Shown: positions 1-64,000 of the stretch, one piece after another
Layout: each line of letters opens with the position of its first letter
How positions within the stretch are numbered: position 1 is the stretch's first letter
Assembly (NCBI RefSeq): GCF_035046485.1
Contig: NC_085138.1
Span: forward strand, 10,637,823 to 10,701,822
DNA length: 64,000 nucleotides
Reading direction: 5' to 3'
DNA from: Aedes albopictus
Lineage: Eukaryota; Arthropoda; Insecta; Diptera; Culicidae
Translations under genes and position numbers: made by a program
The notes under the pieces: generated by a model
What the model saw: only the letters and a program-made list of their open reading frames with translations
Told to the model about the DNA's origin: nothing
The model's database searches: none

Positions 1-444
1 TCACCAGAGCCATAATTTACACGCTTTCACTTTCTGTCATTCAGAGTGAATATTGTGTTACATACTGCACACTGCTGCATAGTAGCCCATGAAGTCCAAA
101 CCATCGCATGGCGATGACGATTTTTCTCCTTTTCTCCCCCTCTCCGGACTGTACCTGTACTGTGGTGCAGGCAGCAGAATTGCAGGGCCACGCGAGGCTA
201 ACGTCCGTTCAGCGCCAGCTGGGTTTTATTTTGTATTACCTAGCCAGCTATCTTTTACTGCAAAACTGACAACAAGTCGCGTTGTAAGCGTGTTTCGTAA
301 TGGCTTATTTCAGTGACGGCGCGGCGCGGAGCTTCGTCATTCGTCATCGTTTTTGCCTTTCTCGGACACCTGAAGAGTACTGAAAGGCTATATGTTCACT
401 CAAAAACGAATCTTTGATGGAAGGCTCGGAGCGTCGAGTCACAT
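1..444. other. Unassigned left flank
   Basis: No coding signal, RNA gene or terminal repeat could be recognised here. The last 30 bases (GGAAGGCTCGGAGCGTCGAG) resemble the sequence at 23480-23500, so at least the right edge is repeat-derived. Confidence 0.4.
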
Positions 445-822
445 CCCAAGTAACAATGGTAGTTGAACAGTGAGAGTCACAGCTGAACAATGGTTGGTTA
501 ATGGTGCCAATAGCTGAATAAGTCGTAAGCTGAACATCTAGTTGAAAAGTAGCTTGTTGAGTTTATAAAATATCTTTTATTCAGCTTATCATCGTATGCT
601 GAATATGATACTCAAAAGAAGATTATCCGACTTCTCTATATCCATTTATCCAGTCTTTCTACAATATTGAAAGTTATGCGCTAGGATTCTTTTATTCAGC
701 CTTTAATGATAATAACAAACTATCAGTGAGAAAGATGTGCGGATCATAATAATTCACAAAAAATGGATTGTAAATTTAAAATAACATTCAAAAGGAATTG
801 TACTTAATACCGCAATTTGAAG

Positions 823-975
823 AAAAGACGTGAGAAATGTGAAAAAGTGTTGAAGACCATATTTTCCGAAAATAAAGAAACGGATTTTGTCGTTTTCGAT
901 CATCGAACGATGGATTGCGAACCTGCTGCAGTAGTTACACTATCGAAAGGTAATCTGTACAGAATTTATAAATGA
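823..975 (+). pseudogene. Short coding-like fragment, unknown
   Basis: One frame stays open for about 50 codons and reads KKRREKCEKVLKTIF, then DFVVFDHRTMDCEPAAVV, ending in a stop at about 975. Composition looks protein-like rather than random for this AT-rich DNA, and an AG precedes the open stretch. No start codon is visible and no family is recognised. It may be a relic exon captured inside the surrounding transposon. Confidence 0.25.
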
Positions 976-1014
976 TAAAGTATTGCTTGACCAAATATTA
1001 CATTTGCTTATTTA

Positions 1015-1159
1015 GGGTCTGTTCCAATTGCCGAATTAAAATTTTTACTTATATTTGACAGTTGGACACTTAAACTTGACAGTTCTTCAATGGAAATAAT
1101 AAACTTGACACTTCAGTTTAAGTGAAAATTAATTTTAATTCTCCAATTGGAACAGACCC
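1015..1159. mobile_element. PIF/Harbinger (Tourist)-like MITE
   Basis: A 145-bp element with terminal inverted repeats GGGTCTGTTCCAATTG at the left and its complement at the right (CAATTGGAACAGACCC). It is flanked by TTA at 1012-1014 and TTA at 1160-1162. The 3-bp TTA target and GGG-start terminus are the usual signature of Harbinger-type MITEs. It has no coding capacity. Confidence 0.85.
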
Positions 1160-1169
1160 TTAGAAGGCA

Positions 1170-1495
1170 TCAACGGCATTCCTGATGTTGAACAATTACT
1201 AGGGTCCCAGTGACGCGGTCAATGATGAGGACTATGGTATTGAAGGTGACGGTATAATACATTTCCGTCGCCTCAGCTTCCGCTTCTGCGAACGTCTTGA
1301 AGGACTTTCGTTTTAGTGTGCAGGAAATTTTGTACCATTTCGAGGACGGGGCTGACGACCGGTCTTTGATGAGCGTCGCGGCATTTTTGTCTGGCCACAT
1401 CAAGACGCTTCCGTTGACCCAACGTTGAGGTACGATAGAGATGAGGGTTTTTCCGCGTTCTATCGTTTCGACAACGGCGAAACAACTAGCGTTCT
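1170..1495 (-). pseudogene. Coding-like exon with a transposon-associated N-terminal domain
   Basis: Read on the minus strand from an acceptor-like TATTTTTAG ending at 1496, an open frame encodes NASCFAVVETIERGKTLISI, then VPQRWVNGSVLMWPDKNAAT, then a W-Y/F-x-A tail. The layout FAVVE..., IVP..W, a WP motif and a final aromatic/Glu-Ala helix resembles the N-terminal module of many insect repeat-encoded proteins, some carrying DUF4806. A donor-like GTATTA lies at 1260. Neighbouring exons were not found. It may be a captured or decayed exon; domain identity comes from memory of the pattern only. Confidence 0.45.
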
Positions 1496-1529
1496 CTAAA
1501 AATAGATAACAGATACTTGTTATCCACAC

Positions 1530-2169
1530 CGTGGAATATTAATTATGAATATTTACCTGTATTTCTGTTAATTTTCTCTGACTGCAGCGGTGTTTATCGA
1601 TAACCGAACCGAGCACTGAACTGTAAACAAAACAATGATGTTTTGACAGCTAATCCATGCATTCGTAACAAAGCACTTCCATCGCTTATTCAACCTCAAC
1701 ACAGCCTTTGTTCATAATTGTTCAACCTTTATTCAGACACGACGGTATCTAGCTTGTTCTTTCACAAATCACTAAGCTCGTACCATTTCAGGTGGAGTAG
1801 ATGCTAAGGTAAGTGACTATGAATCAATGCACCTAAGTTCGATTCTCAATTATAATCATCATTTATATATTTCAATTTCAGCAACTATGAACTACTATTC
1901 TACATCTAGACCAAGAGTCCTGGCAATTCTGGCCTAAATTCTGTGGGACTAATTCTGATTTTTTTTTGGTAGTGCTGTATAAGTGATGATTAATTGCTGA
2001 ACTAAAGATGATTAAGCTACTCTAAAGCTGCACCTAATTCTTGTCTGTTCTATAAATAGAATCATAAATCTTTCCCATTTGCTGAATAATTGCTGGATAA
2101 AGGCTGAAAAGCGTTCTTTGCTCTGATATAAGCGCTTCTTCAACCTTAATCCAGCTTCATGGAGAGTTC
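1530..2169. other. Interior of TIR element A, no gene
   Basis: AT-rich sequence with repeated TTCAACCT, GCTGAATAA and GGCTGAA words typical of the surrounding element. No open frame with protein-like composition and no terminal repeat was seen. Confidence 0.4.
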
Positions 2170-3335
2170 AAATCAACTTATGGCTGGATAAAATCACCAA
2201 AATTGGGTGTTTAAGAGCTGAACATATTTTTACAGTTCTTTTGCACAGCTTTTGTTCAAATTAAGGCTGATACGCATAAGTTGGAGAAGCGCTTAATCAA
2301 CATCAAATCGTTACCTGGGATATATCAATCAACTCAGTTCGACGAACTGAGATGATGTCTGTATGTGTGTATGTATGTCTGTACAAAAAATCACTCACGT
2401 TTGAGACACTTCCCATTGGCCGATTTTATCGATTTTAGCACGGATTTAATGGGAATTTTACCGCATTGTTTGCTATTGAAAATGGTCCGGATTTGCCCGG
2501 AGTCATTCCGGAGTTATGGCCATTTGGGTGATCCGGGCCAGCACCGGTGTAATTGGCCATATGGTCGGCGTTAAGTCAGACTGGACCATCTGTTTTTCAA
2601 TGATTTTGGGAAAATGTCCTGCAAAGGCTTAGGATAAGGAATCAAGCGCATTTTTTTTTCTGTATTTGGTATGGATATGGAAAAGGTGTCCGGAATCCAA
2701 AACTGTTTACTTACTTACTTGGAAAAATTATAACTCAAGAACTGAAGAAATTTTCCACCGTTGAGATAATTCATAAAATGAATATGAAGTGGAAAAAGTT
2801 TTCCACAAAATTTTCCACCGTTGGTTGAGAAAATTCATAAAGAAAAGCCGGAAAAACTATGCCTGAACTCGCGGAAAATTTTCAAAAAAATATTTTTGAG
2901 AAGGTAATTTCATAAGCTTTGATCGCTGAAATTTTTGGAATACACCTTTTTTTTTTCTTTCCTGAGTTATGGTCAATTTTGTGAAAACTGATCATGTACG
3001 CATATATTATATAGAACAACAACGGTAGACAATTTTGTGGAAAACTTTTTCCGCTTCATATTTTTTTTTTTGATTCCTGAGGAAATTTGCATTCATTTTC
3101 ATGAAAAAACTTTTTTCTACGATATTTCGTTCTTGAGTTATGATTTTTCAAAGTAGTATCAGGGGTAACGTTTCTCCAACTATTTTAAATCAGCCTTCAT
3201 TTGAACAAAAGCTGAGCACAAGAGGTATAATCCTTTATTCAGCTCCTAAACATCTCATTTTGGTAATTTTATTCAACCTTTAGCTGATTTGAGGTTCATT
3301 GGAAGGCTGATTTAAGGCCTTAATATGCGCTTAAT
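2170..3335. repeat. Inverted repeat pair with a repeated insert
   Basis: The block 2170-2320 (AAAATCACCAAAATTGGGTG, then GAGCTGAAC, GTTCAAATTAAGGCTGA and GTTACCTGGGA) matches the reverse complement of 3170-3330. A third copy lies at 53085-53215. The two arms enclose about 850 bp that begin with a sequence shared with 23500-23725 (see that entry), so this is an older foldback-type insertion inside element A. Confidence 0.6.
2315..2575 (+). repeat. Dispersed repeat, copy 1
   Basis: Starts near ATCAACTCAGTTCGACGAAC, passes a TGTATGTGTGTATGTATG tract, and continues through CCCATTGGCCGATTTTATCG to ATTCCGGAGTTATGGCCAT and CCAGCACCGG. The same ordered blocks occur at 23505-23725, and the ATTCCGGAGTTATGGCC part again near 53335-53400. 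Possibly a 3' portion of an old retroelement; class not determined. Confidence 0.6.
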
Positions 3336-3779
3336 CAGCAATCAATTGAATTTATTAATTGTGTAAAAATAAAATAAAAACACTTTCGTGAGCCTATTTT
3401 TACCATTAGCTGCGTGTATTTCCAGAAGAGATGTTTAGGTATGTATAAATTAATGTGTGGGAAAACTGGGAATTGAACTCGGACCTCCTGATTTATAGTC
3501 ACTCACCTCAGAGCGTTCATGATTAACAAAAAAAAATAATCATGATTAATCATTGATGATTAAACATCCAAATTTTGTGATTAATGATTGAGATTAAGGA
3601 TTAATTTAATTTTTAGGATGATTATTGATTATGATTAATGATTCAATTTAGTTTCATCTATGATTAGTGATTATGATTAATGACTAAAGATGGCTTATTG
3701 ATTAATATTCGTGATTAATCATGATTAATTAATCACAAAATTGGAAATGATTAATGATCAACTAGATTTAAGTCACTTA

Positions 3780-4237
3780 AAATATATTTGAAATTACAAA
3801 AGTGAAGCTAAGTTTTCTGTTCCCAAGTAGAGCGCTTAAGTAGAATTCCACCTTTTCCCGCAAGTACTTTTGACAACTGATCTAGTATGGGGGGAAGCGT
3901 TACTTTCCCTTACGGAAAAATAGAGTGGACTATTTTCCGCAAGGAAAAGTGACAGCTCTATTTGAATTGCATGGGAGATGTTAACGGTGTTACATTTTTC
4001 TTGCCATCTGCGAATCGCTCAAGTAATTTCGTAATTTCATTACATACTTGACCCTTACTAGTCCTATCTTTTTGTACTATGTGGAAACTAGCCTTAGAAA
4101 GTAACACTGTATTAGAGATTAAAAAAAAAGGGAATTACTCTGGACTTCTCTTTTTTGCCATTGGCTGGGAGTATATTAATTGAAACGGGCAAAAAAGAGG
4201 GAAATTTGTGCATAAATTAAGTCAGGAATTAATGAGG
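3780..4237. other. hAT-like element interior, no gene
   Basis: AT-rich sequence left of the SINE. Nothing coding or structured was recognised apart from a short local inverted motif around TTTTCCGCAAGGAAAA (3930-3947). Confidence 0.35.
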
Positions 4238-4260
4238 GAATCTAGTTCGCGTGAACAAGA

Positions 4261-4959
4261 ATGACAGGCTTGGTGGTCTAGTGGCTACCGCTTCTGATTC
4301 GTATGCAGAAGGTCATGGGTTCAATCCCTGGCCCGTCCCTTTCCTTTCATCCTACTTTGTATCTTTCTATCCACATTCTCTCGCTCTCTCTCTTCTCTAC
4401 ATATACAACTCATGTATATTCATATGTTCATAGCCATCGCTAGAACCAGAAACGAACAAAAAAAGTCTCGTTTCCCTCCCTTCCAACTTCCACTCACAGC
4501 ACAGTGTACATATAACGCCTACAAGTTATGCAACCAAAGCGTGCTGTGCCGCTTGACCTTATTCACCTTATTCACCACACAATCTATCACGAACACTATA
4601 AATAACCCCTATCCATGGATCGCATCACCGATCCAACGGTGACTCCCAGATATCCCATCCTTTCCGTCTAACAAATACCCCAGTCCGTACTGGTTGTGGG
4701 GATGCAGGGGTACTCTCGGTCTTTAGTAGCAACAACCAGCACACTCTAACATATTCCTTTCCCTTCCCAACTGACTATTAGGACGTGGCCGGCGCCGTTA
4801 TTGATCAAGAATGTATGAGCTGCTTAAATTGCACTTTGAGAATAAGTGTCGGAGTGTCCCAGCTCTTATTCATTTGGATCTCAGTGCAATTGGTACCAGC
4901 TCAGATCAATCACGGAGGAGCAACCATTGACATGTATAGTCAGATTTGATCGTTTGATC
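4261..4959 (+). mobile_element. tRNA-derived SINE-like element, copy 1
   Basis: A tRNA-like head (4263-4339) has a box A region TGGTCTAGTGGCTACCGC and a box B region GGTTCAATCCC. The body is about 600 bp and the tail is TTTGATCGTTTGATCG. The element is bounded by 23-bp direct repeats at 4238-4260 and 4960-4982 beginning GAATCTAGTTCGCG, the hallmark of LINE-machinery insertion. A second copy with its own 21-bp duplication lies at 39630-40214. At 585-699 bp it is long for a SINE; an internal polymerase III promoter is inferred, not shown. Confidence 0.85.
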
Positions 4960-4984
4960 GAATCTAGTTCGCGTGAACAAGACC

Positions 4985-6063
4985 TCTTGGGCATTTGAGA
5001 TGGGGCCAAGGGAATTTCCAGGGAGCTCCCAGAAACCCAATAAAAGGGGGTTCCAAGGGTCTTCAGGAGCGTTTCAGGGGATTTCGGGAGCATTTGAAGG
5101 GCGTTCCGTCAGGTTTCATTTCAATAGTATAAATGGCATTTCAGAGGTATTTCAGAGAATTTTTGGGGCGAAATCCCCAAAAACGCTTGCGTAACGCCTC
5201 TGAAACGCGCCGAAGATTCTCTGGAACTTCCTGCAGTGCCTTCGAAATCCCCTAAAACTGCCTAGGACCTCATATAATGCACTTGAGACTCTCCGAAACT
5301 CCCGTAAACAATTGCGTTACGCCTCTTTTCTGCATCATATATGAATTCGTGTTGGCAGGGCCCGGCCTGACCTCCAGATGACCCCTGAAAATCATTTAAA
5401 TCTCCTGAAACGCCTCTATGACCACCTAAAACGCTCCTGCAATTCCCTGAATTCAGAGAACTCCCCTAAAATGCCCCTGAGATCTAGTACTCCATGAAAG
5501 CTCCTGAACCCTTCGGAACGTCCCTGAGACCTCCAGGATCCCCTTGAGACTCCATTAAACGTCCCTAAGACCTCCTGGTACACTCTGATACCCCCTAGTG
5601 CGACGCCTCTGAGACGTGCCAGCAAGCCCATGCACAAGGGAGGGGTTTTGGGGGTTAAACCCCTCGCATTGCCGATGTTCCATACACTAGGCGCCGCTCC
5701 GCCCTATGCCAAAATTAGGAAAAACCGGAAAAACCCCTCCCTCGACACCTTTTCTGCGCACGGGCCTGTCTGCCCAGGACCCCCTGAGGACCCCTGCAGT
5801 CCCCAGTTCCCTGAAACGCCCCTGAGACCTCTTGAAGCACTAGTGCGACGCCCCTGAGGACCCCCTAGTGAAACGCCCCTGAGACCTGCCAGAACTCCAC
5901 TGGACCCCCCTGAGGACCCCTGCAATTCCCATGGGGTTCCCTGAAACGCCCCTGAGACCCCCTGAAGCACTCCTGAGACCTCATAGAATCCCTGAGGCCC
6001 CCTAAGTGGACCCTGAAACTCCCTTGAACGCTGCTGAGATCTCCTGGTATCCCCTTGCAACAA
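4985..6063. repeat. GC-rich degenerate tandem array (CCCCTGAGAC type)
   Basis: The stretch is made of irregular units such as CCCCTGAGACCTCC, GAAACGCCCCTGAGACC and TTCCCTGAAACGCC. Related units in the opposite orientation (GGGGCGTTTCAGGGGATCTC) occur at 24090-24270 and 28690-29285. Open frames across it are a by-product of the units and are not called as genes. It lies inside the hAT-like element. Confidence 0.75.
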
Positions 6064-6073
6064 TCCTGCTATC

Positions 6074-6340
6074 CTGGGGTCTCCCGTTAGCCAGTGGTTA
6101 GGCTGTGGATCGCCAATCCGGAGACGGCGGGTTCGATTCCTGTTCCGGTAGGGAAAATTTTCTTGACTCCCTGGGCATAGTGTATCATTGTGCTTGCCTT
6201 ACAATGTACAAATTCATGCATTGGCTAGCAAAGAAAACCCATCAATTAATAACTTTGGAAGTGTTCAAAGATCACTAAGTTGAAGAGAGGCAGGCCAAGT
6301 TCCAGTGGAACCGTAGAGCCATACAGAAGAACAAGAACTT
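6074..6340 (+). mobile_element. Feilai-like tRNA-derived SINE
   Basis: The head has TTAGCCAGTGGTTAGG (box A-like) and GGCGGGTTCGATTCC (box B-like). A body follows with GACTCCCTGGGCATAGTG and the 3' end is AGAAGAACAAGAA, resembling the AAGAAG tail of the Aedes Feilai family. The 8-bp direct repeat CTGCTATC flanks it at 6066-6073 and 6341-6348, within the GC-rich array. A related head on the minus strand lies at about 52700-52815. Confidence 0.75.
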
Positions 6341-7014
6341 CTGCTATCTCCTGGTACTCCGATGAAAACCCTTTTTGACCCCTTGTAACCTCCCTTTGCT
6401 CGTCCCTAAGAACGCTCCCTGGCCGCCGTTGCCATAGTTACCGTCATTTTTACATTTTCTTATGCACAATATTGCGGGGCTTTGAAAAAGTTGCATTTAA
6501 TATTTAGAACAGCAAGTAAATTAATACAAATTGGATCATATATTTTATATGGTGAATCATTTTTTGTGCTGAATGATTAATGATTGATTAAAAAAATTCT
6601 GATGATTATGATTGCTGATTAATGACTAAATTGCGAAAGAAGTGTGATTAAGATTAATGATTAACGATTAAACGATATTTTTTTGTGATTATGATTAATG
6701 ATTTTTGATAAATAAATTTATGATTAATCATTTACGCTCTGACTCACCTTAGCACCTACACCACACACACTTGTATACATACCCTAGAGAACAAGAGCAT
6801 TACTTGTTGTGTTTGAATAGTCACGATCACAAGTTGAACTAAGTCTGTATTGAGGCTGAAGAAGCGATGTGGACTTCACGAAAACATGCTTGAGTCCAGC
6901 TGTCAAAAATTATTTGATTAAAGGTTGAACAACAGATGTTCAGCCATTGTCACCATTAATCAGTTATTGTTCAGCTAATACTCTCGCTGTTCAGCATTCA
7001 TTGTTAGTTGGGAT

Positions 7015-7572
7015 GAGCCCTGCCTGTGGAAAAAGTTTCATGAAAATCTGAGACCCTTCGGCCCAAACCCGTGCGGTAATAAAAAAAATGCCCACATGGT
7101 TCAAACTAAAAATGATTCAAACAATATTCTGCCCATGGAACGGGGTTAAACGGAATGCAGAATCAATACATTACAGCAAATTAGGTTAGCAGCAGTGTAT
7201 TTTTGGATGCTCATAGGGTTACTAGAAGTTGAAATTAAAAATGAACCCCGTTGGTTTGCATGAGGTGTCGTTCAAACCATCGGGGGTAGATGGTACCAGT
7301 ATATCCAAGATGGCGGCCTGAAATCCAATACAGTAGACGTTCGCTCGGTGCAAACGCTTTAACTGCAATGCTTTTCAACTGAAGTACTGTTCCTTCAAGA
7401 CATTGATGTCAAAGGATGCAAACTCTCAGTGGAATTCAAAGGAACAGTACTTAACACGATTTTCTTTTTACTTACAGATATTCCCCTAAAAAGCCCAGGT
7501 TAATCAACATCAGTCAGTTGCATTGTTTTTTTGTATGCACTTTTGTTACACAGCGATGTTTACAGAATGCAC
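7015..7572. other. Intergenic DNA with two repeat scraps
   Basis: No gene was seen. A single AAGATGGCGGCCTGAAATCC unit at 7308-7327 belongs to the array at 8560-9510. The segment 7420-7485 (AAAGGAACAGTACTTAACAC, then ATTTTCTTTTTACTTACAGAT) is the reverse complement of 60966-61045. Confidence 0.5.
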
Positions 7573-7574
7573 TT

Positions 7575-8499
7575 CCCAACTAACAATCACTCATTTTACA
7601 AGCACCTTTACGACGAATTGATTCAGCATGATGCTGAATAACACTTGGATAATTTTCAGGCACAACCTTTGTTCGGGTTTTGTTCACACAAATTTGGAGA
7701 AACTATAAAGCATAGTGTTGTGTACCAACTGAACTGTTTGTTGTTAAATCGTTCTACAGCTATATAGTAAAGCTGTTATTCAGCTTTAGCAAAAATAATT
7801 AAAAATTATAAAAATGCAAAATTTTACAATTTCCACGAGAATTTATGATTGGAACTTAATGCTGTGAACAAATATTGTGAAATAATAACTACACATAAAT
7901 TTACCTAAATCCAGATTCGAACTCGAGGCCCGTCGATTGCCAGCCGCATGCTTTCTCATCTGTGCCATCCTAGAGATGATGAATTGCAGCGCTCAAATCA
8001 AAACATAAACTTCCCGTGGTTTAACAATGATCAGACTTCGACTCCTATTCAGCAGTGGTGAATTAGCACAACATTATGGTTAATGACTGAACAACAGATT
8101 AATTCAGCTATTGTTAAGTAAAAAACACGTGTTTTTCATCATGTACTCTGAGTCGAAGTATGATAAAACGAAAGCGCTTATTTGACTAGTGAAAACACAT
8201 TATACAGATAAATGTCCTAATTTTTATATGAACTTAACAAGAAGCAGAAAAAAATCTTGTTAAACTATGTTGTAGAGGAATTACTGCGAGTCGAATAAAT
8301 ATCTTATCAAACGCTTGAAAAGTGTTTTAAATTATCATTGTTATTACCAATACGAAAAGTTGAACATTGGCTACTTTTTCAATTGAAATAGCATTTGTAC
8401 AGTAATGTGTACAGCATAATTTTAGTTCAGCTATAATTACTATTATAAAGCAACAATTCAGCATGCATGCTTGTTTGCGGCTGGCGATTGTTAGTTGGG
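7575..8499. mobile_element. TIR element, CCCAASTAACAAT family (copy B)
   Basis: The ends are CCCAACTAACAATC and GATTGTTAGTTGGG, a perfect 14-bp inverted repeat. TT flanks both sides (7573-7574 and 8500-8501). The 925-bp interior is AT-rich, non-coding and shows the TTCAGC/GCTGAAT words also seen in copy A. It matches copies A and C in terminus and in having a 2-bp flanking duplication. Confidence 0.8.
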
Positions 8500-8559
8500 T
8501 TTGGCTGCCTTTCACAGCAACTGACAGTTCCGTGACGTCTGTCAGTTGTTGCAGTTATC

Positions 8560-9515
8560 GAATGTCTACTGTATAGCGACCCAAAATTCAAGATGGTGGC
8601 TGTTTTATGGAGCTTTATACTCTTAAACCATTCAAAATGGGTCAAAACTCCAAAACGAGTATATTTGGTGTGGAGAAGACGTCCGGAGTCCAAAAATAGT
8701 GACCAGAAAAGCCAAGATGGTGGCCTCAAATCCTATATTGCGGCTCAAAATTCAAGATAGCGGCTGTTTAATGGAGTTTTAGGCTCTGAAGCCATGCAAA
8801 ATGGGTATATTTGGTAATGATAAGATGTTCGGAGTCCAAAAATGGTGCCCAGAAAACCTATGATGGTGGCTTACAATCCAAGATGGTGGCCCAAAATTCA
8901 AAATGGCAGCTTTTTATGGAATTTTAGGCTCTAAAGCCTGTAAAATGAGTATATTTAGTATGGAGAAAATGTCCGTAATCCAAAAATGGTGACCAGAAAA
9001 TCCAAGATGACGGCCCAATATTCAAAATGGCCGTTGTTTTATGGAGTTATAGGCTCTAAGACCATGCAAAATGTGTATATTCGGTATGGGGAAGATGTCC
9101 AGAGTCCAAAAATGGTGACCAGCAAACCTAAGATGGCGGCCCAAAATCCAACTTGGCGGCCCAAAATTGTAAATCGGCAGCTGCTTTATGGAGGCTTAGG
9201 CTCTAAAACCATACAAAATGGGTATATTTAGTATTGAGAAGATATCCGGATTCCGAAACTGATGACCAAAAAATACAAGATGGCGGCCTAAAATCCAAAA
9301 TGGTAGCTAAACATTCAAGGTGGCTGTTTTATGGAGTTATAGGCTCTAAAACCATGTAAATGGGCATATTTGGTATGAGGAAGATGTCCGGGGCTCAAAG
9401 TGATGATCATAAAATCCATCATGGCGGCCATAAATTCAAGAATGCGGCTGTTTTGTGGAATTTTAGGCTCTGAAACCATGCAAAATGGCTGTATGTGGTA
9501 TGGTGAATGAGTTTT
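8560..9515 (+). repeat. Tandem array of AAGATGGCGGC-bearing units
   Basis: About seven degenerate units of roughly 125-150 bp repeat the order GTCCGGAGTCCAAAAATGGT, GACCAGAAAATCCAAGATGG, one to three CCAAAATTCAAGATGGCGGC motifs, GCTGTTTTATGGAGTT, TTAGGCTCTAAAACCATGCA and AATGGGTATATTTGGTATG. Unit length varies because the number of GATGGCGGC submotifs varies. A second block lies at 53760-55870. The core AAGATGGCGGC equals the vertebrate YY1 / fly Pho-type consensus; whether that matters here is unknown. Confidence 0.8.
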
Positions 9516-9619
9516 TTTTAGAGAAAATCATCAATGTCTTTTAAGCGGAATGACGTAGAAACAATTACTGTGCAAGAAAATCTGCGTTTTTTAAACCTTC
9601 AAGAGTAGTCTGTATTTGG

Positions 9620-10134
9620 ACGACTTGCGATCAAACCACTTACTGTCCTACCTATGACCTAAAACAGACGTGCGATCTTTCGAATGAAGGTAACGGTGAA
9701 TTGAGGTGATGTCTGTTCGCACTTTTTCTACATTGTTTCCTGAGCATCGCCAGATCAGAGTTTCACCAAGGGGTTCCTCTTGTGGTATTCACAGACCACA
9801 GAGGGCAAGCCTCTTCAAAAGCTTCCATGATAAGGGCCGTTGTAGTATCAACGGCATCATCTAAATCAATTGGAGTATCAATGGATGGTGAGTATCCATG
9901 AAATTCGGCCGCAACCAAATCGGCGAAGAGATACCAGCTGGTTGACCGGGGATTCCTGAAACGCAAAGTTTGCGAAGTAACATTCAGATGTTCAAAAAAG
10001 ATGTAGCGATGATCAGATAAAGATTCTTCATCTGACACATGCCAATTGGTCAACTCGTGACTAATTCTGTTAGACCAAAGCTAAATGTCTAACATTTCCT
10101 CTCTAGCAGATACCATGAAGGTTGGGCGGTTGTC
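9620..10134 (-). pseudogene. Non-LTR retrotransposon ORF2 endonuclease, C-terminal piece
   Basis: The minus strand encodes DNRPTFMVSAREEMLD, a stop, LWSNRISHELTNWHVSDEES, LSDHRYIFFEHLN, and further on TTRGTPW-stop-NSDLAMLRKQ. The SDHRYI motif is the catalytic His region of the endonuclease/exonuclease/phosphatase domain, and PWWN-L-LR (first W kept, second mutated to a stop) is the usual linker after it in R1/LOA/Jockey-type LINEs. At least two in-frame stops show it is dead. It continues the domain found at 18513-18609 and 19034-19475; the two gaps are later insertions. Confidence 0.85.
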
Positions 10135-10559
10135 CATGGGCGTAGCAAGAGAGGGGCCCCTGGCGCCAGATTTTTTTTTTATTCGAGCCAACTTAAATAT
10201 TAACGATAATTAAGAGTTCCAGAGAAAATATCTCAAAAAAATAACTATTCTAATAATTAAGGTCTTTATCCACACTTATCAAACCGTTTTTACTTGAGAA
10301 CCATAGGGAATTTCGCCAAGTATTTTTTCCAAGAGAACCACTTCAATGTTATCATAGAATTTTAACAAATAACAAGCTTGGTTGAATGGCTAAATTTTGT
10401 GATGTTTATTCATGGAATACAAAAACAACGTGCCAAATTTTCCAGATATGCCGGAACCAGTTCCGGTAGGGAAAACAAGGATTTTGTAGAACCATATGCT
10501 GCTATAGAGTGCAGTTATGTGCTACTGCTACACGAATTTCACTAGTATTCAATTCAAAC

Positions 10560-13500
10560 AAACATCATGCTAAGAGCAAAATACCTCGGATTTCTTTACG
10601 AATACTTTCAAGGACACCTTCAGAAATTCCGTTAGGCATTTATTCAAGAACTTCTCCAGGGATTGTTTCACAAATTCCTCAAGGGACTTCTCAGAAGTTT
10701 CTTTTTCGTGAATTCCATGAGTATCTTGCAGTGTTCTAATAGTGATTGTTTTAGGGTTTGTTCCAAGAAATGCTTCTAGAATTCCTCCCACGATTCCTTC
10801 AGAAATTTTTACAGATACTTCTGCAAGAATGCATCAACGAATTACTCCAGGATTTTTTGCATAGATATCTTCAGTGATTCCTTCATCGATTGCTCCAGAG
10901 AATTTTTCAAGAATTTCTCCATGGGTTTCATCAGACATTTCTCCGTGAATTTTCCTGGGATAACTTTAGAGGTTCCTCCAGTGATTGTTCCAGTGTTTTT
11001 TTCGAGGATTCCTCCAGAAATTTCTCCATAGGATTCCCAAAGGAATGTCAACAGAAATTCTTTTAAGTATTTCTGCAAGTATTCTTTCAGAGATTTCTTC
11101 AGGAATTTCTCCATATATTCCTTCAAGAATTCCACTACAGATTGTACCAATAATTTAATCTGGAATAATTTCAGCAGCAATATCTTCCAGAAACCCTTAC
11201 AGGAAATTTTACCAGATATAAGCTAAAAATTAATCTAGGAGTTCCTTGAAGCATTGTAAAAAACATTATTTTGGGAGTCCATCCAAAGATTCCAACAATA
11301 ATTCGTCCAAAAATAATGGCAGACCTGGATTCCTTCATATTTTTATTTCCTACAGAAAATCTTCTAGGAATTTGTTAAGAATGCTTTCCTGGGATTTCCT
11401 AAGGAATTCCTCATGAGACTGATTCCGGGATTCAGTAAGTCCTGTAGGGATTCCTTCAGGAACTGCTACAGGGATTCCTCAAGGAGTTCCCTTCGCGAAC
11501 TCTTCTTAAAATTCCTTCAGAATTTCTCAAAGGATTTTATCTGCACTTTCTTCAGGAATTCTTTCTGGGATTCCTCCAAGAATTTCTCAAGGGATTCTTC
11601 GATGAATATCTTCAGAGATTCCCTCAGGAATTATTCCTCTGGAAATTGCTGCAAGGATTCCCCTAAAAATTCATCCAGGAATTCTTTCAGAAATGCCTCT
11701 AGAGATTCCTCCAGGAATTCTTCTAGATATTTCTCCAGGAGTATTTCTAGAGACTCCTTCGTTAATCCCTACAAGCATTCCTCTAGGATATCCTCCAGGG
11801 ATTCCTGCAAGAATTTCTGCAAGGCTTAACTCGGGAATTGCTTCTGTGATTCTTTCTGGAACAAATTATTTTAAAAATTCTTCCAAAGATTCTCCCAGGA
11901 ACTCTTTTTAAGATTTCTTTAGGAATTCCTCCTTGTATTCTTTAAGGATTTCTTCCAGGAATTAATTCAGCACTTCCTCCAGGAACTGTTTAGGGATTTC
12001 CTCTTGAAATTGCTTCCGGGGTTCCTTCTGGTGTTTCTCCAGGAACTCTTCTAAGGATTCCTCCAAAAATTCTATCTGCGATTTCTTCAGGAATTATTCC
12101 TGGTATTCTTCTACGAATTCCTTAAGAAATTTATCCACGATTTTTTGTTTTAAGAATTCCTGCAGGGATTTCTTCAAAAAATCCTCCAGGAATTCATCTA
12201 GACATTCCTCCAAAAATTCCGCCAGAAATTCCTCTAGAGATTTCTCCAGGAGTTCCTCTGGAAATTCCTTCAGGAATTCCTACAGGCATTTCTCTAGGAT
12301 ATATCTAGAATATCCACGGATCCCTCCAAGAATTTCTACAATTTTTTTTTCAGAGATTCCTCCAAGAAATCCTCCAAGGTTTTCTCAATGCATTCCTTCA
12401 TGAATTCCTCCAGTCATTCCTCCAGAGATGCCTTCAGAAATTGCTTCCGGAATTGTTCCTAGAATTCCTACAGAAATTTTTCCAGGAATTCTTTAAAGGA
12501 TTTCTTCAAGGATTGTTTCCAGAGACTCGTACAAGAATTCCTCTAAAGATTTCTACAGGAGTTACTTCAGAGAATCATCCAAGAATTCCATCAGGAATTC
12601 TCCTAGGCTTTGTTCCGAGAAATTTTCCAGGCATTCTTCCTGGGAATCCTCCTTGGATTCTTGCAGAGATTTCTCTAGGATTTTTTCAGCGATTCCTCCA
12701 GGAATTCCTCCAGATATTCCTCCAGGCATTGCTTCAGGGACTCCTGGGATTGCTTCAGGAATTCTTTTTGGTATTCCTCCAGAAATTCATGCAGGCATTC
12801 CCCCAGGAGTTAATCAAGGAGTTCCCTAATAAACTACGTCAGCAGTTCATCCAGGAATTTCACCAGGAAATTCTTCAGAGATCCCTTCAGAAATTCTTCC
12901 AGAATTTTCCTTTTGGAAATTTTCCAGGAATTCCTCCAAGAATTCTTCCAGATCTTCCTTCAGTAATTGCTGCAAGGATTCCTCAAAAATTCCTCCAGAA
13001 ACCTATTCAGGGATTTTACTAGGGATTTCTCCATGAATTTCTCCAATGATTCTCCAAGGATTCCTTCAGAAATTCCTTCGAGGGTTTCTCAAGAAATTCC
13101 TCCAGAAATTTCTCTAGAAATTCTTCCAGGAATTTTTTTGCGGATTTTTTTTCAGAAATTTCTTCCACAGTTCCTCTAGAAATTCCCCCAGAAATTTATT
13201 CAGTAATTGTTATAAGAATTCTTCCAGAATTCCAGAATTCCCAAAGGCATTCCTCCAAGATTTCATTCAGAAATTTCTCCAGCAACTCCTCCGGGAATTT
13301 CTCGAGGAATTACCCCAAGAATTTCTTCAGAAATTCCTCCAAGAATTTCTCTAGGAATTTATCCAGGAATTGCTCCTGCACATCCTTCTGAAATTATGTC
13401 AGCAATTTCTCCAGGATTTTCTTCAGAAAATTTTCTGGGGATTTTTTCAGAAATTGTTCCAGGAAATCTCCAAGAACATCCTCAGGAATTTTTCAGGGAT

Positions 13501-14596
13501 TCCTCCAGGCATTTCTTCAGGAATTTCTCCTGAGATTCCTTCATGAATTGCTTCAGGTATTCCTCCAGGGATTTCTTCACGAATTTTTTCAGGGATTTTC
13601 CCAGGGATTCCTCCAGGAAATCCTTCAAAGATTCCTACAGGAAATCCTCTAGGGATTTCTTCAGAAAATATTTCAGGAAATTCTCCTGGAATACCTTCAG
13701 AAAATTCCACCAGGAATTATTGGATTCCTCCAGCAATTCCCACAGGAATACTTCTAAGAATTTATCCGAAATTTCATCAAGGAATTTCTCCAGAAACTCC
13801 TCCAGGAATAACCCCAGGATTTTTTCAGGTATTCTTTCAAATATTTCTCCACGAATTGCTCCTAGATATCCTTCAGAAATTCCTCTGGAAATTCCTCCAG
13901 GTATTTCTTCAGGAATTTCTCCAGGAATAGCTTCAGGGATTCCTCCAGAAATTTCTTCAAAGATTTTCTCAAGGATTCCTCCAGGAAATCCTCCAGAAGT
14001 TTTTTCAAGGATTCTTCCAGGAAATCCTCTAGGAATACCTTCAGAAATTATTCCAGGAAATTCTCTAGGAATACCTTCAGTATTTTTTCAGGGATTTCTC
14101 CAGCTATTCCTCCAGGAATTTCTCCAGAGATTCCTCCAGGGATTTCTCCACAAATTTCTTCAAGGATTCCCCAGGGATTTTTCAGGAGTTCCTTCGAGGA
14201 TTTCTCAAGGTATTTTTTTTTTCAGAAATAGAAAAATAATAGAACTAGCAATCTCCTTGAAGTCGTCTGGAGATTTCTCTAAAAATTCATCCAGTAATTC
14301 TTTCAAGATTTCCTCTAGAGATTCCTCAAGCAATTCCCACAGGAATACCTCTACGAATTCCTCCAGGCATTCCTCCAAGCATTACTCCAGGATTTTATCT
14401 AGGAATATTTTCAGGAATTTCTCTTAAGCAATTCCTCCAGGAAATACCCCTGGAATTTCTTCAGGATTTGCTTCTGGACATCCTTCAGAAATTATATGAG
14501 CAATTCCTTCAAGAATTTCTCCAGGAAATCTTCTGGGGATTTCTTCAGAGATTCTTCCAGGAATTTCTCCAGGAATACTTTCATGAATTTTTCAGG
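10560..14596. repeat. Degenerate GGAATTCCTCCA array, left part
   Basis: Four kilobases of imperfect 12-15-bp units around ATTCCTCCAGGA with frequent GAATTC palindromes. Because most units are multiples of three, reading frames stay open for long distances: 294 codons at 13543-14427 (+) and 193 codons at 12441-13022 (+), with monotonous peptides such as IPPGIPSGI, FLQEFLQGF or SSRNSSRDS depending on frame. These are not supported as genes. The array resumes at 17215 directly after the LTR element. Confidence 0.88.
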
Positions 14597-14601
14597 GATT
14601 C
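14597..14601. repeat. Target-site duplication GATTC, left
   Basis: GATTC precedes the 5' LTR and recurs immediately after the 3' LTR at 17210-17214. The pair lies inside the GGGATTCCTCCAG repeat, so the unoccupied site can be read off the array itself. Confidence 0.9.
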
Positions 14602-14863
14602 TGTGTGGTATATGTCTGACAGTAAGCATCTCTCAGTGTGTTTAGAGTCTTATCCCCCAATATGTCAACAGACAACTGATAACGCATGCACATTCCCCAC
14701 CCAGGGTAACGCCCACGCTATCGAGTGACAGCTGCTGACGACATCACAGCAGGCCACGACTCTTCCTCTTTCTTTGGTCAGCGTTCGACCACGTCGGACG
14801 TGCAGTGTATCTGGTCGCTGCGCTGGGCGATTCTCATCGAGAACCATCAGCTAAATTCCCACA
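14602..14863 (+). repeat. 5' LTR of non-coding LTR retrotransposon
   Basis: The 262-bp LTR begins TGTGTGGTATATG and ends CTAAATTCCCACA (TG...CA). It is identical base for base, by eye, with the copy at 16948-17209, which indicates a recent insertion. A GTATATG sequence near the start and GCGCTGGGCG near the end may belong to its promoter region; this is not established. Confidence 0.93.
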
Positions 14864-14864
14864 A

Positions 14865-14880
14865 TGGCAATCCTGCCAGG
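14865..14880 (+). promoter_or_regulatory. Putative tRNA primer-binding site
   Basis: TGGCAATCCTGCCAGG begins two bases after the LTR end and starts with the TGG expected to pair with a tRNA CCA end. The matching tRNA was not identified. Confidence 0.6.
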
Positions 14881-15159
14881 CTTTATTGCGATTTTTTTGC
14901 AATAAACTCAAACATAGGTGAGAATCGCTCAGCCAGTTAAGTGAAATGAAAAGTGAAAATGATTGAAAAAGGCAGTATTGTGGTGAAGCGGCAGGTATAA
15001 GTTTCTTTTTTTCGTTCAAAATGTGCAAAGGGGTGTCACGTCGTTCACCGAATAGAAGTTTTGGATTGAAAAATATAGAAAAACGCGTCCCGAGGACCGT
15101 CCAAATGACCTGATTTTCCAGTATGCCATGCTCGGAGACGTGTCTCGAAGACCGTCGGA

Positions 15160-15905
15160 TAGGTTATGTACGATTTTCGGAATCGGAAGACGCGCCTCGA
15201 AGGCCGTCGAGAAATGAAAAAGAAAGACGCGCCTCGAAGGCCGTCGAGAAATGCAAAAAAGTGGCGCGCCTGGAAGGCCGTCGAGAAATGCGAAAAAGGG
15301 GCGCGCCTCGAAGGCCGTCGAGAAATGGAAAAGAGGGACGCGCCTCGAAGGCCGTCGAGAAATGCAACAAAGGGGCGCGCCTGGAAGGCCGTCGAGAAAT
15401 GCGAAAAAGGGACGCGCCTCGAAGGCCGTCGAGAAATGGAAAAGAGGGACGCGCCTCGAAGGCCGTCGAGAAATGCGAAAAAGGGGCGCGCCTCGAAGGC
15501 CGTCGAGAAATGGAAAAGAGGGACGCGCCTCGAAGGCCGTCGAGAAATACAAAAAAGGGACGCGCCTCGAAGGCCGCCGAGAAATGCAAAAATGGACGTG
15601 CCTGGAAGGCCGTCGAGAAATAGAAAAGAAAGATGCGCCTCGAAGGCCGTCGAGAAAAAATAAAAAGTTGCGCGCCTCGAAGGCCGTCGAGAAATGCAAA
15701 AAAGGGGCGCGCCTGGAAGGCCGTCGAGAAATGGAAAAGAAAGATGCGCCTCGGAGGCCGTCGAGAAAAGGAAAAGAGTGACGCGCCTCGAAGGCCGTCT
15801 AGAAATGAATAAGAATGACGCGCCCCGAATGCCGTCGAGAAATTTAAAAGAGGATCGGGGAAAGAGAAAGAGGGACGTGTCTTGAAGGCCGTCGAATTGA
15901 TTTTG
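15160..15905. repeat. 37-bp minisatellite inside the LTR element
   Basis: About 19 units of the form GCGCCTCGAAGGCCGTCGAG plus AAATGGAAAAGAGGGAC repeat at exactly 37 bp over most of the block: the GGCCGTCG word starts at 15202, 15239, 15276 and 15313. Units carry a GGCGCGCC or GACGCGCC palindrome. As 37 is one more than a multiple of three, every frame runs through all three phases of the unit, and none contains a stop. On the + strand the product is strongly basic (RRPSRN-KEGRASKAVEK). On the - strand it is hydrophobic/aromatic and open for 305 codons (15045-15962). Degenerate units flank it at 15061-15160 and 15905-16045. Confidence 0.93.
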
Positions 15906-16045
15906 AACTTCAAAATAGTGAATGAGGAACGTGTCTCGAAGAACGTCGTGTTTTAATAGCATGGTTTTGAAGAACCGGAAGTTGCACCGGGATGATCGTT
16001 ACAAACACATGTGTTGTATTTGCCTCGAAGGCCGCAGGCTTGGTT

Positions 16046-16931
16046 GACTTTGTTTTGGAATAATAAAAAAAGGAATCGACAGACACGTCGTCGAAATGTT
16101 TAGTGTACATTTTGCGAAGTGGGACGACGCTTCTAGGAAACTCGTGGAGAAATCTTTGGTTTGGGACTTAAAAAGCAAAAAGACAAATCTAATCGACTGG
16201 TAGATACATTCTTTGAAATTTGGACCATAGGCCGTGTTCGAATTCCAAAACCGTTACAATAGCACTCCGAACATGTTCAAGTTGGAGTTTTCATTCGTCA
16301 AGAATAAACTTCCTGAAGTACTTGTGTACGAATGATAATGGGCCAATGAGTCGTTTTGTGAAACAGAATTTGGACTGCACGGTACAGCAGTGATATCATT
16401 CGTCATCGCTCTGCTAGTAAGATGCGAATAGTTTGGCTCTATCATGAACTTGAAACTTAGTCATATGTTTGATCACTTAAATTGCGCAATGGACTAGGCA
16501 ATGGACTATTTTCTCTATCAACTATTGCAGAATGACGATGCTTTTAATGGATGACTTTATATTGTTCGTAAACCTCAAAGTGGGTTTAAACTTCTGGGTT
16601 TCAACGCCGAAGATCCGACGCAAGATCCGTTGACGAAGAAATAACTATGACAGCAGTCGCAGGGCAGTTGGTTATTCTGGTATTTGACCGCGGTTACCCG
16701 TTAGTTTTGTGAGTGCTGTCATGCAAATAGAGTATTTGCATTGTGCTATAAGTTAATGTTGACAGATTTCTTGGTATGTTAGTGAGGAATTTAAACATGT
16801 GCAGTATTGCGTAAACCTTCGTTGAAACGCTCATGTAATTCAACGAAGCAAAGAAAATTTTCAGTGAAAAAGGCAGTAATGCTTTACATTTGTGAAATCC
16901 CTCGGTAGGAGCATTTTTTCTCGTTTTTCTT
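16046..16931. other. LTR element interior, right part
   Basis: Non-coding sequence between the minisatellite and the polypurine tract. Short open frames here do not resemble Gag or Pol. Confidence 0.5.
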
Positions 16932-16947
16932 GAGGGAAGAAGGAGAA
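16932..16947 (+). promoter_or_regulatory. Polypurine tract
   Basis: GAGGGAAGAAGGAGAA ends exactly at the first base of the 3' LTR, the position of the plus-strand primer in LTR retroelements. Confidence 0.9.
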
Positions 16948-17209
16948 TGTGTGGTATATGTCTGACAGTAAGCATCTCTCAGTGTGTTTAGAGTCTTATC
17001 CCCCAATATGTCAACAGACAACTGATAACGCATGCACATTCCCCACCCAGGGTAACGCCCACGCTATCGAGTGACAGCTGCTGACGACATCACAGCAGGC
17101 CACGACTCTTCCTCTTTCTTTGGTCAGCGTTCGACCACGTCGGACGTGCAGTGTATCTGGTCGCTGCGCTGGGCGATTCTCATCGAGAACCATCAGCTAA
17201 ATTCCCACA
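16948..17209 (+). repeat. 3' LTR of non-coding LTR retrotransposon
   Basis: Identical to the 5' LTR at 14602-14863. The target duplication GATTC follows at 17210-17214. Confidence 0.93.
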
Positions 17210-17214
17210 GATTC

Positions 17215-18080
17215 CTCCAGACATTGTTCCAGGATTTTCTTCTGGAATTTCTCCAGGGATCCCCCCACGAATATTTCCAGGGATATTCCCAGAGATTCCT
17301 TCAGGGATTCCTTCAGGGATTCCTCTAGGGATTACTCCAGAAATTCCTCCAAGGGTTCTTCCAGGAAATCCTCCTGGAATTTCTCAAGGGATTATTTCAG
17401 AAATTTCTCCAGCAATTCCTCCCAGAATTCCTCTGGAGATTTCTTCAGGAATTCTTCCAGGAATTTCTCCAAGAATTGATCCAAGAAATTTCTCCAGGAA
17501 TTCCGGCTGGGTCTTATCCAAGTATTTCTCCAGGAATTACGCCCGGAATTTGTTCAGAAGTTTTTCCTAGCATTCCTCCAGGATTCTCGTTAGAAATTTT
17601 CCCAGTAGTTGCTTCAAGGATTACTCCAGAAATCCCTTCAGGGATTTCTCCAAGATTTCCCCTAAGGAATCCTCCAGAAATGTATGTAGAATTTCTTCAA
17701 GGATTTCGTCATGAGATCTATTTAGGAATTTGTCTAGGTGTTCCTCCCTTAATTTATACATGAATTCCTCCAGGTATACTTTCAAAAATTCTTCCAGGGA
17801 TTCCGCCGGGAATTCCTCCAGGGATTCTACGGGGCTTCCTCCAGGCATTCCTGTAGGAATTGCAACAGGGATTCATCCAGGTTTTTCTTCTGGGATTTCT
17901 CCAGGAAGTCTTCCAGGGATTTCTCCGGGAACTCCTCAAGTGATTTCTTCAGAAATTCCTCTCAGGTTCTCTTCAAAAATACATTCAGATGTTCCTTCGG
18001 AAATTTCAAAAATCCTTCAAGCATCTTTTCAGGGATGTACACAAGAACTTTTTCAGGATTACATGATGTTTTTTTAATTA
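17215..18080. repeat. Degenerate GGAATTCCTCCA array, right part
   Basis: Direct continuation of the array at 10560-14596 once the LTR element and one GATTC are removed. Units include TTCCTCCAGGGATTC and AATTTCTCCAGGAATT. Open frames across it are low-complexity. Confidence 0.85.
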
Positions 18081-18505
18081 TTTCAAGAATTTGTGGAGGC
18101 ATTCCTCCAGTGAATAATATTGGAAGATAATTTAAAAGGGATGCATACAGGAACCAGGAAATTCTAGGTTAGTCTTCAAAAGTGTTTGTTATATTCAAAA
18201 GATTTCAGCTATAATTTCTTATGAATATTTTGTAGACTTTACTAATATAAAAATCAGAGCAAAATGATGCACGAGTGAATAAAAATCCTTAATCTTCCAG
18301 AAACTGGTCACCAGTTGATTTGTTTAGATCAGGCAAGCTTTTTTTAACGTATTGAACAAAATACAACAGCGTGATAGCTGAAGGATTAAATTACGCTTTA
18401 AGAATATATAATTTCATCGTGCTGCGCTTAGTTATAAAAGCTAGTAGGTACAAATTTGCTAAGGGTGATTTCCCCCCTCTGACCGAAAAGCTGGCTACGC
18501 CCTTG
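18081..18505. other. Right end of the 8.4-kb hAT-like element
   Basis: Unique AT-rich sequence between the array and the terminal inverted repeat. No gene was seen. Confidence 0.5.
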
Positions 18506-18512
18506 CGTTGTC

Positions 18513-18609
18513 TATGTTAAGTAATCCAAGATCGGTACTATTTAAGTACTCCATCAAACTGAAGCCTCTCAAGTAAATGTCCGAGCTGCACCAGATGATA
18601 TGGTGAGCA
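18513..18609 (-). pseudogene. LINE ORF2 endonuclease, middle piece
   Basis: The minus strand encodes HHIIWCSSDIYLRGFSLMEY followed by LNSTDLGLLNIDN. This fits the segment between the catalytic Asn/Asp region and the NRPTF motif of LINE endonucleases. It joins the left piece (ending 10134) and the right piece (from 19034) once the two insertions are removed. Confidence 0.8.
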
Positions 18610-19024
18610 GTGGTGGAATTACTCTCATCATGAAGCAATTCGCGAGTGTAAAGCCAACACAAGGTTGACTCACGTTTCCGAGAGTAAACAGTGTGTGAGT
18701 TTATTCGTGCTTATTCGTGAAGAAATAGGTGCGGGAAGTGCATTTTATTGTAATTATATTAGCAAATCTAGTGATTATCGAACATAAACTAATGCTTTAT
18801 GCTTCATTGTTCCTGAAAAGCAGCACTGCCAGTCGTTAAAATGCGTTTTTCGTCAAAATGCAAAAAACTCACGAAGCTTCGCGAATCACATGCGAGTACT
18901 TACCAGCTTCGTTTATTCACGAATAAAGAAGTGCGAGTATTCTCGGGCCCCTGTTGTTCGCGAGTATGTTTGTTTTGGTTTGTGTCTGCTCAGCTGCAAT
19001 CTTCATCATTTTCCATCTCTGAAT
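18610..19024. mobile_element. hAT-like MITE inserted in the LINE
   Basis: The 415-bp insertion is flanked by TGGTGAGCA at 18601-18609 and 19025-19033. The LINE frame needs this sequence only once (encoding SAHH), so it is a target duplication of 8-9 bp. The interior has inverted GCGAGTRY/CACTCGC and GAATAAAC/GTTTATTC words, and no coding frame of interest. Confidence 0.72.
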
Positions 19025-19033
19025 TGGTGAGCA

Positions 19034-19475
19034 CTGGCACCACTGCCAACAATTAGCGGAAGGCCTTTTGAAGTGCAATATGCGATGACTTGTTTGAAAG
19101 CATCCGTAGGGGATGGTTCATCATGCGGTAAATAAACCGAAAAATAGACGTATTTCCTGTTGAGGTTTCCGACAGATACATCAATTGTGATAGCACATGT
19201 CTGATGGTTCGTTCAGAGATGTGTGTAGCATCGATTGCGTTGTTGACAAGCACACTTGCTCGAGGCATGACACGCAAGTTCGCCATTTCATTTTTGCTGA
19301 AAATAGCAAACACCGGGTTCACAAGGTTTCCTAGATAGAAATTCCCCTTACGAAAGCAAGGTTCTTGGACTAAAGCAACTTGGGCTGTTCTATTTTGCAT
19401 AAGTCTGCAAAGATTGATCGTTGCTGATCTTTTATGCTGAAGATTAATCTGGGCTATCCTAACCGTAGCCTCTGC
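19034..19475 (-). pseudogene. LINE ORF2 endonuclease, N-terminal piece
   Basis: The minus strand encodes RIAQINLQHKRSATINLCRL, then AQVALVQEPCFRKGNFYLGN with the QEP motif of the endonuclease active site, then VYLPHDEPSPTDAFKQV and LIVGSGASAH after a frameshift near 19140. This is the beginning of the same domain as 18513-18609 and 9620-10134. The pattern fits the LOA/R1 group of non-LTR retrotransposons. It is frameshifted and non-functional. Confidence 0.85.
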
Positions 19476-19737
19476 CCAAACTAGGCAAAATTAAACTCTT
19501 TACAATCACAGCATAGAAAATAACAGCAGTAATAAATAGTACCTTGCGATAAGGGAAGAACGACCCTCGGTTCAATAACAATAACAGAACAGGCATGGCC
19601 TTCATTTGCTCTGGACGCGTACATTACGTTTTCAACAAAAACTGAAACTTTTGAAACTGATTCATGTCCAAGATAGCTACATTACATCGTAGCTAGAAAC
19701 ACATTGAAAACCCCTAAGAGAAGTAATGCAAGACTTA
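19476..19737. other. Intergenic DNA, nothing recognised
   Basis: It may be the 5' edge of the LINE ORF2 or its flank. No frame or structure could be supported. Confidence 0.3.
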
Positions 19738-19800
19738 TTATTTTTATTATTAGCTTTATTAGGGAGATTTTCAGGGCGAGGCTGGGTCATCTCCATAACT
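19738..19800 (-). repeat. Retroelement 3' tail, copy 1
   Basis: On the minus strand this reads CAGCCTCGCCCTGAAAATCT followed by CCCTAATAAAGCTAATAATA. Near-identical tails occur at 30975-31035 (+) and 54740-54785 (+), the last attached to a tRNA-like SINE head. The pattern suggests a 3' end recognised by a shared LINE reverse transcriptase. Confidence 0.65.
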
Positions 19801-19870
19801 GAATTGGTCACATTCATCTCTAAACAAATATAGGTAGGTTCCAATCCTAGTCCTTCGGAAGATCTGTTAA

Positions 19871-19963
19871 CCCTTATGTGGCCGGCAGGGTACCCGGGTA
19901 CCCAGCACCCATTTAAAATACACGGTGTAGAAAAAAGCAAAAAGTTTGCCGGCCACATAACGG
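19871..19963. mobile_element. piggyBac-like MITE, 93 bp
   Basis: The termini CCCTTATGTGGCCGGC and GCCGGCCACATAACGG are inverted repeats, and TTAA flanks both ends (19867-19870 and 19964-19967). A TTAA target and a CCY-start terminus are the piggyBac rule. It lies about 600 bp upstream of the first FATP exon found. Confidence 0.85.
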
Positions 19964-19967
19964 TTAA

Positions 19968-20577
19968 AATGGCAAATTCATCAATCTCGTCCCAGAGCAC
20001 CGCGGGGGGTTTTTTTAGAAGCCAACGGGTGGACTTTCGGAAGATCTGGAATATCCGTAAAAATGGTCAGTTTATCAGTTTCGTCCCTGTATTATTTGTT
20101 CCATCTCGTAACGTTACTTTTGTCGAGAAGCTGATGATTTTGAAATTGCTTGGGTGAGGCATTACAAGAACACAACCTTATCAAGTTTGTTTTTTTTAAC
20201 GAGCCACTGTATATACAGTTCACAGAGTTACACGTACATCTAATTTTTGTGAATGTTTGAAAGGAAATGTTCAATAATCGCCTTTGCCCTTCTTCGGTCA
20301 AAGGAACTTATCATCTTCAAATCAAATGCTCATTAGCGTCAAAGTTTTTTTGTTTGCTTCAACTCAATTATCTTGCGCTTTTCATTTGTTTGTCTACTGA
20401 GACGACTTTTTGTCAACTGATTGTTCAACTACCAGCAGTAAGTATTGCCTAGTAATGATTATACATACTTACGGAACCACCGAATCGCACACGTCTCTCA
20501 GTTTGACCTTTGAAACATACCTTTCTCCCTTCATGCATCCAATCGCTGTTTGTTCACTATTTTTCCCTCCTTTTCAG
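19968..20577. other. Upstream region of FATP
   Basis: No exon with FATP similarity was found here. A good donor-like CAGCAGTAAGTATTGCC occurs at 20433-20449 and could close a 5' untranslated exon, but no protein similarity supports it. The sequence TTTTCCCTCCTTTTCAG at 20561-20577 is a strong acceptor for the first coding exon found. Confidence 0.4.
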
Positions 20578-22696
20578 AGCTCTAGCACGGTACGTCAAAT
20601 TGTTGACTTTGGTGAAAAAATACAACCGCCAGAATGCCACGATCGCGGACATCTTTGCCGAGTATGTTGCCAAGCAGCCGGAGAAGGCGTGCCTCATCTA
20701 CGAAGGCCGCGAGTGGACTTTCAAAGAGGTTTGGACTGCTTTGATGATGATTTATTTTCAGCGGTTACCTTGATTGAGCGTAATATATCTCACAGGTCAG
20801 TGACTACTCGAATCGAGTGGCGAACGTGTTCCACACCCACGGCTACAAGCGTGGAGATGTGGTAGGCTTGCTGCTGGAAAACCGTCCAGAGTTCGTGGCG
20901 ACTTGGTTGGGTCTTTCCAAGCTTGGTATCATCATTCCGCTGATCAACCACAACCTGCGGAAGAATGCCCTCTTGCACAGTGTCACCGTGGCCAAGTGCA
21001 GTGCGTTGATCTTCGGAGAATCGCTGCGTGACGCAGTATCGGAGATCACCGAATCGCTGCCATCCTCGTTGGCACTGTACCAGCTCAACGATGCGGTTCA
21101 GCAGACCGTCATCGGAAATGCGAAGGATTTGGCCACGCTGCTGCAGAACGCTTCCAAGGAACAGCCAACGGCAAACGTTATGAAACCCGATCATCACGAT
21201 CAGCTGCTGTACATCTACACTTCGGGAACCACTGGACTGCCGAAGGCGGCCGTCATCACTCATTCCAGGTTTGACAATTCTATACCAAATTGCATTATGC
21301 GGTAGACCCTTTAGAACCGTGTCCGTCCATAACTGGGGGTTCGCAATTTCAGATTCGTATTCATCACGGCAGCCATCCACATGGTGGCCGGTTTCCGAAA
21401 CGACGACATCTTCTACACTCCTCTACCGCTGTATCACACGGCTGGTGGCATGATGAGTGTTGGCCAAGCCCTCTTGTTTGGAGCGACCGTTGTCATCCGC
21501 AAGAAGTTCTCTGCCTCGCAATACTTCGCCGACTGCCAGAAATACAACTGCACGGTACATGATATAAATCTGATGGTGGTTGTGGTGTGGACTACAGTTA
21601 ACGAACGGATCATTTCCATCCACAGGTTGGTCAGTATATCGGCGAAATGTGCCGGTACATCTTGGCCACTCCGGGTTCTCCCACCGATAAGGCACACAAG
21701 GTTCGACTGATCTTCGGTAATGGGCTTCGTCCGCAAATTTGGCCGCAGTTTGTCGGTCGGTTCAACATTCCACGGGTCGCGGAGTTCTACGGAGCTACCG
21801 AAGGCAATGCCAATATTGGTGAGTAGTCCTTTCGTTAACTCGCTTATAGTGTCGACACAAACTTAACGGATCTTGCGTTCAACAGTCAACATCGACAACA
21901 CGGTCGGTGCCATCGGGTTCGTGTCCCGTATCATTCCGCAAGTGTACCCGATCTCGATCATCCGAGCAGATCCTGCCACCGGTGAACCCATTCGCGGTAA
22001 AAATGGTTTATGTCAGGTACTTGAAGTCGCCAATATCACAAAGTACATCCACTAACAGTTTCCCTATCCATTTCCCAGCTGTGCGAACCGAACGAGCCTG
22101 GGGTATTCATCGGCAAGATCCTGCCCAACAACCCGAGTCGGGCGTTCCTCGGATACGTGGACAAGGGCGCATCGGAGAAGAAGATCGTTCGCGATATCTT
22201 CAAAAAGGGCGACGCGGCTTTCTTGTCCGGAGATTTGCTGGTTGCCGATGAGCGGGGCAATCTGTTTTTCAAGGACCGAACGGGTGATACCTTCCGGTGG
22301 AAGGGAGAGAACGTCTCCACCAGTGAAGTGGAGGCCGAAGTCAGCAATGCCTCCGGCTACCGGGACACCGTCGTGTACGGTGTGGAAATTCCCCACATGG
22401 AAGGCCGTGCCGGAATGGCTGCGGTTCTGGACCCAGAACGGCAGGTTGATCTGGTGAAACTAGCCCAAACCCTCAAGGAAACCCTTCCATCGTACGCCAG
22501 ACCGATGTTTGTGCGATTACTCAGTACAGTGGACATGACAGGCACCTTCAAGCTGAAGAAAATCGATCTCCAAAAGGAAGGTTTCGATCCCAACGTGATC
22601 GAAGATGCCCTATACTACCTATCGCCAAAGGGAAGCTACGAAAGCCTCACCAAGGAAGTCTTCGACCAGATCAACCGAGGTGAAATTAGATTCTAA
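20578..22696 (+). CDS. Fatp: Long-chain fatty acid transport protein (acyl-CoA synthetase family), N-terminus missing
   Basis: Exons 20578-20728, 20796-21268, 21353-21554, 21626-21818, 21886-22016 and 22079-22696 join in phase across GT-AG introns of 62-84 bp and give 588 residues to the stop at 22694-22696. The AMP-binding signature [14 protein letters not shown] lies at 21210-21252 and the FATP/VLACS signature [17 protein letters not shown] at about 22284-22335; EFYGATEGN and LPLYHTAGG are also intact. The family activates long and very long fatty acids to CoA esters at membranes, coupling this to uptake. The first exon starts in mid-protein ([20 protein letters not shown]), so the N-terminal transmembrane exon lies further upstream, possibly outside the window. 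No frameshift was seen. The acceptor could be one AG later. Closest known relatives are FATP1/FATP4 types. Confidence 0.97.
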
Positions 22697-23310
22697 GTGC
22701 TCTGACTGAGCCAGTAGTTCCCCGGGTTCAAGCGAAATTCCATCCGTTTTCCGTGTCCAATTCATGATGCTCAACTGTTGTGTGCTTCCTCCTTACTGTC
22801 CTGTTTCGTTCCGTCTATAGTTTTGCAATGGTCCAACGATCCCGTTTAGTTTGTTCCTCTCTGCTGTTTGTATCCGCATTATTATAAGTAACTGTGATAT
22901 CGCGTGAAAGTGGGTGGGTTTTGCTGGCCCAGGAACGGAACGGGATCGACGGAGGGGGGTTTCCTCCCCTACAGGATCCAGGATGGCGCCAATAATGATA
23001 TGTGTTTATCAGTAATTTTGTACGAATTTTTGTTTTGTCGGCTAGGAAGTTTTCACATTTTATACACCCAATCATGTTAGTAGAGTAGAAGATCCCGAAG
23101 ACACGTTGTTACTATAACTAGCCGATTCATGCTTCGTCCGTGGCAGCAGATTAACTTGTTTTTGGATTGTTTTCCTGTACTTATGCGTATTTTTAGTTAG
23201 GCAACTATTTGCATTTAAGCAGAAAGAACGAAAATGGAAAAAATGAGAAACCAGAGATGAAGTTTTGTCTTATAGATACGCTGTGGAATAAAGTGGTTAT
23301 ATACTTTGTA
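22697..23310 (+). other. FATP 3' untranslated region
   Basis: Sequence after the FATP stop has no other gene. The polyadenylation signal AATAAA lies at 23287-23292, which gives a 3' UTR of about 600 bases. The cleavage position is inferred. Confidence 0.75.
23287..23292 (+). promoter_or_regulatory. Polyadenylation signal, FATP
   Basis: This AATAAA hexamer lies 590 bases after the FATP stop and is followed by a T/G-rich stretch (GTGGTTATATACTTTGTAAT). Confidence 0.7.
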
Positions 23311-23479
23311 ATTGGGTTTGAAGATGGACTTTTTTTTTGAGAAATCCCTTGGAATTGGGTAGATCTTCAGAGAGCATCGATGAAGAGAAATTGATCATGT
23401 TTTGCCTGAAAGCCTCTATAATTCATACACCTGAGTGTATTGAATGGTATATGTTTATTAAAAAAAACAAATTGTCAAT

Positions 23480-23730
23480 AGAAGGCTCGGAGGGTCAAGT
23501 CACATATACCGATCAACTCGGCTCGACGAATTGAGGTGATGGCTGTATGTGTGGATGTATGTGTGTTCATGTATGTGTGTGCACAGAAAAAATCATTTTT
23601 AAAGCATTTCCCATTGGTCGATTTTTCGACCACGAATCAAACCGGATTTTCACCGCATTGGTTGCTATTAAAAAGCTGTCCGGATCGACCAAGGCGTTCC
23701 GGAGTTATGACCAGCACCGGTAGAGCTGGC
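23480..23730 (+). repeat. Dispersed repeat, copy 2
   Basis: Shares ordered blocks with 2315-2575: ATCAACTCGGCTCGACGAAT, a TGTATGTGTGGATGTATGTG tract, TTCCCATTGGTCGATTTTTC, ACCGCATTGGTTGCTATTAA and GTTCCGGAGTTATG. It follows the FATP 3' end by about 170 bp. Confidence 0.65.
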
Positions 23731-23779
23731 CGTATATAAAACTGAACCAAGTCCCATTATGCTGCACATCAAACTGCAC

Positions 23780-24105
23780 CAATTTATGAAACATTTAACT
23801 CGTCAATCATGTTTTGTGCGAAAATTCAATCGCCTCTGCAGATCGGGTACACTGACCAGCATCAGGTCTTCCCCGTTGCGGTCGTCTTGTTTACCTCCAC
23901 TACTGAGAGCCTGCCTACCCACGACTATCTGGGAGTCTTTTTGCAGGTAGTTTGATGCACTTGGTACATCTATCATGCACTGCTGCTCAAGGGCGTCGGT
24001 TATCTCTTCAAGATGTCCACCATTGATAGTCGCTTGGTCTTAGTTCTCACTTTTTTATTTTTTCTTACCGTAAAAGCCTCTTTTCTGAGGAAAGTCTCAG
24101 GAGCG
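23780..24105. repeat. Array-flanking repeat, copy 1
   Basis: Blocks CTTGTTTACCTCC, CTACTGAGAGCCT, ACATCTATCATGCACTGCTG, TTGGTCT(T/C)AGTTCTCACTTT and TTTCTTACCGTAAAAG recur in the same order at 28440-28690. On the minus strand one frame reads DALEQQCMIDVPSASNYLQK here and DAFEQQCMIDVSIRLQKNPE in the other copy, so an old protein-coding transposon segment is possible. Each copy is followed directly by a GC-rich array. Confidence 0.65.
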
Positions 24106-24270
24106 TTTCAAATGGTCCAAGTGTGATTTAGGAGCTCTCAAAGAAGTTTCAGGGAAGTTCCAGGGGTCGCAAAGGCGCTTCAGGGGATCTCAGGGAGGTT
24201 CCGAGGGATTGCAGAGGCATTTTAGAGAGTCTCGGGGTAGTTTTGGGGGATTCAGTGGGATCTAGGGCGT
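24090..24270. repeat. GC-rich degenerate array (GGGGCGTTTCAG type)
   Basis: Units such as CAGGGGATCTCAGGGAGGTTC and GAGCGTTTCA run from the flanking repeat into the AT-rich array at 24270. They are the reverse orientation of the units at 4985-6063. Confidence 0.7.
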
Positions 24271-25620
24271 TTGAAGAATCTTTCAAGAATCTAGAGCAAC
24301 CTCCAGGAATATCAGCAAGAATTTTTCTAGGGAATATTTCAGAAATTGCTTCGGGGACTCTTTCAGAAAACCATCCACGGATTCCAGACATTCTTACAGC
24401 GATTTTTTTCAAGAAATACATTAATTTATCTAGGATTTCCTCCCCTAGAAATTACTACAGAGATTCCTTTGGAAATTAGTCATAAGATTTTCCTATCATA
24501 CTTTGGAGAAGTTTAAGTGTTTCTCTAGACATTCTTCCAGAAGAATTCCACCATGAATTCCTCTAAGAATTCCACCAGGAATTTCTCTCAGAACTCCGCC
24601 AGCAATTATTCCCGAAATTCCGCCAGTGTTTTATCCAGGGATTCCTCCAGAGATTTCTCCCGAGATTTCTCCAAAAATTCCACTCGAAAAATTCTTCAGG
24701 AACACATCTATAGAAACTTCTACAGGAAAACTTCCTCCCAGCATTCTCCAAGAATTCTTCTAGGACATCCTCCAGGAATTTCTCAAGGAATGCCACCAAG
24801 ATATCATCCAGGATTTTTTTTAGAAATTTCTTCAAGAATTTTTATAGGAGATCCTATAACAAACCCTTCAGAAATTCCTCCAGGAATTGCTCCACGAATT
24901 CCTGCAGGAATTCTTCCAAATACTCCTCCTAAAAATTCTCCAGGAAATTCTCCAGGTATTCTTCCAGGTATTTCTCCAGGGATTACTCCAGGGATTCCTC
25001 CAGGAATTCCTTCAGGAACTCCAGTAGGAATTGTTTCAGAAATTTTGCCAGGAATTCCTCCATGAATTCCTCTACGAATTCGTCCACAAATTCTCCTAGG
25101 ATATTTTCCAGAAATTCTTTCAGAAATTTCTCCAGGAATTCATCCAGGATTTTCAGCAGGACTTCCTCCAGAAATTGCACCAGGAATTCCTTCAGGAATT
25201 CCAACAGGAATTCCTCAAGGAGTTGCTCTAGGAATTCCTCCTGCAATTCTTCCAAGAATGCCTCTAGGAATTACTCCGGGAATTCCTTTGGGAATTCATC
25301 TAGGTATTCCTTCTTGAGTTGCTCTAGGAATTGTTTTAGGAATTCTTCTAGGAATTCTTCCAGGAATTTCGCCAGGATTTTTCCAGGATATCTTTCAGGA
25401 ATTTCTCAAGCAATTCTACCAGGAATAAATTCATGAATTTTGCCAGATATTCCACTTGAAATACCTTCAGGAAGTGTTCTAGAAATCCTTCCAGAAATTT
25501 CTCCAGAATTTTTTCCAGGAATTTCTCTGGAAAATCTTCCAGAAATTCCTTCATAAATTCCTCCAGGATTTACACCAGGATTTCCTCCAGGAATTTCTCC
25601 AGAGATTCATCCAGGGATTT
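24270..25620. repeat. Degenerate GGAATTCCTCCA array, second locus
   Basis: The same unit type as at 10560-18080 (TTCCTCCAGGAATTC and variants), with low-complexity open frames in several phases, for example 170 codons at 24553-25065. It directly follows a GC-rich array, so the two array types are physically linked. Confidence 0.85.
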
Positions 25621-28430
25621 CGTTGTTGCATTATCAAGAAATACTATTTTTAACCTAGTTAACAATGGCCACCGTACGTAGGAATACACTGGTGATCGGT
25701 TCCCAAGCAAAGAGTAGAACCGAGAAGATGCCTCCCATTTAGAAATTGTGCTGAAAAAACTTCTTCATGTTGGGACTATGTCAATAGAATTCTGGAGGAA
25801 TCCCCTAAGATATTTCTGATCATTTCAAATAGCATCACTGAGGATAGTTCTGAAGGATTTTTCTGAGGAAAATTTATAGCAGTTTCCATGGGAATTCCGG
25901 AGAAAACAAATAACTGTTTTCAGGATAGATTCCTGCTGAAACTATTGAAGAAATCCTTGGAATACTGAAGAAAGCTGTGGAGGGATCCCTGGAAGAATTT
26001 CTCGTTGAAGGAATTCCCAAAATAAATTTCTAAAGTAATTTTTAATGAAATCGCCAGTCGAGTTCTTGTAGAAATGATTGAGAAAATTATTAAAAGAAAA
26101 AGAAAAAAATCTAAAGAATTAGAATACTTGAGATTTCTTAGAAAGTTTGTGAAGAAATCAAAATAAAAAATCAAAAATCCCTTGCTAAAAATCATTTAAT
26201 ATCTTGGGATATTTTAATAACAATTACTGGAGATTTTATGAAAAAGCTCCCCACTTTCCATCGATGTATTTCTGAAGGATTCTGAAGGAGATACAAATGG
26301 AGGAATTTCTGAAAATATTGCTATGAAAATCTGTTGGATATTTTCTGTGGGGATTTCTTCAGAAAATATTTCTGAATACATTTCTACATATTGTCAAAAA
26401 AGGAGGAAGAACTTTGAATGAATTTCTTTACTATCATGGAATTCTTTTGAAATTTTTTTGGAGGAAATTGTTGAAATAATCGGGAGAAAATCTGAATTAT
26501 TCTTAAGAAATCGTTTGAGGGATTTAGTAAAATTCCAAGGAAGATTTTCGCTAAAGATTCTCCGGAGAAGTTTCTGAGAAAGTCCATGTAAGATTTTGCA
26601 AATAAACTTCTGTAGAAATTTTATGGAGGAATTTCTTATGGAAGCTCTGGGGAAAATTTCCGAACCAATTCGCGCAGCATCCTTTTGAGATTTTTATTTG
26701 TAGAAAAACGTTGAAGATTTATGGAAACCCAGCAAACATTTTAGTTGCATAAAAGTAGAATAAACAGCTCTTAAGCAAACTTCAGCTTATGCTATCCCTG
26801 TTTCTTGGGAAGGAATCTCTGCCCAAATAGTCCCAGACCCTATATACTAGAATTTCGAATTTTATATTTTAAAGGAATTCCGTTACACACAAAAAAATAA
26901 CGACTTTCTCCGGGTACTCTTTTAGAAAATCCATGAATTTTGATAAGGAAACTCTCCAGGAATTCCACCGAATATTTCTCAATAAATATCTGAATCAATT
27001 CGACGAAGGGTTTTTCAAGCTCCTTTTTATGTATTTCTCAAGGTATTACTTCAGGAACACTTCTAGGGAATTTCCCTTGGGTACTTTCAGATATTTCTCC
27101 ACGGATTTGTTTTAAGAACAACTCCAGAAATTTTTAGAGGATTTATTTAAAAAAATCTTTAAAGGATCTTTCAGAAGTTCCACCACGGATTCTTAAGCTT
27201 CTTCAGGAATTCTTCCAGAAATATTTCCAGAGACTCCTTCAGTAGTTTTAAGATTTTTTCATACATGTCAATTCGCGATTTCATCAGAAATTCTTCCATT
27301 GACTTTTTTTTTCAAAAATTCATCTAGATCTTTGGGTAAATGTCAGGGGTTACTGAAAAAAATCTAGAAGTTTTCTTCGTAATACTGCTTCAAGTGTCCC
27401 TTTAGAAATATCTCCTGGAATTCTGTCGGAGTTTCCTCCAGGAGTTTTTATCAAATATTTCTTCACGGAAGTACTTCATGAAATTACAAATACTGGAGAA
27501 ATGTTCCAAGGATTCACTGAAGAAATGTTCAAAGTTATTCCTGAAGATTCTTCTGGAGATTCCTAGATTTTTTTTTATTGAAAATTTCCTGAACAGAATT
27601 ATCTGAAGCAATTTCTTAAGTAATTTTTGGAGGAGTTTCTGTATGAATCCCTGGGGAATACCTGGAAGAACATCTTGAGATATCTCTGGAGAAATTCCTG
27701 GAAAAAAATTAGGAGGAGCTTCTGGTAAAATTCAAGGAAAAATTCTTGGAGGAGTTTCTAAAAAAACCCGGAAGAGATTTCTAAAGGGCACACAACTTGA
27801 GGAATTTCTGAAGTAAACCCGGAAAAATTTCGAATTTCGAAAAATTTCGAATACATTTCTGAAGGGTTTTTAGGAGGATGTTCTGAAGCAAACCTGGAAG
27901 AAATGCTGGAGATACTTCGGGAGGAGTTTTACAATGATTTCTTGCTAAATTTCTAAAGGTATAAGTGTACAAAAATCTCTTAATTTTTTCTTAATAATCG
28001 CTAGTAAAAATTTCGGAGGAAATTCAGCAGAAAATTGAAATAAATCTATTATAATTTTTGAAGATATCACCAAAATATTTTTCTTAAGAAATGGATTTTC
28101 TCGAAGGCATCTCTCAAGGAATGCCTGGAAATCTGTAGAATGCTCTGCAGTAATTCGACAAAGAATTTCTAGAGATATTCCTGGAGAAACGCCAATCAAT
28201 AATTCCAGAAGTGATTTCTGACATATCCTTGGAAATATCTGAAGGGTTACCAGAAGGGTCCCTGGAAAAATCTGAAACACTCCCTGAAGAGAGATCCCAA
28301 TGAACCCCACGAGAAGTTTAAGGTGCAATCGCTGGAGAAATATTTCAGGAACTTCTGAGCAACCCCCTAGCCTAGAAGAACTTCTAGAAATTTGTTTTTG
28401 AAACTTTCTGAAACTGGTCAGCTAACTCTG
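25621..28430. repeat. Highly degenerate array, opposite orientation
   Basis: From about 25760 the sequence is dominated by decayed GGAATTTCTGAAG/GGAGGAATTTCTGG units, the reverse of the preceding array, interrupted by AT-rich stretches. No gene was recognised. The segment 26725-26900 lacks the units and may be a separate insertion. Confidence 0.6.
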
Positions 28431-28439
28431 ATTTTCCCA

Positions 28440-28690
28440 ACTGTGGTTGCCTTGTTTACCTCCTCTACTGAGAGCCTTTCGGGGTTTTTTTGCAGACGGA
28501 TTGATACATCTATCATGCACTGCTGCTCAAAGGCGTCTGCGAGCACTTCGGCGTCCAGTGCAGATGTTTAGTTGCCCCCTCTAAACAGGTCTCTAACCTC
28601 TACGTCATCGCCCAGGACCTCTCTTTTCACTTGGTCTCAGTTCTCACTTTTTTCTTCTTTCTTACCGTAAAAGGTTCTTTTCCGAGGAAG
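28440..28690. repeat. Array-flanking repeat, copy 2
   Basis: Second copy of the sequence at 23780-24105, in the same orientation and again immediately followed by the GC-rich array. It contains an extra 100-bp block (CGAGCACTTCGGCGTCCAGT and onward) missing from copy 1. Confidence 0.65.
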
Positions 28691-29285
28691 GTTTCAGAGG
28701 GTCTCACGTGTGTTCCAGGAGGTATCAAAAGGCATTCCAGGGATCTCAGAGGCGCTTCAGGGGATCTCAGGGGGTTTCCAAAGGATCGAAAGGGCATTTT
28801 TGAAGGTCTTGGGGTCGTTTTGTGGAGTTCAGGGAGGTTTTGAGGACTCCTAGAGGGCTTCAGGGAGTTCCAGGGCATTTTAGGGGACCTCAAGGGGTTC
28901 CAAAGCATTCTGGGACTCGGGGGCGTTTCAAGGCTCCCACGGAGTTTCCGGAGGTTGTAGAACGTTTCAGGGAGTTCCTATGATGTATTACAAGGTCTCA
29001 ACGGCGTTTAGGAGGGGGTGGGGGTGGTTCCAGCTAGTCTAAACCGCGTTTCAGTGTGTCTCAGGGGATTCCGAGGGGTCTCGGTGGCGTTTGATGGAGC
29101 GGTGGGCGTTTCAATGGATCCCTGGGTGTTTCAGAGGGGTACCAGAAAGTCTCAGGGGCGTTTCAAGGGGATTCAGGAGATTTCAGAAAGTATCAGGACA
29201 TCTCAGGGGCATTTCAGAGGGGTCCAGCGGATCTCAAGGGCACTTCAGGGGGTCTCTATCGAAACTCCCATAAAATCTGCTGAAG
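28690..29285. repeat. GC-rich degenerate array (GGGGCGTTTCAG type)
   Basis: Irregular units such as GGCGCTTCAGGGGATCTCAG and GTCTCAGGGGCGTTTCA. Open frames of 60-93 codons across it follow from the units. Confidence 0.75.
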
Positions 29286-29617
29286 CCTGCTGAAGTCCCC
29301 TGGATCCCTCTTCTTTTGAGCTATCTGGAAGCGCTCTTGGATCCAATTCAAAGGAACCCAGGAGCAAGACCTGTTCTCGCGCCCAATAACTGGCAGCTTG
29401 TAGAGCTTGTCGGACCGGCGAGGACGAAGGTGAACTCCTAGACACGAGACAGAGTACATGGCGTGGTCTTGTTGGTCGAAGATCGAACGTCTTGACATCA
29501 GATGCCCGATTTAGAGCCGATGGAAGCCTTAAATGCAACGGGGCTTCAGCTGAACTTCAGGTGGCCAATGGTTTTCCATGACCAGCAAAGCGACGCTGGT
29601 AAAAGCTCCTGGCACAG
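29286..29617. other. Unassigned, possibly coding-derived segment
   Basis: A GC-balanced block with a 97-codon open frame on the minus strand (29245-29538) that crosses into the array. No family was recognised. The composition differs from both the array and the AT-rich surroundings, so a retroelement fragment is possible. Confidence 0.3.
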
Positions 29618-29619
29618 AG

Positions 29620-30618
29620 CCCAAGTAACAATTTCATTGCTGGTTGGTTTTGTTTGATTTTTATTAGGGTTTTATCACAGCAATAATTAAAACTCACAGT
29701 TTTATGACTGCTTTTATGAAAACCATTGATAAAATGTTTTATAGTATACTTGAAGATATCCATGAAGACAGATTTTAAGAGTAAACAAAACTTTCCGATT
29801 TGTAAACCTTCTGGCAATCATTATTACCACAATGAAACTGTTAAAACTCTCAACAGATGGCGATCCGTTCGATTAGTAACGACATCTGCTGGTGGAAAAG
29901 CAGAACTACGACATTACTAGGTTTATTGCGGTCATCATAAAAGTAAATTTGCTTTCATTTTATTTTCGCTGATTATGGTTGTCGCCATATTGAAGAATTC
30001 GCTAACGTGAATGGAAAATAGTTAATTTTGCTCAAATTAGCAATGAATTGATAGTTTGTCACCATTTCCATAACATGCTCACATAAATAAACTCTCTCCG
30101 CTGAGTTTTCTTGTGATTCGAGAAAGTTTTACTAAATAAACAAATTGAATCATTTCATTCCAAGATGATTATATTCACTATTTTTGAAGCGCATTATTTT
30201 TTTGATTCTGCAACCCCAATATTCACGGTAAAATTGAATGCGCATAAGCCTACCAACACAATAACAACTAAAATATTACTTTGAAATGACCGCTTCTACT
30301 TACGAATGATGTATCGTCCTGAACTTTGCGTGCCATCGAAGAAGCTTCTCTGCATTTTAAGCTGTCATAGTTTTTGTTGAAAAAAAAAACAACAACAATC
30401 GAGAATGGGAAATTTTTCTACTAGGTTTTAAAAAGCTTTTATTGCTACTCCTAATGCGGGTAGCAAAACCTCTCCGAGAGTGGTCCACTTAGCCGGAAGA
30501 TGCTCTTAAAGAGGTTATCAAGAGGTTTTGATGTATAAATCAGTTTTATTGCAAGTTTTATAAAATTGGTGATGAAGATCTCTTGTGGAGCCGAACAAAA
30601 CTTAAAATGTTACTTGGG
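29620..30618. mobile_element. TIR element, CCCAASTAACAAT family (copy C)
   Basis: The ends CCCAAGTAACA and TGTTACTTGGG are inverted repeats. AG flanks both sides (29618-29619 and 30619-30620). The 999-bp interior is non-coding. Together with copies A (AT) and B (TT) it shows a 2-bp flanking duplication of variable sequence. Confidence 0.78.
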
Positions 30619-30620
30619 AG

Positions 30621-31580
30621 TCTAAGCAGTGATCCGTGACCGGATGATCAGATTTTCGGAATTTCTTTCTCCAGATTCCATAGGAGGGCGGGAGGTGGTT
30701 AGGGTCTGAAGTGGTTTGTTTTATGCTCTGTTGTAGTAGAGTATTGGCAGCCCCCTGGTAGGCATTGAAATAAAAGTGTAGAGACAACCCCCTGTGAGAT
30801 GACGATGACAGCTGCGTGTGAGTGTCTATGAATGTATGCGTATGAGTTGAACAGTTGACGAACGTATGTACAGTATGCTGATAGATATGATAATTTATGT
30901 TTGTTATTATTTTGTTTATTTTAGTCCGTACTTAGCGCTGTTTGTAAATAGACGTCTGTAAATAGCACTCCTTGGAGATGAACCAGCCTCGGGCTGAAAA
31001 TCTCCCTAATAAAGCTAATAATAATAATAGCACTCCTTGTAAAAAGTTTTCTTTCTCCGTATCACGCGATCCCGGGACGGGAATTTAACGGTAGATCGGT
31101 TAGGTACCGTATAAGTGTCCACTACGCTGGGATCCCAACATGCTCTGGTCCTCAAATCCACCTGACAGTTCGTTGGTCGAGTTAAATGTTTACAGGCACA
31201 TCCCTCATTTTCAGCACTTGCTGTTTCGCGATTTCAACATCAACAGTTAAACCTCGATCGAAACCGATCCAACACGATCTTCATTATTCCAAAAAAACAA
31301 CAGAGCTGTCAGTTAGGTTAGCATTAGGTAGGTGGTGCAGTCCCAGACATCTGTTATGAGAATTGCCTCCTACCCACCCGTTACCAAAGAACAGAGATTT
31401 GGGGCTTAATACTGACTCTAAGACAATAATGACGCAATGCTCCAGCAGGCCATAGCTGCCCTGGCCACGTCCTTGCGACAGCTGAGGGATGGGATAGGAA
31501 GATTAGTTGGACACCTAAGAAAGGTGTGCAGAGACCTCTACGTACTCTCAGGTCTAGGTGTCACGGGAATTTGACTGTTG
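30621..31580. other. Intergenic DNA with a retroelement tail
   Basis: No gene was seen. The segment 30970-31035 (ATGAACCAGCCTCGGGCTGA, then AAATCTCCCTAATAAAGC and a TAATAATAA run) is the same tail as at 19738-19800 and 54740-54785. The block 31340-31580 has mixed composition and no recognisable frame. Confidence 0.5.
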
Positions 31581-32119
31581 TAAGTGGAAGGGTTAAGTCC
31601 AAAGGATAAGTTTGCTCAACGTTTTTTCACCAAAACTATATACAGGAACAAACTCACCAATTTTTACGAATTCAAGTACTATCGAGACGATACTTTTGGC
31701 TTCCATTTGCGTCTCTCGGACATCCAGCAGCAATATCACCAAATACTTTCATGTTATTTTCATGATTCATTCTCAATACTGTTCAGCTGAATCGTCAGGT
31801 AAGAGAAATACGTAGAACACCGAAGATCAAGCAATTTTCGAAGTAAAATTTGCGGAAGGCATAGCACCACCAGCCGTTTCTCAATTCGGCCGGCCATAAT
31901 CAGAACAACGCCACGGAGCAAAGAAATAGCGTGACAGTTTCGCAAACGCAGCCGCTCGCGCGCACAGCCTGCTACGATCTCAACAGAGCTGTCAATAAGG
32001 TTATGCAGTTAGGAACTGAAAAATAACTCATCAGAGGGATCCAAATTACCAAAAAACTGAATGTCTAATGTTCCGAATCATGGGTCGTGTGATCGGTACG
32101 GTAGGCCAATCGGTACAAA
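31581..32119. other. Intergenic DNA, nothing recognised
   Basis: Short open frames lack protein-like composition. CAACAGAGCTGTCARTWAGG occurs twice (31290-31318 and 31980-32000), a hint of an old repeat. Confidence 0.35.
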
Positions 32120-32126
32120 TACTAAT

Positions 32127-32388
32127 CACAGACAAATAGACGTAACACCTTGAACGATTTTCATAGAAATCCATCGCCCAGTTCACACTACCATCACCTG
32201 GTGTAAAAGTGACACGAATCACTGTGTTGTGCAATATCGTCAACAGAAGGCGCTAGTGTGAAACGTCAAACGCATAGAAAAACGATGCGCGCGCCTCTGG
32301 TTATGAAAGCCACAACTATAAAAAATAAAATGATCGTTAAAAGCGTGGTCGATGGAAATTTCGCAAGTGTTACGTCTGTTTGTCTGTG
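32127..32388. mobile_element. MITE with 7-bp target duplication, copy 1
   Basis: The 262-bp element has ends CACAGACAAATAGACGTAAC and GTTACGTCTGTTTGTCTGTG, near-perfect inverted repeats. The 7-bp flanks TACTAAT (32120-32126) and TACTAAT (32389-32395) are identical. A relative in the opposite orientation lies at 54880-55137, also with a perfect 7-bp duplication. Confidence 0.88.
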
Positions 32389-32407
32389 TACTAATGATAA
32401 ATAGCCC

Positions 32408-32635
32408 CCCTAATGCTAGAACTAGGTAACTCGTTTTTGAAAGTGCGGATAAAATGGCTGGTAAAACTAATCCTGGTATAAAACAAACACTTTATTGGGC
32501 TTAAAAGATGAATCATTATGTGTTTTCGAAGTTCCAATGGACAAACTTTTGTTCATTATGGTGTATGTTCAGATATAAACATAACTCTCGAAATTTCGCA
32601 AAACCAGTTACCTAGTTCTAGCATAAAGGGGGTAA
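32408..32635. mobile_element. Small TIR MITE
   Basis: CCCCCTAATGCTAGAACTAG and CTAGTTCTAGCATAAAGGGGG pair as inverted ends, with matching inner parts GTAACTCG and CAGTTAC. TA lies next to both ends, so a TA target is likely. It sits 13 bp after the duplication of the previous MITE. Confidence 0.72.
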
Positions 32636-32761
32636 AATAGTAGTGAGTTAATTTTTTGTATCGTAGTACTTTGGATTACTGTGTTGTTGAAGTTGCAAGA
32701 AATGGAGAAAACTGTTCCTCAAAGTTTTGCTCTGGAAGAACGATGATCCTAGCGATTCTTC

Positions 32762-33017
32762 GACAATGATTTTTCATTAGGGCCTAACTGATATTATCAA
32801 TTCATCTTTATCGATCCTCTTTTATCACACAATGTGCATTGAGTGGTTGAAATCCGTAGGGGACAGCTACATCTTGCTATATGAACAAGAAAAATAATGA
32901 TTAAATTTGTTTTGATAAAGTTATTAACGAAAAAGGAAATCAACAAAGAGAAATCGTTCAGATTTTCCACCATTCTGAAACTTATGCATGATGAGGGATG
33001 TCATCATGTGAATGCGA
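32762..33017. repeat. Repeat related to the MITE at 60278-60520
   Basis: CGACAATGATTTTTCATTAG, GGGCCTAACTGA, ATCGATCCT, TTATCACA-AATGTG-ATTGAG and CTACAT-TTGCTATA recur in the same order at 60270-60430. The right terminal repeat present in the other copy is missing here. Confidence 0.6.
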
Positions 33018-33189
33018 TAGGGGTAGGCGGGGCAATATGGACACCCTAAGGTTTTTGCCAACTTTACCTACCAAGATGTCAAAACAGTTTAGTTTTTTGA
33101 TACATGTATCCTTTTAAAGTCTATTGCATAAGAATGCTCACAAAGAAAAATGATTTTTGTAATTGCGTTGCGAATTCCCCTACTTTTCA

Positions 33190-33790
33190 CTCGCGGAAAC
33201 AATGTTAAAACGGCCTACTTTTCTTCACTGAAGCAAAGGTGCCGAAAAGTACTACTTTTCGGCACTCTTTAGAGTGCTGAAAAGTAGTACTTTTCGGCAC
33301 TTTTGCCAGCACACACTTTTTGTTAAGCACCGCTACTTTCGTAGATACAGTTGCTGCTTCTACATGCACTGAGCAGTTCGAATCCAAATCAGGACGATTC
33401 AGATTCTAATTTGAACTGCCAATCAGGCGTAGAAGCAGAAACTGAACCTACTTTTGCTTTTGCTTATGATGCTGCATGACGACGACGGGAGCTTGAAAAC
33501 TTGCGACAGTTGGCCTACCATAGCCTACCTGATCGAAGAAAATACTATTCACTACGTCCTGTCGCGCATGGAGGCTCGCACGTGGTTGCTGCTGTTACAC
33601 GTTTGTGTGGCTAGAGAGATTATACTTTACGGGTATTTTTGCAATTACAAAAAACTTTGTATGCAACGCGTTGCAAAACTCGATTTTTTCAGCACTCGTC
33701 GTATTTATCCAACTCGGCAAGCCTCGTTGGATAAACGTACAACTCGTGCTGAAAAAATCATCATTTTGCAACTTGTTGCATAAATAACTA
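33190..33790. mobile_element. Palindrome/hairpin element, copy 1
   Basis: The left part holds GGCCTACTTTTC followed by nested palindromes (GTGCCGAAAAGTACTACTTT and its partner, then GAGTGCTGAAAAGTAGTACT). The right part is a roughly 100-bp hairpin: arm AACTCGATTTTTTCAGCACT, loop TCGGCAAGCCTC, arm GTTGGATAAACGTACAACTC. The same layout occurs at 50690-51160. No coding frame of interest. Confidence 0.65.
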
Positions 33791-34309
33791 TTATCCACTT
33801 CAAAAAATGTTATGAAAATGTAAGTTTTTCATGACCGTCTTCAAGCATACGGGGCAGAATGGACACCCCCATGGGGCAATATGGACACCATGAGACTTTT
33901 ACGAATTTCGTACATTATTTAAAGTCATTTTCATTTCATTACAAAACAACTATTATGGATGAATAATACGCCGAAGTAGTTCATTTTTGTCCAGTTAATT
34001 TAACCCTTTGGAGCCGGAGGGGTCATATATGACCTCAACATAGAAACGACTGTATAAATTCACCCATTCGATAAAACAGAATGCTGTCTTCGGCAAAGTT
34101 GTTGCAAATTGAGTCCTCTATTAGGGAAAAATGGGGATATTTGTATTTGGGACTTCATTGATAACCTAGAACATCCTGAACACCATGAAAATTGCAAAAA
34201 CGAAATAATTGACATACCAGTTGCCCTAAAAGCTGAATTTGGATGTGGGTATGGTGTATATGTATCCATTTAGCCTTTATCAAGAATATCAAAAGGTATT
34301 TTATATTCT

Positions 34310-35400
34310 GGGATGTTCTAGGTGTTCCAAACTGTCCTTTGGTGAAGTCCTTCAAATCTACAAGAATAATTTTATGTATTTTCGCCACAATTAATAGCAT
34401 TGCATAACCTACTGAGATCCGTAAAGCTCTTGACATCTACTATGTCATTTATAGACACTATAGGGATATTCCAGATCAGCCAAACTACCATGGAGTTCAG
34501 GACTTCAGGTCTACACTCGTAACAGTATCCATATCTGTTATACTGAAAAACGCTGCATAATCAACTGCAGTTACTGGAACAATCTGAAGTCTACTAGCTT
34601 ATTATAAACCTTTGGGACATCTAGGGTCGTCCAAACTGTTCTATAATAAAGTCCTTCAAATCTACAAGAACAACTATATGTGTTTTCACCATATATAATA
34701 GTATTGTACAATCTGCAGGGGTCCGCGGAGCTCTTGAAATCTCAAATGTCATTCAGAGACACTACAGGGATATTCCAGGTCAGCCAAACTACATTGGAGT
34801 TCAAGACTTCAGGTCTACACTCGTAACAACAGCTATATATGTTATACTGAGTAACATTGCATATTTATCCGTGGTAACTGAACCAATCTAAAGTCATTTT
34901 TTTTTATTATAACCCTTTGGGGCATTCAGATTCGTCCAAACTGTTCTATAATGAAGTCCTGTAAATCTACAAGAATAACTTTATGTGTTTTGCCATAAAT
35001 AATAATATTGCACAACCTACTGGAATTCGCGAAACTCTTGAAATCTCAAATGTCATTTAGAGACACTACAGGGATATTCCAGGTCAGCCAAACTACCTTG
35101 GAGTTCAGGTTTTCAGGTCTACACTCGTAACAGTATCCATATTTGTTATATTGAGTAACGCTGCATAATCAACCGCAGTTACTGCAGCAATCTGAAGTCT
35201 ACTTTTTTGTAATAAACCTTTGGGATTTTCACGGTCGTCCAAACTGTTCTATAATGAAGTCCTTCAAATCTTCAAGAAAAACTTCATTTGTTTTCACCAT
35301 AACAAATAGCATAGCATAATGTGCTGAGATCCATGAAGCTCTTGAAATCTTAAATGTCATTTAGAGACACTTGGGAATGTTCCTTCCAAGTCAGCCGAAC
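34310..35400 (-). repeat. 152-bp satellite, left arm (304-bp dimers)
   Basis: The word CCAAACT (last copy CCGAACT) starts at 34327, 34480, 34631, 34784, 34936, 35088, 35239 and 35395, spacing 151-156 bp. Alternate monomers form two diverged types (TCGTCCAAACTGTTCTATAA versus GTCAGCCAAACTACCWTGGA), so the true repeat is a dimer of about 304 bp. Confidence 0.9.
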
Positions 35401-36592
35401 TATCAGAAGACTTGCTGGGCATGATAGATTACAAATCGCAGCTTTGTATAATGAAAGCAGTTACCGATACACCCATAGACTTTAGCATCTAAACTCAAGA
35501 ACAGTTTGGATGACCAAGGATATCCCGACTGATCTGATACTGTTTATTGAACTTTCAGAAGATTTATTTCACATGATAGATTACAAATCGTAGCTTTGTG
35601 TAAAGAAAGAAATTTCCGTTACACCCGCAGACTTTAGGATTTAAACTCAAGAACAGTTTGGATGACCTAGGATACCTCGACTGATCTGATACTGTCTATA
35701 GAACTTGCAGAATACTGACTGGACATGATGGATTACAAACCGTAGCTTTGTATAATGAAAGAAGTTACCGTTACACCCGCAGACTTTAGGATCTAAACTC
35801 AAGAACAGTTTGGATGACCTAGGATATTCCTACTGATCTGATACTGTCTATTTACCTTTCAGAAGACTTGCTGGACATGATAGATTACAAATCACAGCTT
35901 TGTATAATGGAAGCAGTTACCGTTACACACATAAACTTTAGGATCTAAACTCAAGAACAGTTTGGATGACCTAGGATATCTCGACTTATCTGATACTATC
36001 TATTGAACTTTCAGAAGACTTACTGGGTATGATAGATTACAAATTGTAGCTTTGTATAATGAAAGCAGTTACCGTTACACCCATAGACTTAAGGATCTAA
36101 ACTCAAGGACAGTTTGGATGACCTAGGATATCTCGGCTGATCTGATACTGTCTATTGAACTCTCAGATGATTTACTAGACATGATAGATTACAACTCGTA
36201 GCTTTGTATAATGAAAGCAGTTACCGTTACCCCCATAGACTTTAGGATCTAAACTTAAGGACAGTTTGGATGACCTAGGATATCCCTACTGATATGATAT
36301 TGTCTATTTACCTTTCAGAAAACTTGCTGGACATGATGGATTACAAATCGTAGCTTTGTATAATGAAAGCTGTTATCGTTACACCGTAGACTTTAGGATC
36401 TAAACTCAAGAACAGTTTGGATGACCTAGGATACCCCGACTGATCTGATACTGTCTATTGAATTTTCAGAAGACTTACTGGACATGATAGATTACAAATC
36501 GTAGCTTTGCATAATGAAAGCATTTACCGTTACACCCATAGACTTAAGAATCTAAACTCAAGAATAGTTTGGATGACCTAGGATGTCCAGAA
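35401..36592 (+). repeat. 152-bp satellite, right arm (inverted monomers)
   Basis: ACAGTTTGGA (last copy ATAGTTTGGA) starts at 35501, 35653, 35805, 35957, 36109, 36261, 36412 and 36564, spacing 152 bp in six of seven intervals. Units include GATTACAAATCGTAGCTTTG, TAATGAAAGCAGTTACCGTT and GATGACCTAGGATATCTCGA. The reverse complement aligns with the left-arm monomers (GGATATCCTAGGTCATCCAA against GGATATTCCAGGTCAGCCAA). Confidence 0.92.
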
Positions 36593-37313
36593 AAAATATT
36601 CCGCATAATATTCTACCGTTTTTATACTATTGAATACCAAAACTACAGAAAAACGTAGAAAAAACTCCAGAATAACGCTTGGAAAAAATCCGGCTTGAGG
36701 GTTAAATTCAGGCTGTTTTGGATAAAGCTTCGTTTTTGTCGGCATGTACAGCTGTGCCTAGAACAACTATTTTCCACTGCTGTCGTTTTTTGACCAATTT
36801 GTTTCACCCTATGGTTACTATAGTGAACATTTAACCGAAAATATACTGAAATCGAAGAATTTGGTTGGTTTGTGATTTAGGTTATCTTTTTCCCTTGCCG
36901 CTTCTTCCGAAATGGTAAGTGTCCATTTTGCCCCGGCAGCAGAAGATATTTCCAAACTTGATTTTTGATATAATAAAGAAGAAAATATAAACATGTTAAG
37001 CATGTAGAACAGCAAAACTACTTGCATATGTTCTAGAAATATCAGGTTTTAATCGAACTGCAATAAATTAATCACTAAATCTTATTTTAGATAGTGTGAA
37101 AATTATAATTTCCATGCACAAAAAACGGAGGACGCAACTTTTTCGTGCAAAATCAAGTATAATTTTAATTTCAAATGTTTCTTTCCTGAAACTACGTTTT
37201 AGACAAATGGACTATATTATCCATTCATTAAAAGTTCAAAAAAGTTCGCATATCTAAAAATATTGAGGGTGTTCATTCTGCCCCGGGTGTCCATATTGCC
37301 CCGCCTACCCCTA

Positions 37314-37903
37314 TGTGTTGTGCTGTTAGCAATACTTATTTTTCAGTGAATTCAAAACACAAATTTAATCAGTTTTTTTTTCTCCATTTCTGGTTTAGCC
37401 TTTATTTGTTTCTACGCCCATTTCGCAAAGTAGGTATAAACACATTCGATAATGCTGTTTCATTCGTTCCGCGTTTTTTAGCCATTTCATTCTACGCTTC
37501 AATACTGCTCATCTCATCAGCTAGTACCTATAACGACCTTGTCAAAGATTTATGACGCTCTTGATAAAGCTGTGGCTAGAAGCTATTTCTTTCAAGCTTC
37601 CGGTTGCATCAGTCTAAGAAACTAAAAACAAATCACACAATACATGGCTTGAGATGCAGGCGAAATCATTAATGGTGTCGTCGATGCAGGAGATAAAATT
37701 TGACATAAACATAACAAGTATCGTAAAAAAAAACAAATAAAACACTAAGCTAAATAGTAGGAATGTAAATCAGGTATGCCGAAATGCTGAAGCTTCGAAA
37801 GCTACTATAATATGTATACTTTTTTTTCTAGGAGGTGATGGACTGTTGATAATACTTCCAAGAGGGATAACTTAAGTGTAGCTTTTTAGTCGTGAAGAGA
37901 TTA
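37314..37903. other. Downstream flank of golgin gene
   Basis: No gene was seen. A minus-strand AATAAA (TTTATT at 37401-37406 on the + strand) could serve as a polyadenylation signal for golgin transcripts or for the exon at 37904-38116; this is speculative. Confidence 0.35.
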
Positions 37904-38116
37904 CTACATTTTGTTTATGATATAGTGTTGTCTGGAGCTAGGTATTTGATTATGTTTCAGTTTTTGTGCTTGAAATAATTGAAATTTCAGTATTTTTATA
38001 TCTTCTTGCAACTCTTTTTTTTCATGTATTGCCATCATACTTAACTGCATATATAGTTTTAATTCTTGTGTAAGAGAGCCGGGAAGAATAGACATTGCAA
38101 CAGATTTGGGTAGACT
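37904..38116 (-). CDS. Coding-like terminal exon, unknown coiled-coil protein
   Basis: After an acceptor-like GTTTTTAG (ending 38117) one frame reads SLPKSVAMSILPGSLTQELK, LYMQLSMMAIHEKKELQEDI, KILKFQLFQAQKLKHNQI and a polar tail to a TAG at 37904-37906, 70 residues in all. Composition is amphipathic and protein-like. The exon enters in phase 0, the phase left by two golgin exons (38814 and 38392), and begins only 57 bp after the golgin stop. It may be an alternative last exon of golgin-97 lacking the end of GRIP, or the last exon of another gene. Family not recognised. Confidence 0.45.
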   Translation of the reverse strand, partial: SLPKSVAMSILPGSLTQELKLYMQLSMMAIHEKKELQEDIKILKFQLFQAQKLKHNQIPSSRQHYIINKM

Positions 38117-38173
38117 CTAAAAACCTATGTAGAAATATTCCGATCACTGACTCTTGTGTTGGGTATTGTTATC

Positions 38174-39377
38174 TTAACTTGGTGGTATCGTTGACAGGGA
38201 GATCTGAGAATGCTGACCACGTCGGCTGCCGAACCAGCTCATCTTCCACGTGAGCGTGTTCTGGAGAAGTTTCTCCTCCTCGTAGGACAGCTGAAGCAGC
38301 GTTGCCACGGCTTTGACAAGTTGTCGCGCTTCCACCTGTTGGAAAAACAATAGTTGATGATTGCGAAGTTTAAAAACTGTAAGCCACGGACCTCTCGACT
38401 AGTGAGAAATTTTATTATCACATGTTTTAAATAGCGAAAATTCACTTCATCCATGACGATCGTCCCACTGCTGGCTTTCTGGGTGCCGTTTTGATCGGCG
38501 TGGGGATTAGTGGCGACGCTATTGTTACTAATATGGCTACTATTACTACAGTTGTTACTACTAGCGTGACTAATGGCACCGTTTTGCTGTTTGGGTCCAG
38601 CAGGTTCCTGTTTTTCCCTCGAGTTGGCCCGTTCGTAGATGTGATCGGGATATTTGGAATGTGGTGAGAGCGTTGTGGTATTGTTGTTATTATTGTTTAT
38701 CTCCTCCTGTAGAGTTTTCTTCATGTCGACTAGCCGTTGGTTTAGGATTTTTATGATCTGTTGGTAAGAGGTTACATTTATTTTCTAACTTTTTTGAATG
38801 ATTTTTAAAATACCTTATTTTTATCGATCAGTTCCGCGTGTAGGCTATCTAGCGAAGCAAGTTTCGCATTTTGTTCGAGATTGGTGCTCATCAACTCGTC
38901 GATTTGCTTGCGAAGCTCGTTAACGGTGTTCAATCTGAAATGTTAACAAGTATTCATCATAAGGTATCTAAAACAACTCATGGAATCAAGTTATTACTTT
39001 TTATCTAACTCCCTTTGCAGTAGAGTCGCCCTCTCGTGCAGTTCTTGTGATTCTTCCTGTTCTTGTCGAAGCTCCGTTCGCAAAATCTCCTCTTTCTGAG
39101 AGATTTCCGCATTTTTCATCAATATCGACAGTTTTTCTTGTTTCTCCCTTAAATTGATACAAATCTCCATTAAAATTGAATAAACACTTTTCATCAATGA
39201 TGATCGTTCTTACATCGACAGTTGCCCATCCAGTGCACGCACGCTATCCTCCAGTTGCAAGATCTGCGATTTGTACGAGTTCATGGACCGATCGGAGCCT
39301 TCCAGTGATTCCAGTAACCTCTGCTCGGTTTCGGTGAGATTGGTTTTGATGTTGTTCATCTCTCCCTGAAGTTGTTC
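38174..39377 (-). CDS. GOLGA1: Golgin-97 exons 4-8 (C-terminal half with GRIP)
   Basis: Five exons are separated by four introns of 56-66 bp. Exon 4 is 39214-39377, exon 5 38998-39147, exon 6 38814-38934, exon 7 38392-38757 and exon 8 38174-38335. The GRIP domain is split between exons 7 and 8 at FLTSRE/VEARQLV. The tail after WFGS is short (about 20 residues), as in other golgin-97 proteins. The stop TAA is at 38174-38176. Confidence 0.95.
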
Positions 39378-42300
39378 CTGTACAATAGAAAGAATCGTAA
39401 ACGTTAGATTTCGAACGTCCTGTACTTACTATCATTCTCAGACCGCGCGGCGTTTGAAAAGTGTTGTCTGTTACTTGTAGGCTGACACCTAGTAAGCGCT
39501 TGACAAAGCAAATTGTGGTTAGCATTGGACGATTTCTAGTTTTCCAAGTGAAAGTTCCGTTTGTCTATGATATAAATATTTTAACAAAGAAAGAAATATT
39601 TTTTTCATAACCTCAATTAGTCACAAGTGACTTGACGGGCTTGGTGGTCTAGTGGCTACCGCTTCTGATTCGTAAGCAGAAGGTCATGGGTTCAATCCCT
39701 GGCCCGTCCCTTTTCATCCTACTTTGTATCTTTCTATCCACTTCACAGCACAGTGTATATAACGCCTACAAGTTATGCAACCAAAGCGTGCTGTGCCGCT
39801 TGACCTTATTCACCTCATTCACCACACAATCTATCACCTTACGAACACTATAAATAACCCCCTATCCATGGATCGCATCACCGACCCAACGGTGACTCCC
39901 AGATCTTCCATCCTTTCCGTCTAACAAATTCCCCAGTCCATGCTGGATGTGGGGATGCAGAGGTGATCTCGGTCTTTAGTAGCAACAACCAGCACACTCT
40001 AACATTCCTTTCCCTTCCCAACTGACTATAGGGACGTGGCCGGCGCCGGTATTGATCCAAAATGTATGAGCTGCTAGAATTGCACTTTGAGAATAAGTGG
40101 AGTGTCCCAGCCCTTATTCATTTGGATCTCAGTGCAATTGGTACCAGCTCAGATCAATAACGGAGTAGCAACCATTGACATGTATAGTCAGATTTGATCG
40201 TTTTTGATCGATCGAACCTCAATTAGTCACAAGTGGATATCGATATCAACTATTTTATTTGCCAAAATTCGTCCAGACTTTGATGTTAGCGCCACGGTTG
40301 GCTCTGAAGTCAATAATGTCGTAGAAGTGTCGTCCATCAATCAGAACAATTCTCGGATATTTTTTCAAAACGACGTATTATACACGCAAATCCTATGTTG
40401 ATACGTCGTTTTGAAAAAGTATCCGAGAATTAGTGATTCCGTCTGCTGTGGTGGAAGCTGGTGCTGTATGGACAAACAAATTCTCGGGAGCGACGAAATA
40501 AGTTGCTGCTCCTAGCCTATATGAGCGTTTAAGTCTCCAATGATGATTGGTGGCTAGGGCACCCATAGCAGGTATGTATGTTCTCGTTGGAAGTGCTTGT
40601 GGAATGCATCTCCGTCAAATAATTACTCTGTAATTGCATAGGGTGCCGAAGCACTTGGGCCAAAGTCCAAATTAAGTCGTCGAACCACTTGGGCAGTAGC
40701 TGGTATTTTAGGCATTTTCCGTTGTAACTCAGTCAATTCCAAACCAATTGACTTAAGTTTTTGTTCGTGGCTAGATACTAAACGTATATCACTGTGTGTG
40801 AAAATATATGTCAATTGGTTCAAAATTGACAGAGTTACAGCGCAAAAGTGTCCAAAATAGAAGCCCTACCAAGATAATGCCACTTTCTTATCTTGTGGTA
40901 GACACGATGATTCTCTACACCCTAAAATGTCTCTAGAGAAGGCAAAAAACTTGTGTAAAATAATAAATTTCTGATCATCTAGGACATACCATATCCAACC
41001 TTTACAACCACTATCGTATCAGATAATGTCTTCCTTCAGCAATTCGTGCTGCCATCTTTCGAGAAATTCCTGCTAGGATTTCTCTGGAGACAAGGATTAC
41101 TCAAGGAACCCCTCATGGGATTCTTCTTCGGTAATTGTAATTGGAATTCGTCCAGGAACTTCAGCTATGGGATTCCTTAAGCCACGGTTTCCCAATCTTT
41201 GTTTCACGACCCCCCAGCTGCTTGAAGGCACGCTGCGATAGTTCTACGAAAAGCGGGGTCACGAAAGCCAAGGCTGGGAAGCTGCCAGTTATTACAATTC
41301 CTCCGAAAATCTACTGCAGTGATCCCTTCGGGATTTTGTTTAGGGATCTCTCTAGAGATTACTCCAAGGATTCCTTCAGAAATTTCCGTTGGGATTCTTT
41401 CAGGGATTTCCTTAAAAGATTCCTAGATTCCCAAGTAATCAAGCTTAAGAGTGGTTTGTTCATTTGTTGCACAGTATGTTATTACAGGTATACCTTGACT
41501 TAGTAGACTCTCGATTTTATGTACATTTTTAAATGGTTAAATTTTTAATATATTCAATCAGTTTAAAACATGCAGTTTGTATTATGATGACTTATAATGC
41601 AAGGGTTTTCAGCTCTTTGACACACGGAACACTTCATACCAATAAATTGATTTGTAGAGCACCCATGATAGCACCAACGCATACATCATGATATGCTTAG
41701 TTTTAAACATTTACCCTAATCTCATCTTTCTGATTTCATTTTTTATTTATAAACATCTCTCGCTTCGTAGATGATCACGATGAGCGGAGTCCATGGGGTG
41801 ATTCTCTGACGATATTTTTTTTACAGATCCCTCAGCAATGATAACATTTTTGGCGGATGCATGCAAACTACCCATTCGCTAGACTTTTCCTTAAAGCTTT
41901 CAAACAATTTTCTTTCAAGCTTTCTTATGACTTCCTCACCGTTGTTGTTGGTAGATGCCTTATACTATCTTGACGTGTACTCAGCTAATTGACAGGCAGT
42001 TTACTGACAAGATGTGTGATAAATTGTTTCTAATGCTTTCATGGTAAAACCAGAGCTGGTTTGTCTAGGTTCACCGAATATAGCACCCTTTTATTGGTAC
42101 ATTGCCATGAATGAATTCCTGGAGGAATCTTTGAAGAAACCGGTTGAGCGATTCCTGAAGGAACTGCTGACACAACTTTTTAAGAATCCATGGAAACCAT
42201 TGCTGAAATAATTTCTGAAGTAGTTCTAGAAATCAAAGTTGTAAAATGTAACGGAAACGTTAAAATATTCGTGACATTTTCCAATTCTACCACTTCTAAT

Positions 42301-45300
42301 ACAAATTTACATCCGTAAACACAAACCTTCAATAATGTTGGTTAGTTATAGTGAAATAACGATATCGATGAACATTTTTTACTGTGGGTAAATAAAAAAA
42401 AAGACATTTTACAACTCTGTTAGAAATATTCTAGAAGCCTCTAAAGATATTTCCGAAAGAATTGTTGAAGAAAAATCTGAATAAATTCCTGAAAAAAATC
42501 TGAAAAACAGGAATATTTCAGGAACCTAACCTAAGGATAGACAAAATGATCGGGGCAGGCAAAATTTTCACTTTTCAAAAAAATGTCCAATGTAACTTTT
42601 TGAAAAGTGCATCAAATATTCTCAAGTAACTCACTGTAAGTCGATCAACTAATTGTGTATCAGTGGTCAAAATTTGGAAAAGATCGGGCTATTCTGCACG
42701 AAGTTATAAGTTGTTGTTGTTGTTGGTGTTTGTTTATTACCAGGGATTTTAACATTTTATGGGTCATTTATCCCGTGAAGTTATAAGTATTTTAGAAAAA
42801 GGTAAAATTATCCGACAGCCAAATTTGAGCTGTTATACCTCCGGATTCAATGATCAGAATGCAATGAAATTTGGCTGATTTATGACTTATATAAAGAGCT
42901 CTGAAAAACTTTCGACTCAACTAGAAATTATTAACAAGAGAAAAAGTTATAGCGATTTCATAAATTTTATGATTTTTTAGTAAATTGGTCTGTTTTTAAT
43001 ATGCATCTCATTACTTTTTCAATGAATTGCCGGCTATGTTATTATTTTCTTTCAAAACATATCTGTATTCAAGACAATTAGAGGGAATTCATGAACTATA
43101 ATTAGCTTGAATTTTGAAACGATGTTGAAATTTAAGAAAATTTGGCGTTTTATTAGAAAAATAATCTAATTGTTATAATTTTCTTCCGTGGTAAGAACTT
43201 TAAGTTAAGTGAAAAGTTTTTCAAAGTTCATTATATAAGTCATGAATGGTCAAAATTTCATTGCATTCGGTTCATTGAATCCGGAGATATAACAGCTCAA
43301 AGTTGACTATCGAGTAATTTTACCTAGAATCTTTATAACTTTGTGCAGAATAGATCTTTTCCAAATTTTGTCCACTGATACACAATTAGTTGATCGACTT
43401 ACAGTGAGTTACTTGAGAATATTTGATGCACTTTTCGAAAAGTTACAGCTATTTAAAAAAACAAATAGAAAAATATCTAGCAGAATTTCTGATAAAATCT
43501 CTGTGTTTTTCAGCTTTTCCGTAAGAATCCTTACAAGAATCTCTGAAAGAATCTTTAGGAAAAATTCTGAAGGAATCCTTGGAGGGTTTTGTAAGACTGG
43601 ATTTCTACTCTATGGAACCATTTCTGGAAGAGAAATGTCTTGAAGGAATGTGAAGAAACTTTGGGGATTGCCGTAATAATTTCTTGTAGAATATCTTAGG
43701 TACAGATGATACTCAAAATAACTGGGACAGGTAAAATTTCATTGCATTCAGTTCATTGAATCCGGAGATATAACAGCTCAAAGTTGGCTATCGGACAATT
43801 ATACCTTTTTCTAAAACCTTTATAGCTTCGTGTAGAATGGCCCGATCTTTTCCAAATTTTAACCACTAATGCACAACTAATTGATGAACTTTCAGTTAAA
43901 ATTTGAGAATATTTGATGCCCTTTTCGAAAAGTTACAGCTAGTTGAACATTTTTTGAAAAGTGAAAATTTTACCTGTCCCAGTTATTTTGAGTATCCCCT
44001 GTAGTTCTTGAAGAAAAAAAAATAAAGGAGTTCTGATATTCTGATGTATTGAATTATTTTCAAAAAAAAAAAAAATGAAAAAATAGAGAAAGTTTACGGA
44101 AGGTTTTAAGACGAATGCTTTGAAAAATTTGCGGAGGAATCTCTATAAAAAAAATCAGGAGAAATTCGTAGAGAATTTCTTCAAAAACCCCTGGGAGATT
44201 TTTCAGGAACTCGTGAAAGATTTCATAAATAAATCCTAGGATGGATTTCAGCAAGGGTTCATGGAAGAATAACACTAGTTTACAGCATTTTTGAACTCGG
44301 TAAGCTGATGATCATTTTTGGTGTAGAATCATGCCCTGAGTTCGAAAACGCGAAGGAAAAAAAATACAGTAAAGCGGAAATTTTTTCGACTTTCCATACA
44401 AGGTTGATGATTTGAAATCGATGTTTGTTCTATTTTTAAGCAAAGTCGCTCACTTCACACATCTCATTCTCCGTAATTAATGCTCCGATTGAGCTGAAAT
44501 TTTTACTGTAACTCGCCTACATATGATATGTCAAATAAACGTCGAGAAAGAATTTTTAAGTTGTTTTTTTCTTATTGAAAAAAATACATTTCTTCAAAAA
44601 ATTTTGGGAATTTTGCTCAAATTTAAGAAGATCGTCCCTAAAACTCGCCAATATCTTGAATTTTATCAATCTGACGCAAAACCTGTTTTCAGATGATCGA
44701 ATGGTATTGTATTCAGCTTTTAATTTATGGAAAAAGATTTAAAATTGGTTGAACAAAATGCAAAATATTTGAATTCTAGTAAATTATATATTTTTAAAAG
44801 TTGCAAAACTCGATATTGAGCTAAAACTCAAAAACTGTTCTCCTTAAAATTTTTTGAAGGTCGGTTTCGAAATCAGCACTAAATTGTGCTTCAAAAATTT
44901 TGGTCGTTGACAGAAGTTCACGACTTTCGTTTTATTTTGTAAACTTGTGTAATCGAAAAATCTTTGGCAGTTTTGTTTTACACAGTAATCCTTGGAGAAA
45001 TTTGTTACGAAATCTCTGGAGATTTTTCTGAAGAAATTATTAGTTGAATTTATAATAATATCCATGAGAGATTTTCTGAAAGAATCCTTCGAAAAATTAG
45101 TTAGGAAACCCTAAGGGAAATTTCTGTAGGAATCCCTGCAGAAAATTTCTGAATGGATCTCACACATCTCACACAAAAGAACCCCTGGAGGAAATTTCGA
45201 TTATTAAAAATTAGAAGTAAAGCAATTTCTAAAGCAAACTCTGGAGAAAGTTTTGGAATAAATGCTTGGAAGATCGTTTGAGAGAATGCCTAAAGGATTT

Positions 45301-48300
45301 TTGGGCAAAAATTATAGAAAAGCCTCTGAAGGATTTTCTAAAAAAATCTCTGACGGAATTTCTGCAGAAACTCATACACAACTTTCTTACTCAACTCTTT
45401 GTAAAATTTCTGGAGGAATCCCTAGTGGATTTTCAGAAAAAAAAAACAAATGGAAGTTGCTGTGGTGGGAATTTCTTGTTAAATCATTGGACGAATTACC
45501 AAAGTAACCACAGTACAAATTTTTGATGGAACTTTAAAACATTTTCTGAAAAACTCTGGAACAATTTTTGAAGGCATCGCTGAAAGTTTTATTAAAGGAA
45601 TCTCTGGAAAAATTTCTGAATAAATGTCTAAAGGAATTTCTGAAGGAATCTATGAACGAATTTTTGAAAGATTTCCTGGAAGATTTCTGCTCAACTTCCC
45701 AGGTTTTTTTTTTAAATGGAGTTATTTTAGAAGTAAGCATGCAAGATACCGCACAGGCATTTGGATTGGTCAATTCGGCTTTCTCATTGGGGTGAAGTAA
45801 CCTGGGGCGAAGCTACGAAGCTGTGGAGAAGAATGAGACGGGGAGACAGCGAAGATGAAAGGATGACAGGGAGTGGGTGGTAAATTGTGAAAGAAGAGTG
45901 TCAGTTGTGGGAACAAGGATAGTCCAAGTTAGCCGTTCGAAACAGAATTGGTATTGAAGAGGACCCAGCACTCTGCGAAGCGCCAGCCGCGGAATGCTGA
46001 AGTACCCAAGCGAAGATCCACGCCGGACCCAACCACCCGACGAAACACCGACTAGAACACTGCCTGATCGGGACCCTTCCAGGCAGTGGGACGCCCACGT
46101 GCTCGTAGGTTCCGCAGAACGTTAAACGGGGTCCTTCCCGGCCAATGAGAGCCTTCGTGGCCAACCCAAGACCCCGCAGAACCCATCCGCCCAGTGAAAC
46201 ACCACCCGGGTTACTTTCAGGCAGTGGGGAGGTCACATACCCAACCGTAGGCACCGCTGAACGCTCTTCCATCCGGGCACATTCAGGCAGTGGGAAGCCC
46301 ACGTGCTCACCAATAGGCCAAACGAAATGCCAACCGGGACTCAGTCAAGCCGCGGAAATCCAAGAGCCCAATCTCAGGACCACTCAGGCCCGAGTGCCCA
46401 TCGGAAAACCGACCGGGACTTCACCCGGCCGCGGGAAGTTCTAAGGCCCACTGACCTTCGCGTGTCCACTCATGCCGTCCGGACCAAGCCGTTCAGAGCA
46501 GCTCCAACCGTGGCTCATCCAGGGCGCGTTCCCAAATCTATTTCGGACTCAGTCACATAGTAACCGTCGGCCAAGACCCATTCAGGTCGTATCCAATTAT
46601 AGCTTTTTCCAAGTCCAAGCTGTCGGTTGTGGCCTATCCAGACCACAGTCGGTGCTCTATCTAGACTAACTCTACACCGCCCGGGTCAAACCGTCCAATC
46701 AATCGCCATTCGGCTCTTCACGGCACTGCGTCAATCGTTTGAAGTTTAGGTAGCCACTGCAGTCGTTCGGTTTTGGAAAGATCCGGCAGAGAAATAGATG
46801 GCCATGGTTGAGCTACCCCTGGCGGACGCTAACAAGTCCGATAACATATTATGGTAGCTCAAGTTGAGCTTGTTGGTAGCCTACCGACGGTAGGTAACAG
46901 GCTGAACATGAACCGCTGTGATGCAGCCCAGCGGCTGTTGTGTCAGGGAGTCACTGAGTGGTTAACGGATATCGCTATCGAAGCGGATCTATACCGAGTA
47001 CCCGCCGGTAACGGTAACTGAGTCGCAAATGGGCCTAAAATGGTAGCGATTTGGAGTGCAGGAGCTGGCGTCTAAGTACATCCTACGAGGGCTTCGTGGA
47101 CGCCAATGTCAACGGGGTGTTCTTTTCTAGCTGCTCTATGCGCCTGCGCAGTGATCGATCGAACAGTTGACGCAGATGCTGGACTTTTTGACGGCCATGC
47201 AGACAGGACAAAGGCCGTTTGTAATAGCGGGTGAAACTAGATGTCAACGAACTGGAAGGTAAATGATGCCTACATTCATATCGACCGCCTGGCGATTTGC
47301 TACAGTATTGCTGTGTGCATTCAAAACGCGGGAACACCAAATGCGGTAAGATTTTCTAACAAGTAACCCGATGTCAGTAGGAGTTTTTGAATCCTAGTTG
47401 GCGGTGATATTGTTTATTGTTGCTAAGTTGCCTTTAGTAAAACTGTGTTACCACGATTGAAGCGCTTTTAAGTAACGCTTGTATCTTAAAAGCACACAGC
47501 AATATCGACTACAATAGCAGCAGACAGTGAACGGAGTCAGGGATAGCTAGGCCAAGACCAAGCACTCTTCGTAAGGAAAAAACTTCAACTACAAGGTAAT
47601 GCTCCTTTGTGGCCAAAACTTACTCGGTCTAAGCATAACGCCTCCGTGGCAAAACGCCTTCACGCGATGGGGGTTTCCGTTCAATACAAGCAAGTTTGTT
47701 CAAGTGCCTGCTCACTAGTGTGGTCATCGGAACCATTTTCTCAGATCAAAGCTTTTTTGGTTCCGCTTCGGGTCCTGAGTGTCTGTGCAAAATTTGAGCA
47801 CGATCGGTTGCGTCTACACTTTGCGCATTGCAATTGAAATTTGTATGGGATTTTGTATGGGAAAACATACTTTTTTGAATTTTTATCATAAGTTGAAAAA
47901 GTTTGTCTAAAATTTTTAACCAATACTGTAAAATGATATCCTAGAATGTTCTGAATATCTTTGTTGAAGACCGCAAAGCGATCCGATGTTTGTGAAAATA
48001 GTTATTATAGCCAAAGAACCGCATGCATGTGTTTATGTTTTAACATGTAAAGGAATAACAATAGCAACAAAATCATGCTGTTTCGCCAACCAATGCCAAC
48101 GCTATAACTTTTTTCATAAGCATCAGATCACTTCGTGGTCTTTGACAAAGTTTTTCAGGACACCCTAGGCTAAGTTTTCACTTTATCGGTTACATGGTTT
48201 TAGAAAAATTCGAGCTTGTTAAATATGAGAGAAATGCAAAACTTCAAACGCGATGCGCAAAACGTAGACATAATCGATCGTGCCCAAATTTTGCACACTT

Positions 48301-51300
48301 ATTTGGGCCCTGAAATGGGATCAAAAAAGCTGTGATCTGATGGGATAGCATTGAATTTTTATTTTTCCATATAAACGATGACCCACTCTACTGCTCACTC
48401 CCTGATAATATTTAACGGACGAGAGAACATGGTTTGCAGCCCAAGAGAGATATAGAGAGAGAGCGCGCGCGTGGTGAAACATTTCAAAGCTAAACTGTTC
48501 CACAGGTTTCACATCTAGTTGGATTTGACAGACACGCTGACTGTGCGATGTTTTATTATTTACAACTAAATCTTATCTGTTTTGTTTTGATTTTCACCGT
48601 TTGTTGATGGTTAATGTTTGAAAGCGAAAGTAAGAGTAATTGCGCAAACCAACAGAAGAGAGGGTGCAGGAAGTAAGGAAACAAAAATAAAACAAGATGT
48701 GTCGAAATAAATGCAAAATATATTTTTATTAAGTTGTACTTGTTGTCATACTTTGTTTTGGTAACATTTGTGATGTAACTTAAATGTAAGAAATGAAAGA
48801 AACTTTAACAATTGTTAGTAGATACGCCTCCAGAACCACGTTTCACTAAAGGAACTCTGTTTCACTAGGTCTTATTCACAGCGGTCGATAAATTATAAGT
48901 ACGATTTCGGTTTCGAAACGAAAGGCAAAACTGAAGCATAGAAAGTCCCAACCAAAGGCACAACACTGATAAGAGTAACCGTAATGTGCAGCTAACCAGA
49001 ACACACCATACTGATAAGGTAAATTAAGCGTTTAATTTTTCCGACTAGGACGCGCGTCTGTGTGTGTTTTGTTAGTGACCTGTTTGACTCCAGATTAGGC
49101 TCTATACCTGTTTCCCAGTTTTGTTTTGTGTTTGTGTATGTGTGATAAAGTTGATATCGTGTCACTTGTTGTGTTTACTTACGAGCTTGCAGTTCATGAA
49201 CGTCACTTCCTCTTCATGCTGCTCCCGGGCCTCCCTCAGAGCGGAATTCAGCTCGTCGATTTCTTCGCTCATTAATGTAATCTAAAACGAAAATCATGTA
49301 AGCATTCAAAAAGCGCTGGAAAACGTGGTTCAACTGTGTTTGTCGCTCACCTTATTGTCCCTTTGGGTGACTTCGTTTCGAGTCTTTTCCAGCTCAAACT
49401 CCAGTTGTTTGACTTTTTCGATGAGATCGTCTTTGAGCTTGAGAGCACTATGTCTTTCGCGGGTTTCTTCGGCGACCTGTCGGGAGAGTCGATTGACTTG
49501 CGTTTCCAGGGCCAGGTTCCGACCGCTCCAGGTGCTCTTGATGTCCGACAGGTGCAGATGGGTTGCTTCGAGGCGTTGTTCGAGCAACTTTCGCTCCTGC
49601 AGCAGGGCGCGGAACTTGTCATCGGTGGTCCCGGTTGTGAGCGATGCGCGGCTTTCCTCTAAGACTTGAATACGGCTTTTAAGGTGTCGGTTCTCCTCTT
49701 CGACGGTTGCCAGCGTCGATCGGAGGTTATTCTTTTCGATGCTGGTTGAGTGCCGAATGTTTTCGAGCTCGTCCTAAAATAAAAAAAATATTAGGAAAAT
49801 ATTTCAAGCTCGATATTTTCATGTAATGTCGTTATAGTTTTGTATAGCGGATTAGAAATCTCCTCTGATCAAAGGTGTTATCTTTGAAGGAGGGCAGATA
49901 TCACCCATGATCTTGAATTAAAGAACAGAACAAATTGATACAATTTTCCCATCTGGATATAAGTTGCTGTCATGAATACATGATTAATGCAAATCTGGGT
50001 ATCTGTACAGTCAGGTTTTTTCTACGCGGTACGTAAAAAAAACTCAGTTCAAAATTTAAAAAAAACGCGTAAAAAAAGTCTCACCATTTCTCGACGAATC
50101 ATGCGAAAATAAGACGATGAAATTTTTTTTTTGTATGGAGTTTTCATTTACGCGGCCGCGTAAATCAAAACCGCGTAAAAAAGACCTGACTGTATAGTTC
50201 AATCGCAGATAAAGGATACTGTTTCATCAAATTGTTTTACTTGTATCAGATGCTTGAATTGAACCCTTCCTTTCATATGATGGATTCTAGGTTGGATTAT
50301 TATATTTTAACTTGAATCTAAAGGATTTTTCTATTGTAGATATACAAAACTTGTATATCTAGACAACACATTATAATTAAGTACACCTCTTTGTATACCC
50401 GCGATGGAAAGTTCCCTGATAACCTATTTGCACGCATAATGAAGTTTATGATCGTGTATACGTACTTTTATGCGGTAAAATTACATCGCATAAGATGCAG
50501 TGAAAGTGCCTTATGCATACACAATTGGAGGCGATATACGTACTTTGGCTGGGCAATTATAACGCTGTATGATTTAAAGTGTTATGTTATGTGGAGTACG
50601 GTATGCCCTATAGCGACAAAATGTAGCGTCTTATTTTTTTCGATTTCATTCCATGGTTTTCGATGATGATTCAAAACTCTTTTTTGCAACTTCTCATCGT
50701 AATAGGCCATTTTACCTCACGCAAATCTGCCAGGAAAAGGCCTACTTTCCCACACCAAATTAACAGTGCTGTAATGGTTCATTACAGCACTGATTTGCGT
50801 TGCGTAATGAACCATTACAGCACTGTTTTCAGTTTTGATCAACTTATTGATGCTTTCTGGACGCAGGTTTGAAAAATTGTGACAACTGTACTGTATAACC
50901 TGCTATGATCAGATTTCCTTAATCATGGCTATGAACATCAGTGTGCAGTCTGATGAAACAGTTTTGTTAAAAACTATCCTCAAGTGGTAATTTATGAAGC
51001 TGCAAAAAACGTTGTACGAAACTCTGTGCAGAACTCGATTTTTACAGCACTCGTCGTAATTATCCAACTCGGCAAGCCTCGTTGGATAAATGTACGACTC
51101 GTGCTGTAAAAATCTTCATTCTGCACCTTGTTGCGTAAACTACTATTTCAATCTTCTTGACGTTTCAACCTACTTTATTGGTTTCGGTAAACTTTAAGAG
51201 ATTCCGCCGGACGTTAGGTTTCAAGGCGGCACACCTTATTCTAACTAATTCTAACTCACTACCCACGTCACTACTTCTCTCCGGCTTGCGCTATCCATTG

Positions 51301-54300
51301 TTGATTAATGACATTGTAACCATAATATTGGCTGTTTACTTTCTTATAACTTTTAGGTACTGCATCTGCAGTCCAACAGCACCCCTTCCATTGTTATCCA
51401 TCCGTATCAAATCGCATTTTATCAACACTGCGTTAAAGGTTAAAATAAACCCGTAATTTATTTTTACATTTATGCGATTTCATTCGGATACCAATGTAAG
51501 TTAAACTGGCATAATAAGAGAAGTACCGAGCAAAGTCGTATAATCGCATTAATGCGACTTCATTTGACACTTTGCAAATTTGCTCTCACACTTATGAGCA
51601 GCGCTGCTATTGGTCAGTCATGGCCTTCCCATGACGATGCAAGTAGGCCCTTTTATCGTCACAAGATGAAACGAGCACTCGCGCACTTCGTCATGTCATT
51701 TCGCAATTCTTTATTACACAAACGAACCTAACTTTAAAATGACTGACAACTCTCAGGTAATTTTGACAAATGTAACATGCACATGAAAAGAACGGCAACA
51801 AGATTGATGTGTATGGTCTGTTAAAATTACCTGATAAGCGTCAAACATTTTCATGGCTAGCTTTGTTGGTGTAATGAAGAATGATCAAGTGTCGTGATGG
51901 AAACTTCCTTAATTGTTTCGAAATTAAAATTTTCACCTGGTCCAATCTAATTTAGGCTAGTCGTTGTATTTAACAGATAGAGAGGATATATATTTATGAT
52001 TTGAAGGACTCAAACAACAACACGCTCCGCCATGACTGAAAAATGAGCGAACATTGTGAGACTCTCTTCGAAACCGTCTCCCGATTCAATAACATTGAGA
52101 GAGGCACTTTTGAAAAAATCGCATGTCGTCTCGTGTTGACACTGACGCTTTTCAAGCCTGCTACCGAGTATGTTAAATGCATCACAATAAAACTTCAGAA
52201 TATCTATTACTACGATGTAGTCATGCTTTATAAATATTAATTCTTGCATTACCAGATACATCGCAATAAGTTCTAAAAAATAACAACACATGCAATGAAA
52301 ATTGCTTTTTCGCCGTACATATATACGACAGTAACTTAGAACTGTACTTAATACGATCAACTGCGTTCATCCTTATGCGATTCCTGGTTGCTCAGTTGTG
52401 CTTTTGATAGAAAAGACGGAACGATCGTCAGTTGGCAATACGAAGCGAAGTTTAATGATTACAAAGGTAATACTTATACAACGATATAAAAATCAATGTT
52501 AAAACTCCTCCTGTCAATTTGTTGAAACCATTTAACTAAAACTTCTCTAAAGGAGTTTCATGAAGAAGCTTCAATTTGTTTCTTATCCTTTACAGAACCA
52601 TTTCTACACCTAACGTTCTGGCTACAAGAATGGAGCTTTTTTGTGTATACTGAAAAGCTATATCATGGGGTTAGCCTGGTGATTATGGCTATGGATTCGC
52701 TGATTGCTGTATTACTGATGCCCAGGGAGTCGATGAAAATTTTCCCGACTGGAACGGGAATCGAACCCGCCGTCCCCGGATTGGCGATCCATAACTGGAG
52801 ACCCTTTGCTTTCTGCCTTGTGTAAACTTTGTAAGGGTCATATTAGAGTATGTGGTTATGCTCCTGTTGCGTGGCGCTAGCGTTCCATCACTTACATTGT
52901 TGTGTTGTCATTTTTGTTTCCAGTATTCGCCGTTTTTGGCCGTTTGGCGCTCGTGTCTTACACACGATTTCAACGTATTTTTGTTCGAGCTTAAATGTCT
53001 GTTCTCTGTGCTTAAATCCTTTACACACGATTTCGACTCATTTTTGTTCGAGCTTAAACGTCTGCTCTCTGTGGCTAAAGATTGAATAAAATCACCAAAA
53101 CTAGATGTTTAGGAGCTGAATAAAGGATTGTACCTCTTGTGATCAGCTGTTGTTCAAATGAAGGCTGATTTAAAATAGTTGGAGAAACGTTTGTACAACG
53201 TCAAATTGTTACCTGGGAGAATTCGTAAAAGTCTTGCCCCTTTAATAAAGAGAGTGTTATCAATTTGCTTACACCATTTAACTAAAACTTCTTTAGAGTT
53301 TCAAGAGAAGCCCATTGTTGCTTTCGAAAGTGGTTCGGATTGGTGCAGGCGTTCCGGAGTTATGGCCATTAAGGTGATCTGGACTAACACCGATGGAAGT
53401 GGCCAAATGTAAAGCTACACAAATCCTATCAAGCGATATTTCTGTAATCTTGCTTATCGCCAATTTGTGTACATACCAAATATTGATTGATTGATTGATT
53501 GAGGGTTTCAGCAAAATTTTGCTGAATTTTGCCGAGCAGAAGGTTTCAGCAAAAAATTTACTGAAATTCAGCAATAAATGCTGATTTGTTCAGTAAACTG
53601 CTGATCATCAGTAAAGTTTTGCTGAAATTCAGCCAACTTGGCTGAAAGTTCAGCAAATTTTTTTACTAAACCCTACAGCTCGACAAAATTCAGCAAAATT
53701 TTGCTGAAAGCGTTTATTGTGTAATCTTGCTCATGGTTGATGAATTTTGTTCTTAGTTAAAATAAATGGTTACCAGAAAATCCATGGCGGTCTAAATTTC
53801 ATGATGGTCGACCAAAATTCAATATGACGACTGTGTTATTGAGTTTTGAGCTGCAAAATTATACAGCATGGGTATACCAAGATGGTGGTCGAAAATTCAA
53901 AATAGTGGCTGTTTTATTCAGATTTGTAATGCAATATAAGTACCGTCGTTGAGGGTGGCAATGGGTCAGAGGGGCGAGATTGGGTCAAAACATTGTCTGG
54001 AATATTTCATAAAATATTGCGAATATCGAAACAAAAAAAAATGGTGGCATCTTTGCAGTTGCCAGCAGTTGCTGTCAAGAATTTAGGTTTCTAGAGCAAT
54101 TAGTTATTTTTTGATAAATCATCGAAAAAAGCTTAAAAATAAGGATTTTTTAAAATGCAATGATTGAAGACTCGATGAAAAATCACACTTTTAGGTGGAT
54201 TTAAGAATCTCACAGTTGATATATTAACTTTGACCAGAACTTTATTATCTTGCTTTGTTGTCAATGCGGAACAAATTTATTTCCCTTGACCCATTCTCAC

Positions 54301-57300
54301 CCTTTCAAAGGGATGAGATTGGGTAATTTTTCATACACTTGTAGTTTTAAGGAAAATTGAAGAACTTCAAAAAGTTTTTCATCATTTATGCATGCATTAT
54401 CAAAGATCACATTCCAGTGTGCGATGAACTTTTTCACGCAAAAAAGCAAAATTTATTGAATATTGAATGTGGAAATATGCGTTTTTGACCCATTCTCACC
54501 CCCCAACGACGGTATATTTGGTATAAGAAAATTTGTCGGAGTCCGACAGTTGTGTCTAGAAAATCCAATATGGTGGCCCAAATTCCAAGATGGCGGACTA
54601 AAATTTAACTTTTCCCTTCGGATCGGACCTGGTGTGATGGTTAGAACACTTGACTATCACGCCGAGGACCTGGGATAGAATCCCACTACCGACAAACTCA
54701 CAAAATGTGAGTTCTTCCTTCGGAAGGGAAGTAAAGGGTGAACTAGCCTAGGGCTAAAAATCTCGTTAATACAGATAAAAAAAAAGATTTTTTCTTCATT
54801 TGTCGTGACGTCCCAACTGGGACAAAATCTCTTTCTCGGCTTAGTGTTCTAAGAGCACATTCACAGTTATTCACTGAGAGCACAGACAAACAGACGTCTC
54901 ACTCTACTCACTTTCCATCGTTTCCGTTTTTACCAGACTCTTTAAACATTCTGTAGTTCACAAATCTCTCGTTCATGGCGCCCGCATCGTTTTTGCTCCT
55001 GTTTGACGTTTGCTCACTACCGCCATCTACTCAGAGTAGACATGCGAAACATAGCGTAATTAGCATTGGGCGGTTATACTTTTGTGACGATGATTTTAAT
55101 CGCACTTTGTTCCAAGTGATACGTCTGTTTGTCTGTGCTGAGAGCTTCCACTGCCTATGATTATTTTGCGTCTGTTTATCGTGTGGCAGGCACGAAAGTA
55201 CTCTTTGCCCAAGAAAGTCAACGAAAATTTCCAATTTGACGTTACTGAAGCTTCATCTATATGGGCCAAAAAATCCAAAATGGCGACCAAAATTAAAAAT
55301 GGCGGCTGTTTTATGTAAGTGTGAGCTTTAAAACTGTACAACATTACAAATAATGACCAGTAAGATGGTGTGGTGCAAAATCCAAGGTGGCGGACTTAAA
55401 TTCAAGATGGCGGCTGTTATATTGAGTTTTGAGATCCAAAGCTATGCAGTATGAGTATAGAGTTTAGGAAAGTTATTAAGAGTAAATAATAAATGTCAGA
55501 AATCCAATATGGCGATTCGAACTACAAGTGGGAGAACCAATGTCAAGATGGCGGTTGTTTCATCGATTCCTGAGCTCTAAACCTATGCAATATGGGTTTA
55601 TTTGGTATGTGAAAGACGTTTATAGCCCAGAAGAGGTAAAGTCCAATATGGCGGCCAACAATTCAACACGATTCAACTATTTCACGAAGCTAAGGCAATG
55701 TGGGTATATTTGGTATGGTTATGTCCGAAGTCTAAAAAATGGTAACCAGACATTCTGAGATGCCCATCACAAGTTCAAGATGGTAGTCTACAGCTCAACA
55801 TGGCGGCTGTTTGATGGAGTTTTGTGCTTTAAAACTATTCAATATGATTCTATTGGCATGGAGGTGATGCGCATATTTGGCGTGATTTTTCAAAAAAAAA
55901 AACCTCTACATGTTTATTAAAAAAAATATTAAACAACCGTGCCAAATAACTAAGAATCGGTTGAAAACTTCAAAAGTAAAATTATCTGTCTCATCTTTTT
56001 GAGACGTTTACGTCACTTCTAAATCTCACAATTTTTGGGGCAAAACACAATTGAAATCTGATATGTCCGGTAACTTCCGGAATGAAAATGTTTTTCTTGT
56101 AGTTCTTAAGTAGTAGTTGCTTTATTGGAAGCCAAAGTGCACAGTGCTTCTTCTAGTGTTTCTCCCCCTGAGCAAATCTTGCGGAGGCTTCTCTTCAAAG
56201 TATCCACAAATCTTTCAGCTAGTCCATTTGATTGCGGGTGATATGGAGCGATGCGAATGTGATGGATTCCTTGACTGGTGCAGAAAGTTTGAAATTCGTG
56301 ACTTGAAAATTGGGTTCCGTTGTCTGACACGAGTACCTCTGGAACACCGAATGTAGCGAAGGTTTGATTCAGTAATTTGATTGTTGCTCTTGATGTCGTT
56401 GACTTGGTTACATGAACTTCTGGCCACTTGGAGTAGGGATCTGCTATCACGAGGAAATAGACTCCATCCACTGGACCAGCGTAATCGATGTGAATCCTCG
56501 ACCAGGGTCTTGAAGGTACAGGCCAGGATTCCAATGTTGTCTTTGTAGGAGCCTTTCCTGCCGTTGCACACGGTGTACAGCGCTTGACGTAGTCCTCAAT
56601 TTCTTGATCGAGAGGTCCACGTACCGGCTGTACCACTTGTCAAAAGTAATTCCATTTTCCGGATCGAAAGAAAACTCACTGATGTTCGTAGCCAAGGCTT
56701 CTAGGGTTTGCTCCGGGTTACTGGGTGTTGGTTGCGCCAGCTTCTGTAGGAGTTCCGCCATCTGAAGTATTGCTTGCTGAAGGTCTGCCATTGCTTCGGG
56801 TTCTTGAAATCTCGTCGCCAAATTGATATGTCCGGTAACTTCCGGAATGAAAATGTTTTTCTTGTAGTTCTTAAGTAGTAGTTGCTTTATTGGAAGCCAA
56901 ACTTAGAATGAATCAACCAGTGCAGATTCCTCTGCTTATATAGTGGAGCAAAGGCTGCTATGATGATTAATTCGTGTTTAGAGTATTATTCAGTTGACGT
57001 GTAAATCCATTGATTGCTGTGATCCAACAAAATCAAAATCAGGTAGCTCACAGCACAGAAGAGCCAGTCAGGGTAATTTTTGCTTGCGCTGAAGTGACTG
57101 TGACTTGCGTCTAGATGTGAGTTACTCGGGTAATTTTAGATATATCGTAAAAATCATAATTAATACTAGTGATCATGAAAAATCCAAAGTCGAAAATTGA
57201 TAATATGCTTGCAATTCAAAACATACGGAAATACTTCATTTTCAAAATATTTCCGATCTTCAACTGGAAAACCTTGAACAAACCTCCAAGTAGTACTACT

Positions 57301-58900
57301 AATTTGGTTGAAAATATAAAGAAGTAGTTTAAAGTCGTGTGCGTGACTCTTACTTTTGAAGAATATACATGCACAGAAATAATCACGCCAATTGAATTAA
57401 ATTTCATCATCAACCATCTACTCAAAGAACGCAAAACTTAATTAAAATGGGAAACAGATTCTATTAATCTCTTAGCTGTAATGAATAGCACAGTATCAAT
57501 TGCAAAATGGTTTGTATCACTATATCGTTGGACTCATCGCATGCCATCAGTGTACATAATAAATTACATGGATGCTAATATACTTTTCTGTTTGATCTCT
57601 ATGAGACTCGAAATTGAATCGTTCAATGCAGACCGTAGTATTCTGTCATATAAACAGCTTTCAAACTACATATTTAAATGCAGAACCCGAAATTCCAAAA
57701 CGTCTGATTTTTTGGAACAATAAGGGCCGAAAAATGTTTCATGGTATCATTGTGTATCATTCAATAAAGACGGTATGAACTTAGGGTGGCTGTACCAATT
57801 ATGGAACTACCTAAGGAAAACTATTTGTTCAAAAATAACGAGATGACCAACGAATGTCATCAATATGTTAAAAGCTAGATTAGTTTCCATACTTTACAGG
57901 AAAAATATTAAAACGGATCTAAAACTACTTTTAGTATTTATTACAGCGTGTGCCAATGATAGGAACCCTGTACCAGTTATGGTTACATTTTTTAACTTCG
58001 GTTCCTTTTCGCACTATTTGCATGCATTCCTTATGTGGCTAGCCATAATTGGTACACTATGGCGAAAAAGGGTACAAGGAAGCCGAAATTTTAAGGAAAA
58101 TGATTTTTGTCTACCGTAATTTGAGCAAAATGTTAAGTTTAAATGAGTGCAACCATCTTTTGTGAGCTTGATCTGTTGTTCACAAAATTTGTCTTTTTGA
58201 TTTACATCGTTGAAGGGTATCAGTAGGTCGGCTCCAGAGGCACGTTCTCCTCCATAAATCCATCGTTGAAGGGTGAAAATCAACTATGGCGAGTAATTGG
58301 TACTATAGCCATAATTGGAACACTTACCCTAGTATGTATTCTAAAATAACATATCACCTGTAAATCCTCGATCATCGGTTCAATCCCTCGCACCCGTCCG
58401 AGCTCTTGCTTCAAGCTTTCCACCTGCTGCTCGGCCGCCTTCTGGTGCGATATCCGATCGACCGCTTCCTGTTCTCTGAACAACAGCATACTTTTCAGCT
58501 TCGAGATCTCCTGCTGCTGCAGGTTCTGGATCTTGTCCTGCTCTTCACAGAGCAAGTCCTTCTGCACCTGCGCCACCTTCATCGACTCCTCCAGCAGCTT
58601 GTTAGCCTCTTCCAGCCGGATCTTCTCTTCCTCGTACGAGCGCATCTGCTCTTTCAGTTCGTTGCATTGAACGGCCAGCTCCTGCAACTGAATCCTTGTC
58701 GCACTGAGTTCAGCATCCTTCTGCTCCAGCAGACTCAACTCATCCATCGATGCCATGCTGGTCAACGATTCTCCCCGGCTCCTCCGGAACCGCTGACCGG
58801 ACACCATCGACATGTTGTCCACCTGCGAGCTCCTCGGTGGCAATGAACTAACATCGCTTCCGGTCTCCTCCTTGATCTTGTTCTTCAACGAAGCGAACAT
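38174..58900 (-). CDS. GOLGA1: Golgin-97, GRIP-domain trans-Golgi coiled-coil protein
   Basis: Eight minus-strand exons join in phase: 58900-58358, 49773-49351, 49281-49183, 39377-39214, 39147-38998, 38934-38814, 38757-38392 and 38335-38174, giving 675 residues (human golgin-97 has 767). The start MFASLKNKIKEETGSD at 58900 matches the family's N-terminus. Conserved internal blocks are QQQEISKLKSMLL (near residue 135-147) and KNKIIKILNQRLVDMKKTLQ, and long heptad stretches lie between. The GRIP domain (about 603-660) reads DEVNFRYLKHVIIKFL and LLQLSYEEEKLLQNTL-WKMSWFGS. GRIP binds Arl1 on trans-Golgi membranes, where the protein tethers vesicles. Exon 7 adds an Asn/Ser-rich low-complexity insert. 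No frameshift or stop. Introns 1 and 3 are 8.6 and 9.8 kb and full of transposons; the rest are 56-69 bp. Confidence 0.96.
39378..39629. other. Golgin intron 3, first 250 bases
   Basis: Intron sequence with no feature. The direct repeat at 39609-39629 is the left target duplication of the next SINE. Confidence 0.5.
39630..40214 (+). mobile_element. tRNA-derived SINE-like element, copy 2
   Basis: The tRNA-like head (39634-39710) has a perfect 7-bp acceptor-type pairing, GACGGGC with GCCCGTC, plus box A TGGTCTAGTGGC and box B GGTTCAATCCC. The body matches 4261-4959 with a deletion of about 110 bp, and the tail is TTTGATCGTTTTTGATCG. A 21-bp duplication (AACCTCAATTAGTCACAAGT and one base more) lies at 39609-39629 and 40215-40235. 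It is in golgin intron 3, antisense to the gene. Confidence 0.9.
40236..40630 (-). pseudogene. RTE-type LINE endonuclease fragment
   Basis: The minus strand encodes DAFHKHFQREHTYLLWVP, then IIIGDLNAHIG near 40555-40520, and after the hairpin at 40348-40431 VLIDGRHFYDIIDFRANRGA. These are the GDxNA and DH-VLIDxRHF regions of RTE-clade endonucleases. The protein is broken by stops and an internal deletion. The SINE inserted at its 3' edge. Confidence 0.78.
40348..40431. repeat. 84-bp near-perfect hairpin
   Basis: AATTCTCGGATATTTTTTCA plus AAACGACGTAT pairs with ATACGTCGTTTTGAAAAAGT plus ATCCGAGAATT, leaving a loop of about 22 bases. It lies inside the RTE fragment and inside golgin intron 3. 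It could be a minimal MITE or, if transcribed, a pre-miRNA-like stem. Confidence 0.75.
40640..41030. other. Golgin intron 3, nothing recognised
   Basis: AT-rich intron sequence without a supported feature. Confidence 0.35.
41031..41440. repeat. Short GGATTCCTT-type array with a hAT-like MITE
   Basis: Units such as GGGATTCCTTCAGAAATTTC surround a roughly 110-bp insertion (41183-41293) whose ends CACGGTTTCCCAATCTTTGT and AAAGCCAAGGCTGGGAA are loosely inverted and contain CACGACCCCCC and GGGGTCACGA. Ends of that form are common in hAT MITEs. A clear target duplication was not found. Confidence 0.5.
41441..42099. other. Golgin intron 3, nothing recognised
   Basis: AT-rich sequence with no supported feature. 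Confidence 0.35.
42100..42530. repeat. Degenerate GGAATTCCTGAAG units
   Basis: Scattered units in the same orientation as 25760-28430 and 45000-45720 (GAATTCCTGGAGGAATC, GATTCCTGAAGGAAC). Strongly decayed. Confidence 0.45.
42540..43470. mobile_element. Foldback repeat with about 350-bp arms
   Basis: Blocks on the left (TCACTGTAAGTCGATCAACT, AATTTGGAAAAGATCGGGCT, TATACCTCCGGATTCAATGA, GCAATGAAATTTGGCTGAT) return inverted on the right between 43225 and 43450. The left end contains GATCGGGGCAGGCAAAATTT, close to the terminus of the MITE at 43703-44001. The right terminus appears lost. Confidence 0.65.
43471..43700. repeat. Degenerate array remnant
   Basis: Decayed AGAATCCTTACAAGAATCTC and GGAATCCTTGGAG-type units. 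No gene. Confidence 0.4.
43703..44001. mobile_element. TA-target MITE, 299 bp
   Basis: The ends CAGATGATACTCAAAATAAC and GTTATTTTGAGTATCCCCTG are inverted repeats that continue with TGGGACAGGTAAAATT. TA flanks both ends (43701-43702 and 44002-44003). The interior is homologous to the right arm of the foldback at 42540-43470. Confidence 0.85.
44030..44995. other. Golgin intron 3: array remnant and AT-rich DNA
   Basis: 44090-44275 carries decayed GGAGAAATTCGTAGAGAATTTC units. The remainder, 44280-44995, shows no recognisable feature. Confidence 0.4.
44996..45720. repeat. Degenerate GGAATTTCTGAAG array
   Basis: Units such as GGAATCTCTGGAAAAATTTC and GGAATTTCTGAAGGAATC. Open frames on both strands (up to 86 codons) are low-complexity and not called. 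Confidence 0.65.
45721..46740. repeat. GC-rich repeat-bearing block
   Basis: Between 45960 and 46700 the base composition rises sharply. A word TTCAGGCAGTGGGAAGCCCA with variants recurs near 46070-46100, 46215-46235 and 46285-46305, each followed by CACGTGCTC or similar and by a CCGCNGAACG block. Long open frames in both strands (133 and 99 codons) have no recognisable domain. It may be the 5' region of a retroelement. Confidence 0.45.
46942..47250 (+). pseudogene. R1/LOA-type LINE endonuclease fragment
   Basis: The + strand encodes LNMNRCDAAQRLLCQGVTEW, LTDIAIEADLYRVPAGNGN, a stop, VANGPKMVAIWSAG, and after a frameshift SIEQLTQMLDFLTAMQTGQR and PFVIAG. The order N-x-C-x-A-Q, A-I-x-E-x-Y, AGNG-W, IEQL and IAG is that of the N-terminal half of R1-group endonucleases. 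Several stops make it dead. It lies in golgin intron 3 and is a different family member from the fragment at 9620-19475. Confidence 0.78.
47251..47740. other. Golgin intron 3, nothing recognised
   Basis: No supported feature. It may include more of the LINE fragment in decayed form. Confidence 0.3.
47741..48340. mobile_element. 600-bp element with about 100-bp inverted ends
   Basis: The left TCAGATCAAAGCTTTTTTGG, then TGTGCAAAATTTGAGCACGA, then CTACACTTTGCGCATTGC, is matched by the reverse complement of the right end TCAGATCACAGCTTTTTTGA, TGTGCAAAATTTGGGCACGA, CTACGTTTTGCGCATCGC. No coding content. A target duplication was not resolved. Confidence 0.75.
48341..49182. other. Golgin intron 3, 5' part
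   Basis: Intron sequence without a recognised element. A GAGAGAGAGCGCGCGCG tract is at 48456-48472. Confidence 0.4.
49183..49773 (-). CDS. GOLGA1: Golgin-97 exons 2-3 (coiled coil)
   Basis: Exon 2 (49351-49773, 141 codons) begins DELENIRHSTSIEKNNLRST and ends VTQRDNK. Exon 3 (49183-49281, 33 codons) begins ITLMSEEIDELNSALREARE. A 69-bp intron separates them. Both are phase 0 at each end and are continuous heptad-rich sequence. Confidence 0.94.
49774..50007. other. Golgin intron 1, 3' end
   Basis: Acceptor TTTTATTTTAG precedes exon 2. No other feature. Confidence 0.4.
50008..50192. mobile_element. TA-target MITE, 185 bp
   Basis: The ends CAGTCAGGTTTTTTCTACGC and GCGTAAAAAAGACCTGACTG are inverted repeats, flanked by TA at 50006-50007 and 50193-50194. 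The interior repeats CGCGTAAA and its complement several times. Confidence 0.85.
50193..50689. other. Golgin intron 1, nothing recognised
   Basis: AT-rich sequence. An open frame at 50391-50666 (+) has no supporting feature. Confidence 0.3.
50690..51160. mobile_element. Palindrome/hairpin element, copy 2
   Basis: Same plan as 33190-33790: GGCCTACTTTCC, then paired palindromes CAGTGCTGTAATGGTTCATT and GTAATGAACCATTACAGCAC, and at the right a hairpin with arms AACTCGATTTTTACAGCACT and GTTGGATAAATGTACGACTC around the same loop TCGGCAAGCCTC. The bases that differ from copy 1 in one arm are matched in the other. Confidence 0.65.
51161..52690. other. Golgin intron 1, nothing recognised
   Basis: 1.5 kb with no supported gene or element. 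ATAATCGCATTAATGCGACT (51540-51560) is a local palindrome. Confidence 0.35.
52700..52815 (-). mobile_element. SINE head fragment, Feilai-like relative
   Basis: The minus strand reads GGATCGCCAATCCGGGGACG, GCGGGTTCGATTCCCGTTCC, then GGGAAAATTTTCATCGACTC and CCTGGGCAT. It matches the head of the SINE at 6074-6340. The tail is missing. Confidence 0.65.
52950..53085 (+). repeat. Tandem duplication, about 63-bp unit
   Basis: Two adjacent units of TTACACACGATTTCAACGTA followed by TTTTTGTTCGAGCTTAAATG and TCTGTTCTCTGTG-CTAAA differ at a few positions. Short frames across it are not called. Confidence 0.75.
53086..53420. repeat. Fragments of dispersed repeats
   Basis: 53086-53215 matches 2170-2320 and the inverted 3170-3330. 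53325-53410 contains GCGTTCCGGAGTTATGGCCA as in the repeat at 2315-2575. The two therefore co-occur here as in the first kilobases of the window. Confidence 0.6.
53503..53720. repeat. TTCAGCAAAATTTTGCTGAA palindrome cluster
   Basis: The self-complementary word TTCAGCAAAATTTTGCTGAA or close variants occurs at both ends and several times between. It is preceded by TTGATTGATTGATTG. It can fold on itself and may be a small foldback element. Confidence 0.7.
53943..54512. mobile_element. TA-target MITE, 570 bp
   Basis: The ends CCGTCGTTGAGGGTGGCAAT (then GGGTCA) and TGACCCATTCTCACCCCCCA (then ACGACGG) are inverted, flanked by TA at 53941-53942 and 54513-54514. Removing it restores the array word GTATATTTGGTAT, which confirms the boundaries. 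Confidence 0.85.
54625..54790 (+). mobile_element. tRNA-like SINE with retroelement tail
   Basis: The head has GGTGTGATGGTTAGAACACT (box A-like) and GGACCTGGGATAGAATCCC (box B-like). The 3' part CTAGCCTAGGGCTAAAAATC plus TCGTTAATACAGATAAAAAA corresponds to the tail at 30975-31035 and 19738-19800, so this SINE and that element share a 3' end. Confidence 0.65.
54880..55137. mobile_element. MITE with 7-bp target duplication, copy 2
   Basis: The 258-bp element has ends CACAGACAAACAGACGT and ACGTCTGTTTGTCTGTG. The flanks CTGAGAG (54873-54879) and CTGAGAG (55138-55144) are identical. Its interior aligns in reverse orientation with the copy at 32127-32388 (GTTTGACGTTT-CTCACTA-CGCC). Confidence 0.88.
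56059..57175 (-). mobile_element. Internally deleted Gypsy-type LTR retrotransposon
   Basis: Read on the minus strand, a 5' LTR (57175-56824, 352 bp, TGAT...ATCA, with CTATATAAG as a TATA-like box) is followed by a TTTGGCGACGAG leader, an N-terminal Gag-like stretch (MADLQQAILQMAELL, from 56791), then directly integrase sequence, then only 78 bp of 3' LTR (56136-56059). Protease, reverse transcriptase, RNase H and part of the 3' LTR are missing. The LTR identity (56059-56136 against 56824-56901) is seen directly. A target duplication was not resolved. It is defective and lies in golgin intron 1. Confidence 0.88.
56110..56640 (-). pseudogene. Integrase core fragment of Gypsy-type element
   Basis: An open frame carries the zinc-like C-x2-C remnant (RCTPCATAGK), the first catalytic Asp in IHIDYAGP, the second in LVSDNGTQF and the Glu in GLAERFVDTL, which is the retroviral-type DDE integrase core. 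The frame ends in the residual LTR. The Gag-like part upstream (to 56791) is in another frame, so no functional polyprotein exists. Confidence 0.88.
57176..57781. other. Golgin intron 1, nothing recognised
   Basis: AT-rich sequence; no supported feature. Confidence 0.35.
57784..58329. mobile_element. TA-target MITE beside golgin exon 1
   Basis: The left GGGTGGCTGTACCAATTATG and the right (reverse complement GGGTAAGTGTTCCAATTATG) are inverted ends flanked by TA at 57782-57783 and 58330-58331. The word TACCAATTATGG or its complement recurs at least five times inside. The right end lies only 26 bp from the exon 1 splice donor (58357). Confidence 0.82.
58358..58900 (-). CDS. GOLGA1: Golgin-97 exon 1
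   Basis: 181 codons run from ATG at 58898-58900 to the donor CAG/GTGATA. MFASLKNKIKEETGSDVSSL begins the protein; a Ser/Arg-rich segment and then a coiled coil with QLQELAVQCNELKEQMRSYE follow. The ATG is preceded by GCGATC and no upstream in-frame ATG is needed, since the N-terminus matches the family. Confidence 0.96.
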
Positions 58901-59450
58901 GATCGCTTACAACCCTTTATAGAACCCTCGGGGAAGCTGCTTCCTCAAACGCTCTCACAGTCGCCCTCCAAATTGCCACTGCGTTCGATCGATCGACGAC
59001 GGCGAAGGCTATTGCAAAACATTATTCAACTCATCCACCGAAGTAAAAGTGCAACCTTCAATGGATCGCTTTGTACCGAGACCGAGCGCGTTTCGCAAAT
59101 CGACAGCTGCTTCAAGGCCCGTCCTGTTTGCTCGAATTCCGCCGACGAACTACGTTCTACAACTTCACACCACACTAATCACTCCGAGCACAATAGAACC
59201 ATTCTATGAATGGTAAATTCGAACTTTTTCCCTCGCTGATAAGAACAACCTGTTTTCGGTCACACTTGATCGTGTTGAAGGTGCGCTCGTCATACACACA
59301 ATCGATGGGAATGAAAAAACCAAAGCAAAGGGACTTTTTTTTCGCCGTGGAGAAACACAATGTTGTAATCCTACGGAATGGCACAAACGGGAATTGGAAT
59401 AGCTTTTCACTACTACGGGTCGACGACGACCACAGCACAAATGACTAGAA
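58901..59450 (-). promoter_or_regulatory. Probable golgin-97 5' UTR and promoter region
   Basis: Upstream of the golgin start the sequence has more balanced composition than the intergenic repeats and no transposon was recognised. No TATA box or initiator could be assigned with confidence. Short overlapping frames on both strands are not called. Confidence 0.4.
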
Positions 59451-60270
59451 ATGGATGCTGTGCAACTGCACTATACACGTAAATTAAACAATTATAATAC
59501 TTTTTTTCGTCGGCTTATAGTAGAAGAACACGACCGAACGGATGATGAATTTTCATATGGATGAAAGGCCACTTTTTGACGTTTTGGTTGTTGTGGGGTG
59601 ATGGTGATGATGGGGTTGCATGGTTGACAGTTCTTCTCTTTAGCTCTTTCTGTGTGATGGTTGCTGTTAGGGGAGTGTTGGAGAGGGTGATGTGCCGGGT
59701 TGTGACGTGCGATGAATCGACGTTTGCGAAATCTTTCAGTTGGAATTCCTTGTTTGTTGGTTTTGGTTTACGAGTATGAAATGTAGATGGCACTTCGTTG
59801 CAGAGAAAGTCTAATAAGAAGTAAAACATTCGATACAAACGTCTTATTGGAATATAGCATGAAAATGAGAAGAAATTTATTGTAACTTAATGTAATATTT
59901 TGTTTCATTTACTTTTAACAAAAAAAGAAGTCTGACTACTCGGGTTTTAAAAGCTTTTAACAGAAAATAATCATAGTTGCTTTAATGGAAGATGTTGTTA
60001 TTTTTAATTGAGCGCCATTCAAAAAGATTGATCCCAAACAGTGGGAACGGTTATTTAAATTTGTTATAACTCGGCCATTTCTCATCCGATTTGTCAAATT
60101 TTGTAATCAATCAATTTTCCCAGCTATCCAGATGAATATTTAATGTTGAATATTGACGGTTGGCGACCAAAAAATAGGAATGATTTCAGCAGTTGTTTAA
60201 AATTACAAGCTTACATGCGCATCAAATGATTGTAATTGATTCAAATCACATTTACACATTGGAAAATAAA
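59451..60270. other. Intergenic DNA, nothing recognised
   Basis: Includes a G/T-rich block (59580-59770) and AT-rich DNA. No supported gene or element. Confidence 0.35.
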
Positions 60271-60277
60271 TGGACAC

Positions 60278-60520
60278 TGATTTTTCATTTGGGCCTAACT
60301 GACATTTTTCAGTTCTCTTCATCGATCCTGTCTTTGTGTTATCACAGAATGTGTATTGAGTTTTCCAAAGATTTTTTGGTTGAAATGCGAAGAAGACGAC
60401 TACATGTTGCTATAGAAACAAAAAGAATAATGGTTTTGTTTGTTTTGTTCAAGTTATAACCGAAATAGAGAGTCGACGAAGAAAAATCGATCATGTCAGT
60501 TAGGCCATTATGAAAAATCA
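60278..60520. mobile_element. MITE with TGATTTTTCAT ends
   Basis: TGATTTTTCATTTGGGCCTA (then ACTGACAT) and ATGTCAGTTAGGCC (then ATTATGAAAAATCA) are inverted ends of a 243-bp element. A related copy lacking the right end lies at 32762-33017. Confidence 0.75.
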
Positions 60521-60549
60521 TTGTCGAAATAAACTATTTGTAGCAGTGT

Positions 60550-60640
60550 TTAGGGGGCGTCCATAAATGACGTAGCTTGGGGGGGGGGTGTTTTTGATTT
60601 TGCGACGAAGTGTGACAATACGTCTATGATATTATACGTA
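60550..60640. repeat. Partial MITE end, GGGGGCGTCCATAAATGACG
   Basis: GGGGGCGTCCATAAATGACG followed by TAGCTT matches in reverse the end AAGCTACGTCATTTATGGGC at 63783-63808. Only one end was found at this site. Confidence 0.55.
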
Positions 60641-61265
60641 GCTATCTACTACTAAGCATATTGAAAAAAAAAATCGTAGCTGATAAAATTTTTATTTGCA
60701 AGTACATATCATTATCCAGAAAATCCATGGTGATGAACCTGCGCTTGTTAGGGGAAGGTTGCGCGTTTCGCCGTAGATTCTCGCGTAAAAATGTGTCAAA
60801 TCGGTCATAGATCGTCGCCAGTACATCAAATCATGTTCGTGTCTTCTACAATAAGTGTGGAAATTACCCAAGGATGAACCGCGCAGAACATACTGAAGCG
60901 ATTAATTACAACTGCGCACATCTATTAGCATTTTCCAATAGCTTTGCGCGATAATTTTTCTTGCAACAGATAATATCTGTAAGTAAAAAGAAAATCGTGT
61001 TAAGTACTGTTCCTTTGAATTCTCCTAAGAATTTGCATCCTTTGACAGATACGTATTTCGACCTCAACAAATAACAAATAATGGACATAAATGCCGGCTT
61101 CCTTTCATCGGCTATCGGACGCAACAACTGTATTTGAGAAAAAGGTTATGAAATCCTGCTTAATGAATAATGAAAGAATAATGTGTTTGCTGCTTGCTAT
61201 AGGGCACTGCATGCCGCTAAGGTTGACAAATTTTCTAAGTTTTTGGCATTATGGTATTACTAAAG
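60641..61265. other. Intergenic DNA with one repeat scrap
   Basis: 60966-61045 is the reverse complement of 7420-7485 (GTTAAGTACTGTTCCTTTGA). No gene was seen. Confidence 0.45.
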
Positions 61266-61269
61266 GACT

Positions 61270-62061
61270 TCCCCGAAGAATTCCACCAACAAATTCTTAA
61301 TTCTTATTCCACCAACAAATCCTAAGGCAGCTTTGTAAGGAATTTTTCATGGTGGTCTTTCAAGGTTTCCCCAACAGGAGAAACGATAACATTTTCACAG
61401 GAATTCCTACTGGGAATCCCAGAAAAAAAAACTTCTGAGAACATTTCAAAAGGATCTGGAGGAATCTTAGTAGGAATCCCTGAAGGAACTTTCAGAAGAA
61501 TTTCAGAAGGAACTCCTGGAGGAATCTTGAAAGGCAATCATAGAGAAATTCCAAAAGAAATTCCGTGGGGAGTTCCTGGAGCAATTTTAGACGGAACTTT
61601 AGGAGAATTCTTGAATAAACTCTTGGAAGAATCTCAGAAGGAGCTATTTGTGGAGTCTCAGAAAGAACGCCTGGTTCAATTTCTGAAGAAAACACGTAAG
61701 AAATTGTTGAAGGAATTCCGGAAGGAATTTTTTAAGGAATACCTAAAATAACTTTTCGGGATTCCCGAAACATATCCACATAGCACTCCTGGTGAAATCT
61801 GTGATGGAAAATCCTGGAGGAATTCTAGAAGGAACTATGGGAAAAAATCCATAAAGGGATTCCTCGTGGAATTCTGAAAGATCCTCGAGGAATCCTGCAA
61901 AAAGTGAATGGATGGATGCCGAAAAAAGTTCCTGGAGGATTCCCGGAAAAAAAAATCCTGGAAAATCCTAGAAGGAAGTCCTCGAAGAATCTTAGAAAAT
62001 ACGCCCAGAAGAATCCAGGAAGGAATTCCTGAAGGAATACGAATAAGAACTCCTCTGGAGG
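61270..62061. repeat. Degenerate GGAATTCCTGGAGG array
   Basis: Units such as GGAACTCCTGGAGGAATC and AGAAGGAATTCCGG. Open frames on both strands (60-82 codons) are low-complexity and not called. Confidence 0.7.
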
Positions 62062-62411
62062 CAGTGTTGGGAATACTCACTTGCTTCTATTTCAGTTCTG
62101 AAGCATGCTACCAAAAATCGGAGTATGAAGGATATTTAAAGTGTAATGTTATCTAAATTTTTGCCGAATAAAGTAAGAGTATCACACGCATACCAAATTC
62201 GGAACAGAGCTAAAAGCACGCGGGGAGTAAAATGAGTGTAATTTAAACTCACCTCGTGCTCACAGTCCATTGACGACTTCTCTTAGCGTGGGCGACCTCT
62301 TCTTTATTCGTCAAACTTTTAGATAAAACTACCGTTTTTTTGGTAGCATGCTTCCAAACTGGATTAGTAGCAGTGAGTATAACTTTTGGCATGTGAGTAT
62401 TCTCAACACAG
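62062..62411. mobile_element. hAT-like MITE inside the array
   Basis: The left CAGTGTTGGGAATACTCAC and the right (reverse complement CTGTGTTGAGAATACTCAC) are inverted. The array resumes on the other side. Flanks TCTGGAGG and CCTGGCGG are compatible with a diverged 8-bp duplication. No coding content. Confidence 0.65.
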
Positions 62412-62610
62412 CCTGGCGGAATCCCCGAAGCAACTCCTGGAGGGGTTTTGAAAAAAAAAATGCCGAAGGGGTTTCCTGCAGAGATCTCGGAATGAATATC
62501 TGAGTGAATTCCTGAAGAAAACCAAGAAGGAACTCCTGGAGGAATCTCGAAAGGAACTTCTTTAGGAAACCCAGAAGAAGTGTTGTGAAAGAAAAATGGA
62601 GCACTACAAA
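62412..62610. repeat. Degenerate array, continuation
   Basis: Continuation of 61270-62061 after the MITE (GGAACTCCTGGAGGAATCTC). Confidence 0.65.
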
Positions 62611-63085
62611 TGCATATTAAAATAAAACATTTTGTAGTGGAACCTTACAAATTGGACGAACATATATTTTGCCCTGTTGCCCTATTGGATAACAATTTCC
62701 GATCAGACAGGATGACGAGGTTTCATAAATGTTGTTGGTCCATCAGTCAATCCTGTAATCGTTTTTTCTCTGGCAGGTTGCCTTTTGTTCACAGCATTAG
62801 TTGCTTTCATAGCTTGAGTTTGGTCTAGAAATTTCTAATCCTAAGGGGGCATTCTGAATCAAATTTTAATATGAGACGTCTACACTTTGATGTCTCTGTT
62901 AGGGATGTCTTCTAGTTAATTTCAGAGAACGATATGACCTGAATGAAGGCCATCAATAAGAGACAGATGATATCTCAAGATGCTCTATTACTCCAGAGCA
63001 CTATAAATGTTCATTTCTCTTAGGGAAACATTAATAGGTTAAAATAGAATACGTAACACAAAAAAAAAACTTGTAACAGAAGATC
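62611..63085. other. Intergenic DNA, nothing recognised
   Basis: No supported gene or element. Confidence 0.3.
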
Positions 63086-63300
63086 TGATGGAATCTATGA
63101 ATCTATGAAGGAACTCCGGAAGGAATTCTTGGAACGATCTCTGAAGGAACCCCTGAAGGAATACAAGAAGGAGAAATTCTCAAAAGGAAGTGCTGGAGGA
63201 ATTAAAAAGGGAAGAATTCTTAAAAATGGGAATCCCAAAAGAATACCAGAATGAACTGCTGAAAGAATTTTAGTAGAAACTCCTGCAGGATCCTTCAAAT
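63086..63300. repeat. Degenerate array remnant
   Basis: Units such as GAAGGAACTCCGGAAGGAAT and CTGAAGGAACCCC. Same orientation as 61270-62610. Confidence 0.6.
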
Positions 63301-63654
63301 GTCGTGGTGGATTTTATTCAAATGAAACGAATTTGATATTCTTAACAGATTTATTAGTAAGCAAATTAATATCTTCGAAAGAGCTCATAGGCTAATATGG
63401 TGTTTGACTGTATTGGGAACATCAACTTCCTGTTCTTCGGCATTATGCAGAACGATGGGTGGTTTATTGAGTCATTAGCTTTATTGATAATCTCCACTGG
63501 TAGCACCTATGATCTTGATGTCGATGATCTGAACCTGGCAGTCGGCAATGTTTTCTTGCTGTTGCTGTTTTTTTTTCATAATATTAGTTAAACATACATG
63601 TTAAAATTGAAATCAGAACTAAGATTCGATTTTTTTTAATGTTTGGCATGGAAA
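63301..63654. other. Intergenic DNA, nothing recognised
   Basis: A 64-codon frame (63397-63591, +) has no supporting feature. Confidence 0.3.
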
Positions 63655-63812
63655 TTTTGTTAAGGGGGGGGGGGGGGGGGAAGTGGTATTGGTTGTTTAA
63701 CAAGCTACGTTATTAATAGGGGATTTCCGAATTTGTGACGAAATGCTACGAGGGGGGAGGGAGTTATTAAAAATCGCTTAAAAAGCTACGTCATTTATGG
63801 GCACCCCCTAAA
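63655..63812. mobile_element. Short MITE with AAGCTACGTCATTTATGG end
   Basis: The right end AAGCTACGTCATTTATGGGC plus ACCCCC mirrors the end at 60552-60578. The left side has AAGGGGGGG and CAAGCTACGTTATTAATAGG as its diverged partner. Two ACG(A/T)GGGG-like G-rich tracts lie inside. Confidence 0.55.
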
Positions 63813-64000
63813 TGGAATCGACATGAGTTTATAGGTTTTACGATATAGATAGGGACATTCTACTCGTACACAGCGGAGCACTTGGTGCATGGCGAGGATT
63901 TGACAAGTGCACCGCGGTACTTCAGAAAATTTAGAAGATTTAAGGCTTTGGCTGGTATTTCACTATGCATCTGCTCTGGATATTTCTCAAAATTCAGAAT
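63813..64000. other. Unassigned right flank
   Basis: No recognised feature. Confidence 0.3.

Follow-up and report, generated by a model that had tools for sequence, protein, structure and literature searches.

A non-coding LTR retrotransposon family of Aedes albopictus with tandem arrays of a predicted RNA hairpin

An element of 2608 bp, found in a stretch of 64,000 nucleotides of the Aedes albopictus genome (contig NC_085138.1; this whole stretch is called the window), belongs to a family of non-coding, non-autonomous LTR retrotransposons that is present in many copies and carries a tandem array between its LTRs. The conserved part of the array unit is an inverted repeat, and the view that it is kept as a base-paired hairpin in the sense RNA is supported but not proven by the comparison of its copies.

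Anatomy of the element and its family

The features that define an LTR retrotransposon, i.e. direct LTRs with TG..CA ends, a short target duplication, a primer binding site (PBS) and a polypurine tract (PPT), are all present in the window element (Table 1). Sequence comparison of the two LTRs (14602-14863 and 16948-17209), which begin with TG and end with CA, found them identical at 262 of 262 positions, and joining the flanks with a single GATTC restored a 12-bp minisatellite tract of the host. The PBS differs at one position in 16 from the complement of what we take to be the 3' end of tRNA-Arg(ACG), and inverted repeats comparable to the one next to it lie 3' of the PBS in the sister families L068, L070 and L071. 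Tandem Repeats Finder assigned the array (15189-15853) a period of 37, 18.0 copies and 85% matches. Each unit starts with a conserved stretch of 20 nt that can be folded as GACG-c-GCCT-CGA-AGGC-CGTC, or with a variant of it, and this core is predicted to form a hairpin. A first-pass annotation of the same DNA had described an intact, recent, non-coding LTR element with identical 262-bp LTRs, a GATTC duplication, an abutting PPT, a primer-site-like sequence and a 37-bp minisatellite of about 19 units, and this anatomy was borne out, with 18 units in the array.

Table 1. Features of the window element and its flanks (window coordinates)
Feature	Position	Strand	Remark
Target duplication, copy 1, GATTC	14597..14601	+	abuts 5' LTR
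5' LTR, 262 bp, TG..CA	14602..14863	+	40 scored genome matches of 97-100%
Primer binding site (PBS) TGGCAATCCTGCCAGG	14865..14880	+	one base past 5' LTR
Short inverted repeat TTTATTGC..GCAATAAA	14882..14906	+	directly 3' of PBS; by reading
Anchor copy 1 of hairpin core, degenerate	15082..15101	+	
Anchor copy 2 of hairpin core, degenerate	15137..15156	+	
Tandem array, 18 units of 37 bp (one of 36)	15189..15853	+	Tandem Repeats Finder
Degenerate core copy 3' of array	15874..15893	+	
Degenerate core copy 3' of array	15928..15947	+	6/8 pairs
3' internal region, non-repetitive, non-coding	15970..16947	+	
Polypurine tract (PPT) GAGGGAAGAAGGAGAA	16932..16947	+	abuts 3' LTR
3' LTR	16948..17209	+	identical copy of 5' LTR
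Target duplication, copy 2, GATTC	17210..17214	+	abuts 3' LTR

The insertion target of the element was a long, degenerate 12/24-bp minisatellite of the ATTCCTCCAGGA type (12154-14590 and 17211-17966), and a minisatellite of the same type is also found at 24865-25619. Elsewhere in the window two tandem arrays with units of 304 bp and 152 bp adjoin (34326-36588), a minus-strand ORF at 56106-56636 resembles, by eye, a fragment of a retrotransposon integrase, and plus-strand ORFs at 20817-22696 look like an AMP-binding acyl-CoA synthetase (motif recognised by eye). The 64-kb window contains no further copies of the LTR.

The family was searched for in its own genome (1.344 Gb in 1494 contigs, three of them large). 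Of 402 candidate LTR matches 40 were scored, all being full length and 97-100% identical: 28 belong to 18 array-bearing elements, and the other 12 stand alone as solo LTRs, with a 5-bp duplication at 11 of them. LTR, 5' internal region, array and 3' region were all present at 19 of the first 20 loci. The remaining locus, L039, was retrieved without its 5' part, and the array search placed array sequence upstream of it. Matching 5-bp target duplications flank 19 of 23 elements, and the LTR pair is identical at 262 of 262 positions in nine of the 23 (this set omits L035 and L036, whose LTRs are truncated). The length of the element ranges from 2338 to 4754 bp (20 elements), and for the 3' internal region 80 matches of 69-100% were reported in the genome. 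An array of the same kind is present in all 28 elements whose leader was read, and the position of anchor copy 1 relative to the LTR is constant in most of them. Five divergent copies (L047-L051), with LTRs at 88-91% and a 3' region mostly at 69-75%, have near-identical LTR pairs of their own and have retained the array; of the 111 cores in these copies 63 (57%) match the window-type core at 19 or all 20 positions. The first-pass annotation had allowed that the minisatellite might be only a private insertion, or that the element might have no second genomic copy. Both possibilities fail because the array is a shared trait of a multi-copy family, with 18 array-bearing elements already among the 40 scored LTR matches. 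It had also proposed to look for elements with the same LTR and different numbers of units; this was done, and in 25 elements the main array has between 7 and 51 units.

Reading frames across the array

The majority unit is free of stop trinucleotides on both strands, and all ORFs of at least 150 aa within the element lie on the array, one of 305 aa on the minus strand and three of 165, 166 and 176 aa on the plus strand. The first-pass annotation had already reported these ORFs. Its statement that all phases are stop-free on both strands holds for the majority unit and fails for the real array, which has 9 stop trinucleotides on the plus strand, against a mean of 7.2 (95% range 3-11) in neutral simulations, and 2 on the minus strand, against a mean of 4.9 (range 1-9). 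When the unit was shuffled 5000 times with its dinucleotides preserved, 48% of the shuffles were likewise free of stops on both strands, so the openness of the array is not evidence of coding.

It had further been argued that, 37 being 1 mod 3, each frame cycles through all three phases of the unit. This regularity is not kept in the family: among 421 unit spacings from 25 elements there were 138 of 36 bp, 202 of 37 bp and 81 others, with a span of 29-46 bp, and the three mod 3 classes hold 208, 158 and 55 of them. Frames open across the whole main array were found in 14 of 69 cases on the plus strand and in 25 of 69 on the minus strand (23 elements), the longest open minus frame having 610 codons (L037). 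In L047 each of the six frames contains 3-6 stops. Database matches of the 305-aa minus ORF were P0001 (46% over 68%) and P0002 (57% over 22%), both distant. All that these matches show is the existence of related arrays elsewhere, translated in silico. In P0002 a related repeat, read in antisense fashion, comes after a Pfam PF14223 domain; such an element may have inserted into a copia-like gene.

The idea that the array encodes a highly basic repeat protein, or an antisense protein, can thus appeal to the long ORFs, to the two database matches, in silico translations as they are, and to the minus frames that are open in about a third of the cases. It is already contradicted by the chance-level openness of shuffled units, the undepleted plus-strand stops, the variable spacing and the closed frames, with L047 closed in all six, and we rejected it as barely credible. 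The 37-residue basic super-repeat protein proposed earlier has to be given up as well: the openness is a matter of composition, the spacing varies and most frames in the family are closed.

Base pairing in the repeat unit

The core of the unit is strongly conserved, and the linker is variable. Sixteen of the 22 core copies in the window can form all eight pairs of the hairpin and 20 can form seven or more, the other two forming six; in the family all eight pairs are possible in 502 of 655 copies. When no structure was assumed, the stem columns (7,15), (9,13) and (3,18) came first, second and fifth of 190 column pairs by corrected mutual information among 127 distinct cores with up to 6 mismatches; in the set of 159 distinct cores, with up to 8 mismatches, they dropped to ranks 2, 8 and 18. 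Cells with a two-sided change numbered 40, compared to a mean of 16 and a maximum of 26 in shuffles and to 5-21 in slid structures. The number of stem pairs with a two-sided change, 6, was not in excess of the shuffles (mean 4.9, maximum 8), and a separate run of this test gave 112 of 500 shuffles. Two-sided changes lead to T-A at (7,15) in 82 copies from 28 elements, to T-A at (3,18) in 19 copies and to C-G at (9,13) in 18 copies. The independent covariation events are few, because the copies are related and the 82 changed copies at (7,15) sit largely at two homologous anchor positions.

Mismatch types provide a second line of evidence. In the seven inner pairs G-U was found in 352 copies and A-C in 45, or in 80 and 29 distinct cores. 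Without pair (2,19) the numbers were 83 and 23 copies, or 44 and 19 distinct cores (p = 0.002), and with the end pair included there were 89 and 51 distinct cores. Since strand-symmetric mutation would give equal numbers, the excess of G-U over A-C points to pairing in the sense RNA.

Folding energies were less telling. The z value of the local fold energy was -2.3 for the window array, -3.3 for L047, -3.0 for L050 and -0.4 for L037, and control arrays of the window gave +3.0 to -2.4 on the plus strand and down to -3.2 on the minus strand; the window array lies inside this range. Single units had z values between -1.7 and +1.3, and a 911-nt fold had a z value of -4.65 (20 shuffles). RNAalifold preferred a slightly different register of the lower stem, and column shuffles were as low in 3 of 200 cases for the whole set and in 26 of 200 for the divergent copies alone. 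An alternative hairpin, CTCGA..TCGAG, was considered and rejected: it shows no two-sided change in the window, and among 202 distinct copies it has 76.7% of its cells paired, compared to 92.5% for the chosen hairpin. No known RNA family was found in the window at gathering scores, the unit core had no match in public viral and prokaryote collections and a stretch of the LTR had none in the public viral collection.

As everything needed in cis is complete, nothing needed in trans is encoded and many copies have identical LTRs, we infer that the element was recently moved by proteins of others. The reading that we tentatively prefer, giving it somewhat less than an even chance, is that of a non-autonomous element mobilised in trans, whose repeated RNA hairpins help the capture of its RNA. 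The LTR would drive transcription of the element, tRNA-Arg would prime reverse transcription, and the proteins of another LTR retrotransposon would carry out reverse transcription and integration. The hairpin array of the genomic RNA may multiply a site recognised during Gag capture or RNA dimerisation, and this could enable a gene-less RNA to compete for the proteins of the other element, and the number of units would rise and fall through slippage or template switching. For a paired motif that is repeated in such an RNA, a role as signal in capture or dimerisation appears to us the best interpretation.

It is quite possible, and nearly as likely as a capture signal, that the array is a passive minisatellite, which arose by slippage and template switching promoted by the inverted repeats, and that the hairpin has no selected function. 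The wide variation of unit number (7-51) and spacing (29-46) and a fold energy that is unexceptional beside the control arrays are what such an origin would predict, and the similarity of cores across subfamilies could be maintained by exchange between co-packaged RNAs. Passive amplification does not lead one to expect the excess of G-U over A-C, nor stem columns that top the covariation ranking of distinct cores (up to 6 mismatches) without an assumed structure, nor two anchor copies outside the array that hold their position and mostly their pairing.

Conservation of the core next to a variable linker would also suit a row of protein binding sites in the DNA, acting as insulator or enhancer like the 5' UTR repeats of Drosophila gypsy, a precedent cited in the available part of PMC3286476. 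We consider this distinctly unlikely: the strand asymmetry of G-U and A-C and the two-sided drift of the stem agree more with pairing in RNA than with a fixed site in DNA, and the Su(Hw) motif is absent from the unit by reading. Mosquito repeats give rise to small RNAs, and on this general ground the repeated hairpins could be targets or decoys that supply the piRNA or siRNA pathway, which we think quite improbable.

Primer-site relatives, possible partners and known systems

The LTR-PBS junction occurs at 84 places of the genome at up to two mismatches and the perfect PBS TGGCGATCCTGCCAGG at 372, the control being 0 in both searches. At twelve junction sites the sequence was read to about 0.85 kb past the PBS, and none of them had the 37-bp core. 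Two, L068 and L070, have another array, of period 96-100, with a strong fold (z = -7.0 and -5.6); for the two together 0 of 100 column shuffles were as low, and three pairs show two-sided changes, which supports the hairpin reading. At three of the twelve sites (L072-L074) the reading was extended. All three possess a second LTR, identical to the first along 242-263 bp (100%), their ORFs do not exceed 332 aa, and a repeat built around CGGGATGACC is present. In 54 copies of this repeat one stem pair is A-T in 24, G-C in 22 and T-A in one, and no other of the 276 column pairs ranks above it; RNAalifold found no structure in the repeat, and its fold energy is ordinary. Repeats of the CGGGATGACC type, with unit lengths of 35 to 98 bp, were seen in L072, L073, L074, L077 and L079, as if they were shared or exchanged between families. 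At another site, L085, positions 1498-1533 are complementary to approximately the whole 3' part of tRNA-Arg including CCA, which is more than a PBS needs; ARAGORN found no tRNA gene in this stretch.

Ten more perfect-PBS sites were picked by hand at rough steps along contig C1, on the plus strand only. Six of them have tandem arrays with at least four copies (L077, L078, L079, L081, L083 and L084), L080 is a coding Ty3/gypsy element with a perfect PBS, L082 is transposase-like by eye, and L075 and L076 have no such array within 2.6 kb. For the 79-bp arrays the fold is better than that of shuffles (z about -4), and the alignment supports only one of their two hairpins (4 of 200 shuffles); RNAalifold gave no structure for the CGGGA-type repeat, for L079 and for one 79-bp hairpin. 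Across these families the array lies about 0.2 to 3.1 kb from the PBS, and in some sister elements, where it is 1.4-3.1 kb past the PBS, it is outside the leader, which counts against the preferred reading. The arrays thus differ between LTR families that have a tRNA-Arg-like primer site, and only some of them fold clearly. Passive amplification gains from the fact that a CGGGA-type repeat is common to five loci with differing elements.

No autonomous partner was found among the candidates examined, which also counts against the preferred reading. In the coding element L080, which has the perfect PBS, none of four array motifs was found, and among the 150 candidates for Peptidase_A17 (BEL/Pao) that were scored, of 4732, none on C1 was seen by eye within 60 kb of any of the perfect PBS places listed (100 of 372). 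Under a wider form of the capture hypothesis, a guild of unrelated gene-less LTR elements with a common tRNA-Arg primer site would each have amplified an RNA-hairpin array of its own as a multiplied encapsidation or dimerisation signal, and such RNA parasites would outcompete the elements that donate the proteins. Several of the hairpins have GGA, CGA or CGG in the loop. We regard this guild as a speculative proposal that is, on balance, unlikely to be right.

Large genomes often harbour gene-less LTR elements for which no partner is visible. Should the arrays be multiplied RNA signals, they would offer a direct handle on the capture of such RNA, in the form of a short, repeated motif whose removal or scrambling should alter mobility.

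It is instructive to compare the family with elements described before. The first-pass annotation knew of no family like this one. In Culex quinquefasciatus, according to the available part of Marsano et al. 2012 (PMC3286476), there are 38 non-coding LTR families (cqUNK) with tandem repeats between the LTRs. As described there, they are 1.6-14.6 kb in size, have LTR pairs more than 98% identical, a PBS, a PPT and mostly 5-bp duplications, and no master copy of them was found; the primer is tRNA-Arg in 11 of the 38 families and tRNA-Ser also in 11. The likeness to our family extends to the non-coding, LTR-bracketed repeats, the nearly identical LTRs with adjoining PBS and PPT and the missing partner or master copy, and it is a match by published description. 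The same part of the paper reports that the cqUNK repeats are not family-specific and leaves their function open, and it nowhere mentions hairpin, stem or packaging for them. That repeats are common to several Culex families again favours passive amplification. If the capture-signal reading is true, it would explain why such elements carry tandem repeats, the question left open in that portion of PMC3286476. Our family goes beyond the cqUNK description in that its divergent subfamilies, and the other families with the same primer site, bear on the nature of the repeats.

The available text of PMC3286476 also describes Ty3/gypsy elements of the Mag lineage in Culex (cqgypsy_24, _25 and _66), which are coding and have tandem repeats in the 5' UTR; the PBS of cqgypsy_25 is for tRNA-Arg. 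Like our family they have repeats downstream of the PBS, there between PBS and genes, and unlike it they encode proteins. Elements of this type are candidate partners. TRIM elements, as far as they are described in the available part of PMC3532108, are likewise non-coding, with short LTRs, PBS, PPT and an unknown partner, but they are shorter than 1000 bp, whereas our family measures about 2.3-4.8 kb and has an array in addition. LARD elements share the non-coding internal domain of kilobase size, but their LTRs are typically about 4.4 kb according to the same source, compared to 262 bp here. The window element is therefore of a kind already described in Culex, to which this work adds the structure of a family in the Aedes albopictus genome and evidence for RNA pairing in its repeats.
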